Part shown: positions 1-51,450 of the stretch, piece after piece
Numbering within the stretch: position 1 is the first letter of the stretch
How the letters are laid out: each line of letters begins with the position of its first letter
NCBI GenBank assembly: GCA_944349855.1
Contig: CALVNS010000019.1
Span: forward strand, 1-51,450
Source of the DNA: an uncultured Eubacteriales bacterium
GTDB lineage: Bacteria; Bacillota; Clostridia; Christensenellales; Aristaeellaceae
Direction: 5' to 3'
DNA length: 51,450 bases
Notes under the pieces: generated by a model
Told to the model about the DNA's origin: nothing
Database searches by the model: none
Seen by the model: only the letters and a program-made list of their open reading frames with translations
Made by a program: the position numbers and the translations under genes

Positions 1-26
1 GCGGGGGGCGCCGCGGCGCGCTCCCG

Positions 27-75
<49 letters not shown>

Positions 76-183
76 CGCCTCGCCAAACGCCTGCGCTCAA
101 CACATGCGCGGCGATCCCTGCCCATGAGCGGATGCCCTCCTGCGCCCGGCAGTCGAAGCGGTTGGCCGGGAGCCCCTCCGGGC

Positions 184-945
184 CTACAGAAACAGCTCGC
201 ATGCCTTTCGCGTAGAGCAGGCCTTCTTCAGGGCCAGTCCAACGGCGGACAGCATCACAGGATTGACCCTGCGGGCGGAATGGGGGCACACCGCAACGCA
301 GCGCATGCAGGAGATGCAGGCGCTGCCATCCACTTTTTGGGCGTCCTTTGCATCGATTGCCTGGACGGGGCACGCCTTTGCGCATACCCCGCACTGCATG
401 CATGCCTTGGTGGGCCTTGGCACCATGCCGGCTCCCCCCGCCTTTTTATAGGGGCGATTGCCCGGGACGACCGGCTCCGACAGATCGTTGGCGGCCATTT
501 TCCCGCGGATCTGCCCGGCGAATGCAACCAGCTGCTCCGCGTCCTGTGCGTCCGGCCTGCCGGTGGCAAATTGATGCGCGATGGAATGCTCTGCAACGGC
601 GGCAACGGCGGCGATCACGCGAAATCCCGCTTGCTTCGCGGCATCCAACAGCTCCACAAGCGTATCCTCATAGGCCCGGTTTCCATACACGCAGACCAGG
701 ACGGCCCGCGCGCCGCCGCCCTGGATCGCAGCCAGTCTTTTCACCGCGGGCGCCGGAACCCGGCCGCCATAGGACGGCACGGCGATCACCGCCATATCCT
801 CCGGGGTCAATGCGACGCCGTGAAAGTCAGCCTTTCCATCCGTCAGATCCACGGACATTGCCCGATCCGTCCATGCGCCGGTCAAAAGGGCGGCTACTTT
901 TTTCGTTCCCCCCGTGGGGCTGAAGACCATCTCATAGGTTTTCAT
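184..945 (-). CDS. EFR1-type flavodoxin/ferredoxin fusion
   Basis: This 253-residue cytoplasmic protein has an N-terminal flavodoxin-like half (phosphate loop near SPTGGT, residues 9-14) and a C-terminal two-cluster ferredoxin. Cys182, 185, 188 and 192 form the first CxxCxxCxxxCP motif and Cys210, 213, 216 and 220 the second. This is the layout of the EFR1 family ferredoxins common in anaerobic Clostridia, thought to carry electrons, though partners are unknown. The ATG has an AGGAGG-like site just upstream (952-958, read on the minus strand). The gene is divergent from an Rrf2 regulator, and a palindrome overlaps its -35 box, so redox or stress control by that regulator is likely. The family call is secure; the physiological role is inference. 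Confidence 0.88.
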   Translation of the reverse strand: MKTYEMVFSPTGGTKKVAALLTGAWTDRAMSVDLTDGKADFHGVALTPEDMAVIAVPSYGGRVPAPAVKRLAAIQGGGARAVLVCVYGNRAYEDTLVELLDAAKQAGFRVIAAVAAVAEHSIAHQFATGRPDAQDAEQLVAFAGQIRGKMAANDLSEPVVPGNRPYKKAGGAGMVPRPTKACMQCGVCAKACPVQAIDAKDAQKVDGSACISCMRCVAVCPHSARRVNPVMLSAVGLALKKACSTRKACELFL

Positions 946-1147
946 GGCTCATGCCTCCTTCGCGCGTTCCATGCCTTTCCATGTTCCGATGCGCCGTCCA
1001 GCACCCGGCGAAACGCGCTTGCGCTTTCGCCTTGAGCAGGGCTTGCCCATCTCGAATGGAGAATGCCGCGTCCGTCTTCCCCGGACGGCCTTTGATCGCA
1101 CGGCTCTTGCACCGGCCCCGCTCACCGGGCTCGAATGCAGGTTGCTC

Positions 1148-1176
1148 TTGAAATTTTCCAAAGATCCCGATACAAT
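1148..1176 (+). promoter_or_regulatory. Promoter of the Rrf2-TetR operon
   Basis: TTGAAA and TACAAT are separated by 17 bases and point toward the Rrf2 gene, leaving a leader of roughly 105 bases. The operator at 1227-1245 lies in that leader, so the regulator could repress itself by blocking elongation. Confidence 0.6.
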
Positions 1177-1208
1177 AGCACATAGAACCGTCGATTTGCA
1201 TCGGCTTG

Positions 1209-1237
1209 AGTGTATCACGCGCCCGTTGTAATGTCAA
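1209..1237 (-). promoter_or_regulatory. Promoter of the EFR1 ferredoxin gene
   Basis: On the minus strand a perfect TTGACA (1232-1237) is followed 17 bases later by TACACT (1209-1214), leading into the ferredoxin gene. The -35 box lies inside the palindrome at 1227-1245. Confidence 0.7.
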
Positions 1238-1245
1238 TAATTACA
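1227..1245. promoter_or_regulatory. Putative Rrf2 operator, TGTAAT-N7-ATTACA
   Basis: This is a perfect six-base inverted repeat with a seven-base spacer. It covers the -35 box of the divergent ferredoxin promoter and sits between that promoter and the Rrf2 gene. The position fits a repressor site. Assignment to the neighbouring Rrf2 protein, rather than to the TetR protein, is inference. Confidence 0.6.
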
Positions 1246-1289
1246 TCTTGCGCAAGTACCGCTTATTTCGCTCTTTGAAGGGATCGTCT

Positions 1290-1811
1290 ATGCAGCTCAG
1301 CATGAAATGCTCCGTTGCGGTCCACTGCTTACTATTCATCTATGAGGCGAAGGGAGCCGTCAAGGTGACCAGCGACCTTCTGGCCCAAAGCACGGGGTGC
1401 AACCCCGTGGTGATCCGCAACATTCTCAGCCGGCTGAAGAAGGCCGGTTTGATTACCGTGCCGCGCGGCACCGGCGGCGCGGCGTTGTGCGCAGATCCGG
1501 GCAGGGTCACGCTTTACCAGATCTATACCGCGCTGGAGCCGAAGGGGCTCGCCTCTCTGATTGGGATTCATCCCTGTCAGGGCCGTCCCTGTCCTGTGGC
1601 GCAAAACATCGGCAGTGTATTGCGCAGCCCCTACCGCAAAATTGAGGAGGCCGTCAAGCAGGCGATGGAAGGCGTCACCCTGCAGTCCATGATTGATGCA
1701 TTCGAAAGCACATCCGACGCCCCCGAGAAGGTTGATGCAAACGGCCTCCTGCAAGCGGCCGTGCAGCGCTACCCCACAAAGGAGACGAAGCCGCCATGCC
1801 TACCGACATGA
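1290..1811 (+). CDS. Rrf2 family transcriptional regulator
   Basis: The 173-residue protein has the N-terminal winged helix of the Rrf2 family, which begins MQLSMKCSVAVHCLL and continues with recognition-helix residues near CNPVVIRNILSRLKKAG. A cysteine-containing segment, HPCQGRPCPVAQNI, lies at the position where family members carry redox- or Fe-S-sensing residues. It lacks the full three-cysteine IscR spacing, so it is closer to the YwnA type. The start at 1290 was chosen because GAAGGGA precedes it and the family motif begins there. Its last 16 bases overlap the next regulator gene. It probably represses the divergent EFR1 gene through the palindrome at 1227-1245. Confidence 0.88.
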   Translation: MQLSMKCSVAVHCLLFIYEAKGAVKVTSDLLAQSTGCNPVVIRNILSRLKKAGLITVPRGTGGAALCADPGRVTLYQIYTALEPKGLASLIGIHPCQGRPCPVAQNIGSVLRSPYRKIEEAVKQAMEGVTLQSMIDAFESTSDAPEKVDANGLLQAAVQRYPTKETKPPCLPT

Positions 1812-2329
1812 AGGAGACCATTGCAGAGGCCACGCTGGCGCTTTTGACGCAGCCCCATATGAAAAAGCTTACGGTCAAGGACATTGTAGAGCAATGCCAC
1901 ATCACCCGGCAGGCGTTTTATTACCATTTTGCAGGGATCCCCGACCTGCTCCGCTGGATGATAGAGGGCTATTTTGAGCAGATCCTGCAAAAGACGTTGG
2001 CTCAGGAGAATATGGAGGAAGGGTTGCGCTGCTTTTTTGTCATGGCGACCAGCGCCATCCCGTATTTCGAGCACGGGCTGGACAGCAACTATCGTACAGA
2101 GTTGGAGCAGATGCTGCGCGAATGCTTCCAGCGCTCTTTCGCCCTGGCGTCGGCGCGAAAAAACTTTTATGCGAACTGCACCGGTTCGGAAATCAAGATC
2201 ATCCTGCGCTATCACAGCCAGGCGTTCCTGGGCCTGCTGCGGGAATGGACGGAGGACGACACCAAGCAGTTGGATCAGATCGTCCACACGGTGTATCGCC
2301 TGATTGTGCAGGGCATTCCGCCTCTATGA
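1796..2329 (+). CDS. TetR family transcriptional regulator
   Basis: A 177-residue protein with a typical TetR helix-turn-helix at about residues 25-50 (TVKDIVEQC, then ITRQAFYYHF) and a helical ligand-binding C-terminal part of the DhaS-like kind. It starts inside the end of the Rrf2 gene (16-base overlap), so the two are translated from one message. Two unrelated repressors in one transcript suggest that two signals converge on nearby genes. Ligand and targets cannot be read from sequence. A strong terminator follows. Confidence 0.88.
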   Translation: MPTDMKETIAEATLALLTQPHMKKLTVKDIVEQCHITRQAFYYHFAGIPDLLRWMIEGYFEQILQKTLAQENMEEGLRCFFVMATSAIPYFEHGLDSNYRTELEQMLRECFQRSFALASARKNFYANCTGSEIKIILRYHSQAFLGLLREWTEDDTKQLDQIVHTVYRLIVQGIPPL

Positions 2330-2356
2330 CCTCGCGGACCATATTTTGTTTGTCAG

Positions 2357-2395
2357 AAAACCCGGAGTGTAAAGAATCTTTACATTCCGGGTTTT
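2357..2395 (+). terminator. Rho-independent terminator after the TetR gene
   Basis: An 18-base hairpin with a three-base AAT loop and one G-T wobble pair ends in TTTT. It closes the Rrf2-TetR operon. Confidence 0.85.
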
Positions 2396-2424
2396 GTGTC
2401 TATACAGCGCCGACAATGTGCTCA

Positions 2425-2453
2425 TTGCAAGAAGGGTACAAGCCATCTACAAT
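2425..2453 (+). promoter_or_regulatory. Promoter of the accessory FtsH operon
   Basis: TTGCAA and TACAAT are separated by 17 bases, placed 23 bases before the first gene of the operon. No obvious operator overlaps it. Confidence 0.65.
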
Positions 2454-2476
2454 AGAAAGCAAAAGGAGGGATCTCT

Positions 2477-2908
2477 ATGGCGCATGGGATTTTGGCCGTA
2501 AAGCTCTGCGAGCTGGAAGACCAACTGACCGGGCTCAGCAGCCGGATCCACCTGAGCGAGACGGCCGGCCACGACCGGCTCCGACGGGAAATCGAGACGC
2601 TGTCCCGGGAGTATGTCGAGGCGGATCTGACCCTGCAAAAGAGATTGCAGCGATCCCGAGCGGAGATCGTCTCCGTTCTGGCAGATGCCTATGACCAAGT
2701 CGGGCGGATTCTGCACGGGGCAAGGGACGAGCTTGAGCGGCAGACGTCCGCATGCAGCGACTCCGACGTCGCGGCGGAAGAGAAGATCCTGCTGGCGGAA
2801 TACGGCCTGGATTTTGCCATGCAGGCGGCAAACCGTGCCCTGCTGCTTGCGATGCAGGCCATGGACGCCCAGCTGACACAACAGGAACAGGAGAGGAGAA
2901 CATCATGA
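2477..2908 (+). CDS. Charged helical protein, first gene of FtsH operon
   Basis: This 143-residue protein is not recognised as a named family. It is rich in Glu, Arg, Gln and Leu, with no membrane segment or signal peptide. Long stretches around residues 25-75 and 95-140 look like amphipathic or coiled-coil helices, with an Ala/Met/Gln-rich tail. The ATG is preceded by a perfect AAAGGAGGG. Its stop overlaps the ftsH start (ATGA at 2905-2908), so translation is coupled and roughly equal amounts are expected. A role as adaptor, substrate presenter or regulator of the adjacent FtsH is inference from context only. Confidence 0.75.
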   Translation: MAHGILAVKLCELEDQLTGLSSRIHLSETAGHDRLRREIETLSREYVEADLTLQKRLQRSRAEIVSVLADAYDQVGRILHGARDELERQTSACSDSDVAAEEKILLAEYGLDFAMQAANRALLLAMQAMDAQLTQQEQERRTS

Positions 2909-4734
2909 AAGAGGTAAAGACGCCCAGGAAGCCGCTGATCTATTATTACTGCATCGTGCTGTTGATCATCCTGCTGTTCAACCTGCTCGTCACCCCGCTG
3001 CTCTCGCAGAATCAGGTGGTGGATGTGGGCTATGGCACGTTCATGGACATGATCGACGCGCAGAACATCGGCGTCGTGCAGGTGGAGGACACCCAGATCC
3101 TGTTCACGGATCAGGCCGGAACGACGGTCTACCGGACGGGCCCGATGGAGGACCCCACCCTCACCCAGCGGCTCCACGACGCCGGCGCGGAATTCACCCG
3201 GGTTATGGAGGAGCCGGTCTCCCCGCTTTGGAGCTTTCTGTTGACCTTTGTGCTGCCCGTTCTCATCTTCGCCGGGTTGGGCCAATACATGAGCAAAAGG
3301 CTGATGGAACAGGCGGGCGGCGGCAAAAACGCCATGGCCTTTGGCCTGGGGAAGAGCAATGCCAAGGTCTACGTGCAGTCCACCAAGGGGATCAAGTTCT
3401 CCGACGTCGCCGGCGAGGATGAAGCCAAGGAGAGCCTTGCGGAAATCGTCGATTATCTGCACAACCCGCAAAAATACACCGAGGCGGGCGCTTCCATGCC
3501 CAAGGGCGTGCTGCTGGTGGGCCCTCCGGGCACCGGCAAGACCATGCTGGCCAAGGCGGTGGCCGGCGAGGCAGACGTCCCCTTTTTCTCCATTGCCGGC
3601 AGCGAGTTTGTCGAGATGTTTGTGGGCATGGGCGCCTCGAAGGTGCGCGACCTCTTCAAGCAGGCCAAGGAAAAGGCGCCCTGCATCGTATTCATTGACG
3701 AGATCGACGCCATCGGACAGAAGCGCAGCTCCGGCAATCTGGGCGGCAATGACGAGCGTGAGCAGACGCTCAATCAGCTGCTCACCGAGATGGACGGTTT
3801 TGAGGGAAACAACGGCGTGATGATTCTGGCGGCCACCAATCGCCCCGAATCGCTGGATCCCGCCCTGACCCGTCCCGGACGCTTTGACCGGCGCGTGCCG
3901 GTGGAACTGCCCGACCTGAAGGGGCGAGAGGCGATCTTGAATGTCCACGCCAAGAAGATCCGGACGGCGCCGGATGTGGATTTCCACGCCATCGCACGCA
4001 TGGCCGCCGGCGCTTCGGGCGCGGAGCTGGCCAACATCATCAACGAGGCGGCGCTGCGGGCCGTGCGCAATGGCCGCACCATCGTCAACCAGGCCGATCT
4101 GGAGGAAAGCATCGAAGTAGTCATTGCCGGCTATCAAAAGAAGAACGCCATCCTCTCCAGCGATGAGAAGCTGATCGTGGCCTATCACGAGATCGGCCAT
4201 GCGCTGGTGGCAGCCAAGCAGACGAACTCTGCCCCCGTACAGAAGATCACCATCATTCCCCGTACTTCCGGCGCGCTGGGCTATACCATGCAGGTGGATA
4301 CCGGGGACAAAAACCTCTTGACCAAGGAAGAGCTGGAAAACAAGATTGCCACCCTGACCGGCGGACGTGCCGCCGAGGAGGTGGCCTTCGGCCGCATCAC
4401 AACCGGCGCCTCCAACGACATCGAGCAGGCAACCAAGCTGGCCCGCGCCATGATCAGCCGCTATGGCATGAGTGAGGACTTTGACATGGTCGCCATGGAG
4501 ACGGTGCAAAACCAATACCTGGGCGGAGACGCTGCGCTGGCCTGTTCTCCCGCCACCCAGCAGGAGATCGACCGCAAGGTGGTAGAGCTGGTGAAAAGTC
4601 AGCATGCAAAGGCCAGAGAGATCCTGGAGAATCACCGCTCCAAGCTGGATGAATTGGCCAAGTTCCTCTATGAGCGGGAAACCATCACCGGCCAGGAGTT
4701 CATGGACATCTTGACGGGAGGGGAGAAGCAATGA
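2905..4734 (+). CDS. ftsH: Accessory ATP-dependent zinc metalloprotease FtsH
   Basis: A 609-residue membrane-anchored AAA+ protease, normal length for FtsH. Two membrane helices (about 10-31 and 107-127) flank a short extracytoplasmic domain. The AAA module has Walker A GPPGTGKT (206-213), Walker B FIDEID (near 262) and the second region of homology ending RPGRFDRR. The protease domain has HEIGH (428-432) and the third zinc ligand Asp505 in [11 protein letters not shown]. All catalytic residues are present, so it should be active. It degrades membrane and short-lived cytosolic proteins. The setting between a small helical protein and an HdeD-like membrane protein, both overlapping by four bases, differs from the housekeeping ftsH locus (usually near tilS and hpt). 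It is therefore probably a specialised second copy. Confidence 0.95.
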
Positions 4735-5273
4735 AAAGGCGCTCGGGGTTTGGCTGGATGGAACTGGCCATCGGTATTGTGTTGCTTGTATTGGGCGTCC
4801 TGACCTTCTCATGGCCGGAGCTCGCCCTGACCAGCTTGGTATTCGCCTATGGAATCGCGGCGGTGGTGATGGGCGTGGCGGATATCATCCTGTATATTCA
4901 GGTGGAGCGCTACACGGGCTTTGGTCCGATGCTCGCCCTGGTTTCGGGCATTCTGAGCGTCATGTCCGGCGTCATGCTGATGGTGTATCCCCGGACGGGC
5001 GTGCTGGTGCTGACCATTCTGTTCCCCATCTGGTTCATTGCCCACTGCATCTCCAGGCTCGCCCACATGAACCACATTCGTCTGGTGGCGGGCAACGGGA
5101 TCTATTATTTTACCTTGGCGACAAACATCGTCGGGCTGGCCCTGGGATTGCTGATGCTGCTCAACCCGCTGTTTACGCTGACCACCATCCGCTATTTTGC
5201 CAGCGTCTATCTGATCCTGCTGGGGATAGACAGTGTGGTGACGGCCGTCAGCCGCATGGGAACGCGATACTGA
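4731..5273 (+). CDS. HdeD/DUF308 family membrane protein
   Basis: A 180-residue polytopic protein with about six hydrophobic helices and short polar loops, matching the DUF308/HdeD fold. Family members are linked to acid or envelope stress, but their biochemistry is poorly known. Its ATG overlaps the ftsH stop (ATGA), so it is the third gene of a tightly coupled operon. It may be a partner or substrate of this FtsH in the membrane; that is inference. A large hairpin follows about 125 bases downstream. Confidence 0.82.
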   Translation: MKRRSGFGWMELAIGIVLLVLGVLTFSWPELALTSLVFAYGIAAVVMGVADIILYIQVERYTGFGPMLALVSGILSVMSGVMLMVYPRTGVLVLTILFPIWFIAHCISRLAHMNHIRLVAGNGIYYFTLATNIVGLALGLLMLLNPLFTLTTIRYFASVYLILLGIDSVVTAVSRMGTRY

Positions 5274-5397
5274 GCCGGGCGTGCGCGTCTTCGCTCTTGC
5301 GCGGACGGGCTGCGTCTCCCTGCGCCTTGGGAGGGCTGGGACGCCCCATCCATGCGGATCGCTGGCGGCAGGGATGTGTTTGGCATTTGATGCAATC

Positions 5398-5435
5398 GGG
5401 GTTCGCTCACCGCATCGCAACGGTGTGCGAACCCC
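5398..5435. terminator. Large hairpin between convergent genes
   Basis: GGGGTTCGC and CACC arms pair with GGTG and GCGAACCCC, with one T-T mismatch and a loop of about ten bases. It lies between two convergent operons. There is no clear U-tract on either strand, so a terminator role is plausible but not certain. Confidence 0.5.
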
Positions 5436-5455
5436 TTGGCGTATGCAAAAAGGCA

Positions 5456-6373
5456 TTATGATTGATGGTTGCGCCGCCCGGTGTTTTCCGATCCCCGGAT
5501 CTCTTCGTGGTAGAAGTAATCCACGATCGCCGGATGGCCCGGTTCAGCCCGGCCATAGGGCAGTTCATTGTCCACAAAGGGGCATCCGTTGTCCTCAGCC
5601 AGCCGCTGCGCCTGCTGCTCCAGCGAGTGGAAGTAGCTGCGGTCCCCTGCATTGTAGATGGCGTGATACAGCGCAAGCAGGTGGGGATACTTTTCTGCGA
5701 TATAGTTCAGAATCTCCTGCTTGAATCCGCCCCGCAGGTTCAGATTTTCCAGCCAGATCAGATCGCACTGATCTTTGACCCGCCGAAAGATTGCCGCAAA
5801 ATCCGTGATGCCGGGAAAGACCGGAGAAATGAAGCAGACGGTGCGGATGCCTGCGTCGTAGACCCGCTTCATGGCGGCCAGCCGACGCTCAATGCTCACC
5901 GCCTTGTCCATATCGGCCCGGAAGCCCTCATCCAGGGTATTGATGGACCAGGAGACGGTCACCTTTCCCATTTCCTTGAGCAAGTCAATGTCCCGCACCA
6001 CCAGATCCGACTTGGTGCAGATCAAGATCTCCGCTCCGCTGCCTTTGAGCTGCTCCAGCAGTTGGCGTGTATTGTAAAACTGCGCCTCCTGAGGCAGGTA
6101 GCCGTCGGTCACAGAGCCGATGACCACCCGCTGGCCCTGGTATTTCTCTGCGTTGCGGATGGCCGGCCAGTGCTTGACATCCAGGAACGTGCCCCAGGGC
6201 TCCTTGTGGCCTGTAAACCGCTTCATAAAGGAGGCATAGCAATATTTGCAGCCGTGGGTGCAACCCACATAGGGATTGACGGAGTAGCCGCCCACCGGCA
6301 GGCTGGATTTGGACATGATGTTCTGAGTGTACACGTCCCGGATCAGGACGTCGCTTTCGATGATTTCTGCCAT
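5456..6373 (-). CDS. SPL-type radical SAM protein
   Basis: A 305-residue protein with the radical SAM cluster motif GCTHGCKYCYA (Cys38, 42, 45), in a context typical of the spore photoproduct lyase-like (SplB/Rv2578c) branch. It lacks recognised extra cluster domains. The chemistry is unknown; many relatives sit in small operons with other radical SAM proteins. The ATG at 6373 has a GGAGGA site upstream and lies inside the 3' end of the upstream DUF5131 gene (31-base overlap), so the pair is translationally linked. The pair is divergent from an HxlR regulator. True spore photoproduct lyase function is unlikely from length and context. Confidence 0.82.
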   Translation of the reverse strand: MAEIIESDVLIRDVYTQNIMSKSSLPVGGYSVNPYVGCTHGCKYCYASFMKRFTGHKEPWGTFLDVKHWPAIRNAEKYQGQRVVIGSVTDGYLPQEAQFYNTRQLLEQLKGSGAEILICTKSDLVVRDIDLLKEMGKVTVSWSINTLDEGFRADMDKAVSIERRLAAMKRVYDAGIRTVCFISPVFPGITDFAAIFRRVKDQCDLIWLENLNLRGGFKQEILNYIAEKYPHLLALYHAIYNAGDRSYFHSLEQQAQRLAEDNGCPFVDNELPYGRAEPGHPAIVDYFYHEEIRGSENTGRRNHQS

Positions 6374-7050
6374 CTGTTCTGTTCCTCCAATACGCGGCAA
6401 AAGGCCGGCGGCAGTTCCTGTATCATCTGCTCCTCGCCCAGGATCGGGAGCAGGTCTTCCTTCATGAAAACCGGAATGTGCAGGGCATGCGCCTGAGCCG
6501 TCAAGCGCCAAATCCACTCCGGCCTGGATACGGATTTTCCCTTTCTGCGTCCGGTTTCGGTGCCCAACACGATCCATTCGATGCCCGAAAGGTCCACCTG
6601 ACCCACGTCATCGAACATCGGCTCAAAGGTCACATGAAGGTGGCCGCCGCGGATCCGTTCCCGCAGCGCCGTTATGCGGTCCTTCTCCTGTCTGCAAGTG
6701 ACGGTCACGCCAAACCAGACGTTGTCAAGGGCGGTAGAAAAGCATACCTCTTCTGGACGCTTCGTCAGAAAAAGGTACTGGTGTTGAGGATTCTGCGCAA
6801 TCTTGGCGAAGATCTCCTCCCGCCATTCGGGTTTCCACCGCGCAAAGTCGCTCATCCCCGTGAGCAGAAAGTTTTGAGGTCTTTCTTTCTCCATGAGCCG
6901 CAGTTTTTGCGGAAAGTATTCGGGCGTCTCAAAGTCATCAACCATGTGAAACCGCCGTGCATTGTTGCGCGCATAGCAGTAGCTGCAACCGATGGGGCAC
7001 CCAATGACCAGATTCATGTTTTGAATGAGCGATTTGATACAGACTGCCAT
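6343..7050 (-). CDS. DUF5131 (phage Gp37/Gp68-like) radical SAM-like protein
   Basis: A 235-residue protein with CPIGCSYCYARNNARRF near the N terminus (Cys18, 22, 25), followed by segments such as LLTGMSDFARW, FLTKRPE, VWFGVTV and GTETG that are typical of DUF5131. This family is related to radical SAM enzymes and is found in phages and bacteria; its reaction is not established. The start at 7050 follows GGGGGGA by about seven bases; an ATG two codons upstream (7056) is the alternative. First gene of a two-gene operon, ending inside the next radical SAM gene. Confidence 0.78.
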   Translation of the reverse strand: MAVCIKSLIQNMNLVIGCPIGCSYCYARNNARRFHMVDDFETPEYFPQKLRLMEKERPQNFLLTGMSDFARWKPEWREEIFAKIAQNPQHQYLFLTKRPEEVCFSTALDNVWFGVTVTCRQEKDRITALRERIRGGHLHVTFEPMFDDVGQVDLSGIEWIVLGTETGRRKGKSVSRPEWIWRLTAQAHALHIPVFMKEDLLPILGEEQMIQELPPAFCRVLEEQNRWQKSSKATS

Positions 7051-7162
7051 CGACATTCCCCCCGTATTTCTGCAGCAAACGGCCTTCGACCGCCGGATAG
7101 GGCCCTTTCGCGGCCTGTTTGCCTTGATCCCCCTGCGGTCTCGCCCCGCCTGTTTTGGGCGA

Positions 7163-7191
7163 TTGACACCCGCCTTTGGCTTCGATACAAT
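7163..7191 (+). promoter_or_regulatory. Promoter of the HxlR regulator gene
   Basis: A perfect TTGACA and a TACAAT are separated by 17 bases. Its -10 box is only one base away from the -10 box of the opposite promoter, so the two polymerases must compete. Confidence 0.75.
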
Positions 7192-7192
7192 G

Positions 7193-7220
7193 ATTATACA
7201 GGGAATCAAAAAAGGTTCAA
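7193..7220 (-). promoter_or_regulatory. Promoter of the radical SAM pair
   Basis: On the minus strand TTGAAC (7215-7220) is followed 16 bases later by TATAAT (7193-7198). It is face to face with the HxlR promoter, and its -35 box overlaps the inverted repeat at 7218-7242. Confidence 0.65.
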
Positions 7221-7242
7221 GTACGCAGAATCTTTATACTTG
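7218..7242. promoter_or_regulatory. Putative HxlR operator, CAAGTA-N13-TACTTG
   Basis: A perfect six-base inverted repeat with a 13-base spacer lies in the divergent region, touching the -35 box of the radical SAM promoter and lying just downstream of the predicted HxlR transcript start. HxlR proteins bind short inverted repeats of this scale as dimers. Assignment to this HxlR is inference. Confidence 0.5.
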
Positions 7243-7282
7243 GTACAAAAAATCATACCGGCAGGAGGGAAAGATCACTTCG

Positions 7283-7648
7283 ATGGGCCAGTTCATGACT
7301 TATGAAACATTTCAGGAAAAGGTGGGCGGTCCCCTCCTGACGGAAAAGGGGAACTGTCCGGTCACGCCGGTCATCCAAATGCTCCAGGGCAAGTGGAAGC
7401 TACAGATCATCTATGAGCTGTGCATTCAGGCTTCCATGCGGTTTGGGGAATTGAAAAAGATGCTCAAACCCATCACCAATACGATGCTCGCCAACGCCCT
7501 GAAAGAGTTGGAAGCCGACGGCCTGGTGCATCGGGAGCAGTATAACGAGATGCCGCCCCGGGTGGAGTATGCCTTGACCGAAAAGGGGAGGGAGTTGCTC
7601 CCTGTTTTTTACGCCATTGCCCAGTGGGGCATGAAGTATATCCCCTGA
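7283..7648 (+). CDS. HxlR family transcriptional regulator
   Basis: A 121-residue winged-helix protein with the HxlR signature: CPVTPVIQMLQGKWKLQIIYEL, then RFGELKKML, TNTMLANALKELE and a wing ending PPRVEYALTEKG. The single cysteine near residue 26 (NCPVTP) is at the position where redox- or aldehyde-sensing relatives carry theirs. A GGAGGGA site precedes the ATG by a somewhat long spacer. Divergent from the two radical SAM genes and probably their regulator. A terminator follows closely. Confidence 0.9.
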   Translation: MGQFMTYETFQEKVGGPLLTEKGNCPVTPVIQMLQGKWKLQIIYELCIQASMRFGELKKMLKPITNTMLANALKELEADGLVHREQYNEMPPRVEYALTEKGRELLPVFYAIAQWGMKYIP

Positions 7649-7684
7649 GCGCATGTCCCCCTTCCAAGTACGACCTGTCAAAGG

Positions 7685-7723
7685 CGCCGGAAGGTTTGAC
7701 TGTCGTCAAACCTTCCGGCGTTT
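7685..7723 (+). terminator. Terminator after the HxlR gene
   Basis: A perfect 16-base stem (CGCCGGAAGG...) with a TGTC loop, followed by TTT. The T-run is short, but the stem is very strong. Confidence 0.8.
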
Positions 7724-7845
7724 GGATGCAATTCGGTGCCGGACGAATCCCGTGGGGCCGCCGGCACAAAGAGGGAAGCGTCCCGGATCCATGCGGCCTG
7801 ACGCCATGGATGCCCTGCCCGCAGGCGCTTCACCCCCCCACGAAT

Positions 7846-8457
7846 TTATAGATCATCGTCCGGGGCCTGGCCGTCATGTGTGGGCCATTTGCATTCTGTG
7901 AGTTCCATATGGGTAAATGTGGCCAGGAAAGAGGACTGTTCCGGGCTGCAGGCATAGATGCCGAATGCGATCTCGCCCTTGCCCTCCAGGAGATGGCAGA
8001 TTCGAATCTGGCGGTATGTCACGCCATCCTCTGAGCATTCGATCCGAAAGTCATCCTCTCGCCGGCTCAAGCGGTACCACATCGATTTTATGCTGGCATC
8101 GATCTGCGTGGTGGCCCAGTCCGAATACCCATGATTGGTTACCACGCTTCCCAGGTGTTGAAACCGCTCATTTTCATATTCAACAGAGCCTTTGATCCAG
8201 TTCTCGCTGTCCAAATAGACAACAACGCCACACTGATCAAACCGATGCTGACTGGCAAACGCCGTCTTGACGACAAAAGAAAAAAACGGAATGTCGGTCT
8301 TCATCTGAAGCACGGGCGCATTGTCGTTTCGAAAATGATAATAGGTTCTCTGCCACAGATCCGTATTCGGTTTTGTGGTGATTTCAATTTTGTCAGGAAA
8401 AATCCGGTAGTTCTCCGGTTCCCGTGTCCATTGTAATTTTGAAATGTCAAATTTCAT
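7846..8457 (-). CDS. DUF1349 family protein
   Basis: A 203-residue soluble protein without signal peptide. The pattern of a jelly-roll fold is visible: DLWQRTYYHF, QCGVVVYLDSENWIKGSVEYE, DWATTQID and a C-terminal segment GEIAFGIYACSP, all typical of DUF1349 (YesU-like, concanavalin-type). Function is unknown; relatives often accompany sugar metabolism. It is on the same strand as the truncated LysR gene, 97 bases upstream of it, so the two may share a message. An AGGAGGATG-type site precedes the ATG. Confidence 0.8.
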   Translation of the reverse strand: MKFDISKLQWTREPENYRIFPDKIEITTKPNTDLWQRTYYHFRNDNAPVLQMKTDIPFFSFVVKTAFASQHRFDQCGVVVYLDSENWIKGSVEYENERFQHLGSVVTNHGYSDWATTQIDASIKSMWYRLSRREDDFRIECSEDGVTYRQIRICHLLEGKGEIAFGIYACSPEQSSFLATFTHMELTECKWPTHDGQAPDDDL

Positions 8458-8554
8458 CTTACATCCTCCTCAGATTTTGCAGGTTCATCTGTCTGTCTTC
8501 CCGGCTGATGACGTTTGGCACGCCCGCCCCTACAGGATGCCTTTGGCGCTCCGA

Positions 8555-8980
8555 TTACAGGACTGCCTTGTTCTCCTGGATATAGGCCCGAAAGCGATCC
8601 GCACTGTAAAGCTCATAGTGAATCTGGGGATACAGTCTGGAAAGATCGCCCAATACCTCTGGCAGCATCCGGGAGGCGCAGGACTCCACACAGCCCAGCG
8701 CCACCATCCCGCCGGCCAGATCATTTTGCTCCAACAAGTCCCTGCATGTCTTGTCCATGAGGGTGAGGATCTCTTCTGCCCGCTGTTGAAACAATGTGCC
8801 AGCATCGGTCAGCGTGACCTGGCGTTTTCCGCGAATCAGCAATGGCGTGCCCAGCATCTCCTCCAGGTCGGCCAGCTGACGGCTGACGGTGGGCTGGGTC
8901 ACATGGAGTTGCTGCGCCGCCTTCGTGATATTCCCCACCTTGGCCACAGCCAGAAAATATTCCAACAATCTCAGGTCCAC
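8555..8980 (-). pseudogene. Truncated LysR family regulator
   Basis: A 141-residue open frame that begins as a normal LysR protein: LLEYFLAVAKVGNITKAAQQL, then TQPTVSRQLADLEEMLG and LLIRGKRQVTLTDAG. It continues into the start of the effector-binding domain (GGMVALGCVESCASRMLPEVL) and ends after the first part of that domain. LysR proteins are normally about 300 residues; the remaining sensor domain is not found in any frame between here and the DUF1349 gene. It may be a pseudogene or a DNA-binding fragment that still acts. The break falls close to the DUF1349 start, which suggests replacement by insertion or deletion. Confidence 0.75.
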
Positions 8981-9613
8981 CGGATTCCCCCCATCCCGTT
9001 GGATTCATATGATGTTATTATCTGTGGTTTTGTAAATAAAGTCAAGCCATCCCCCAATCACGATGCAGGACGAGCATGATATACGATATAGGTATTTCAC
9101 ATTATAAATGCGTAGGTTCCCTCGTATTTTGGATCGCTTGTAAGGGATCCGTCATATGGTCTGGCATCACGCAAACCGTTGGATATCAGGTATTGTCCAG
9201 AGCCCACGGCCTTTTCAAATAAGCCTGCAATGAAAAGGCGTGCCCCATGCCTCTTCTCATTTCAAGAACGGACGATCCGATCTCTTCTGCGTTGCCGCCA
9301 ACACGAGCACTTTGTGGGGATTGCCGCCCTCATTTTTTCAATGCCGCTCCTCCATGGACGCCCCTTTTTCTCGGTTTTGCGGCCGAAAATCTGTCGGGCT
9401 ATTGGATGCGTCCTTGTTCTTGCAATTTGTTGGATCCGTCTTGACAATGCCAGACAGATCCACTACATTTCTGATAAGGTCAATCATGGATTGAACGTAT
9501 GGCCATCGGAGAATGCATTCCCCTTTTCCCTCGTTTATTGGAGCGTCTGACACATGTCCAGACGTTTCAGAGCAATCCCCCAAATGCCGATTCGATTGCG
9601 GAGTAATGATGCC
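8981..9613. other. Gene-poor stretch of about 630 bases
   Basis: I see no supportable gene here. Several short open frames overlap on both strands, none with a recognisable domain or good ribosome site. Base composition is lower in GC than in the flanking chromosome. It fits decayed or mobile DNA. Confidence 0.6.
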
Positions 9614-10303
9614 ATGAAAATGTATTACAAGAAATTTCACAGTGGACATCTGTATCTTGACATTGAAGACTGTGAAATCGATACGATCCGTCCATCTCTA
9701 TTTGAAGAGCTCATGGATAGGTCCGGGAAGCCGCTACAGGTATCCGTATCGTCAAGCAGAGCGCAACTTGTCGGGCTGCTGAAACAATCAGGCTTCGACC
9801 TCAAGCGCAGATGTTATGATATGCATGTACTAACATCAGATCTTGTAGTCCCTCTGCCGGCAAAGCCGCAAAGCCTTCCCATGGCCCATATCGGCACGGC
9901 TGCCTATGATTCATGTGTAGAAAAAATGTATCAATATTATCGTGATACGCATTCGACGGTAAACCCTTTGACATGTACGCAGGAAGAGTTTTCCGAGATT
10001 CTACCCCAGACCGCCGCATATTCCAAATTCAAAAATAAAATTGACTCGGCCGCATTTATCGAAGAAAATGAAATCGCATACCTTTGCTCGTCAAGCGAGA
10101 GCGGTTTTCTTGAGTTTGCCCGTTCCTTGATATCCGATCTCTTTGATAGATACGACAGTATCGTTTTTGAAGCAGACGATACGGATTGGGCGGCAATGCA
10201 ACTCAAAGCATTCTTTGCTCAGAAAGAAGATGTCAGCTTCGATACGTATGTAAAGCGATACGCAAATGAATGTGGTGAGCCAAGCCGAGAGGTGTTTTGC
10301 TAA
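9614..10303 (+). CDS. GNAT-like acetyltransferase, tentative
   Basis: A 229-residue protein beginning MKMYYKKFHSGHLYLD. Its two-part layout (an N-terminal half ending around SRAQLVGLLKQSGF and DLKRRCYDM, then a C-terminal half with EIAYLCSSSESGFLEFARSLISDLFDRYDSIVFEADDTDWAAMQLKAFF) resembles duplicated GNAT acetyltransferases of Clostridia, in which the last segment is the acetyl-CoA-fold half. No perfect motif A (Q/RxxGxG/A) is visible, so the call is weak. The start at 9614 has GGAG upstream; an in-frame ATG at 9584 has none. Codon use is AT-richer than in the core genes. Confidence 0.45.
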   Translation: MKMYYKKFHSGHLYLDIEDCEIDTIRPSLFEELMDRSGKPLQVSVSSSRAQLVGLLKQSGFDLKRRCYDMHVLTSDLVVPLPAKPQSLPMAHIGTAAYDSCVEKMYQYYRDTHSTVNPLTCTQEEFSEILPQTAAYSKFKNKIDSAAFIEENEIAYLCSSSESGFLEFARSLISDLFDRYDSIVFEADDTDWAAMQLKAFFAQKEDVSFDTYVKRYANECGEPSREVFC

Positions 10304-10862
10304 TTTTTCCATCGTGGTTGAAGATGCCGGAAGAAGGAATCCCCTGTTTGCCGTAACCGATCTCATCTGAGAGCATTGTAGCAAGCAGGGCAAACGTTTT
10401 ACTTTTTGCACTTCGCTTGTTGGGGACACAACCCCCAATCCCCCATCATGCAGAGCAAGCTCTGCGATTGTGAGGTGCATTTGCGTCCTTCGCCCCTTCG
10501 CCCCACGCCTGACGGACAAAAAACTATGGCGACTTTGCTGTATCGCATGGATCACCATAGGGCATTCGTGTTTCTGCGTGTGATAGGGATCTGTGCTGCG
10601 GGGCAACTCAGGGATGAAGCGCTTGGCGAGTTGGCCTGAACCTGGTTTCCATCTTCTTGCGTTATTGTGTTTGATAGTTGCAGCTCTGCAGGTGCAGATG
10701 GCCACTTTGGCAGCAGCGCAACTCGTGCTGCAAAAGCATTTCAGAGAGATTTTAATCTTGAGGTGGACGACCTAGAATGCCACCAAGCAGGTGCTGTACG
10801 CAGCCGTGTTCGGGCAAATAAAAACGGGGACAGAGCAAAAAATGCTCTCTCTGTCCCTTGCG
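10304..10862. other. Gene-poor stretch with oriT-like inverted repeats
   Basis: No convincing gene. The stretch contains TTGGGG-N7-CCCCAA (10420-10438) and GCAGAGC-AA-GCTCTGC (10450-10465) close together, followed by a C-rich segment. Small clustered inverted repeats of this kind are typical of transfer-origin or relaxase-gene flanks of conjugative elements in Clostridia. No relaxase or integrase is present, so if this is mobile DNA it is a remnant. Confidence 0.4.
10827..10857 (-). terminator. Terminator of the secreted-protein gene
   Basis: Nine-base arms GGGACAGAG and CTCTGTCCC enclose an A-rich loop. On the minus strand the hairpin is followed by GTTTTTATTT, directly after the stop of the gene at 10863. 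Confidence 0.8.
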
Positions 10863-11690
10863 TTATTCATATCCAAGTTCCGGCAGCACACCGTCAAGCA
10901 CGTGTAGTTCTCCATCGATCACCTGGACTGTAAAGGATTCCAGCGGATTTCCAGTTGTATCAAAACAACTACATGTCAGAATGCCGGAATAGCTCTGCTC
11001 TCCATCAACCGACAGGGTGTACAATCGATCGGGTCTGTATTCTGCGGATACGCCAGAATAGCTTGGGTAGCCAGCCGAAATAGACGAAAGAATGATTTGC
11101 TGCGCCTTGGGTTCCGTGCCAGAAGGAAGGAATTCATACCACACACGCGTCTTTTCGTTGGTCTGAAGATACGTCATATAGTCGTCCGCATCCTCTGCGG
11201 CGTCTTGCAAGGCCAATTCTGTATATTCAAATTGGCGCTTGGCAATGTCCTGATGCAGCGCTTTCCCGAATATCCTTTCCCGGCTGGCGGCATTCTCAAC
11301 TCCGTCTTCTGGCTTCTGGTAAGAAAGCAGGCGCAGCCCGTTCTCTTCCTTTTCAAAGATGAGCTTGACCGGTTTGAGTCCTCCGGCAATGTACTCGGGT
11401 GATCCGGAAGAACAGTCAAATACGCTTCGCGCTGTATAGAGAGCCAATTCGATCTTTTCATCCGACTCGTTCTGCTCCAGCACAACGCAGCCAACTGTCT
11501 GCACTTGCCCCTTTTCCCAGTTGCCCAGTCCGCCGTAAATTAAGCAGACCTCTTTGGCAGCAGCAATGACGTCATCTGTTTCAAAGGTCAGATTCCATGC
11601 ATCCGGGGTGTCATACTCAGCAAATGCGGGCAGGCAGCAAGCGGAAAACAGGATCAGGGCGATGAGGCCAAGAATGAATCTGTGTTTCAT
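10863..11690 (-). CDS. Secreted protein of unknown function
   Basis: A 275-residue protein with a clear signal peptide (MKHRFILGLIALILFSACCLPAFA, cleavage probably after AFA). The mature part is acidic, with no recognised domain. One segment (IDGELHVLDGVLPELGYE) closes the protein. Two cysteines in the signal region do not form a proper lipobox, so release from the cell rather than lipid anchoring is expected. The ATG at 11690 has GGGGGAG just upstream. It stands alone with its own terminator, in AT-richer DNA between gene-poor stretches. Confidence 0.72.
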   Translation of the reverse strand: MKHRFILGLIALILFSACCLPAFAEYDTPDAWNLTFETDDVIAAAKEVCLIYGGLGNWEKGQVQTVGCVVLEQNESDEKIELALYTARSVFDCSSGSPEYIAGGLKPVKLIFEKEENGLRLLSYQKPEDGVENAASRERIFGKALHQDIAKRQFEYTELALQDAAEDADDYMTYLQTNEKTRVWYEFLPSGTEPKAQQIILSSISAGYPSYSGVSAEYRPDRLYTLSVDGEQSYSGILTCSCFDTTGNPLESFTVQVIDGELHVLDGVLPELGYE

Positions 11691-11814
11691 ATACTCCCCC
11701 TGTTGTGTGCTCTGGCAATAGCAATCCTTTGCGATGTCGAACCGGTGAATGGAAATCATGCCCTGCTTGATTGCTGGAATAATACGGTTAACTCCTATTC
11801 AAATCAAGATTGGC

Positions 11815-11830
11815 ATGCCCAATTGGGCAT
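11815..11830. repeat. Perfect 16-base palindrome ATGCCCAATTGGGCAT
   Basis: A fully symmetric site with no loop, in the gene-poor stretch upstream of the secreted-protein gene. Such sites can be dimeric regulator targets; no regulator is adjacent. Confidence 0.6.
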
Positions 11831-11938
11831 TTAGACCACCTCCACAGTTTGCTCATGCAGCTTAGCGGATGGTGTAAGCTTATATACCGAATACTTGATC
11901 CCATTTAATTGACGAAGTCCATTGCGCATTCCTTCCAT
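11831..11938 (-). CDS. Possible small ORF or gene remnant
   Basis: A 35-codon frame starting MEGMRNGLRQLNGIKYSVYK. Its composition looks protein-like (balanced charged and hydrophobic residues), but there is no clear ribosome site and no family is recognised. It could be the tail of a decayed gene. Weakly supported. Confidence 0.2.
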   Translation of the reverse strand: MEGMRNGLRQLNGIKYSVYKLTPSAKLHEQTVEVV

Positions 11939-12071
11939 GTAAATCCCAAAATGGAAAATTTTTTGGGCATAGCAGAAAAGGAGCCCTCTGAATCATAAAT
12001 CAGGCGCGTAAATTCACAAAATAACACTACTCCTGGTTTGGCAGAGGTATTGAAGAAGAAAACTTAAACTA

Positions 12072-12115
12072 AAAAGAGAGCCAACTGACATGCCCCAATC
12101 AGTTGGCTCTCTTTT
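12072..12115. terminator. Bidirectional hairpin terminator
   Basis: Seventeen-base perfect arms (AAAAGAGAGCCAACTGA and its complement) with a ten-base loop, an A-run on the left and a T-run on the right. It works on either strand. It lies about 95 bases beyond the guaA stop and may end the guaA message. Confidence 0.85.
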
Positions 12116-12209
12116 GATGAACGATGAAAAAGTGTCGCCAAATCGTTGCCACGGAGGGACTGAACCCTGCAAAAAAACAGTTATATCAGGCTTTTCCGGG
12201 CTTCTCGCA

Positions 12210-13751
12210 TCATTCCCACTCCACCGATGCCGGGGGCTTGGTCGTGATGTCGAACACCACGCGGTTGACGTGGGCGACCTCATTGACGATGCGCGCGGAC
12301 ACGCGGGCCAGCAGCTCGTGCGGCAGGCGCGCCCAGTCGACGGTCATGAAGTCGTCGGTCGTGACGGCGCGGATGGCCAGCGTATAGTCGTACGTGCGCT
12401 CGTCGCCCATCACGCCCACCGAGCGGATGCCCGTGAGCACCGTGAAGTACTGATTGACCGACCGATCCAGCCCGGCCAATGCGACCTCCTCGCGCAGAAT
12501 CGCGTCGCTCTCGCGCACGATTTCGAGCTTCTCCTGCGTGATATCGCCGATGATGCGGATTGCAAGGCCCGGACCCGGAAATGGCTGGCGCCAGACCATG
12601 TCCGAGGGCAGTCCCAGCTCCTCGCCCACCTTGCGCACCTCGTCCTTGAACAGCATGCGCAGCGGCTCCAGCAGCGCCTTGAACTGCAGGTCCTTGGGCA
12701 GACCGCCCACATTATGGTGCGACTTGATCACCGCGCTGCCCTTCACCGAGCCCGATTCGATCACGTCCGGATAGATCGTGCCCTGCGCCAGAAAATCGAC
12801 CGCACCGATCTTCGCGGCCTCATCCGCAAACACCGCAACGAACTCCGCGCCGATGCGCTTGCGCTTCTGCTCCGGATCGGTGATGCCCTCCACCTGCTTC
12901 AGGAAGCGCGCGCGCGCATCCACCGCGACCAGGCTGACCGGGAACAGGCGCGTGAACACGTCCACCACCTGCTCCGTCTCTCCCTTGCGCATGAAGCCAT
13001 GATCGACATACACGCAGGTCAACCGCTCGCCGATTGCGCGCTGAATGAGCGCCGCGGCCACCGACGAATCCACGCCGCCGGACAGGCCCAGCAGCACGCG
13101 TCCATCACCCACCCGCTCGCGGATGCTCTTTACCGCGTCCTGCACGAAGGCCGCCATCGTCCAATCGCCCCGGCAGCCGCAGATATTGAGCGCAAAGTTT
13201 CGCAGCACCTGCTGCCCTTCCTCGCTGTGGGTGACCTCTGGATGGAACTGCACGCAGTAAATGCCGCGCTGAGTGTTCTCCATCGCGCAAAACGCGCAGT
13301 TGTCCGAATGCGCGATCGACTTGAACCCCGCCGGCGCCTGCGTCACGTGGTATGTGTGGCTCATCCAGCACTGCGACGCGGGTGACACGCCGTGCAGCAG
13401 GCGGCTGTTCACATCCATCTCGACGCGCACGCGGCCATACTCGCGCTGTGCCGCGCGCTCCACGCGCCCGCCCAGCAGATGCGCCGTCAGCTGCATGCCA
13501 TAGCAGATGCCCAGCACCGGCACGCCCAGGTTGTACAGCGCCGGATCGACAGTCGGGGCGTCCGCATCCAGCACGGACGAGGGCCCGCCGGACAGGATGA
13601 TGCCCGCCGGCCTGCGGGCCCGAATATCCGAAAGGGACGTGTCGTAGGGAACGACTTCACAAAAGACGTTCGCCTCGCGGATGCGGCGCGCGATCAGCTG
13701 CGTATACTGTGCGCCGAAGTCCAGGATGACGATGCGCTGTACCTCCTGCAT
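12210..13751 (-). CDS. guaA: GMP synthase (glutamine-hydrolysing)
   Basis: A 513-residue enzyme converting XMP to GMP with glutamine and ATP. The N-terminal glutamine amidotransferase has the nucleophile Cys83 in GICYGMQL and the His/Glu pair in FHPEVTHS. The ATP-pyrophosphatase domain has the P-loop [10 protein letters not shown]. The C-terminal dimerisation domain ends KPPASVEWE. Length and all motifs are normal. The ATG at 13751 follows GAAGGAGG. It stands as a single gene with its own promoter (13801-13829). Its 3' end is the point where the GC-rich core gives way to gene-poor accessory DNA. Confidence 0.98.
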
Positions 13752-13800
13752 GAGGCTCCTCCTTCTTCGTCCATGAAAAACATGGCGTATACAACGTCTT

Positions 13801-13829
13801 ATTCTACACAGATTTCCAAACCATTTCAA
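13801..13829 (-). promoter_or_regulatory. Promoter of guaA
   Basis: On the minus strand TTGAAA (13824-13829) and TAGAAT (13801-13806) are 17 bases apart, about 50 bases before the guaA start. No purine riboswitch fold is evident. Confidence 0.65.
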
Positions 13830-13953
13830 GGGGATGGGCGAAAAAAACGGCTATCTGACGCAGCGGCGGCCGCCTCAAAAGGCAGGGATAATCCGGGCGG
13901 CCAGCGCATACAAACAGGTACAAGCACATCAACACGGAAAGGACTGCCTTGAG

Positions 13954-14553
13954 ATGACGAAGCGAACCGTTTGCTCCCTGTTGTGCGCGCTGCTTGCGCT
14001 TTCGCTGTGCGCGTGCTCTACCGCAATGACTCCCAGCACGACCGCCTCGCCCGCGCCTACGGCCACGCTCAATCCGACCACACAGCCGACGGACGCACCG
14101 ACGCCTGCACCCACCGAAGCGCCCACCGAGGCCCCGCAGGCCAGCGCCGCGCCCGCCATGCAGCCCGACATGGAGAACGTGCCGCCGCTCTCCCAGGCGA
14201 AGGACGGCACCTACACCGCGCGCATGTCCGACGCCTACACCCAGGAGGAGGGCCATGGCTGGCAGACAACGCTGACGCTGCAAATCGAAGGCGGCGCAAT
14301 CGTCGGTGCGGACTTTGACGCGTTCCAGGACGGCAAGCGCAAGAGCGAGCTGTCCGCCGAGGAATATCCGATGGATCCGCCGGCGAGCGAATGGATCCCG
14401 GAGCTCGCCACACAGATCGAAGCGGCGGGCGCGCCGGCCGACATCGACGGCGTAAGCGGCGCGACAAATGCCTCGAATGAAGCGCGCAAGCTCTTCGCCG
14501 CCATTCTGACCGCTGCAGCCGACGGCAACACGGAAGATCTCTACGTCGAATGA
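13954..14553 (+). CDS. FMN-binding domain lipoprotein
   Basis: A 199-residue lipoprotein. The signal peptide ends in a lipobox-like LCAC, with the second cysteine the likely lipidation site. A long Pro/Thr/Ala linker (PTPAPTEAPTEAP region, about residues 28-65) projects the domain from the membrane. The C-terminal domain has the FMN_bind pattern: DGTYTARMSD, IEGGAIVGADF and GVSGATNASNEARKL, where the Thr is the usual covalent FMN site of flavin-transferase substrates. A role in extracytosolic electron transfer is likely. Neighbours are unrelated housekeeping genes. A strong terminator follows. Confidence 0.85.
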   Translation: MTKRTVCSLLCALLALSLCACSTAMTPSTTASPAPTATLNPTTQPTDAPTPAPTEAPTEAPQASAAPAMQPDMENVPPLSQAKDGTYTARMSDAYTQEEGHGWQTTLTLQIEGGAIVGADFDAFQDGKRKSELSAEEYPMDPPASEWIPELATQIEAAGAPADIDGVSGATNASNEARKLFAAILTAAADGNTEDLYVE

Positions 14554-14566
14554 GGGTCGCAGACCC

Positions 14567-14593
14567 GCCCGCGCAGGCGCGCGGGCTTTTTTT
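14567..14593 (+). terminator. Terminator after the FMN-binding lipoprotein
   Basis: Eight-base stem GCCCGCGC/GCGCGGGC with an AGGC loop, followed by seven T. Confidence 0.92.
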
Positions 14594-14646
14594 GTGCTTT
14601 CCTTGCAGCCGCGTAGCGGTTATAATAGGGAGAAGGAGGGGCTGCC

Positions 14647-16017
14647 ATGCTCATCAAGACCGATACCATCGCCGCACTCGCCACGCCCGAGGGTGAGGGC
14701 GGCATCGCCATCGTGCGCGTCAGCGGCGCGCAGGCCGCAGATGTGGTCGCGCGCGTGTTTCGTGCGGCGTGCGGCAAGCCGCCGCAGGCGTGGTCGCACG
14801 CACGGATGTACTATGGGCATGTCGTGGACGGCGACGAACGCGTCGACGAGGGCATGGCCGTGCTGATGCGCGCGCCGCACAGCTACACACGCGAGGACGT
14901 ATGCGAAATCCAGTTTCACGGCGGCCGGATGCAGGTGCGCCGCGTGCTCTCGCTGCTGCTGCGCGCAGGCGCGCGGGCGGCGGAGCCAGGCGAGTTCACG
15001 CGCCGCGCATTCCTCAACGGACGCCTCGACCTGTCGCAGGCCGAGGCCGTGATGCGCCTGATCGCCTCCAGCAGCGAGCGCGGCTCGCGCGAGGCGATGC
15101 GCCAGCTCGAGGGCGGCGTCTCCCACTTCGTGGCGCGGGCGCGCGCGGAGATCGTCTCGCTGCTTGCGGGTGTGTCGGCCGCGGTCGACTTCCCGGACGA
15201 GGTGGACGAGGACGAGGCCGCCGGCGACCTGCGCGAGCGCGCGCTGTCGCTGTGCGAGTTGCTACGCCGCGCCTGCGACGAGCGCAGCGGCCGCATCGCG
15301 CAGGAGGGGCTCAACGTCGTCATCGCCGGCCGGCCGAACGTAGGCAAGTCCTCGCTGCTCAACGCGCTGCTGCGCGAGGAGCGCGCGATCGTCACCGACC
15401 TGCCCGGCACGACCCGGGACGTGCTGACCGAATCCATCCTGCTGCGCGGCCTGCGGGTGAACCTGTCCGACACGGCCGGCCTGCGCGAGACGCAGGACGT
15501 GGTGGAGGCCATCGGCGTCTCCCGCGCGCGCACGGCCATGGAGCGCGCGGACGTGCTGCTCGTCGTGCTGGACGGCTCGCAGCCGCTGTCCGGCGAGGAC
15601 GAGGCGCTACTGCGCGCGCCGTCCGCGGCGCGCAAGCTGGTCGTGCTCAACAAGAGCGACCTGAAGCAGGCCGTCGACGAGGCGCGCGTGCGCGCGTTGT
15701 GCCCGGGCGCGCAGGTGCTGACGCTGTGCGCGCAGCGCGGCGAGGGCGTCGATGCGCTATGCGAGCGGCTGCTGTCCTTCGCGCCGGAGGATGGCGCGCA
15801 GTCCGCCGCGCTGACGCAGGCGCGGCACGTACAGGCGGCGCGCGAGGCCTGCCGGGCGCTGGAGGACGCGGTGGCCGCCATCGACGCGGGCCTGCCGCTG
15901 GACGTGACGGCCGTAGACCTCACGCGCGCGATGCACATTCTGGGCGAGATCACCGGCGAGACATTCGATGAGGACGTCATCGACCGCGTGTTCGCGACAT
16001 TCTGCGTGGGCAAATGA
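14647..16017 (+). CDS. mnmE: tRNA modification GTPase MnmE
   Basis: A 456-residue GTPase that, with MnmG, modifies the wobble uridine of certain tRNAs. The N-terminal tetrahydrofolate-binding domain begins DTIAALATPEGEGGIAIVRVSG. The inserted G domain has G1 GRPNVGKSS, G2/G3 LPGTTRD and DTAGLR, and G4 NKSD. The protein ends FCVGK, the C-terminal Cys-containing motif of MnmE. GAAGGAGG precedes the ATG and TATAAT occurs at 14621-14626, though its -35 box is weak. MnmG is not adjacent in the window; these genes are often paired with mnmG or jag near the origin, so this is a separate arrangement. Confidence 0.97.
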   Translation: MLIKTDTIAALATPEGEGGIAIVRVSGAQAADVVARVFRAACGKPPQAWSHARMYYGHVVDGDERVDEGMAVLMRAPHSYTREDVCEIQFHGGRMQVRRVLSLLLRAGARAAEPGEFTRRAFLNGRLDLSQAEAVMRLIASSSERGSREAMRQLEGGVSHFVARARAEIVSLLAGVSAAVDFPDEVDEDEAAGDLRERALSLCELLRRACDERSGRIAQEGLNVVIAGRPNVGKSSLLNALLREERAIVTDLPGTTRDVLTESILLRGLRVNLSDTAGLRETQDVVEAIGVSRARTAMERADVLLVVLDGSQPLSGEDEALLRAPSAARKLVVLNKSDLKQAVDEARVRALCPGAQVLTLCAQRGEGVDALCERLLSFAPEDGAQSAALTQARHVQAAREACRALEDAVAAIDAGLPLDVTAVDLTRAMHILGEITGETFDEDVIDRVFATFCVGK

Positions 16018-16051
16018 CCCGCGCCATGCACAAGACGAGGAGTGAACGTAC

Positions 16052-16849
16052 ATGGAGATTCCTCTTGAGATTCCCCTGTGGGCGCAGGACGTGCCCGGCT
16101 TTGATCCCGCGATCGGACAGCCCGCGCCGGGCCTGACGCCCTGCCTCGTGGAGGGCGCACGGGGCGCGGTCATCGTGCTGCCCGGCGGCGGCTATGCGAT
16201 GCGCGCCGATCACGAGGGCCTGCCCGTGGCCGAAATGCTCAACCGCGCAGGCATCAGCGCGTTCGTGCTCTCCTACCGCGTGGCGCCCTACCGCGATCCC
16301 GTGCCGCTGCTGGACGTGCGCCGCGCGCTGCGCCTGGTGCGCCATCACCGCGCGCAGCTGGGCATTGAGCGCGTGGGCGTGCTGGGCTTCTCGGCGGGCG
16401 GCCACCTGGCGGGCTGCGCCGCGCTGCTGGAGGACGGCTGGGCGGGCGATCCGCAAAGCGCCGATCCCGTCGAGCGCGAGAGCGCGCGTCCGGACGCCGC
16501 CGTGCTGTGCTATCCGGTGGTGACGGGCCTGGAACACGCGCACCGGGGCTCGTTTGAAAACCTGCTGGGCGGACGGGCGGACGACCCGAACGAGCTGCGC
16601 CGCCTGTCGCTGGAGCTGCGCGCCGGCCCCCATGCGCCGCCGTGCTTCCTGTGGCACACCGCGGACGACGGCTCCGTGCCCGTGGAGAACAGCCTGATGC
16701 TCGCCGGGGCCCTGCGCCGCAACGGCACGCCCTTCGCGCTGCACATCTATCCGCATGGCCGTCACGGTCTGGGCCTGGCGCAGGGCGCAGCGCAGGCCGA
16801 AGCCTGGCCGGACGAATGCGTGCGCTTCCTGCGCGGCGCCGGCTTTTGA
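16052..16849 (+). CDS. Alpha/beta hydrolase, acetyl-esterase type
   Basis: A 265-residue cytoplasmic serine hydrolase of the BD-FAE/acetyl-xylan-esterase-like group. The oxyanion loop PGGGYAM (near residue 50), the nucleophile elbow GFSAGGH (near 112-118), the acid Asp in HTADDGSVP and the catalytic His in PHGRHGLG are all present, so it should be active. Substrate is probably an acetylated sugar. It is 34 bases after mnmE and 27 bases before the first of two membrane glycosyltransferase-like genes, suggesting one transcript. Confidence 0.85.
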   Translation: MEIPLEIPLWAQDVPGFDPAIGQPAPGLTPCLVEGARGAVIVLPGGGYAMRADHEGLPVAEMLNRAGISAFVLSYRVAPYRDPVPLLDVRRALRLVRHHRAQLGIERVGVLGFSAGGHLAGCAALLEDGWAGDPQSADPVERESARPDAAVLCYPVVTGLEHAHRGSFENLLGGRADDPNELRRLSLELRAGPHAPPCFLWHTADDGSVPVENSLMLAGALRRNGTPFALHIYPHGRHGLGLAQGAAQAEAWPDECVRFLRGAGF

Positions 16850-16876
16850 CACATCACGTTTCCAGAGGAGATGCAC

Positions 16877-18646
16877 ATGCTCTATTCATTTAACGTCGCC
16901 TTCACCCTGCTCATGATCGCAATGCTCGCCGTCGCCGCCTGGCCGCGCGCGCAGCGGCGGCTGAACGCCGTCGGCTGGATTGCCCGCCTGGGCGGCGCGT
17001 GCGAGCGCTTTGTCCGGCGCTTTTACTGGCCGCTGTTTGCGCTGATCCTGCTCGTGGGCGTGCTGTGCCGCGTATACCGCTTCGGCGTGCTGCCCATGGG
17101 CCTCAACCAGGACGGCGCGATGGCCGCCGTGGACGGCTATGCGCTGGCGATGTACGGCACGGACCGCTTTGGCACGTCCTATCCCGCGCACCTGTGGGCC
17201 TGGGGATACGGCCAGATGAGCGCGCTGTACTCGTACCTTTGCATCCCGTTCTTTCGCGTGATGGGCCTCTCGCGCCTGTCGATGCGCCTGCCCATGCTGT
17301 GCGTGAGCCTGGCGATGCTGCCGGTCCTGTGGGACCTGGCGCGCAGGCTGTGCGGGCGCGGCTTTGCGCTGCTGGCGCTGCTGCTCGTGTGCGTCAACCC
17401 CTGGCAGATGATGCAGAGCCGCTGGGCGCTGGACTGCAACATGATGTCCCACTGCCTGTTGCTGGGCGTCTACCTGCTGGTCATCGGCGCGCAGGGACGG
17501 CGCACGTGGGCGCTGTGCCTGTCGATGGTGCCCTTTGCGATGAGCATGTATGCCTATGGCGTGGCGATCTACTCCACGCCCGTGCTGCTGCTGTGCGCGG
17601 CGGTCTACCTGCTGTGCAAAAAGCGGGCCTCCCTTGTGCAGGTGCTGCTGAGCGCGGCAATCTGGCTGCTGCTGTCCGCGCCGATCATCCTGACGATGAT
17701 GATCAACTACTTCCAATGGGATACGATGCAGCTCGGCCCGATCACCCTGCAGCTGTTTGACGAAAACGCACGCACGCAGGAGATCGCGTTCATGACGGAC
17801 GACATGTACCGCGCATTTGCGCAAAACGCGCTGGAGTGGCTGCGCGTGACGTTCCTGCAGGGCTACGACTCCTCGACGTTCAACTCCGTACCGGGCTTCC
17901 GCACGCTGTACATCTTCTCCTTCCCTGCGCTGATCGCCGGGCTCGTATGGCTGGTGCGCGATCGTCGCCGCGCGGCGCTCGCGGGCCTTGCGCGCACGCG
18001 GGACGGCCTTGACTGCGACGGGGCGATGCTGCTGCTGTGCTGGCTGATCGCCATGGCCGTGTGCGGTCTTTTGACCAGCTCGCCCAACGTCAACCGCGCC
18101 AACGGCGTCTACTACGCGCTGATGCTGCTGTGCGCCTATGCGCTGTACCGCTGCGTGCGGGGCGTGCGGGCGTTTGCGCCGCTGATCGCCTGCATGTACC
18201 TGCTTGCGTTCGGCGGACAGTGCGCCGTGTACTTCAGTCCCGGCTACGCCGACTATACCGCGCAGAACTATCAGCCCGGCCTGTACGAGGCGATCGCGTC
18301 GGTGAAGACCTTCCCCTACTCGTTTGACGTCGTCTACATCACATCGCCCGGCGAGGACGAGAGCGAGAACGTCATCTCGCGCATGATCGCCGCGGTGGCG
18401 CTGGGGCTGGACCGCGACGAGATGAACGATGAAAAGGAGCTGACCGACGCGTCCGGCGAGCCCATCGGCTACTACACGGACTGGTTCTGGTTCCAGGATT
18501 TCTCCAACTTCACCCCGGATCCGACCGGCTGCGCCGTGTATGTCATCCCGCAGTCGGCCAGGGCGCTCTTTGACGAGGCCGACTACCTGATCTGGGATTA
18601 CCAGCAATTTGCCGTCGCCTATCCCCGCTACTGGGTCGAAGACTGA
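16877..18646 (+). CDS. GT39-like membrane glycosyltransferase
   Basis: A 589-residue polytopic protein with about ten to eleven membrane helices and a soluble C-terminal tail. The first extracytosolic loop carries an acidic motif (GLNQDGA, near residue 75) at the place of the catalytic acid of ArnT/PMT-type GT39 enzymes, and MQSRW follows, a pattern of this group. These enzymes transfer sugars from polyprenyl-phosphate donors to envelope acceptors. The start at 16877 was chosen over the ATG two codons earlier because AGAGGAG is correctly spaced. A paralogue follows 12 bases downstream. Confidence 0.72.
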   Translation: MLYSFNVAFTLLMIAMLAVAAWPRAQRRLNAVGWIARLGGACERFVRRFYWPLFALILLVGVLCRVYRFGVLPMGLNQDGAMAAVDGYALAMYGTDRFGTSYPAHLWAWGYGQMSALYSYLCIPFFRVMGLSRLSMRLPMLCVSLAMLPVLWDLARRLCGRGFALLALLLVCVNPWQMMQSRWALDCNMMSHCLLLGVYLLVIGAQGRRTWALCLSMVPFAMSMYAYGVAIYSTPVLLLCAAVYLLCKKRASLVQVLLSAAIWLLLSAPIILTMMINYFQWDTMQLGPITLQLFDENARTQEIAFMTDDMYRAFAQNALEWLRVTFLQGYDSSTFNSVPGFRTLYIFSFPALIAGLVWLVRDRRRAALAGLARTRDGLDCDGAMLLLCWLIAMAVCGLLTSSPNVNRANGVYYALMLLCAYALYRCVRGVRAFAPLIACMYLLAFGGQCAVYFSPGYADYTAQNYQPGLYEAIASVKTFPYSFDVVYITSPGEDESENVISRMIAAVALGLDRDEMNDEKELTDASGEPIGYYTDWFWFQDFSNFTPDPTGCAVYVIPQSARALFDEADYLIWDYQQFAVAYPRYWVED

Positions 18647-18658
18647 GGAGGGACGCCC

Positions 18659-20443
18659 TTGAACATGCCGCTCATCACCGCATTGCTCTTCCTGTGCGCC
18701 GGGCTGTGCGCGCTCGCCGTGCAGCCCCGCCCGTGCGCCGCGCTGCGCCGTGTGCGCCCGCTGCGCGCGGCGGATGCGGGCCTGTCCCGCCTGTGCGCCC
18801 GCCTGTCCGTTCCCCTGCTCGTGCTGATCGCTGCGGCGGCGCTGTTTGCGCGCCTGTACGCGCTCACGGCCGTGCCTGCGGGCCTGTCCGCCGAAGAGGC
18901 GCTCGTGGGGGTGGAGGCAAAGGCGCTGCTGCAGACCGGCGGCGAGGCCTTTTCCGGCGCGCTGACCGCCCAGATGGACGTGTGGCGCACCTCGCAGACG
19001 GGGCCGTTGCTCTCGGCGCTGGCCGTGCCATTCGTCGCGCTGCTTGGCCCGACCGCCCTGGCCGTCCGCCTGCCGATGGCGCTGCTGCACCTGCTGTCCG
19101 CGGCCGCGTTCTACGGCCTGTGCCGCCGCATCGCGGGGCGCGCGGGCGGGCTGTGCGGGCTGTTCCTCTATGCGCTCGCGCCGGGGCTGATCATGCAGAG
19201 CCGCTGGGCCTACAGCGCGCAGGCGCTGGGACCCATGCTCGTGATCGGGCTGTGGCTGCTGGCGGTATCGCAGCGGCGGCGCGCGCTGTATCCCGTGGCG
19301 ATGGCCGTCTTTGGCCTGGCGACCTATGCGTGCGACGCCGCCTGGTATGTGCTGCCGCCGTTCGTGCTGCTGCTGACCGTCTACGCGCTCGCCTCGCGCC
19401 GCGTCGCCCCGCGCATGGCCCTGCCGGGGGCCACGCTGTACCTGCTGCTGGCGCTGCCCGCGCTGCTGACGCTTGCGGTCAACACGCTGAACCTGCCGGG
19501 CTTTACACTGCTGGGCGTTCAGATTCCGCGCTTTGGCGCCTTTGAACACGCGGGCCGGGGGCCGTTTGCGCCCTATGACGTCCTGATCCGCGGTTCGGAT
19601 GCGTTTGACGCGATGATGGACAACGGCTTTTCGTTCGTGCGCCAGACGCTGCTGCAGCTGCCCGAGGAGGAAAACGTCACCTCCGACCTGTTCGCAATGC
19701 CAAACTTCGGCCTCTATCAGCTGTTCCTGCTGCCTGTGGCCGTGCTCGGCGGCGTGGCGTATCTCGTGCGCCTCGCGCGCGAGCGGGGGCGCGCCGCGCT
19801 GCCCCGCAACGTCATCGGCGTGCTCGCGGCGGACGGTCAGGACGGCGCGTGGTGGCTGCCCTGCGTCGCCTGCGCGCTGCTGCTGGTGTGCATGGCGGGC
19901 TACGGTATCCTCTTTCGCGGTCTGAACGCCGGCCACCTCTCCATGGTGCTGCCGCTGCTGATCCTGCTGTGCGCGCAGGGCGTTATATACATCGCGCGGC
20001 GCGTGCCGTTGGGCGGCGCGCTGCTGTGCGCCGTCTATGCGCTGGGCTTTGCCCTGTTCCTTGGCGCGTACTTTGCCGAGTATGCCCCTGCGCGCACCGC
20101 GACGACGCATTACAACGGCTTCATGGAGGCGGCCGCCTTTGCCTCCACACTCGACGCGGACGAGGTGCATGTCACCTCCAACGTCTACCCGCATGAGAAC
20201 CCGGACATGGCCGTGCGCGTGCTGACGGCCTTCGGGTTCGATCTGCCCACGGCGGACCTGCTGGGCCAGACGCAGGGACAGACATTCGCGGGCCGGTTCT
20301 CCGTCTTCTACCCGGAGAGCCAGACGATTGAGCCGACGCCCGGTACGGCGTACATCCTGCGTGGAAGCGACGCCTACATGCAGGACACCTCCGGCTTTGA
20401 CAGCCGAGACTTTGGCGACTGGTGCGTGCTCTGGGTGCCCTAA
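18659..20443 (+). CDS. GT39-like membrane glycosyltransferase, paralogue
   Basis: A 594-residue polytopic protein parallel in layout to the preceding one. GLSAEEA replaces GLNQDGA in the first loop, and MQSRW is conserved (IMQSRWAYSAQALGP). Sequence similarity is otherwise modest, so this is an old duplication. The TTG at 18659 is best spaced (seven bases) from AGGAGG; an ATG at 18665 is possible. Together with the upstream copy and the hydrolase it probably modifies a cell-envelope polymer; the substrate is not readable. Confidence 0.72.
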   Translation: MNMPLITALLFLCAGLCALAVQPRPCAALRRVRPLRAADAGLSRLCARLSVPLLVLIAAAALFARLYALTAVPAGLSAEEALVGVEAKALLQTGGEAFSGALTAQMDVWRTSQTGPLLSALAVPFVALLGPTALAVRLPMALLHLLSAAAFYGLCRRIAGRAGGLCGLFLYALAPGLIMQSRWAYSAQALGPMLVIGLWLLAVSQRRRALYPVAMAVFGLATYACDAAWYVLPPFVLLLTVYALASRRVAPRMALPGATLYLLLALPALLTLAVNTLNLPGFTLLGVQIPRFGAFEHAGRGPFAPYDVLIRGSDAFDAMMDNGFSFVRQTLLQLPEEENVTSDLFAMPNFGLYQLFLLPVAVLGGVAYLVRLARERGRAALPRNVIGVLAADGQDGAWWLPCVACALLLVCMAGYGILFRGLNAGHLSMVLPLLILLCAQGVIYIARRVPLGGALLCAVYALGFALFLGAYFAEYAPARTATTHYNGFMEAAAFASTLDADEVHVTSNVYPHENPDMAVRVLTAFGFDLPTADLLGQTQGQTFAGRFSVFYPESQTIEPTPGTAYILRGSDAYMQDTSGFDSRDFGDWCVLWVP

Positions 20444-20485
20444 GCCGCCAGTCCTCCAAAACCTTCCTGGCCCAACGCCGCGCGC

Positions 20486-20514
20486 TTGTGTTATGCGTCC
20501 ATTTCCTGTATAAT
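20486..20514 (+). promoter_or_regulatory. Promoter of the glycogen branching enzyme gene
   Basis: TTGTGT and a perfect TATAAT are 17 bases apart, about 57 bases before the predicted start. Confidence 0.65.
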
Positions 20515-20570
20515 GGATGTACACGGCGCGCGGCGTTGACGCGCAGACGCTCACGAGGAGGATGATGGTT

Positions 20571-22601
20571 ATGGCGGCGACCGTACGGCGCAAGAAGCGT
20601 TACGGCATTCTCACGATCGATCCCTGGCTCGAACGCTACGAGGGCGACATCGACCTGCGCATGGGGCGCTACAAATCGGTCAAGCGGTCCCTGCTGCCTG
20701 CCGGCACGAAGCTGCAGGACTTCGCCAACGGCGATCTGTATTACGGCTTTCACCGTACGGACAAGGGATGGGTCTACCGCGAATGGGCGCCCGGCGCCAC
20801 CGCCATGCACCTCATCGGCGACTTCAACAAGTGGAACCGTGAATCCCACCCGATGAAACGCCTGGAGAACGGCGTATGGGAGATCGAGCTGCGGGGCAAG
20901 AACGCGCTCAAGCACCGCTCGCACATCAAGGTTCAGGTGACGCATGCGGGCGGCGTGGAGGACCACATCCCCCTGTACATCCACCGCGTCGTGCAGGATC
21001 CCCAGACCAAGACCTTCGACGGCCAGATCTGGGCGCCCGCCAAGCCCTATGAATGGCACGACCAGCGCTTTGCGCCCAAGACCAACGTGCCTCCCATCAT
21101 CTATGAGGCGCACATCGGCATGGCGCAGGAAAAAGAGGGCATCGGCACCTACAAGGAATTCACCCAGAATCTGCTGCCGCGCATCAAAAACGACGGCTAC
21201 AACACCGTGCAGCTCATGGCGATCATGGAGCACCCGTACTACGCGTCGTTCGGCTATCAGGTGACGAACTTCTTCGCCGCCTCCTCGTGGTATGGCACGC
21301 CGGACGACCTCAAGGAGCTCATCGACACCGCGCACGGCATGGGCCTGAGCGTGCTGCTGGACCTGGTGCATTCGCACGCGGCCAAGAACACCGCCGAGGG
21401 CATCAACCGCTTTGACGGCACGGACACGCAGTTCTTCCTGCCCGGCAGCGCGGGCAACCACCCCGCGTGGGATTCGAAGCTCTTCGACTACGGCAAGCAC
21501 GAGGTGCTGCACTTCCTGCTGTCCAATCTCAAGTTCTGGCTGACCGAATATCACTTCGACGGCTTCCGCTTCGACGGCGTGACGAGCATGCTCTATCACG
21601 ATCATGGCCTGGGCCGGGCGTTCGACGGCTATGACAAGTACTTCTCCATGAACACAAACGTTGACGCCGTGACGTACCTGCAGCTGGCCAGCGAGCTGTG
21701 CCACGCCGTCAAGCGCGGCTGCGTGCTCATCGCCGAAGATATGAGCGGCATGCCGGGCATGTGCCTGCCCGTCAAGGAGGGCGGCCTGGGCTTTGACTAC
21801 CGGCTGTCCATGGGCGTGCCGGACTTCTGGATCAAGATGCTCAAGGAGCGCCGCGATGAGGACTGGGACATGGGCAAGATGTGGTATGAGCTGACCACCC
21901 GCCGCCCGCAGGAGAAGAACATCGGCTACTGCGAGTCCCACGATCAGGCGCTGGTGGGCGACAAGACGATCATGTTCTGGCTGGCCGACAAGGAAATGTA
22001 CTGGGGCATGAACCGCGCCTACCCCAATCCGACGGTCGAGCGCGCCATGGCCCTGCACAAGATGATCCGTCTGGTCACCTGCTCGCTGGCGGGCGAGGGC
22101 TACCTCAACTTCATGGGCAACGAGTTCGGCCACCCGGAGTGGATCGACTTCCCGCGCGAGGGCAACGGCTGGAGCTTCGCGCACGCACGCCGGCTGTGGA
22201 GCCTGGCCGAGGACGGCTTCCTGCGCTATTCGTACCTGGGCGACTTTGACAAGGCCATGCTCGCGCTCATCAAGCGCTGCGGTGTGCTTGCGGCCGGCTC
22301 CGCGCGCAATCTGTGGCAGGAACAGGAGCGCAAGCTGCTCGCCTTCGAGAAGGCCGGGCTGATCTTCCTGTTCAACTTCCACCCGGTGCAGTCGCTCAAG
22401 GACTTCTACCTGCCCGTGGTGCAGGAAGGGCGCTATCGCGTCGTGCTGGACAGCGACAGCGCCTGCTTCGGCGGCTACGAGCGCATCACGCACGACTACG
22501 TGTACGAGGCGCGCTCGCAGAACAAGCGCGGCATCGGCTTTGAGATTTACATCCCCGCGCGCACGGCGTTGGTGCTCGAGCGCATCGAGGACAAGGCATA
22601 A
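20571..22601 (+). CDS. glgB: 1,4-alpha-glucan branching enzyme, GH13_8 type
   Basis: A 676-residue enzyme that makes alpha-1,6 branches in glycogen. An N-terminal CBM48-like domain (REWAPGATAMHLIGDFNKWNRESHP) precedes the GH13 barrel. Catalytic residues are Asp335 in FRFDGVTSM, Glu389 in LIAEDMSG and Asp458 in ESHDQ. The VTSMLYHDHG context is that of the eukaryote-like GH13_8 subfamily, not the usual bacterial GH13_9 GlgB. The ATG at 20571 was chosen over the two ATGs just upstream because GAGGAGG is best spaced. No glgA, glgC or glgP is nearby. Confidence 0.93.
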   Translation: MAATVRRKKRYGILTIDPWLERYEGDIDLRMGRYKSVKRSLLPAGTKLQDFANGDLYYGFHRTDKGWVYREWAPGATAMHLIGDFNKWNRESHPMKRLENGVWEIELRGKNALKHRSHIKVQVTHAGGVEDHIPLYIHRVVQDPQTKTFDGQIWAPAKPYEWHDQRFAPKTNVPPIIYEAHIGMAQEKEGIGTYKEFTQNLLPRIKNDGYNTVQLMAIMEHPYYASFGYQVTNFFAASSWYGTPDDLKELIDTAHGMGLSVLLDLVHSHAAKNTAEGINRFDGTDTQFFLPGSAGNHPAWDSKLFDYGKHEVLHFLLSNLKFWLTEYHFDGFRFDGVTSMLYHDHGLGRAFDGYDKYFSMNTNVDAVTYLQLASELCHAVKRGCVLIAEDMSGMPGMCLPVKEGGLGFDYRLSMGVPDFWIKMLKERRDEDWDMGKMWYELTTRRPQEKNIGYCESHDQALVGDKTIMFWLADKEMYWGMNRAYPNPTVERAMALHKMIRLVTCSLAGEGYLNFMGNEFGHPEWIDFPREGNGWSFAHARRLWSLAEDGFLRYSYLGDFDKAMLALIKRCGVLAAGSARNLWQEQERKLLAFEKAGLIFLFNFHPVQSLKDFYLPVVQEGRYRVVLDSDSACFGGYERITHDYVYEARSQNKRGIGFEIYIPARTALVLERIEDKA

Positions 22602-22625
22602 CGCGTCCGGAGGAGGCAGATATAT

Positions 22626-23552
22626 ATGTTCGTCAGCGTCAGCCGCCGCACCGACATTCCGGCGTTCTACGCGCCCTGGTTCATGGGCCGCGTGCGCGAC
22701 GGCTTCTGCCTCGTGCCCAATCCCTACGACGCGCGGCGCTTCTCTCGCGTGTCCCTCTCGCCCCGGGATGCGGAGCTGATCATGTTCTGGTCCAAAAATC
22801 CAGCGCCGCTGCTGACGCACCTGGACGAGTTGGACGCGCGCGGCTACACCTACGCCTTTACCTTCACCCTGACGCCCTACGGTCCGGGGCTCGAGCCGGG
22901 ACTGCCCGACGTCTGCGCGCGGGTAGAGACGTTTGAGCGCCTGTCGCAGCGCCTGGGTCCGCTGCGCGTCGACTGGCGGTATGATCCCATACTGCTGGAC
23001 GGTCAGTTCACGGTTTCATACCACGCGGAGCGCTTCTCCCGCCTGTGCGAGCGCCTTTCACCCCTCACCACGCGCTGCATCTTCAGCTTTGCCGATCCCT
23101 ATCCCCACCTGCGCGGCCGCGTGCGCTCCGCTCCCGAGGGCGAGATGCGCGCGCTTGCCGCTGCGCTGGCCCGCATCGCAGCGACGCACGGCCTGACGCT
23201 GGAGACCTGCTGCGAGCGGATCGATCTGTCGGATCTGGGCATCTCGCATGGCGCCTGCCTGGATGCAGGGCGCGCCGCGCGCATCCTCGGCCGTCCGGTG
23301 TCCGCCACGCATGATACGGGCCAACGGTCCGGCTGCGGCTGCGTGCGCAGCGTGGACATCGGCGCGTATGACACCTGTCCCGGCGGCTGCGCCTATTGCT
23401 ATGCGACGCATGCCGCCGCCCGGGCCCGCGCCCGATATGCGGCGCACGATCCCGCCGCGCCGGCGTTGACGGGGCCGATCCCGCCCGGCGTGCGCGTGGA
23501 CGAGCGTGCCATGCCGCCCCTGTGCGAGGCGCAGACGCGCCTGCCTCTGTAA
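22626..23552 (+). CDS. DUF1848 protein, radical SAM-like
   Basis: A 308-residue protein. It begins VSVSRRTDIPAFY and contains VPNPYDARRFSRVSLSP and FWSKNPAP, the family hallmarks. A C-terminal CPGGCAYCYA (Cys251, 255, 258) has the radical SAM spacing but sits near the C terminus, whereas most radical SAM enzymes have it N-terminal. Its reaction is unknown. It is 24 bases after glgB, with a GGAGGAGG site upstream, and so is probably co-transcribed, though no functional link to glycogen is known. Confidence 0.85.
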   Translation: MFVSVSRRTDIPAFYAPWFMGRVRDGFCLVPNPYDARRFSRVSLSPRDAELIMFWSKNPAPLLTHLDELDARGYTYAFTFTLTPYGPGLEPGLPDVCARVETFERLSQRLGPLRVDWRYDPILLDGQFTVSYHAERFSRLCERLSPLTTRCIFSFADPYPHLRGRVRSAPEGEMRALAAALARIAATHGLTLETCCERIDLSDLGISHGACLDAGRAARILGRPVSATHDTGQRSGCGCVRSVDIGAYDTCPGGCAYCYATHAAARARARYAAHDPAAPALTGPIPPGVRVDERAMPPLCEAQTRLPL

Positions 23553-23557
23553 GGTTC

Positions 23558-23594
23558 AACCGTCCCCCGGCTCCGGCCGGTCGGGCGGTTTTTT
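23558..23594 (+). terminator. Terminator after the DUF1848 gene
   Basis: AACCGTCCC pairs with GGGCGGTT (one wobble) around a GC-rich inner loop, followed by six T. Confidence 0.75.
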
Positions 23595-23608
23595 GCGCTT
23601 TGCGGCCT

Positions 23609-23636
23609 TTGCATGGCGGCGCTTTTATGGTATCAT
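23609..23636 (+). promoter_or_regulatory. Promoter of the GH20 gene
   Basis: TTGCAT and TATCAT are 16 bases apart, 60 bases before the start codon. Confidence 0.55.
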
Positions 23637-23695
23637 GAGGCCAGAGCACCACGGGCGCGGCGTCGTCCGCGCCCCATCAAGAGGAGGTCTTTTCC

Positions 23696-25576
23696 ATGCC
23701 CACGCTTTACTTTACCGGCGATGTCGCGCAGGTCGAGGCAGGCCTTGCGCTGCTGTGCGAAGAGCTCGGCATCCACCGCGCGCCGGACGGCCTGCCTGTC
23801 CGCATTGAGCTGGACCCCGAAGCACCCCAGACGCTTCGCGTCGATGTGGAGCGCACGCACGCCGCCATCGTCTGCCGCGACAGGGCGTCGTGCTTTCGCG
23901 GCCTGTCCCACCTGCTGGCCCACCTGGACGGCGAGCCCTTCTCCGTTTGCGAGGCGCGCCGCTTCACGCGCAACGGCGTGATGTTCGACTGCTCGCGCAA
24001 CGCGGTGGCAAACCTCGACACGCTGCGCTACATGCTGCGCCGCATGGCGCTGATGGGCCTGGACTGGGCGATGATGTACACCGAGGAGACGTACGAGCTG
24101 GACAGCGAGCCCTACTTCGGCTACTGCCGCGGCCGTTACAGCGAGGAGGAGCTGCGCGCGCTGGACGACTATGCCGATGCGCTGGGCATCGAGCTCATCC
24201 CCTGCATCCAGACGCTCTCGCATCTGGAGCGCTTCCTGCACTGGCCGGCGGCGGCGCGCTATCGCGACACGCAGGTGACGCTCATGGTCGGCAATGAGGA
24301 CGTATACGACCTCATCGAGCGCATGCTGAAAAGCGCGGTGCGCCCGTACCGCTCCCGGCGCATCCACATCGGCATGGACGAGGCGTGGGATCTGGGCCGC
24401 GGCGAACGCCTGAGCCGGTATGGCTACACGCCCCCGTCCACGCTGATGGCCGAGCACCTGCGCCGCGTGCGCGAGATCGTCCACAAGCTCGGGCTGCAGG
24501 CGATGATGTGGAGCGACATGCACTTTGAAAACGCGGGACCCGGCGGCTACTATGGCGAGGACAAGGTCTTTACCGAGGAGATCGTGCAAAGCGCGCCCGC
24601 GGACATCGACCTGGTCTATTGGGACTACTATCACGAGCGCGAGGCGGGCTACGACCGCATGCTCACGCTGCACGAGCAGTTCAGCGCCAAGACCGTCTTT
24701 GCCGGCGGCATCTGGACGTGGTCGGGCATCGCGGCAGACTACCGAAAGACCATGGCCGTCATCGGTCCTGCGCTGCGCATGTGCCTCAAGCACGGCGTGC
24801 GTGAGGTCTTCGCCACGGCCTGGGGCGACAACGGCGGCGAGTGTCCGTTCTCGACGATCCTGCTGGGCCTGCAGGCCTATGCGGAATTCGACTATGCCGG
24901 CACGCTGGACGAGGCGCACCTCATGCGCCGCTTTGCGCAGTGCGCCGGCGCGGACGGGCAGGCGTTCCTGCGCATCGGCGAGCTGCACCACCCCTTCGAG
25001 CGCGAAAAGCCCGAGCGGGGCGTGGTCAACGTCTGCAAGCCGCTGCTGTACGAAGATCCGCTGATTCCACTCTTTGAGCGCGACTTTGCGGGCGAGTCGA
25101 TGCAGGCGCACTATGCCGCGCTGCAGATGGACTTCCTGCGCTATGCTGCCGCTGCGCCGCAGGCGCTGCAGCCGATGCTGCGCATGTACGAGGCGCTGGC
25201 GGAGGCGCTGCGCCTCAAGTGCGTATGGCGCGACAGCGCGGCGGCGGCCGTGCGCACGCGTGACCGGGAGGCGGCCCGCGCGCTGCTGGACGTGGCCAAT
25301 GCCAACGTCGCAGCGCTGACGGATCTGGCCGACCGCTGGCGCTCCGCGTGGATGGCGGAGAACAAGCCCTTCGGCTTTGAGGTCGTGGACGCGCGCGTCG
25401 GCGGCGTCATTGCGCGCTTCCACTCCGCCAAGGCGCGCATGCAGGCGTTTGCGGACGGCGAGCTTGCGGACATTCCGGAACTGTCGTGCGAAAAGCTGCC
25501 CTGCCTCGTCGACAGCGACGGCCTGTACATCGCCGAAACGCGCTGGAGTCACCTGGTCTCCGCCAGCAACGTATAA
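23696..25576 (+). CDS. GH20 family beta-N-acetylhexosaminidase-like enzyme
   Basis: A 626-residue cytoplasmic enzyme without signal peptide. A short N-terminal GH20b-like domain is followed by a TIM barrel in which HIGMDEAWDLGRG carries the Asp-Glu catalytic pair of GH20 (substrate-assisted mechanism). Other barrel strands, such as YTEETYELDSEPYFGYCRGRY and IELIPCIQTLSHLE, match this family. The C-terminal third is helical and of unknown role. The expected substrate is an imported N-acetylglucosaminide or N-acetylgalactosaminide. The gene stands alone, with its own promoter and a hairpin behind it. RBS GAGGAGG. Confidence 0.87.
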   Translation: MPTLYFTGDVAQVEAGLALLCEELGIHRAPDGLPVRIELDPEAPQTLRVDVERTHAAIVCRDRASCFRGLSHLLAHLDGEPFSVCEARRFTRNGVMFDCSRNAVANLDTLRYMLRRMALMGLDWAMMYTEETYELDSEPYFGYCRGRYSEEELRALDDYADALGIELIPCIQTLSHLERFLHWPAAARYRDTQVTLMVGNEDVYDLIERMLKSAVRPYRSRRIHIGMDEAWDLGRGERLSRYGYTPPSTLMAEHLRRVREIVHKLGLQAMMWSDMHFENAGPGGYYGEDKVFTEEIVQSAPADIDLVYWDYYHEREAGYDRMLTLHEQFSAKTVFAGGIWTWSGIAADYRKTMAVIGPALRMCLKHGVREVFATAWGDNGGECPFSTILLGLQAYAEFDYAGTLDEAHLMRRFAQCAGADGQAFLRIGELHHPFEREKPERGVVNVCKPLLYEDPLIPLFERDFAGESMQAHYAALQMDFLRYAAAAPQALQPMLRMYEALAEALRLKCVWRDSAAAAVRTRDREAARALLDVANANVAALTDLADRWRSAWMAENKPFGFEVVDARVGGVIARFHSAKARMQAFADGELADIPELSCEKLPCLVDSDGLYIAETRWSHLVSASNV

Positions 25577-25600
25577 GCGCCCATTATTGCGGCGCAGCGA

Positions 25601-25627
25601 CGCCCCCACGGCCTGGCTGTGGGGGCG
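25601..25627 (+). terminator. Probable terminator after the GH20 gene
   Basis: A nine-base perfect stem CGCCCCCAC/GTGGGGGCG with a nine-base loop. The following sequence is T-rich but interrupted, so termination may be partial. Confidence 0.55.
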
Positions 25628-25764
25628 TCGTGCTCTTGTGTCTCATCGTCTGCGGGCAAGACTACTTGTTAAATGGAAACGTTCTTTGTATATCATCTGT
25701 TATCAACAATTCTCTTTGCGGCCAAAGGCCTTCTTCGTACTACATGAAAGAGACATCCCTGGGC

Positions 25765-27066
25765 TCAACCTATAGCCGTTTGCATATCATGTTTTGTCTG
25801 ATTAGTCCATATTTTTCCCAAAAAAGAAGTACACTCTAACATTGCACGTCCTGTATGATATATTCCCTTCCAAGGATTTCCCATATCCGAAATCAACGGG
25901 CTACCATTTCGAGTAAGTAGTTGCCTCCATTCGCCTACCTCATGACAGATCATATATTTCCGATTGAACGACCAGCAAGATTGAAAGGCCTCCCATGCCG
26001 CTTCATCCCCCAAAGCATAGTAGGCATCAATAAAGCCCACCATCGCTTCGCAGTTCTGCCACCATTCTTTATCGCAGACCAACGCTTCTCCTTGGTGAGG
26101 ACCATCCCGATAGATTCCACCATATATGCGATCGAGGCCATACGTCAACGAATGTCTCAAAATCTGTTCCGTCAGAGGGAAAAAGCGACCTTTTTCGCTT
26201 CCCATTATGTGTGCAGCCCGATTCAACAGCCAGGATAATTCCAAATTATGACCATATGAAGTTGTGTCCATCGGATTTTCGATTTTTTCCCCACTTCCAC
26301 GATCATCATTCCACGTCCTTCGAATACAAATTGCAGGAATCGGACGAAAATCTATCGTAAACTGGTTGCACCCGCAGCCAGCATCCTGGTCGATCATGTG
26401 CAGTAAGATCAGCTCTATCACTTCATTCAATTTACGCCTATGAATCTCTGAACCCGTCAGTTCCAGCAATGTGGTGTAGGCTTCCAACAAATGCATGTGA
26501 ATATCCAAAGATTTTCGATCGCCTGCCGGATAACCAGGAGGAGAACATGTCCAATCCGGCTCCAGATTCTCAAAATATCCCCCATATAATGTATCTGCCG
26601 CATATTTTTGCAGGAGATCGAACGTCCTTTCTGCGTAAATTTTTCCGCGTTCATCCCCTGTCGCCAGCGCATATTCCGCCATAGCATATAGGGCGAAGCT
26701 CTGTCCATATACCACCTTACCGCGATCTTGAGGCACACCCATCCTGTCAGTGCTCCAGAACCATCCGCCCTTTTCACAATCCCAAAAATGTTCGATGATA
26801 AAAGAGGCTCCTTGTTCTGCCGCTCTGTAAAAAAAAGTATTGTGAGGATAACGGCGTAATAATGCTGAAAACCCCCAAAGCATCCGAGCCTGCGTCACGA
26901 TAAATTTGAACTCAGAGCCCTTCCAGCGGCCGGCAGCATCGTAGTCTGTCAAGTATCCTCCAAATTGCCTGTCACATCCTCGTTGCGTCCAAAATGGGAT
27001 GAGTTCATTTGACAGATGGTCTTCCATTTGATTTTTTATGGACAGAATTTCTGCACTATTAGGCAC
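25765..27066 (-). CDS. AGE family epimerase, cellobiose 2-epimerase type
   Basis: A 433-residue alpha/alpha-barrel enzyme. TTSYGHNLELSWLL and the C-terminal NPWKGIYHTGRAML carry the two conserved catalytic histidines, and EWWQNCEAM also fits. These patterns match cellobiose/mannobiose 2-epimerases, which invert C2 at the reducing-end sugar of beta-1,4 disaccharides. It lacks a signal peptide. The start is GTG, preceded by GAGGG. It is the last gene of the LacI-controlled transport operon, so the imported oligosaccharide is probably epimerised before phosphorolysis or hydrolysis. Confidence 0.88.
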   Translation of the reverse strand: MPNSAEILSIKNQMEDHLSNELIPFWTQRGCDRQFGGYLTDYDAAGRWKGSEFKFIVTQARMLWGFSALLRRYPHNTFFYRAAEQGASFIIEHFWDCEKGGWFWSTDRMGVPQDRGKVVYGQSFALYAMAEYALATGDERGKIYAERTFDLLQKYAADTLYGGYFENLEPDWTCSPPGYPAGDRKSLDIHMHLLEAYTTLLELTGSEIHRRKLNEVIELILLHMIDQDAGCGCNQFTIDFRPIPAICIRRTWNDDRGSGEKIENPMDTTSYGHNLELSWLLNRAAHIMGSEKGRFFPLTEQILRHSLTYGLDRIYGGIYRDGPHQGEALVCDKEWWQNCEAMVGFIDAYYALGDEAAWEAFQSCWSFNRKYMICHEVGEWRQLLTRNGSPLISDMGNPWKGIYHTGRAMLECTSFLGKIWTNQTKHDMQTAIG

Positions 27067-27093
27067 ACATTACACCCTCTTCCTTCAAAAATA

Positions 27094-27951
27094 TCATCCT
27101 TTAATGCCTGTCAATGCGATGCCCTCAACAAAATAGCGTTGACAGAACAGATAGAGAATCAGCATGGGAATGATTGATATGCAAGTACCCGCCATCAAAT
27201 AATTCCATTGGATTGCATAAGCGCTCTTGAACATCTGCAGGCCCACCACCAGCGTGCGTACGCGATCCGTATTGGCAATCACCGTGGGCCAAAGCAAATC
27301 GTTCCAAGCCCATAGCGCACAGAAAATTGCCTGTGTAATCAGTGCCGGCTTAGACAGCGGTACAATGATGCGCAAGAAAATTTTCATGTGGTTACATCCA
27401 TCGATCAATGCCGATTCATCCAAGGATTTCGGCAAGGTCAAAAAAGACTGCCGCAGCAAAAATGTATTATACGCACTAAAGATGAATGGAACAATGAGTC
27501 CCTGAAACGTATCGATCCATCCAAACATGCGCATAATGATATACAATGGGATCAACGTCACTTGAATGGGAATCATCATGGTTCCGAGATAGATCAGAAA
27601 AATAACGTCCCGTCCACGAAATTCCAGTCGTGAAAAGGCATAGGCTGCCAACGAGCAAGTAACCGTCTGGCCGGCAGTCAACGCAGCCGTGACGATCAGG
27701 GTATTACGAAAATAGAGTCCCATCTTGGCCGCGCTCCATGTATATGTATAATTTTCCCACATCCATGGATTGGGAATCCACTGTGGTGGAAAGATTAGCA
27801 CCTGTCCGTTTTCTTTAAAAGACGTGGAGAGCATCCAGATGAATGGAACAACCATGATAAACGAGATGGCCGTCATCAGCACATATAGTGCCGCTTTGCG
27901 GGCAACATTTTGTTTGGAACGGTATATGCTCACCCTGCTTTCACCCCTCAC
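27094..27951 (-). CDS. Sugar ABC transporter permease (MalG type)
   Basis: A 285-residue inner-membrane permease of the CUT1 group with six helices. The EAA loop reads ESALIDGCNHMKIFLRIIVPL (near residue 190), the contact site for the ATPase. The GTG start at 27951 overlaps the upstream permease stop (GTGA). No ATPase gene is in the operon; CUT1 importers often use a shared MsmK-type ATPase encoded elsewhere. Confidence 0.92.
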   Translation of the reverse strand: MRGESRVSIYRSKQNVARKAALYVLMTAISFIMVVPFIWMLSTSFKENGQVLIFPPQWIPNPWMWENYTYTWSAAKMGLYFRNTLIVTAALTAGQTVTCSLAAYAFSRLEFRGRDVIFLIYLGTMMIPIQVTLIPLYIIMRMFGWIDTFQGLIVPFIFSAYNTFLLRQSFLTLPKSLDESALIDGCNHMKIFLRIIVPLSKPALITQAIFCALWAWNDLLWPTVIANTDRVRTLVVGLQMFKSAYAIQWNYLMAGTCISIIPMLILYLFCQRYFVEGIALTGIKG

Positions 27952-28862
27952 ATGTCATATTGTACCCATTTGCTTTGGCATTTCATCTGAACGGCCGTGA
28001 ACACGAAGATAATCACGAACAGCAGCCAGCTCAGCGCACATCCATAACCCATGCGGAAGTTCTGGAAACTGACGTTATAAATATATGTTACCAGCGTGCG
28101 AGTTGCATCGGAGGGGCCCCCGCCCGTCATGCACCAGACAATGTCAAACAACTTGAACGAATCGATCATCGATGTGATCAATAAGAAGAACGTTGTCGGG
28201 GACAGCATGGGAATTGTCACATACCGAAATTGCTTCCAAAACGTCGCCCCGTCAATACGTGCCGCTTCGTACAGCGGTTTGGGAATGCTCTGCAGCCCCG
28301 CCATGAAAATGATCATGTAGCGTCCAACATTCTTCCATACTGATACAAATGCTACACACGGCATAACCGTTGCCTTGTTCGTCAACCAATTGGTTCCTTG
28401 CAGCCCGATGCACCGAAGTAGATAGTTGAGCAGTCCAAAGTCGTTATTGAATATCCACTGAAACACCATGGCCGCTGCCACATATGATGTGAGCACGGGC
28501 AGATAATAAAGCAAACGGAAAGTCAATACTCCTCGCAGTTTACGCGTAATCAGCAAGCCGAGTCCCAATGAAAACACGAGCACCGTTGGCACATAGAGAA
28601 GCGTATAATATATGGTGTTCCACAAGACCTTGTAGAATTTCACATCCCCTGTGAACATTCGCTGGAAGTTTTCAAGGCCACTGAATGTCGGTGTTCCCAC
28701 CATTGGCCAGTCAAAAAAGCTTAGGGCCAGCGATGCCAACACGGGCACAAGAGTGAACAGTAGGAATCCCAACGTGTTGGGCGCCAGAAATAACATGCCC
28801 GCCCAGAATTCCCGTCTGCGCTTGGTCATACACCGTCTGCGCTGCCCACTATATGCGGTCAC
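27948..28862 (-). CDS. Sugar ABC transporter permease (MalF type)
   Basis: A 304-residue CUT1 permease, with an N-terminal helix and EAA loop EAARIDGATFWKQFRYV near residue 205. The GTG start at 28862 was chosen because CAAAGGAG precedes it by eight bases; an in-frame ATG at 28829 has no good site. It follows the binding-protein gene by about 90 bases and overlaps the second permease. Confidence 0.92.
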   Translation of the reverse strand: MTAYSGQRRRCMTKRRREFWAGMLFLAPNTLGFLLFTLVPVLASLALSFFDWPMVGTPTFSGLENFQRMFTGDVKFYKVLWNTIYYTLLYVPTVLVFSLGLGLLITRKLRGVLTFRLLYYLPVLTSYVAAAMVFQWIFNNDFGLLNYLLRCIGLQGTNWLTNKATVMPCVAFVSVWKNVGRYMIIFMAGLQSIPKPLYEAARIDGATFWKQFRYVTIPMLSPTTFFLLITSMIDSFKLFDIVWCMTGGGPSDATRTLVTYIYNVSFQNFRMGYGCALSWLLFVIIFVFTAVQMKCQSKWVQYDM

Positions 28863-28951
28863 GATATCAACTCCTTTGAAACTGGCCCGACAGCCTTTCT
28901 TCTGCCGGGCCAGCCATCTGGACGATTGGGGTTAACTTCAGTCCGATTGTG

Positions 28952-30265
28952 TTAATTGTAAATTCCCTGCTGTATTTCCTCCAGGATCTGGTTTACGCCT
29001 TCTGCGCACTGCTTGGCTTCCGTCTCGACATCAGCATCATAGATGAGGATGTTATCGACGGCCACCGAAATGTAGTTCTGCAGGATCTCATTCCACCGCG
29101 GCACTGCGTTAGGTCCCTTACAAGTGAGCAGCGACTCGCGGATCAAATCCATGTCGGCAATCGAGGAACCCTTCTGGAAAGCATCAGTGTACATCACGCT
29201 TTCCAGTGTCGGCTGTGCCAGTCCTTCCTCGGCGATCAGCATCTGGCCTTCTTCGCTGGTGCAGAACTTTACAAATTCCCACGCTGCTTCGGGATACGGC
29301 GTACCCTTGCCAATCGCAAAACCGTTCGGACAGGAAGATGAGAACCCCGGTTTGCTGCCGTCCTTGCTCGGAATCGGCGCGGCACCCCAGTTAAAGGGCA
29401 GCGTTTCATAGGTAGGCAGCATCCAGGAACCAAATAGCTGCATTGCCACATTGCCAGTGTCAAAGCTCATGGCCGATAGCTGAGAACCGCCCGCCGTTGT
29501 ATCCGGAACCGGCGCACAGCCGTCTTCATGAATCATGTCCTGCATCCACTGCCATGTCTCGATGGCAGCGGGAGAATCTAGATCGCAGGTCGTACGATCA
29601 TCGGAGATGATGTAGCTGCCATTGTTATAAAACCAGGAGAATTCATAGACAATTTCGCGCGTAAAATAGATGCCATATTGAGTCGTTACGCCATTTTCGT
29701 CCTTCTTGGTCAGCTTGTTGGCCGCATCGCGAACTGTCTCCCACGTCCAGGTTTCATCGGGATAAGGCACGCCCGCCGCATCAAACATATCTTTGTTGTA
29801 GTATAGCGAGAATACATAGTTCATCGTCGGCAGGGCAAAGCACTCGTCCTTCCAATAAAACACGTTCTTCACGTCGTCTGGAATCTTGTCCATTACTTCT
29901 GCTTTATATTCCGGATCCTGTTCCAGAAACGTGTTCAGGTTCTCATACATGCCATTGCAATAGTATCCCGTACCATACAATTCATTGACCAGCACGACGT
30001 CCGCCGGCGTGCCCGCCGCGGCCAACGTCATAAACTTGGTTGTAAAGTTATCTCCTGCACAGTCAATTGTGACTTTGACATTGGGATAGTATTCCATGAA
30101 TACATCCGCAATCCGCTGCATCGAATCGCCTCGGGAGGGTTCACCCCACGTCAGATACGTAATTTCACCGCTGACCTCGGTATTAACCTCCCAAGCCAAT
30201 GCGTTAACACTGCCAACTGACAGCAGAATAGCCATCATCAGAAATACGCAGAGTACCTTCTTCAC
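28952..30265 (-). CDS. Sugar-binding protein of ABC importer (family 1)
   Basis: A 437-residue extracellular solute-binding protein. The signal peptide (residues 1-24, cleavage probably after ALA) lacks a lipobox cysteine, so it is not an ordinary lipoprotein, although most Gram-positive SBPs are lipid anchored. Features such as ITYLTWGEPSRGDSMQRIADVFMEYYPNVKVTID and GPNAVPRWNEI fit PF01547-type oligosaccharide binders. The start is GTG, with TAGGAGGG upstream. How it stays at the cell surface without a lipid anchor is unclear. Confidence 0.9.
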   Translation of the reverse strand: MKKVLCVFLMMAILLSVGSVNALAWEVNTEVSGEITYLTWGEPSRGDSMQRIADVFMEYYPNVKVTIDCAGDNFTTKFMTLAAAGTPADVVLVNELYGTGYYCNGMYENLNTFLEQDPEYKAEVMDKIPDDVKNVFYWKDECFALPTMNYVFSLYYNKDMFDAAGVPYPDETWTWETVRDAANKLTKKDENGVTTQYGIYFTREIVYEFSWFYNNGSYIISDDRTTCDLDSPAAIETWQWMQDMIHEDGCAPVPDTTAGGSQLSAMSFDTGNVAMQLFGSWMLPTYETLPFNWGAAPIPSKDGSKPGFSSSCPNGFAIGKGTPYPEAAWEFVKFCTSEEGQMLIAEEGLAQPTLESVMYTDAFQKGSSIADMDLIRESLLTCKGPNAVPRWNEILQNYISVAVDNILIYDADVETEAKQCAEGVNQILEEIQQGIYN

Positions 30266-30385
30266 AAATAATCCCTCCTAAGCTATTTTCGTATTTGCAT
30301 GTTCGATACAAAATGATGTCAGGTGTTACACATCCCCCCATATACATTGACCGCACGTCATATTGCGCGCACATATGCCCTGCTG

Positions 30386-32425
30386 TCAATTCAGTTCAAT
30401 GACGGCAAATACGCCAAGCGAATATACCGTCAATCGATTCTCACATAGTACGGCCTCCGTATGTCGGTCATCGGGAAAGGCATGTACTTTGCATGTTTGC
30501 GGCGTAAACGACAATTCCATTTCAATTTTAGGGTTGGTATTGACCATGCGCGATTGATTATTGACATCATAGTTAAGCAGGTGTAGTGCATGTCCCTTTT
30601 CGGTTTGTTTGAGGGAGACACTCAGGTAGCGTTGTCTTCCTTTCACGCGCACCGGTAGCGCCTTCTGCTCAATCCACTCCACCAGTTCCTGATATTTGGT
30701 GTAAGCAAAGCGGTAAGGATACAGAGCACGATGGACCCGGCCTACAGCTGCCAAGCGGCCTCCGGCCTGTGCAAAGTGATGAAGCACCTCCCGCTCCGGC
30801 TCTGAAAGCATACAACAATCCGGCATCACTACGGTATGATATCCCTGCAGGCGTTGACGCGTTAAAGGTTCATCTGCATCCACATAGATTACATTGAATA
30901 ATACATGCGCTTCACACAGCTGCTGTGCATGATAAAAGAAATTAGTGAATCCTCCATTCTTGTTTGGATCGTTGACACCGTTTTGAAACAGATGCGTTTC
31001 CAATGCGTACCGCTGATCGTATACCAACGCCACATTGGCCTCCAGATCACCCGCAAACAGCGCATCATGTTTCATCAGCCATGGCCCCAGCTTACTTTCC
31101 AGTTCAAAGGGAGGATAAATCGTATCTTGCCGGAAATTCATCAGCCAGGCACCATAGGGAATAGACGTGTTGAATCCGTGCGCAAGCGCTTCCAGGATAA
31201 ACAGAACATATTGATCCGTCTTACCGGCACGGATATCTTGCACCATGTCAAAGATATGCTGGCTCGGATCTTCAATAAACGAGCCGCCCTTTCCACCCAT
31301 AAAGGCTGCACCGAATCGGCTGAAGCCATCCTGGCGGAGTTTTACATCGGACGTTTCCCCACAGATCAGGTCACAATACTTGCGGACGGATGCGCCTAAG
31401 GGCAGGCAATTGAACAGATTGGCTGTCACCGGGAAGTTCTCAATCCCATGCCTCTCTCTCGCGTAGCGCTTCGCATAAGCTGCAATGTCACGTACGTTTC
31501 TTTCTCCTCCGTTTGCTTGATACGCGATGAATTGCTTCATAAACGGCACAGACAGTCTCCGTTCGCCCTGATCCGCCTTCAAATCCTCATCTATGTACCC
31601 GCGTTCACGCAGATATTCGCCATAATCAAAGGTATCCAAGTCAAGCTCTGAACACTCAGCTGCACAATATGTCTTCAACCACTCACGGAATCCCCTCATG
31701 CAGTCCTTGCAAAAACATCCGCCGTTGTTAACTGCGTGGAGCTGTGTATCGTATTCATCTACCAGAATGCCGGCTGCGCCACCATCAATCATCATTTCGA
31801 TTTCTTTATATAGATATTCCATGTATGCCGGATTATTGCCACAGGGTGTGTAACAGACATGCTCATGTCCCGGAACCATTAACCAAGAGGATTTTACGTC
31901 CCTTCCATCAAGGGTTTTGACCTTAAAGGCTTCCAAGAAATCTTCAATAAGATTTCCATCCGAATCTCTCAGACCGTTAGGAAAAAACTTGCGTATTGAA
32001 GGAAAAATCTTGGGATAGCGGTCGGTCGACAGTTCGCGGATTCCAACCCATCCCCGTTTACCCACACCTCTGAGCTTGTTCAGGGATAACAGTTCCGATT
32101 CATCTTCCGAAAATTCCGCCGGGAATTCCCAGAGCTGAGATTTCCAGATTACAGCAAATGCTTTTATGTCGCGTTGTGCACACTCCCGAGCAAACTCGCC
32201 ATCATTCACATAGCCGTATAGTCGGTCTCTCGGTTGAATTTTCCCATTAATCTCCATATCCAAATAGGGTAAACCGATAGCCGCGCTTCCCATGCATGAC
32301 CACAGCAGCAGATTTCCTCTCATGTCAACAATGTCCTGAATATTCTGCAGACGTTTTGTCGGCATGCTTGGGTGATAGTTCCAGTCTCGTTCATGCCAAC
32401 ACATATAGTGCATTCCCCGAATCAA
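30386..32425 (-). CDS. Putative glycoside hydrolase, GHL6/GH42-like
   Basis: A 679-residue cytoplasmic protein. The N-terminal half is a TIM barrel-like domain with the pattern GILVDEYDTQ (Asp223-Glu224) and a CxCxxC group (Cys237, 239, 242) of the hypothetical glycosyl hydrolase 6 / GH42-like group. ICGETSDVK, further on, could carry the nucleophile. From about residue 450 it has a GH42 trimerisation-like domain (VALVYDQRY, then YHTVVMPDCCMLSEPEREVLHHFAQAGGRLAAVGR) and a small C-terminal beta domain. It is not in a biochemically defined family that I recognise. The start is TTG at 32425 with GAGGAGGG six bases upstream. It follows lacI by 12 bases and probably acts on the imported sugar. Confidence 0.7.
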   Translation of the reverse strand: MIRGMHYMCWHERDWNYHPSMPTKRLQNIQDIVDMRGNLLLWSCMGSAAIGLPYLDMEINGKIQPRDRLYGYVNDGEFARECAQRDIKAFAVIWKSQLWEFPAEFSEDESELLSLNKLRGVGKRGWVGIRELSTDRYPKIFPSIRKFFPNGLRDSDGNLIEDFLEAFKVKTLDGRDVKSSWLMVPGHEHVCYTPCGNNPAYMEYLYKEIEMMIDGGAAGILVDEYDTQLHAVNNGGCFCKDCMRGFREWLKTYCAAECSELDLDTFDYGEYLRERGYIDEDLKADQGERRLSVPFMKQFIAYQANGGERNVRDIAAYAKRYARERHGIENFPVTANLFNCLPLGASVRKYCDLICGETSDVKLRQDGFSRFGAAFMGGKGGSFIEDPSQHIFDMVQDIRAGKTDQYVLFILEALAHGFNTSIPYGAWLMNFRQDTIYPPFELESKLGPWLMKHDALFAGDLEANVALVYDQRYALETHLFQNGVNDPNKNGGFTNFFYHAQQLCEAHVLFNVIYVDADEPLTRQRLQGYHTVVMPDCCMLSEPEREVLHHFAQAGGRLAAVGRVHRALYPYRFAYTKYQELVEWIEQKALPVRVKGRQRYLSVSLKQTEKGHALHLLNYDVNNQSRMVNTNPKIEMELSFTPQTCKVHAFPDDRHTEAVLCENRLTVYSLGVFAVIELN

Positions 32426-32437
32426 ATTGAGCCCTCC

Positions 32438-33460
32438 TCACAAGCGTTTTTTGGTAGAACTACGAATAAAAAGCTGAGGGGTAAACATCATCAGTTTATT
32501 TTCGATCGTTTCTCCTTCCGCCACCTTAAAAATCATATCCACTGCTGCGGCACTCATCTCCTTAATGGGCTGACGCACCGTAGTCAGCGATGTCTCCAGC
32601 ATACTGGAATATAGCAAATCGTCATAACCTGCTACTGACAAATCTTCCGGAACCCGTAAACCCATTTCGCGTGCACGCGTCAAAACTCCCATGCTGACAA
32701 TATCATTTACCGTCATGATTGCATCGGGCTTTCCACGTCTTATAATTTGATCAAACGCCTCCCTTCCACCATTGTAGTCCGGCTCCGCCTCGACAATTTG
32801 ATCAGCACGTACCTCTAACCCATGCTCCTCATGTGCGCGCTTAAATCCGCGTAACCGTTCCGCCGAAAGGACGAGCTCTACATACCCACTGATCATGACG
32901 ATATTTTTATGCCCTGTGTTCAGCAAGTAATTGGTGAGTTCATAAGATCCTTGGGCCAAATCCGTCATTGCACAGCATCCACGTGTTCCCGGATAATACG
33001 TGGTCAGATATACGTACGGAATATTGCGCTGTTCCAGCGCATAAATATGTGATAGATTGGGATTGCGGTAATGAGCAGGCACGATGATGATACCATCCAC
33101 TGCACTATCTATAAATTTGGCAATTACTTTTTTTTCCCGTTCAATATCGTTTTTGGTCATTCCTAGCAGCAGCTCATATCCTTTTGCATCAATCTCCTGT
33201 TGTACACACCCTACCATAATTCCAAAAAACGGATTTGTCAGATCTGTAATAATCAGGCCGATCGTCATCGACTTTTTTGTGCTCAAAGATCGGGCATGCG
33301 GATTTCGCCGGTAGTCCAGTTTAATAACCGCATCCATGACACGTTGTCGCGTTTCTGGATTGAGTTTATTACTTCCATTAAGCACCATTGAAACCGTACC
33401 GACTGACACTCCTGCCAAAGCCGCAACATCGCGAATCGTCGTTCGTTCTTTTGTAGCCAT
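32438..33460 (-). CDS. LacI family transcriptional repressor
   Basis: A 340-residue regulator. The N-terminal helix-turn-helix (TIRDVAALAGVSVGTVSMVLNG) and hinge (RRNPHARSL) are standard, and the periplasmic-binding-protein-like domain follows. It is the first gene of the sugar operon and has the operon's only ATG start, with GGAG upstream. Two palindromes of the LacI half-site type in its own promoter region (33543-33556 and 33488-33501) point to autoregulation of the whole operon. The inducer is presumably the transported sugar or a breakdown product. Confidence 0.94.
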   Translation of the reverse strand: MATKERTTIRDVAALAGVSVGTVSMVLNGSNKLNPETRQRVMDAVIKLDYRRNPHARSLSTKKSMTIGLIITDLTNPFFGIMVGCVQQEIDAKGYELLLGMTKNDIEREKKVIAKFIDSAVDGIIIVPAHYRNPNLSHIYALEQRNIPYVYLTTYYPGTRGCCAMTDLAQGSYELTNYLLNTGHKNIVMISGYVELVLSAERLRGFKRAHEEHGLEVRADQIVEAEPDYNGGREAFDQIIRRGKPDAIMTVNDIVSMGVLTRAREMGLRVPEDLSVAGYDDLLYSSMLETSLTTVRQPIKEMSAAAVDMIFKVAEGETIENKLMMFTPQLFIRSSTKKRL

Positions 33461-33487
33461 TATAATCTCCTATTCTCTCATTTTATA

Positions 33488-33501
33488 TTGAACTGTTTCA
33501 A
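33488..33501. promoter_or_regulatory. LacI operator copy 2, TTGAA-N4-TTCAA
   Basis: A palindrome TTGAACTGTTTCAA in the leader of the LacI operon. It shares both half-sites with the copy at the transcription start and lies 55 bases from it, about five helical turns, which would allow looping. Confidence 0.65.
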
Positions 33502-33542
33502 TTTTATATATCTCTTTATTTTCAAATCATATTTTAATTTTA

Positions 33543-33556
33543 TTGAATCGGTTCAA
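33543..33556. promoter_or_regulatory. LacI operator copy 1, at the transcription start
   Basis: TTGAATCGGTTCAA with a central CG, as in many LacI-family sites. It lies directly downstream of the -10 box and so covers the expected transcription start. Confidence 0.7.
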
Positions 33557-33560
33557 TAAA

Positions 33561-33590
33561 ATTGTACAATACATTTGGGCCATTTGTCAA
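33561..33590 (-). promoter_or_regulatory. Promoter of the LacI sugar operon
   Basis: On the minus strand a perfect TTGACA (33585-33590) and TACAAT (33561-33566) are 18 bases apart. The transcript would run through lacI, the hydrolase, the binding protein, both permeases and the epimerase. Between 33461 and 33807 no gene is seen other than these control sites and a weak promoter (TTCGCG, 17 bases, TACAAT at 33758-33763) for the MFS gene. Confidence 0.75.
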
Positions 33591-33807
33591 CCCTTTTCCT
33601 AAATTTATTTTGTGAGATATGCCCTCTTGCAATAATTTTCTTCTATATAAAATGATGAAGATAGCGAAACATTTTCCCACTCTTTTTTTCTTTTGCCCAT
33701 GTAAAAATATCTCCTGTTTTTACAAAATTCCCCCTTCGCGGGAGGCTGCGCGCATGTTACAATAGGGACGGACGCAAGCACTGAAAAAAGAATCGCGGGG
33801 GAAGCAT

Positions 33808-35091
33808 ATGCTGCGCGCTGCCGTTCGTCGCCATCCGCTTCTGACCACCCGCTCAGGCCGCACCATGCTGCTCTTTGCATTTGAAGGCGTGCTGTTACAG
33901 TACATCACTTCGATCAACAACTTCGGCAACAATCTCTATGCCTCCAACCTGGGCGCCAGCGACCTGCAGATCGGCCTGGTGCAGACCGTGGCAAACCTGG
34001 CCGCCGTCGCGCTGCTACTGCCCAGCGGTCTGTACGGCGAACGCCTGCGCTCGCCGCGCGCGCTGCCGGCATTCACGCTCGCGTTCATGGGCGTCATGTA
34101 CTTCTTCTACGGCACTGTGCCCGCGATGGGCGAGATGCGCATGACGTTCTTTTTCGTGTTTCTGGCGCTGACGAGCGGCGTATTGGCAGTGTATAACGCG
34201 CAGTGGCAGACTTTTTTCGGCGAGGTCGTCTCCGACCCGCGCGAGCGCAACGGCGTCTACGCATCGCGCAACCGCTTCATGTTCGCCGTTGGCACGCTGA
34301 CGCCCTTGCTGTGCGGCGCGGCGATGTCGGCATGCGTGCAAAGCATAGACAAGCTGGCTGTGCTGCGCGCCTTCTATTACACCTGCGGTGCGGCAATGCT
34401 GCTGGCTGCGCTGACCCTCTCGCGTATGCCCGTTCAGGCTCGTCCCGCCGGTGCAAAGGGATTCTCCCTGTCTGATGCCGCAGCTGCGCTGAGCACTGCG
34501 GCACGCAGCCGCAGGTTCCGATCGTTTTTTGGCTGCATCATGTTCTTCTACCTGAGCTGGCACGTCGACTGGAGCCTGTGGTTCATCGCGCAGACGCAAT
34601 ACTGCGGCATGTCTGAGCTGAACATGAGCGTGCTCAATGCGCTGTGTTGCGTCACGCAGTTGCTGACCATCGGCTGGTTTGCCCGGCTCAACCAGAAGCG
34701 TGGCGTGGGCTTTTCGCTGCTCTTTGGCATCGGGGGCCTGATGCTTTGCCCGCTGACGGTCTGCCTTTGCCTCGCCCTTCCGCACGCCGCGCGGCCGCCC
34801 GTATTCATCGTGCTGGTCACGCTGCTGTACGCGCCGCAGAGCTGCATCAACCTGTGCGTCGTGCAGATGCTGCTCTCCGCCGTGCCTGAGCGGGGTCGCT
34901 CGCTGATCGTCAGCCTGTATACGATCGTTGTGACGCTCTCCAACAGCCTGATGCCGCTCCTTGGCGTTCAGCTCTACACGTGGCTGGGCGCCAGCGCGCA
35001 GGCCCTGCTGGCGATCAACCTGTGTGTGTCCCTATGGCGCGCCACGGCGCTGTGCATCTTCGCGCTGCGCTGGCGCAGGCAGCGGGCGTAG
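33808..35091 (+). CDS. MFS transporter
   Basis: A 427-residue protein with about twelve membrane helices. The segment GLYGERLRSPRA after helix 2 corresponds to the MFS loop 2-3 motif in degenerate form. Substrate is unknown; the mix suggests a drug or metabolite transporter of a Firmicutes MFS clade. GGGGGAAG precedes the ATG. It is divergent from the sugar operon but in GC-rich sequence with core-like codon use, so it does not belong to that cassette. Confidence 0.82.
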   Translation: MLRAAVRRHPLLTTRSGRTMLLFAFEGVLLQYITSINNFGNNLYASNLGASDLQIGLVQTVANLAAVALLLPSGLYGERLRSPRALPAFTLAFMGVMYFFYGTVPAMGEMRMTFFFVFLALTSGVLAVYNAQWQTFFGEVVSDPRERNGVYASRNRFMFAVGTLTPLLCGAAMSACVQSIDKLAVLRAFYYTCGAAMLLAALTLSRMPVQARPAGAKGFSLSDAAAALSTAARSRRFRSFFGCIMFFYLSWHVDWSLWFIAQTQYCGMSELNMSVLNALCCVTQLLTIGWFARLNQKRGVGFSLLFGIGGLMLCPLTVCLCLALPHAARPPVFIVLVTLLYAPQSCINLCVVQMLLSAVPERGRSLIVSLYTIVVTLSNSLMPLLGVQLYTWLGASAQALLAINLCVSLWRATALCIFALRWRRQRA

Positions 35092-35118
35092 AGGTCTGAC
35101 AAATGCCGCGTCCCGCGA

Positions 35119-35147
35119 TTGCAACCGCGCGCCGAATGCGCTATAAT
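35119..35147 (+). promoter_or_regulatory. Promoter of the membrane protein - rsuA-like operon
   Basis: TTGCAA and a perfect TATAAT are 17 bases apart, about 30 bases before the start codon. Confidence 0.7.
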
Positions 35148-35175
35148 GGAACGGTACTGAAAGGATGACCCGCAC

Positions 35176-35958
35176 ATGCTGAACCGTTCTGAAATCAAGC
35201 TCGGCGCGCGCGCAGCGGTGTGGCAACGGCCGCTCGGCCCCGCGCTGGCGGTGTTGCTTGCGCGCCTTCCGGGCATCGTGCTGGGCGTTTCCGCCTATTC
35301 GATCGTGCGCTATCTGATCGCCGGCCGCGTCGATCTGCACAGCTTTTTCGTCGGCCTGTTGGCGCTTTGCGTCTCGCTGTTTGTGACGCTCCCGCTCAAT
35401 GTGTCGCTGGCCGGCTATTTTATCGCGCTCGTCAGCGGCAGTCCACAGCGTGTGCCCTCGCTGCTGGCGATCTTCTCGGACATGGCGCAATACCGCCACG
35501 CCTATTTTGCCGGCTTGAGCGTCTTCGCACGCCAGGCGGTCTGGTGCGGCCTGGCGTTTTTGCCGTGCGCGCTCTCTCATGTATTGCGCGCCGCCCACGC
35601 CGCACCGCCCCCGGCGTTGAACGCGCTGTGGCTGGCGGGCGCCGTGCTCTTTCTCTCCACCATTGTCCTGTGCGCGCTGCGCTACGCGTTTGCTGCGCAC
35701 TTTGCATGGGAATACACCTACCTGACGGCCTCCGAGGCGGTTGACATGTCCGTCGCCGCCACGCGCGGGCGGATGAGCGAGCTCCTGTTGCTGCTGGCCA
35801 GCTTTCTCCCCTGGCTGCTGCTGTGCGTGGCGACGGCCGGACTGGCCTCGCTGTGGGTGCTGCCCTATCTGGACGCGACGCTCGCGGCCTATTACCTGAT
35901 TCTCAAGCGGCAGGAGGGCATCCGGCTGCCCACGCCCAAGGAGTACACCGATGTCTGA
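35176..35958 (+). CDS. Membrane protein, DUF975-like
   Basis: A 260-residue polytopic protein with about six helices. The beginning (RSEIKLGARAAV) and a late loop (EAVDMSVAATRGRMSELLLL) resemble DUF975-type membrane proteins, whose function is unknown. The RsuA-like gene starts eight bases before its stop. Confidence 0.6.
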   Translation: MLNRSEIKLGARAAVWQRPLGPALAVLLARLPGIVLGVSAYSIVRYLIAGRVDLHSFFVGLLALCVSLFVTLPLNVSLAGYFIALVSGSPQRVPSLLAIFSDMAQYRHAYFAGLSVFARQAVWCGLAFLPCALSHVLRAAHAAPPPALNALWLAGAVLFLSTIVLCALRYAFAAHFAWEYTYLTASEAVDMSVAATRGRMSELLLLLASFLPWLLLCVATAGLASLWVLPYLDATLAAYYLILKRQEGIRLPTPKEYTDV

Positions 35959-36691
35959 TTGTATGCGGTTGGACCGCTTTCTTTCGTTCATGGGATGCGG
36001 CACGCGCGGCGAGGTGCGCGACGCGCTGCGCGCGGGGCGCGTGACGCTGGAGGGGCGCACGGAGCGCGACGGCGGCCGGCGCATCGACGCGCAAGGCGCG
36101 CGCGTGACGTTTGACGGCAACCCGCTTGCCTACAAGCCCCATCGCCACCTGATGATGAACAAGCCCGCCGGCGTGCTGACCGCCGCGCGCGACGCGCGCC
36201 AGCCGACGGTGCTTGACCTGCTGGCCCCGCTCTACCGCGCCTGCGGCTGCATGCCGGTCGGGCGGCTGGACAAGGACACGGAGGGCCTGCTGCTGCTTAC
36301 CAGCGACGGCGAATTGGCCCACCGGCTGCTCGCCCCCAAGCGGCATGTGGACAAGGTCTACTTTGCTCAGGTGGACGGACCGCTGGGCGACGCCGACGCG
36401 CAGGCCTTTGCCGAGGGGCTTCAGCTCAGCGACTTTCAAGCGATGCCGGCGCGTCTGGAGATCCTGCACAGCGCGCCGGAAGGCGCCGAGGCACGGGTGA
36501 CGGTGCAGGAGGGCAAGTTTCACCAGGTCAAGCGCATGTTCGCCGCGCGCGGCGTACAGGTGACACATTTGAAGCGGCTGTGCGTCGGTCCTGTACCGCT
36601 CGATCCGGCGCTGAAGCCGGGCGCATACCGCGAGCTGACGGATGCGGAGCTCGCCGCGCTGGAACACTGCGTGCGGGCAGGCCCGCCGTGA
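35951..36691 (+). CDS. RsuA/RluB-type rRNA pseudouridine synthase
   Basis: A 246-residue enzyme: an N-terminal S4 RNA-binding domain (MRLDRFLSFMGCGTRGEVRDAL), then the catalytic domain with GRLDKDTEGLLLLT, in which the Asp after GRL is the nucleophile. KFHQVKRMF also fits. It converts a uridine in 16S rRNA (RsuA type, position 516) or 23S rRNA; the short form with MMNKPAGVLTA favours RsuA. CAAGGAG precedes the ATG. It overlaps the upstream membrane-protein gene by eight bases and is followed ten bases later by an rRNA methyltransferase. Confidence 0.9.
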   Translation: MSDCMRLDRFLSFMGCGTRGEVRDALRAGRVTLEGRTERDGGRRIDAQGARVTFDGNPLAYKPHRHLMMNKPAGVLTAARDARQPTVLDLLAPLYRACGCMPVGRLDKDTEGLLLLTSDGELAHRLLAPKRHVDKVYFAQVDGPLGDADAQAFAEGLQLSDFQAMPARLEILHSAPEGAEARVTVQEGKFHQVKRMFAARGVQVTHLKRLCVGPVPLDPALKPGAYRELTDAELAALEHCVRAGPP

Positions 36692-36701
36692 GGAGGACGC
36701 C

Positions 36702-37295
36702 ATGGCAAGCGATCACTACTATACGCAAGACCCCGTCTCCGCGCACGACGTGCGGACGTTTCCCTTCGCGTTTGAGGGGCGTACGCTCTCGTTTACGACC
36801 GATGCAGGCGTCTTCTCGAAGGGACACGTCGATCCGGGCACGCTGCTGCTGGCCCGTTCGCTGCCCGCGGATCTCTGCGGCCGCGCGCTCGACCTGGGCT
36901 GCGGCTGGGGCGCGCTGAGCGTGCTGACGCTGTGCCGCTTCCCGCAGCTGGAGCTGGTCATGTCCGACATCAACCGCCGCGCGCTCGACCTGGCGCAGCA
37001 AAACGTTCAGGCCAACGGCATGCGCGCGCAGGCCGTGCACAGCGATGGACTGCAGGCGGTCCAGGGCACGTTTGACGCGGTGTTGACCAATCCGCCCATT
37101 CGCGCGGGCAAGCAGGTGATCTACGCGATGTTCGCCGACAGCCGCGCGCGCCTGCGGCCTGGAGGCCGGCTGATTCTGGTGATTCGCAAGCAACAGGGCG
37201 CGCCCTCGGCGCAAAAATACCTGAGCACGCTCTTTGGCCGGGTCGAGCTGCTCGCACGCGATGCGGGCTACTGGATCCTGTGCTGCACGGTCTGA
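36702..37295 (+). CDS. RsmC-type class I methyltransferase
   Basis: A 197-residue SAM-dependent methyltransferase. The SAM loop is ALDLGCGWGALSVL (about residues 64-77) and the catalytic motif IV is NPPIRAGK, as in RsmC-type N2-guanine methyltransferases. FEGRTLSFTTDAGVFSKGHVDPGT is the typical lead-in. It is shorter than E. coli RsmC and lacks the N-terminal copy, as is usual in Bacillota. GAGGAGG precedes the ATG. Adjacent to a pseudouridine synthase gene, which supports an rRNA role. Confidence 0.88.
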   Translation: MASDHYYTQDPVSAHDVRTFPFAFEGRTLSFTTDAGVFSKGHVDPGTLLLARSLPADLCGRALDLGCGWGALSVLTLCRFPQLELVMSDINRRALDLAQQNVQANGMRAQAVHSDGLQAVQGTFDAVLTNPPIRAGKQVIYAMFADSRARLRPGGRLILVIRKQQGAPSAQKYLSTLFGRVELLARDAGYWILCCTV

Positions 37296-37341
37296 ACACG
37301 TTGTCCGATTCATCTTGAACACACATAGGAGGATGCGATCC

Positions 37342-38520
37342 ATGGAAACCTTCGACTTTTCCTATTTTGACCGGGGGATTGACCGCGTGGGAACCGACTG
37401 CGAGAAGTGGGACTTCCTGCGCCTGCGCGAGGGCGCGGACGTGCTGCCCATGTGGGTGGCGGATATGGACTTCCCCTCGCCGCCCGCTGTGAGCGAGGCG
37501 CTCGTACGCCGCGCCCAGCACGCGACCTACGGCTACACCGAGCCGATCGACGCGGACTTCACCTCGGTCATCGACTTCTGGCAGCGCCACCACGGCCTGA
37601 CGCTGACCAAGGAGGAGATCACGCTGTTGCCGTGCGTGGTCACCGGCCTGCGCATGGGCGTGCGCACGATGACGCAGCCGGGCGACAGCGTGATCATCCA
37701 GCCGCCGGTCTACGGTCCGTTCTTCGCCTCGATCCGCGACAACGGCCGGCAGATCGTCGAAAATCCGCTGCTGCATAGCGGCGACCGTTGGGAGATGGAG
37801 TTTGACGGCCTGGAAAACTGCCTGCGCGGCGGCGCAAAGCTGCTGCTGCTGTGCAACCCGCACAACCCGGTCGGCCGCGCGTGGGATGTGGACGAGCTGA
37901 CCCGCGTAGTCGAGCTGTGCGCCCGCTACGGCGCGAAGATCGTGTGCGATGAGATCCATGCGGACTTCGTCTTCACGCCCAAGCGCCACGTCCCGATCCT
38001 GTCCATCCCCGGGGCGGAGCACGTCGCCATTTCGCTGGCCGCCGCGAGCAAGACGTTCAACGTCGCGGGCCTCAAGCAGGCGGTGATGTTTGCCAAGGAC
38101 GAGGCGATGCGCGCCGCCATCGTGCAGGAGATGACCGCCTGCGGCGTGGTCAGCGGCAACCAGTTTGCGCTGGTGGGCACGCGCGCGTGCTACCTGCATG
38201 GCGACGCGTGGTTGGCGGGGCTCAAGGAATACCTGAAGGCCTCGCGCGAGATCGTCTACGACTTCATCCGGGAGCGCCTGCCCCACATCGGCGTATCCGA
38301 GCTGGAGGCGACCTATCTGATGTGGCTGGACTGCCGCAGCCTGGGCGTCTCCGGCGAGGAGCTGCGCCGGCGCACGATCAAGGGCGCAGGCGTCGCGCTG
38401 ACCGACGGCGAATTCTTCGGCACGCAGGGCGAGGGCTTCCTGCGCCTGAATATCGGCTGCCCGCATGCGCAGCTGCGCGAGGCGCTCGCCCGCCTGGAGA
38501 AGGCGCTGAAGAAGGACTGA
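37342..38520 (+). CDS. patB: MalY/PatB family aminotransferase / C-S lyase
   Basis: A 392-residue PLP enzyme of fold type I. DVLPMWVADMDFPSPP is the MalY/PatB signature, and the PLP lysine lies in AASKTFNVAGLKQA. LLCNPHNPVGR and the phosphate-binding region are present. Members cleave cystathionine to homocysteine or act as cysteine-S-conjugate lyases. AGGAGG precedes the ATG. It is followed by pepV, an arrangement consistent with amino-acid salvage. Substrate cannot be decided from sequence alone. Confidence 0.92.
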   Translation: METFDFSYFDRGIDRVGTDCEKWDFLRLREGADVLPMWVADMDFPSPPAVSEALVRRAQHATYGYTEPIDADFTSVIDFWQRHHGLTLTKEEITLLPCVVTGLRMGVRTMTQPGDSVIIQPPVYGPFFASIRDNGRQIVENPLLHSGDRWEMEFDGLENCLRGGAKLLLLCNPHNPVGRAWDVDELTRVVELCARYGAKIVCDEIHADFVFTPKRHVPILSIPGAEHVAISLAAASKTFNVAGLKQAVMFAKDEAMRAAIVQEMTACGVVSGNQFALVGTRACYLHGDAWLAGLKEYLKASREIVYDFIRERLPHIGVSELEATYLMWLDCRSLGVSGEELRRRTIKGAGVALTDGEFFGTQGEGFLRLNIGCPHAQLREALARLEKALKKD

Positions 38521-38587
38521 GTTCCCCCGGGCGTCAGTCCCTGCCGGGCCGGCGCCCTGACATTCACTTTGCAAGGAGGTCGTCATC

Positions 38588-39958
38588 ATGAACAATCCCG
38601 CTCTGGACAAGGCCGTCGAGGCCCTGCGTCCCCAACTCGAGCAGACGCTCGCCGCATGGATCCGCATTCCCTCCGTCAAGGACGCCCCGCAGCCCGGCGC
38701 GCCCTTTGGCGCGGACGTGCGCCGCATGCTCGACCGCGCGATCGAGGACGGCCGCGCGCTGCTGGGCAACGCGCGCGACGTGGATGGCTACGCCTGTGAC
38801 ATGGAGATCGGCCAGGGCGAGGACGTCATCGGCATCCTGGCGCACCTGGACGTCGTGCCCGCCGGCGACGGCTGGCAGGTCGATCCCTTCGGCGCGCAGG
38901 TCGTGGACGGCAAGATGTACGGCCGTGGCACCAGCGACGACAAGGGACCTGCCGTCGCGGCGCTATACGCGATGAAGGCCGTGCAGGATGCGGGCATCCC
39001 GCTGAGCAAGCGCGTGCGCCTCATCCTCGGCTGCGACGAGGAGAGCGGCATGGAGGACATCGCCTACTACGACAAGGCGATCGGCCTGCCCGCCGTGGGC
39101 TTCTCGCCCGACGCAGAGTTCCCCGTCATCAACACGGAAAAGGGCATTTTGCAGATGCGACTGCATGCCCCGCTCACGTGCGACCGGCTCGTGTCCATCC
39201 AGGCGGGCACGCGGCCCAACGTCGTGCCGGGCACGGCGACGGCCGTCGTGCGCGGCGAGGATACGGTCCAGCGCGCGGCCGCGTTTGCGCAGCAGGCGGA
39301 CATCCGCCTGGGCAGCGAGCCGGCAGAGGGCGGCGCCTTCCGCCTGACGGTCACGGGCGTGCCCGCGCACGCCTCCACCCCCTGGCAGGGCGTCAACGCC
39401 GCCGGGCAGCTGCTGCGCGTGCTGCAGGCCGCGGGCGTGGGCGGCGACTGCCTCTCCACGCTGGCCGACGCCATCGGTCATGACTCGGACGGCACGGGTC
39501 TGGGCATCGCCGGTTCGGACGGCGTCTCCGGCCCGCTGACGGTCAACCTGGGCCTGCTCTCCTACGACGGACAGGCGCTGCAGGCCACGCTCGACTGCCG
39601 CTACCCGGTCTTCTTCAGCGACGCGCAGATCGTGCGCTTCGTCAAGCTGCGCCTCTCCGGCGCGGGCTTTGAGGTCGAGACCGGCCACGGCGCGCAGCCG
39701 CACCACGTGCCCGCATCCAGCGCCATCGTGCAGACGCTGCTCAAGGTCTACGGCGAGCTGTCCGGCCGCGAGGCCAAGGTCATCGCCATTGGCGGCGGCA
39801 CGTACGCCCGCTGCATGAAGCAGGCGGTCGCGTTCGGCCCGCTCTTCCCCGGCGAGGAGGAGCTGGCGCACCAGGCGGGCGAAAACGTCGACCTGGCGCA
39901 GCTGGTGCTCAGCGTGCGCATCTTCGCCTACGCCATCGCGGAGCTCGCCGGCGTGTGA
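38588..39958 (+). CDS. pepV: M20 family dipeptidase PepV
   Basis: A 456-residue zinc dipeptidase. The first metal-binding His/Asp lie in [13 protein letters not shown], and the bridging Asp in [20 protein letters not shown] carries the catalytic Glu, and [21 protein letters not shown] matches the PepV C terminus. It hydrolyses short peptides in the cytoplasm. AAGGAGG precedes the ATG. It closes the gene group with patB and ends at a hairpin. Confidence 0.93.
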
Positions 39959-39975
39959 GCGACCCCAAAAAACAT

Positions 39976-40001
39976 CCCCGGCAGCCTGACGGCTGCCGGG
40001 G
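39976..40001. terminator. Bidirectional terminator between pepV and the MBL gene
   Basis: A perfect 11-base stem CCCCGGCAGCC with a TGAC loop. The minus strand has a good T-run (six A on the plus strand at 39967-39972); the plus side is less T-rich. Confidence 0.8.
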
Positions 40002-40013
40002 CTTTCTGCGGGG

Positions 40014-40883
40014 TCACAGCTCGAGCGTCATGCCGTCGTACGCGGAGCGCACGCACGTGCCCTCCAGCATCGGACACAGCAGGTCGTAGGGCGGCGTGCG
40101 GTGCGGGCTCATGTGCGTGAGCCACACCTGCGGCTCACCGTTGAACAGGCCGTTCTCCTCAAAGAAGCGCACCTCGTCCCACACGCGCCCGAGCGTCATG
40201 TGCCCGCGCCCCTTGTTCACCTCGCCAAACGTCGCCTCCATGATCACCGCGTCCACCTTGTGCGCGCGCAGGCAGTCCCGCGTGCGCTCGACATACGTGT
40301 CCGAGTCCGTCGCATACAGGAACGTCTTGCCCTGCGCGTGGATGAGGTAGATCATGCCGCGCTCGCCGCCCTCCATGTGGCTGGCGATCATGGGGATGAA
40401 GTCCACGCCCGCGTGGTGATACTCCTGATAGACCTGCGGGATCGTGAAGTCCATCGCGTAGTCCGCGACCTCGCGATTCTCAAAGATGGCATTCATCCGC
40501 GCCCAGACCCCGCGGTTGCCAAACACGCGCAGCAGCGGCAGCTCGCCAAAGCGCGCGCAGGGCGCGGCGTAGCGCTCCGATTCCGGCAGCGCGTCCGCGC
40601 CATAGGCCTTGTAGCGCCAGTAGAGCATCTGCGGGTCGAAGTGATCCTCGTGCGGATGCGTGCACAGCAGCAGCTCCGTGCCCAGCAGGTCCACGCCGTA
40701 GTGCGCCGCCTTGTTGAACACATCCGCCGGGAAGTCCACCAGGCATTTGTCCGCAAAGTGGATGGAGCTGGTGAAGCGCACGTTGCGCCCGCCATGCGTG
40801 CGCGCATACGTGCAGTAGTCGCATTGACACCACGCGCCGGGGTAGAGCTCGGCCGCGCCGGTGCCCAAAAAGGTGATCTTCAT
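40014..40883 (-). CDS. MBL-fold metallo-hydrolase, PhnP-like
   Basis: A 289-residue metallo-beta-lactamase fold enzyme. It begins MKITFLGTGAAELYPG, has a CxCxYC near residue 19-24 as in PhnP-like proteins, and carries the metal motif THPHEDHFD. TDSDTY and HMSPHRTP supply further ligands. Related enzymes hydrolyse cyclic phosphodiesters. AAAGGAG precedes the ATG. It is divergent from a PHP phosphoesterase gene, and the two may act on related phosphate esters. Confidence 0.85.
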   Translation of the reverse strand: MKITFLGTGAAELYPGAWCQCDYCTYARTHGGRNVRFTSSIHFADKCLVDFPADVFNKAAHYGVDLLGTELLLCTHPHEDHFDPQMLYWRYKAYGADALPESERYAAPCARFGELPLLRVFGNRGVWARMNAIFENREVADYAMDFTIPQVYQEYHHAGVDFIPMIASHMEGGERGMIYLIHAQGKTFLYATDSDTYVERTRDCLRAHKVDAVIMEATFGEVNKGRGHMTLGRVWDEVRFFEENGLFNGEPQVWLTHMSPHRTPPYDLLCPMLEGTCVRSAYDGMTLEL

Positions 40884-41001
40884 CGCTGTTCTCCTTTCCT
40901 CGATCCGCCGCCCTCGTCCCCTATGCGATGCGGGCGGTCGCGACCATTCCAAATGCATCCATGCCGCCGATTCCGGCACATCACAAGGGAGGCTTTTGTC
41001 C

Positions 41002-41667
41002 ATGTCCACACTCGTCAAGCTTGAAACCCACCTGCACACCAGCGAGGTCAGTCAGTGCGGGCGCATCCCCGCGCGCGAGATGCTCCGCAAATATCATGCG
41101 GCCGGCTATGGCGCAGTCGTCGTGACCGATCACTTCCTGCCCGGCCGGTTTCACAGCCGCGCGGCGCGAGAGACGTTCCTGACCGGCTATCGCCTGGCCG
41201 CGCAGGAGGGCGCGGCGCTGGGGCTGACGGTGCTGCCCGGCATGGAGCTGCGCTTTGCGGGCGGGGACGAGGACTTCCTCGTCTACGGCCTGACCGAGCA
41301 GGACATCGTAGAGCGCCTGCCCGACGCCGTGTGCGAGGACGGGCTGCCCGCCTTTCACGCGCTGTGCCGGGCGCGCGGCTGGCTGATCTACCAGGCGCAT
41401 CCCTTCCGCCCGCATCTGCGCGCCATGCCCGCGCAGGACCTGGACGGCGTGGAGACGCGCAACTGCAACCCGCGCCACGACAGCCACAACGACCTGGCAG
41501 CGGCGTATGCGGCGAAGTGGGGCCTACGCACGCTGTGCGGCTCGGACGCGCACCAGCCGGAAGACGTGGCCGCCGGCGGCATCCTCGTGCCCGAAGAGGC
41601 GCTGACGCCCGCGGGCCTTTCGCAGTATCTGGCGCGCACGCCGGACCCGGCGTTCATCCTGCCCTGA
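41002..41667 (+). CDS. PHP domain phosphoesterase-like protein
   Basis: A 221-residue protein of the PHP superfamily. ETHLHTSEVS near the N terminus and VVTDHF provide metal-binding residues, as do MELRF, AHPFRPH, ETRNCNPRHD and GSDAHQP. All nine-residue cluster positions of a three-metal PHP site seem present. Substrate is unknown; typical ones are histidinol phosphate, nucleotides or polymerase-type phosphates. AAGGGAGG precedes the ATG. Divergent from the MBL hydrolase. Confidence 0.86.
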   Translation: MSTLVKLETHLHTSEVSQCGRIPAREMLRKYHAAGYGAVVVTDHFLPGRFHSRAARETFLTGYRLAAQEGAALGLTVLPGMELRFAGGDEDFLVYGLTEQDIVERLPDAVCEDGLPAFHALCRARGWLIYQAHPFRPHLRAMPAQDLDGVETRNCNPRHDSHNDLAAAYAAKWGLRTLCGSDAHQPEDVAAGGILVPEEALTPAGLSQYLARTPDPAFILP

Positions 41668-41671
41668 CGCG

Positions 41672-41703
41672 CATCCCCTCCACCCGTGCGGGCGGAGGGG
41701 ATG
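41672..41703. terminator. Hairpin between convergent PHP and GH127 genes
   Basis: A ten-base perfect stem CATCCCCTCC/GGAGGGGATG with a GC-rich inner region. It lies between two converging genes and may serve both, though U-tracts are weak. Confidence 0.65.
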
Positions 41704-41706
41704 TGC

Positions 41707-43542
41707 TTATTCTGCGATGGGCATCTCGGTCATGCGCAGGTTCGTGCAGCCGTAGGGGATCATGCGCACCGCGCGCGCCGGGCCGGTCGCCTGGCGGCTC
41801 TCGGGCGCGGGCGTGCACACGCCATGCTCCTCATGCCACTCGACCGGCGCGAGCTGCGCGGTGATCTCGACCGGCGCCTGCGCCGGGTCAAACGGACGGT
41901 CGCCGACCTCGTGCTCACGCACGGAGAACTCCGCGCCCGCAAACGCGTAGTTCCAGGCCGACTCGGGGAAGATCTCGTAGTCGCAGTAGGGATACTTGCG
42001 CTCCACGCCCTTGTCGGTATACTCGCGCTTCTCCCAGCGCTCGTCGATGGCCACGCTGTACAGCAGCGGGCCGCGCCACAGGCAACGCATGTCGCCCGGA
42101 CGCTCCACGAGCGCGCAGTCAAAGTCGATCGCGACCTCCACCTGCTGCGTGCCCTGCCATGTGCGCCGGATCGCGAAAAACGCGCCGGGCTGCGCGGCTG
42201 CGCCGTCGACGCGCGCGCCGGACGCCGCCGCGGGGATGCGCACGTAGAGCGTGAACGCAACGGGCCTGTCCGTCTCTACCTCGTAGCGCAGCGAGCCCTT
42301 GAACGGATAGTCCGTGCAAAGCGAGACGCGCACCTGTGCGCCGTCCTGCTCAAAGCGCACCTCGCCGGGAGCGATCAGGCAGGAGGCCAGGCCGTCCTGC
42401 GCGCGCATGAACAGCGAGCTTGCGAACTTGGGCCAGCCCTGGTTGAAGTTAGCGGTGCAGCAGCCGAAGTTCGGCTCCAGGCCGAACAGATGCGAGTCCG
42501 GCCCATTCGTGCCGAAGACGACGTGGTCCTCGGGCAGGCGCTCGCACCGGATCTGGTTGGTCATCTGGTCATACTGGTGCGTCCACATGTCGGGGCTGAT
42601 TGCGGCGGGCAGCGCGTTGAAGGCCAGGCGCTCCGCCTCGTCCGCCCAGTGCGGATTGCCGCTGACGGCGAGCATCTGTTCGAAGGAGTACATCGCCTCC
42701 ACGACGCTGCACAGCTCCGAGCCCTGCACCGGGCTCAGGCCCGCCGTGCACTCGTCGCCCGTGAAGTGCCCCACGGCCATGCCGTGGTGGCGCTTGAGCG
42801 TCCCGTGCGCCAGCAGGCCGAACGCGTCGGGATCGCCGCCCGTCAGGCGGCTCATGAGCGACTCCTGCTTGAGGCACATCGCCAGATTGACCACATGCGT
42901 GTCAAACGTCCACTCGCGCCGCGGCTCGGCGTCGCGATAGGGCGTGAAGATCTGCCGGTAGTCCATGCCCTGCGTGCGCAGGCGGTAGCACAGGTCGATC
43001 AGCCATTCCTCGCCCGTGCGCTCGTAGAGCCAGTAGATCGGGATCAGGCACTCGTACCAGCGCGCCGCGCCCCAGCCGAAGAGCGTGTGGAAGTGCATGT
43101 GCTCCTTCAGCCGCCACAGCGCGCGCTTCATCGCGCCGGGAATGCGCTCGTCGCCGCTCAGGTCCGCATACATCGCCAGCACCTTGAGGATGAGCATGTA
43201 CGCCCACACGTCGTACGTGGCGCGCTCCTCCTGCGCGCACGGGCAGATCCAGCCATCCTCCTCCTGGCGCGCGAGGATGCCGTCGATGTAGCGCTTGGCA
43301 CGCGCCTTGAGATCGTCGTCGTCCAGCAGGTAGGCCAGCGGCACAAATCCATCCAGCCAATAGGGCACGCGCTCCCAGCCGTCGCGATCGCCGCCGATCC
43401 AGCGGCTGTCGCGGATGTCGGGCCAGATCTGGTCCAGATGGCCGCTCAGGCCGTCGGCCTGGATGCGCAGCTGGCGCAGCAACCAGCCCTGGGCCTTGAC
43501 CTCCCCGTGCGTAAACGGCGTGAAATACGTCTTACCAAGCAT
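41707..43542 (-). CDS. GH127 family beta-L-arabinofuranosidase-like enzyme
   Basis: A 611-residue alpha/alpha-barrel protein (formerly DUF1680) without signal peptide. It has GSELC (Glu276, Cys278) and FGCCTANFNQGWPK (Cys361, Cys362). In HypBA1 the matching Glu/Cys and Cys-Cys residues bind zinc, and one Cys is the nucleophile, so this enzyme should be active. It releases L-arabinofuranose from beta-linked arabino-oligosaccharides. It is 22 bases after a GH3 gene and shares its promoter. AGGAAGAGA precedes the ATG. Confidence 0.93.
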   Translation of the reverse strand: MLGKTYFTPFTHGEVKAQGWLLRQLRIQADGLSGHLDQIWPDIRDSRWIGGDRDGWERVPYWLDGFVPLAYLLDDDDLKARAKRYIDGILARQEEDGWICPCAQEERATYDVWAYMLILKVLAMYADLSGDERIPGAMKRALWRLKEHMHFHTLFGWGAARWYECLIPIYWLYERTGEEWLIDLCYRLRTQGMDYRQIFTPYRDAEPRREWTFDTHVVNLAMCLKQESLMSRLTGGDPDAFGLLAHGTLKRHHGMAVGHFTGDECTAGLSPVQGSELCSVVEAMYSFEQMLAVSGNPHWADEAERLAFNALPAAISPDMWTHQYDQMTNQIRCERLPEDHVVFGTNGPDSHLFGLEPNFGCCTANFNQGWPKFASSLFMRAQDGLASCLIAPGEVRFEQDGAQVRVSLCTDYPFKGSLRYEVETDRPVAFTLYVRIPAAASGARVDGAAAQPGAFFAIRRTWQGTQQVEVAIDFDCALVERPGDMRCLWRGPLLYSVAIDERWEKREYTDKGVERKYPYCDYEIFPESAWNYAFAGAEFSVREHEVGDRPFDPAQAPVEITAQLAPVEWHEEHGVCTPAPESRQATGPARAVRMIPYGCTNLRMTEMPIAE

Positions 43543-43564
43543 CCATTCTCTTCCTTTCTCTATC

Positions 43565-45622
43565 TCAGCTGCGCATCTGAATGCGCAGCGGTCTCGCTCC
43601 GGTCAGGCGCGCGCTGCGCGCATCCGGCTGGCTGCCGCCGACGTAGAGGCTGTACGTGCCGCCCGGGCGCACCCGCGCGCCCGCCTCATCCACGACGGTG
43701 AACGCCTCCGGCGCAAGCTCCAGCGCCACGCGCCGCTTCTCGCCCGCCGCCAGGCGCACGCGTGCAAACGCGCACAGGCGCGGGTTGGGCGGGCTACAAG
43801 GCGAATCCTCGGCCCTGATATAGACCTGCACGACCTCTTCGGCGTCCATCGCGCCCACATTTTGCACCGATACCCACAGCGCGCCGTCCTCCACCGCCGC
43901 GTCCGAATAGACGAAGCGCGTGTAGGACAGGCCATAGCCGAACGGATAGAGCGGCTCGCCGGTGAAGTAGCGGTACGTGCGGCCGGCCATCGCATAGTCC
44001 TCAAAGGGCGGCAGGTCGTCCACGCTGCGGTAGAACGTCACCGGCAGGCGGCCCGAGGGCGACACGCGCCCAAAGAGCAGGTCGTACAGCGCCGTGCCGC
44101 CCGCCTGGCCGGGATACCAGGCCATGAGCACGGCGTTTCCCTCCTCCACGCGCAGGGCGCTACCCGCAAACACGACGGTCACGACGGGCTTGCCAACCTG
44201 GCACACGGCCTGCAGCAGCCTGCGCTGGCAGGCGGGCAGCTCCAGGTCGCGCTTGTCGCCCGCGTCGCCCTCCTCGCCCTCGACGGTCGCATCCAGGCCC
44301 AGGCACAGGATCGTCACATCCGCGGCCTCCGCCGCGGCGACGGCCTCGGCGATGCGGTCGCCCGGCAGCGACTCGGGCGTGGAGCGCTCCTTCGTCAGTT
44401 CGCATCCGCGCGCATAGATCACGCGCGCCTTGCCCGCCAGCTCCGTACGCAGCGCCTGCAGCGGCGTCACGAAGCGCGAGGACTTGCCGTTGTAGTTGCC
44501 CTCCAGCGCGGCCTGGCTGTCCGCGTTGGGTCCGACGATCGCCACGCAGCGCAGCGCGTCTGCACGGAGCGGCAGCACGCCGTCGTTTTGCAGCAGCACC
44601 ATCGACCGGCGCGCCGCCTGCAGCGCCTTGTCCGCATGCGCATCGCAATCGCACGCGTCAAAGCCGATGCGGTCGTACTCGCAGTCGTCGTCCATCATGC
44701 CCAGCTTGATGCGCGTGGCCATGACGCGCTCGGCGGCCCGGGCGATGTCCTCGGCTGAGATCAGGCCGTCCTGATACGCCTGCAGCAGGTGCAGATAGGT
44801 CACGCCACAGTTGAGGTCGCAGCCGCGCTTGAGCGCAAGCGCCGCGCTCTCGGGCGCGGTGGCGGTGACGAGGTGGTGCATGTGAAAGTCCGCGATCGCC
44901 CCGCAGTCGCTGACGAAATGGCCCTCAAAGCCCCACTCGCCGCGCAGGATGTCGACCATCAGCCGCCTGGATGCGCAGCAGGGTTCGCCCTCAAAGCGGT
45001 TGTACGCGCCCATGACGGCCTCGACGCGCGCCTCCTTCACCAGCGCCTCGAACGCCGGCAGGTACGTCTCGCGCAGGTCCTTTTCGCTCACGCGCGCGTC
45101 AAACTCGTGGCGCAGGCGCTCGGGGCCGGAGTGCACGGCCATGTGCTTGGCGCACGCGGCCGCCTTGAGGTAGCGCCCGCGCCCCTGCAGGCCGCGCACG
45201 AAGCGCACGCCCAGGCGCGCGGTCAGATAGGGATCTTCGCCGTAGGTCTCCTGCCCGCGGCCCCAGCGCGGGTCGCGGAAGATGTTGACATTGGGCGACC
45301 AGAACGTCAGGCCCTTGTAGATGCCGCGATCCCCGTGCGCGCGCGCCATGTTGTACTTGGCGCGGCCCTCCGTAGCGATGACATCCGCGATGTCCTCCAT
45401 GTCGTCCTGGCTGAACATCGCCGCCAGGGCGATGGCCTGCGGGAACACCGTGGCCGTGCCCGCGCGCGCCACGCCGTGCAGCGCCTCGTTCCACCAGTTG
45501 TAGGCCGGGATGCCCAGCCGCTCGATCGCGGGCGCATCGAAGCGCAGCTGCGAGGCCTGTTCCTCCAGCGTCATCTGTGCGACGAGCGCGCGGGCGCGCG
45601 TCATGGCTTCCTGCGTCGTCAT
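43565..45622 (-). CDS. GH3 family beta-glycosidase
   Basis: A 685-residue cytoplasmic enzyme of the xylosidase/glucosidase branch. The nucleophile is Asp239 in HFVSDCGAI. GRGQETYGEDPYL and AKHMAVHSGPE are typical of beta-xylosidase-type GH3. The second domain contains the acid/base region (EGEEGDAGDKRDLELP), and a fibronectin-III-like C-terminal domain follows (LWVSVQNVGAMDAEEVVQVY). With GH127 it would remove xylose, arabinose or glucose from imported plant oligosaccharides. GAAGG precedes the ATG at 45622. Confidence 0.94.
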   Translation of the reverse strand: MTTQEAMTRARALVAQMTLEEQASQLRFDAPAIERLGIPAYNWWNEALHGVARAGTATVFPQAIALAAMFSQDDMEDIADVIATEGRAKYNMARAHGDRGIYKGLTFWSPNVNIFRDPRWGRGQETYGEDPYLTARLGVRFVRGLQGRGRYLKAAACAKHMAVHSGPERLRHEFDARVSEKDLRETYLPAFEALVKEARVEAVMGAYNRFEGEPCCASRRLMVDILRGEWGFEGHFVSDCGAIADFHMHHLVTATAPESAALALKRGCDLNCGVTYLHLLQAYQDGLISAEDIARAAERVMATRIKLGMMDDDCEYDRIGFDACDCDAHADKALQAARRSMVLLQNDGVLPLRADALRCVAIVGPNADSQAALEGNYNGKSSRFVTPLQALRTELAGKARVIYARGCELTKERSTPESLPGDRIAEAVAAAEAADVTILCLGLDATVEGEEGDAGDKRDLELPACQRRLLQAVCQVGKPVVTVVFAGSALRVEEGNAVLMAWYPGQAGGTALYDLLFGRVSPSGRLPVTFYRSVDDLPPFEDYAMAGRTYRYFTGEPLYPFGYGLSYTRFVYSDAAVEDGALWVSVQNVGAMDAEEVVQVYIRAEDSPCSPPNPRLCAFARVRLAAGEKRRVALELAPEAFTVVDEAGARVRPGGTYSLYVGGSQPDARSARLTGARPLRIQMRS

Positions 45623-45671
45623 GTGTGCACCTTCTTTTCTGCGCGCCTGGGCGCGCCTATTCATTGGCCTT

Positions 45672-45700
45672 ATGATACGGCCTGTGCAGCGGCGTGTCAA
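45672..45700 (-). promoter_or_regulatory. Promoter of the GH3-GH127 operon
   Basis: On the minus strand a perfect TTGACA (45695-45700) and TATCAT (45672-45677) are 17 bases apart. It is back to back with the promoter of the GH4-like gene. Confidence 0.75.
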
Positions 45701-45724
45701 GCGCACTTTTCTTTGATTGTTCGC

Positions 45725-45753
45725 TTGAACGCAGGCCGCGCCGGCGGTATACT
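45725..45753 (+). promoter_or_regulatory. Promoter of the GH4-like gene
   Basis: TTGAAC and TATACT are 17 bases apart, about 40 bases before the start codon, opposite to the GH3 promoter. Confidence 0.65.
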
Positions 45754-45795
45754 GGACACAGCGCAAATCCTCTTTGGGGGAAGGACGGATGGGGC

Positions 45796-47199
45796 ATGCA
45801 CACGGATGGAAGACGGGCGTGGGATGTGCGGATCGCCCTCGTGGGCGGGACTGCGGACGGGCGCGCGCTGCAGCTGATGGAAGATCTGTCGCTGGAGGAA
45901 TCGGTCGCAGGCACGCTCGCGCTGTGGGATGCGGACGCCGCCGGCTGCGCGCGCGCCGCAGCGCTGGGCACGCGAATGCGTCGCGAGCCCGGCGCGGCAG
46001 GACGGTTCGCCTTCACGGCCTGCCGGTCGCAGGCCGAGGCGCTGGACGGCGCGGACTTCGTGTGCGTGTTCGGCCGCGCGCCCTCGCCGCGCGAGCTGGA
46101 ATCCGACCTGCATGCGCCGGAGCTGTGCGGCGTCTATCAGGGCGCGGGCGACGCGGCAGGGCCGGGCGGCCTGATGCGCGCGCTGCGCATGGGGCCCGTG
46201 CTGGAGCGGCTGGCGCTGGACGTCAAAGCGCGCTGCCCGCGGGCGTTCGTGCTGCTGCTGTGCGATCCCATTGCGCACGGCCTGCGGGCGATGTATGCCG
46301 CCTATCCGCAGATCCGCGCGCTGGGCCTGACCGCAGACGTGCCCGACGCGCTCGCGCTGCTGTGCCGCGCGCTGTACGAGATGCGCGGCGTGGCGGGCGC
46401 ACGGGCGCGCGAGGTCGTATGCGCTGCGGCGGGCGTCAGCCGCTTTTGCTGCATCACGCAGGCTACGTGGCGCGACGTCGATCTGATGGGCGTCTTGCAG
46501 GACTTCGCGCGCAAGTTCGCCGTGTCCGGCTATGCCGAGGGGCAGGAGGAAGCATGGCTTTCCGACCCCTCCGCCTGCGCGCGCCGCGTACAGCTGGACC
46601 TGAGCCTGCGCCTGGGCGCGTTGCCCGCGGGCGAGGACCGGCGGCTGGCGGACTTTCTGCCCAGCACGCGCTACCTGCGCACGCCCGAGTGCGCGCTCGA
46701 GTGGAAGTTTGGCCGCACGGGCGCCGCGTTCTACCGGGATCAGCGGCGGACGCTCGATGCGCGCGCGGCAAAGCTGCTAGCAGGCGAAGAGCCGTTTGAT
46801 CTGGCGCCCTCGGGCGGTCCGGTTGCGGCGGCGCTGCGCGCGCTGTGCGGCCTGGGCGACGCGCTCGTCAGCGCCAGCCTGCCCAATGCCGGACAGATCG
46901 AGAACGCGCCGCGCCTTGCGACGGTGGAGACGCCCGTGCTGCTGCGCGCGGGGTCTGCCGTGCCGCTGATGTCCGGGCCGCTCGCGCCGCCGCTTTCGGC
47001 GCTGCTCGCGCCGGCCTTCGCCGCGCAGGAGGGCGTGCTCGCCGCCCTGCGGGCGCATGACGCACAGCAGGCCGTCGCGGCCTTTCTGGGCGATCCCATG
47101 CTCTGCCGCGTGCCCGAACGCGCCGCGCTCAAGCTCATGCGCACCATGCTGCAGGACTGCGCCGAATCGCTGCGCGGCTGGAACCTGGAGGTCCGATAG
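45796..47199 (+). CDS. GH4 homologue lacking metal ligands
   Basis: A 467-residue protein with GH4 architecture: an N-terminal Rossmann start (VRIALVGGTADG), the GPGG loop preceding ALRMGPVLE, a region of CDP in place of the usual TNP, and the C-terminal LRAGSAVPLMSGPLAPPLSALL that parallels the GH4 end. In active GH4 enzymes a Cys (in LCHG) and a His (in GxNH) bind the manganese ion. Here those positions read LTAD and GVSR, so both ligands are lost. The NAD-site glycines are partly kept. It is probably a pseudoenzyme, or uses different chemistry. It is divergent from GH3-GH127. The start at 45796 fits where homology begins. Confidence 0.7.
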   Translation: MHTDGRRAWDVRIALVGGTADGRALQLMEDLSLEESVAGTLALWDADAAGCARAAALGTRMRREPGAAGRFAFTACRSQAEALDGADFVCVFGRAPSPRELESDLHAPELCGVYQGAGDAAGPGGLMRALRMGPVLERLALDVKARCPRAFVLLLCDPIAHGLRAMYAAYPQIRALGLTADVPDALALLCRALYEMRGVAGARAREVVCAAAGVSRFCCITQATWRDVDLMGVLQDFARKFAVSGYAEGQEEAWLSDPSACARRVQLDLSLRLGALPAGEDRRLADFLPSTRYLRTPECALEWKFGRTGAAFYRDQRRTLDARAAKLLAGEEPFDLAPSGGPVAAALRALCGLGDALVSASLPNAGQIENAPRLATVETPVLLRAGSAVPLMSGPLAPPLSALLAPAFAAQEGVLAALRAHDAQQAVAAFLGDPMLCRVPERAALKLMRTMLQDCAESLRGWNLEVR

Positions 47200-47207
47200 G
47201 GCAAGAC

Positions 47208-47248
47208 AAGGGCGCGGGGGAGACGAACGTCTCCCCCGCGCCCTTTTG
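47208..47248. terminator. Strong terminator between GH4-like and efflux genes
   Basis: An 18-base stem (AAGGGCGCGGGGGAGACG and its complement) with a minimal loop, followed by TTTT on the plus strand. Convergent position. Confidence 0.88.
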
Positions 47249-47252
47249 ACGC

Positions 47253-48419
47253 TCACTCGTGGCGCAGCGCCTCGATGGGATTGAGCTTGCTGGCCTTGTT
47301 GGCCGGATAGATGCCAAACAGCACGCCGATGCACACCGCAAACGTGAGCGCGAGCGTCGCGCTGCCCGGCGAGACCGCCAGCGTCGGGATGCCCATGGGC
47401 CCGCGCAGCGCCATCAGCAGCGCCGTCGAGACGGCCAGGCCGATCAGCGCGCCCGCCACGGACAGCACGATCGCCTCGACCAGGAACTGCATGAGGATCG
47501 CGCTGCGCGGCGCGCCGATGGCCTTGCGGATGCCGATCTCGCGCGTGCGCTCCGTGACCGACACGAGCATGATGTTCATGATGCCGATGCCGCCCACGAG
47601 CAGCGCGATGCCGGCGATGCCGGTGATCAGCGTGGTGAGCGTGGCGGTGACCTCATCCATCATGTCCAGCACGGCGGACTGGCTGGTCAGGGAGAAGTCG
47701 TCGTCCGGATCGCTCACGCGCGCGGAGACGAAGCGGCGCAGGCGCTGCTCGGCCTGGTCCATGACGTCCTCCGACGCGCCGGAGGCGTAAAAGCTCGTGA
47801 TGGACGTGGAGCCGAACATGCGCTGGGCGAGCGTAAAGGGAATGATGATCTTCTCGTCGTCGGAGATGATCATGCTCGAGCCCTGCTCCTCCAGCACGCC
47901 CACGATGCGCAGGTCGTACCCGCGCACGGACACGCTCTGGCCCACGACGTCGCGCGTGCCGAAGAGCCGGTCGGCGACCTTGACGCCGATGACGCACACC
48001 GGCAGGCGCAGGTCGTTGTCCAGCTCGCCGACGGTCACGCCCTGCTCGACCTCGAGCTGGCGAATGTAAAAGTAGGACGCGCCCACGCCCTCGAGCGTGC
48101 AGTCGTAGGTGTCCAGCGTGGACTTGGCCGTCACGCTCTGGCTGAGGACGGGCGACACGGCGCTGATCGTCTCCCCGTCGGCGAGCGAGGCGAGGTTGTC
48201 CAGGTCGATGCCGGTGTAGCGGTCGGTCTTGACCGTCACCTGCATCAGGTTCGCGCCCAGATCCTCGATCTGGCCGGTGACGCTGTCCATCGCGCCCTCG
48301 CCCAGCGAGGAGAGCACGACCACTGCCACCACGCCGATGATGACGCCCAGCACCGTCAGGAACGAGCGCATCTTGTTGGACAGGATCGAGGAGAGAGCCA
48401 TCTTGATCGACTGCTTCAT
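47253..48419 (-). CDS. MacB-type ABC transporter permease
   Basis: A 388-residue permease: one N-terminal helix, an extracytosolic MacB_PCD domain (about residues 45-260), then three helices of the FtsX-like domain. [15 protein letters not shown] is the FtsX loop signature. It works with the ATPase of the next gene and the adaptor to export a peptide or drug, or to act as a mechanotransmitter. The start overlaps the ATPase stop (four bases, ATGA). Confidence 0.94.
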
Positions 48420-49126
48420 GCGCCGCCTCCTTCCACGGCCCGGCTGCCGCCCGGCTCCACCTCGCTCAGGCGGCCGTCGCGGATGTGCACGCAGCGCGGC
48501 GCGCGCGCGGCGATCTCCGGGTTGTGCGTGATGAGCACGATGGCGTTGCCCTGCGCGTGCAGCTCCTCGAGCATGTCCATGATCTCCACGGTGGTCTTCG
48601 AGTCGAGGTTGCCCGTCGGCTCGTCGGCCAGGATGATCGACGGACGCGTGACGACCGCGCGCGCCACGGCCACGCGCTGCTGCTGGCCGCCCGACAGCTG
48701 GTTGGGCCGGTGGTGCATGCGCTGGCCCAGGCCCACACGGCTGAGCGCCTCGCCCACGCGCACGCGCCGCTCCTTCTCGCTCACGCCCTGATAGATCAGC
48801 GGCAGCTCGACATTCTCATAGGCCGTCAGCTTCTGCAGCAGGTTGAACTGCTGGAACACAAAGCCGATCTTGCGCCCGCGGATGGCCGCAAGCTGGCGCT
48901 GGCTGTAGCGCGCGATGTCCACGCCGTCCAGCCGGTAGACGCCGCCGTCGGCCGCATCCAGGCAGCCGATGATGTTCATGAGCGTGGACTTGCCCGAGCC
49001 CGACGGCCCGATGATCGACACGTACTCGTGGTCGCCGACCGTCAGGTTCACGTGGTCGAGCGCCGTGACCGTCTCGCCGCCGAGCACGTACCGCTTTTGG
49101 ATGTCCTCCAGTTCGATCATAATCAC
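48416..49126 (-). CDS. MacB/LolD-type ABC transporter ATPase
   Basis: A 236-residue ATPase. Walker [10 protein letters not shown], signature LSGGQQQR, Walker B ILADEPTG and the switch His in LITHN are all intact. [13 protein letters not shown] is typical of the MacB/LolD group. It overlaps the adaptor stop and the permease start by four bases each, so all three subunits are translated together. The start may be either of two ATGs (49126 or 49120). Confidence 0.96.
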
Positions 49127-50682
49127 ATGCTCCTCATCGACATCATGGTATCCAGCAGGCTGTTGCCGCTGCGCACGAGCACGACCTCGTCGCCCTCGGA
49201 CAGGCCGGAGAGGATCTGGGCCTGCTCGCCCGCAACCAGGCCAACCTGCACCGGCGTCATCAGCTGCGGCGCGATGGATTGCAGCAGCGCGGCGTCATCC
49301 GGCTGCGCGAACGGATTGGCGCGCTGCGAGCGCGGCACGCTCGCGCCCGCCAGGTCCGCATCGGTGGGCATGCGCATGACATAGTAATCCTCGCCCACGG
49401 TCTGCAGCGCCGCCACCGGCACGAGCAGCGTGCCCTGCGCGCTGTCCACCTCGATGTCGCCGGAGGCGCTCATCTGCGGCAGCATGCCGTCCTGGCCGTC
49501 CATGTAGAGGAGTACGTCATAGCGCGTGATCTCGCCCGTGCGCTCGCCCAGTGGCAGCACGCGGTCGACCACCGCCTGATAGGTATGGCCCGGCAGCGCA
49601 TCCAGCTTGACCTGCGCCGTCTGCCCCGGCTGCACGGAGGCGATGTCCAGCTCATCCACGGCCAGGCGCACCTTCATGCGCGTGGCGTCCAGCACCGTGG
49701 CGGCGACCGTGCCCGCCTGCGCGCTCATGCCCTCGTGCAGCGCGACGGCATCCACCGTGCCCGCAATGGGCGCGCGCACCTGCAGGTTTTCAATGTCGCG
49801 GCGCACGGCCTCGACGTCGCGCCGCTTCTGCTCCAGCTCGAGCAGGCGCTCCTCCAGCGTCAGGGAGACGGGGCCGCTCTCGAGCGTGAAGAGCGTGTCG
49901 CCCGCGTCCACCTCGTCGCCCTCCTCGACCGACACGCGCCGCACGATGCCCGACACGCCCGTGACACGCACGGGCTTGCTCACCTCCAGCGCGCCCATGC
50001 CGACCTCCTCGCCCGACGTGAGGCGCACCGAGGCCGTCTCGCTCGCCGCGTATTCGTCGTTGCGGATCGTGACGACCGCCTGGCCGTCCGCCACGGACGT
50101 CACCGTGCCCTCCTCGACCTTGCCGTCCACGTGGACGCGCACCTCCTGGCCCGCCTCCAGCGCCTGCGCCGGCACGGTCACGTTCATGCGCCCGTCAGAG
50201 GAGATCACCATCAGCGCGCCATACTGGCCCTGCACGGTCTCCAGGTCGTCGCCCTCGGCGATGCGCAGCGCCTTCACGCGTCCGCCCACCGGCGCGCGCA
50301 CCGTCGTGGAGCCATCCCGAATGCCCGCGGCCGACAGCTCCAGCTCCAGCTGGTACAGCTCGTCCTCCTGCGCGCGCAGCTGATCGCGCAGGTCCTCATC
50401 CTCCAGCGTGAAGAGCAGCTGCCCCGCCTCTACGGCATCGCCGTCCTCGACCCAGACCGTCTCCACGCGTCCGCCCGTCTGCAGGTAGACGTCGCGCTCC
50501 TCGCACGCCTCCAGCGTGCCCGTGCCGTGCACGGTCGCGGAGATATCTCCGCGCGTGACCTGCGCGCCCTCCAGGTTCAGCGAGGCGGCCGTCAGCGTCC
50601 CGCCGCCGCGCGTCGCGCCATACAACAGCGCCGCTGCCGCCACGGCGGCGACGGCGATGATCGCGATTCCCTTTTTCTTCAT
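49123..50682 (-). CDS. HlyD/MacA-like efflux adaptor
   Basis: A 519-residue adaptor: one N-terminal membrane helix (residues 4-20), then several biotinyl/lipoyl-like barrels. EDGDAVEAGQLLFTLED, VRAPVGGRVKALRIAEGD, VEEGDEVDAGDTLFTLES and VRAPIAGTVDAVALHEGM show that barrel halves are repeated, so the protein looks like two adaptors in tandem. A coiled coil follows LTLEERLLELEQKRRDVE. It links the MacB-type ATPase-permease to the cell surface. The ATG at 50682 has GGGAG eight bases upstream; TTG at 50688 is less well spaced. First gene of the efflux operon. Confidence 0.9.
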   Translation of the reverse strand: MKKKGIAIIAVAAVAAAALLYGATRGGGTLTAASLNLEGAQVTRGDISATVHGTGTLEACEERDVYLQTGGRVETVWVEDGDAVEAGQLLFTLEDEDLRDQLRAQEDELYQLELELSAAGIRDGSTTVRAPVGGRVKALRIAEGDDLETVQGQYGALMVISSDGRMNVTVPAQALEAGQEVRVHVDGKVEEGTVTSVADGQAVVTIRNDEYAASETASVRLTSGEEVGMGALEVSKPVRVTGVSGIVRRVSVEEGDEVDAGDTLFTLESGPVSLTLEERLLELEQKRRDVEAVRRDIENLQVRAPIAGTVDAVALHEGMSAQAGTVAATVLDATRMKVRLAVDELDIASVQPGQTAQVKLDALPGHTYQAVVDRVLPLGERTGEITRYDVLLYMDGQDGMLPQMSASGDIEVDSAQGTLLVPVAALQTVGEDYYVMRMPTDADLAGASVPRSQRANPFAQPDDAALLQSIAPQLMTPVQVGLVAGEQAQILSGLSEGDEVVLVRSGNSLLDTMMSMRSM

Positions 50683-50719
50683 GCTCAATCTCCCATTCCT
50701 TCGGTTTTCGGCAGAGGAT

Positions 50720-50748
50720 AGTATACATTAGCCGCCTAATCATTGCAA
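50720..50748 (-). promoter_or_regulatory. Promoter of the efflux operon
   Basis: On the minus strand TTGCAA (50743-50748) and TATACT (50720-50725) are 17 bases apart. The spacer is nearly filled by the palindrome at 50727-50740. Confidence 0.7.
50727..50740. promoter_or_regulatory. Putative operator ATTAG-CCGC-CTAAT
   Basis: A perfect five-base inverted repeat with a four-base spacer between the -35 and -10 boxes of the efflux promoter. A repressor or MerR-type activator bound here would directly control expression. No regulator gene is adjacent. Confidence 0.5.
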
Positions 50749-50843
50749 GAGAAATGCGCTCACATACGCCCTTCCGCGCGCGAAATGTCGGATGCGGCGC
50801 TCCAAGCCTATGCCCGGCCCGGCCGGCCGATGCGAAAAAAGAC

Positions 50844-50872
50844 TTGCGCAATCCGGCCGGAGGGATGATAAT
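50844..50872 (+). promoter_or_regulatory. Promoter of dnaX
   Basis: TTGCGC and GATAAT are 17 bases apart, about 65 bases before the start codon. Confidence 0.6.
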
Positions 50873-50936
50873 AGAGAGAAAGGCGACGCGCCCGCCAAAA
50901 TGCCGGCCGGGCGCATCAAAGAGAGGTTTTGTGCAT

Positions 50937-51450
50937 ATGTCGTATCAGGCGCTCTATCGTCAATGGCGTCCCGCGCGCTTCGACGACTTCGTCGGGCAGG
51001 AAAACGTCATCGCCACGCTGCGCAATCAGGTGCAGTCCGGCCGCATCGCCCACGCCTATCTGTTCTGCGGCAGCCGCGGCACGGGCAAGACCTCTGCGGC
51101 CAAGGTGCTCGCCCGGGCCGTCAACTGCGAGCGGCCCGAGCGCGGGGAGCCCTGCGGCGCGTGCGCCACCTGCCAGGCGCTGCAGGCGGAAAACTGTCTG
51201 GACATCGTGGAAATCGACGCGGCGTCCAACAACGGCGTGGATGAGATCCGCGACCTGCGCGAGAAGGTCAAGTATCCGCCGCAGAGCGGGCGCTATCGCG
51301 TCTACATCGTCGACGAGGTGCACATGCTCTCGGCCGGCGCGTTCAACGCGCTGCTCAAGACGCTGGAGGAGCCGCCTGCGCACGTCGTATTCATCCTGGC
51401 CACGACCGAGCCGCAGAAGCTGCCCGCAACGATCCTCTCGCGCTGCCAGC
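50937..51450 (+). CDS. dnaX: DNA polymerase III subunit gamma/tau, 5' part
   Basis: The first 171 codons of the clamp-loader ATPase are present; the frame runs off the right end. It begins MSYQALYRQWRPARFDDFVGQ. Walker A GSRGTGKTS, a zinc-binding set CERPERGEPCGACATC, the Walker B-type VDEVHML and the SRC motif near the cut end are all intact. AGAGAGG precedes the ATG at 50937. A ybaB-recR pair would be expected downstream. Confidence 0.97.
   Translation, partial: MSYQALYRQWRPARFDDFVGQENVIATLRNQVQSGRIAHAYLFCGSRGTGKTSAAKVLARAVNCERPERGEPCGACATCQALQAENCLDIVEIDAASNNGVDEIRDLREKVKYPPQSGRYRVYIVDEVHMLSAGAFNALLKTLEEPPAHVVFILATTEPQKLPATILSRCQ

Follow-up and report, generated by a model that had tools for sequence, protein, structure and literature searches.

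The window, a stretch of 51,450 nucleotides from an uncultured Eubacteriales bacterium, contains three consecutive forward-strand genes that encode an unnamed 143-amino-acid four-helix protein without a hydrophobic membrane stretch (2477–2908; the helical protein in the following), an accessory FtsH of 609 amino acids with intact catalytic motifs (2905–4734) and a DUF308/HdeD-like membrane protein of 180 amino acids (4731–5273). Neighbouring frames overlap by ATGA at 2905–2908 and at 4731–4734, which confirms the overlapping three-gene operon of the original prediction. Overlaps of 4 nt recur in related loci at 48 of 73 helical–FtsH junctions and at 46 of 53 FtsH–DUF308 junctions, so those in the window are not a chance arrangement, and that explanation was discarded. 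The ribosome-binding site GGAGG is located at 2465–2469 and a sigma-70-like promoter, TTGCAA-17-TACAAT, at 2425–2453 (−35 at 2425–2430, −10 at 2448–2453), both on the forward strand. Further upstream lies a palindrome (2357–2395) with core TGTAAAGAATCTTTACA at 2368–2384, a putative TetR operator whose outer arms may additionally fold into a hairpin in the transcript. It is followed at fixed spacing by the forward-strand element TGTCTATACA (2397–2406). The gene preceding the palindrome (1796–2329, forward strand) encodes a DhaS-like TetR-family regulator of 177 amino acids and is the first gene of the cassette described below. This gene and the operator-like palindrome lie just upstream of the three-gene operon and had been overlooked earlier.

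The regulator consists of a TetR_N domain (PF00440, 29.9 bits against a Pfam threshold of 24) and a TetR_C_8 domain (PF14278, 26.3 bits against a threshold of 26.1). Its nearest named family is that of the DhaS-type TetR regulators (TIGR02366, TetR_C_8), but it scores 50 bits where the equivalog cut-off is 129, and the genes downstream of it in the cassette are not dihydroxyacetone kinase genes. The literature on DhaS operators provided nothing helpful. An Rrf2-type gene (1290–1811) overlaps the start of tetR; because tblastn with the Rrf2 protein gave no match at E 1e-3 across 80 related loci, it was left out of the cassette.

The window FtsH is complete, as predicted: Walker A, Walker B, the SRH, HEIGH and GASND are all present, and the protein scores 744 bits against TIGR01241 (cut-off 600). 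A search for a second ftsH found four M41 loci in the genome, so the window gene is not the sole copy. On contig 78 the M41 copy comes after a TilS gene (Pfam ATP_bind_3 and TilS_C); it shares 48% identity with the window FtsH across residues 104–606. The view that the window gene is not the housekeeping ftsH is thus upheld. Contig 32 encodes another accessory type that is 65% identical to the window FtsH, while contig 67 holds a shorter copy. In a tree of 86 FtsHs, built quickly and rooted at the midpoint, the window protein is placed apart from the contig 78 copy, and the contig 78 and 67 proteins are found on very long outer branches. The window FtsH matches 8 PADLOC models via its AAA+ part, the best being IetA. 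The helical, DUF308 and TetR proteins have no PADLOC match up to E 0.01, and a known anti-phage defence system was rejected as an explanation on these grounds.

The third protein belongs to the DUF308 family (PF03729; E 3.3e-19, 69.3 bits against a gathering threshold of 25, in three stretches). Its score of 21.9 bits against the HdeD equivalog (NF007577) is far below the cut-off of 189, and 'HdeD-like', the term under which it had been introduced, therefore holds in the sense of DUF308 family membership only and not for the HdeD equivalog.

AlphaFold2 predicts four long helices for the helical protein (pLDDT 90.6, pTM 0.73) and the same helix layout for its MacB-linked relative in locus L099 (85.9 and 0.73). 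Residues K9, L105, A107, E108, D112 and A128 are invariant in 55 sequences of the family; in one sequence set the start of the L026 protein is over-extended (185 amino acids). The protein is probably cytosolic. It has no NCBIfam match up to E 1, no PHROGs match and a single sub-threshold match in Pfam (Vps52_C, E 0.042), and the 55 family members produce weak, scattered family matches, such as ZapG-like and sll1863 in single members. Foldseek returned 4 matches in the PDB up to E 10, the best with E 6.5 and none at E 0.001; the best fold match in a viral library has E 3.6. A profile search against PDB sequences gave 22 matches up to E 10, with dephospho-CoA kinase as the best (E 0.0086) and apolipoprotein and other coiled-coil types among the others.

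Using five aligned helical proteins as the query, 121 relatives were obtained from public genomes, of which 80 were kept. The recurrent gene order is tetR–helical–ftsH–DUF308. The gene after the helical one codes for FtsH in 73 of the 80 loci, for an ABC exporter in three, for a MacB-like protein in two and for an MMPL and a GT8 protein in one each, where the count of 73 combines an automated tally of 72 with L053 (a split match added by hand) and includes broken copies (e.g. L042, L064 and L088). The association of the helical protein with ftsH in relatives, on which the original prediction depended, is therefore real. DUF308 comes after FtsH in 52 of the 66 loci with room to tell, and a GT8 gene is present downstream in 21 of the 80. 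An ABC pair follows DUF308 in L027 and L050, and an MMPL-like protein does so in L049 (24–33% pieces). The 80 loci are not all independent, as the helical protein is shared to 80% or more within four pairs.

A tetR gene is located on the same strand at most 3.5 kb upstream of the helical gene in 73 of the 80 loci; it is absent from six, and one locus is at a contig start. Loci L024, L026, L077 and L098, which have no tetR within this distance, belong to genomes that encode a 49–59% identical TetR on another contig, the relative in the genome of L098 being part of its L163 cassette. In L083 a TetR is encoded on the same contig and strand 7.9 kb upstream. The genome of L023 has no close TetR (best match 28%).

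Another membrane-effector gene stands in the place of ftsH in seven of the 80 loci and in three further independent loci outside this set (L108, L109 and L163). The helical gene is followed by an ABC pair in L056, L067, L102 and L109, by a MacB-like gene in L097, L099 and L108, by MMPL in L076 and by GT8 in L091. L163, the second locus in the genome of L098, has the order tetR–helical–DUF308 with no FtsH between. The Pfam assignments of the exchanged proteins are ABC_membrane/ABC_tran (L067 and L102), ABC_tran with FtsX (L099), MMPL (L076) and GT8, and a patatin is found in L095. The conserved residues of the helical protein are retained next to the non-FtsH effectors. The other non-duplicate extra loci (L018, L021, L106, L110 and L111) contain FtsH; stops interrupt the helical frame in L021/L105. 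Since the helical proteins of L019, L020 and L107 are identical to those of L076, L102 and L058, these loci do not add to the cases.

Even so, no gene is found next to the helical one nearly as often as ftsH. This frequency, together with the 4-nt overlaps at most helical–FtsH junctions, argues for a four-helix protein that serves as a dedicated adaptor or assembly factor of FtsH and that is a relic, or has been re-employed, where other effectors follow. Two of the exceptions are less clear-cut: in L102 an FtsH comes after the ABC pair, and the contig of L067 ends inside the second ABC gene. A helical partner of FtsH is also known in cyanobacteria, where Psb29/Thf1 is tied to FtsH2/FtsH3 as the helical protein appears to be tied to FtsH here (excerpted text of PMC5566888). 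Psb29 is given there as 222 amino acids with nine helices, whereas the cassette protein has 143 amino acids and four helices, and Psb29 is absent from both the PDB-sequence profile matches and the Foldseek PDB matches up to E 10.

The exchange of effectors speaks against an adaptor of this kind. As the helical protein also occurs with exporters in the place of the protease, it does not look made only for the latter, and the original idea of a dedicated complex with a new adaptor is weakened by the ten loci with other effectors. It is weakened as well by the distribution of the two proteins: an FtsH that shares 60% identity or more across a minimum of 500 residues is present in at least 45 of 100 relatives, window included, compared with 5 of 100 for the helical protein in a single-sequence search. 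Among 30 FtsH loci the helical-family profile found matches only in three already known cassettes (L115, L116 and L120), and in L127 a TetR (TetR_C_8), DUF308 and FtsH are encoded in a row without a helical gene. Judged by these searches, FtsH of the cassette type is also present without the helical protein.

The FtsH tree is in line with this. 55 of the 58 cassette-labelled FtsHs form one clade (SH-aLRT 99) together with six others. One of these six, L120, is the cassette of G015, while the genomes of L117, L118, L119, L122 and L124 have no match to the helical protein in a single-sequence search. The contig 32 copy and the cassette FtsHs of L072, L078 and L102 fall outside this clade, and from the position of the latter three FtsH seems to have been recruited to cassettes more than once.

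Covariation between the proteins was analysed for 52 of the 80 loci. The partial correlation of the helical protein is 0.78 with TetR and 0.12 with FtsH (p = 0.136). By ranks the values are 0.55 and 0.19, and within the main clade alone they are 0.38 and 0.19; when DUF308 is added, it becomes the strongest correlate (0.40). The helical–FtsH value is the lowest of the pairs of the helical protein in all five analyses (0.03–0.19), although the test is blunted since FtsH varies little. Covariation thus favours TetR over FtsH as the partner of the helical protein but is not decisive. Taking both sides together, we consider a dedicated FtsH adaptor or assembly factor somewhat unlikely. The best reading of the comparisons is that the helical protein is a constant companion either of the circuit or of membrane effectors at large; we would guess that it acts together with the regulator or its signal, or as a general partner of membrane effectors, and not as a substrate adaptor for FtsH only. 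A more specific version, which we put forward as speculative and rather doubtful, is that the protein is the first recognised member of a family of signal proteins paired with TetR. As a four-helix bundle in the cytosol, it would report to TetR in what state the membrane effector is (FtsH, ABC, MacB-like or MMPL), such that one regulator–sensor pair could be plugged in before different envelope-repair machines.

The palindrome GTGTAAAG…CTTTACA and TGTCTATACA sit between tetR and the helical gene, and this intergenic region was compared in 71 sequences (the window and 70 of the 80 loci, after seven without an upstream TetR match and three with wide gaps were dropped). With patterns that were both defined post hoc from sequences already viewed, the operator core is present in 60 of the 71 regions and a TATACA-like −10 is found in 62 of the 71 at 15–17 bp from the right arm TTTACA taken as −35. 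Elsewhere in the 80 loci (842 kb) the core has 14 matches, four of which are likewise just upstream of a helical gene. TGTN4ACA is found in 58 of the 71 regions compared with 3.2 in shuffled sequences. Its distance from the palindrome is 12 bp in 38 regions and 13 bp in seven, and it is positioned 18 bp before a TTG −35 in 32 of the 41 regions that have such a match. In a consensus scan the TTGCAA/TACAAT promoter agrees with the consensus at nine of 12 positions, but the region has three promoter-like sites against 1.6 (sd 1.3) in shuffles, which makes this match weak by itself. TGTCTATACA may be a further binding element, or else a −10 that belongs with the right arm TTTACA as −35. TetR may accordingly either repress, acting on the right-arm promoter, or activate the downstream promoter.

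Base pairing in the palindrome was evaluated for 24 of the 71 sequences, which were hand-chosen and nearly all have a plain palindrome, so that the counts lean towards pairing. In this selection 92.6% of the cells pair and four core pairs are invariant. Changes on both sides are seen in 11 pairs (52 cells), a level reached in 0 of 500 shuffles. Because compensatory changes and G–U cells are present in the outer arms, part of the palindrome may be a transcript hairpin. The core resembles a protein site and the arms may form a hairpin as well. In these same hand-chosen sequences the covarying arms and the T-rich sequence that follows would fit a more mundane explanation, in which TetR regulates an operon of the usual kind, the palindrome serves mainly to terminate tetR and the helical protein is an unimportant passenger. 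The invariant core pairs and the conservation of TGTCTATACA and its spacing are hard to reconcile with a terminator, and the window scan lists none at the palindrome. The element is moreover kept in L023 and L024, where the preceding gene is not tetR, which speaks against a mere tetR terminator even though it could end those other genes. Nor does a passenger fit well with a helical gene that survives the exchange of effectors. We therefore regard this explanation as unlikely.

An operator-like site occurs only once in the window genome at up to three mismatches, and a regulon within this genome was rejected for this reason. With a strict operator pattern (one mismatch) 13 of 291 genomes of the class are hit, window included, compared with 16 for the reversed control, and a general clostridial regulon was likewise rejected. 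Of the 14 strict-pattern loci that were fetched, only that of the window adjoined a TetR, FtsH or helical relative, and the pattern missed G303 and G108, both of which hold helical–FtsH loci. No clear pattern emerged when the variable residue of the TetR recognition helix was compared with the operator variants.

The explanation that we favour, and hold to be probable, is a TetR-switched envelope-stress cassette that apparently moves horizontally and has exchangeable membrane effectors. It is built on gene order, overlaps, the conserved operator-like element, effector exchange and a patchy distribution with Spirochaetes among Clostridia, all of them read from sequence; what the regulator senses, in which direction it regulates and what the helical protein does are inferred from these. 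A TetR dimer would bind GTGTAAAG…CTTTACA and would switch on the downstream operon when it senses a compound or state that damages the envelope. Membrane proteins that are damaged or misassembled would then be removed by FtsH, and the DUF308 protein may repair, modify or clear the membrane, a role that GT8, ABC or MMPL proteins could take over in other hosts. The four-helix protein would be a standing member of the circuit. The cassette thus probably protects the cell envelope. TetR-regulated multidrug exporter operons are a known kind of system, and in some of the loci exporters of the ABC or MMPL type indeed follow a regulator of this sort, but the effector here is usually a protease, separated from tetR by a four-helix gene.

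The comparison defines an unnamed protein family and what appears to be a portable cassette in gut-type bacteria, and it names a specific candidate switch for an accessory FtsH along with a specific DNA site at which that switch may act. It leads to the testable claim that one regulator, together with the helical protein, precedes a protease in most hosts and exporters in others. Should this hold, it would open a route to the envelope stress that gut Clostridia answer with an extra FtsH. In open-licence literature on FtsH with HdeD, DUF308 or TetR the cassette was not found described, as judged from titles and the beginnings of abstracts among the matches listed.

The nearest described pairing of FtsH and HdeD, going by excerpts of PMC8290217, is the transmissible locus of stress tolerance (tLST) of proteobacteria, which carries both and moves between species. 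The tLST or LHR island is a horizontally moved stress locus in which an additional FtsH, a xenolog, occurs together with an HdeD-type membrane protein (FtsH-GI and HdeD-GI; excerpts of PMC8290217 and PMC6629908), a combination that resembles the putative stress cassette; the FtsH2 xenolog of P. aeruginosa is described in PMC6629908. A clostridial counterpart of the tLST that provides heat or chlorine tolerance would account for this likeness. In the tLST, however, FtsH and HdeD are described as parts of different modules, with Clp, sHsp and YfdX genes, and the excerpted text makes no mention of a TetR–four-helix pair (PMC8290217). No ClpG/ClpK, sHsp20, YfdX, KefB or DegP was noticed when the neighbours of the cassette were read by eye. 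Such a counterpart is in our opinion very improbable.

The cassette is rare and scattered. At class level 5 of 391 genomes have the helical protein (the window among them, and one whose frame contains stops), and at phylum level 2 of 299 (again with the window). The figure is 1 of 16 for the family of G419 and 8 of 200 for that of G389, where L113 appears to be false and L112, with a partial helical match, is a remnant by eye. L113 (E 1.2e-5) was rejected as a member, as was L022 (E 8e-4, lost in a later search), both being coiled-coil ORFs with only sub-threshold Pfam matches. Collections of plasmids, phages and viral contigs gave no match, and phage or plasmid cargo was discarded as an explanation. 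By name the hosts are Oscillospiraceae, Lachnospiraceae and other Clostridia, many from animal gut, together with one Tissierellia, one Traorella and four Spirochaetes. The four Spirochaetota FtsHs form a clade nested inside the clostridial FtsHs in the quick midpoint-rooted tree, which suggests transfer, and the cassette has apparently been moved horizontally. Most of the host genomes are metagenome bins, and isolates that carry the cassette include Flavonifractor An100 and Pseudoflavonifractor phocaeensis An507.

An Rrf2-type regulator gene lies directly before the cassette in the window (1290–1811), its 3' end overlapping the start of tetR. No Rrf2-type regulator was detected by tblastn (E 1e-3) near the 80 related loci, and the gene in the window is therefore probably a local addition. 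Of these 80 loci, 21 have a GT8 glycosyltransferase gene 3' of the cassette in the same orientation; L023, L024, L025 and L028 are among those with this downstream gene.

Accessory FtsHs also occur without the helical protein. In locus L127, TetR (TetR_C_8) and DUF308 genes (positions 92–1428 of that locus) are situated immediately upstream of the accessory FtsH, with no helical gene, and this arrangement is a variant of the cassette. Patatin genes precede such FtsHs in L125, L128 and L132, as called by Pfam for L125 and L132 and by eye for L128.

The cassette FtsH of locus L012 (genome G051; 4725–5540) stops short after about 256 residues, and contig ends or deletions fall within the cassette ftsH of several other loci. 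These interrupted copies perhaps result from assembly across similar paralogs. In L112 (genome G900; 1297–1725) the end of TetR reads in frame into the start of the helical gene, and this remnant looks decayed.

Distant from the cassette, the minus strand of the window (47256–49120) carries a stretch similar to the MacB-like ABC/FtsX protein that replaces FtsH in some loci (48% over the ATPase part).
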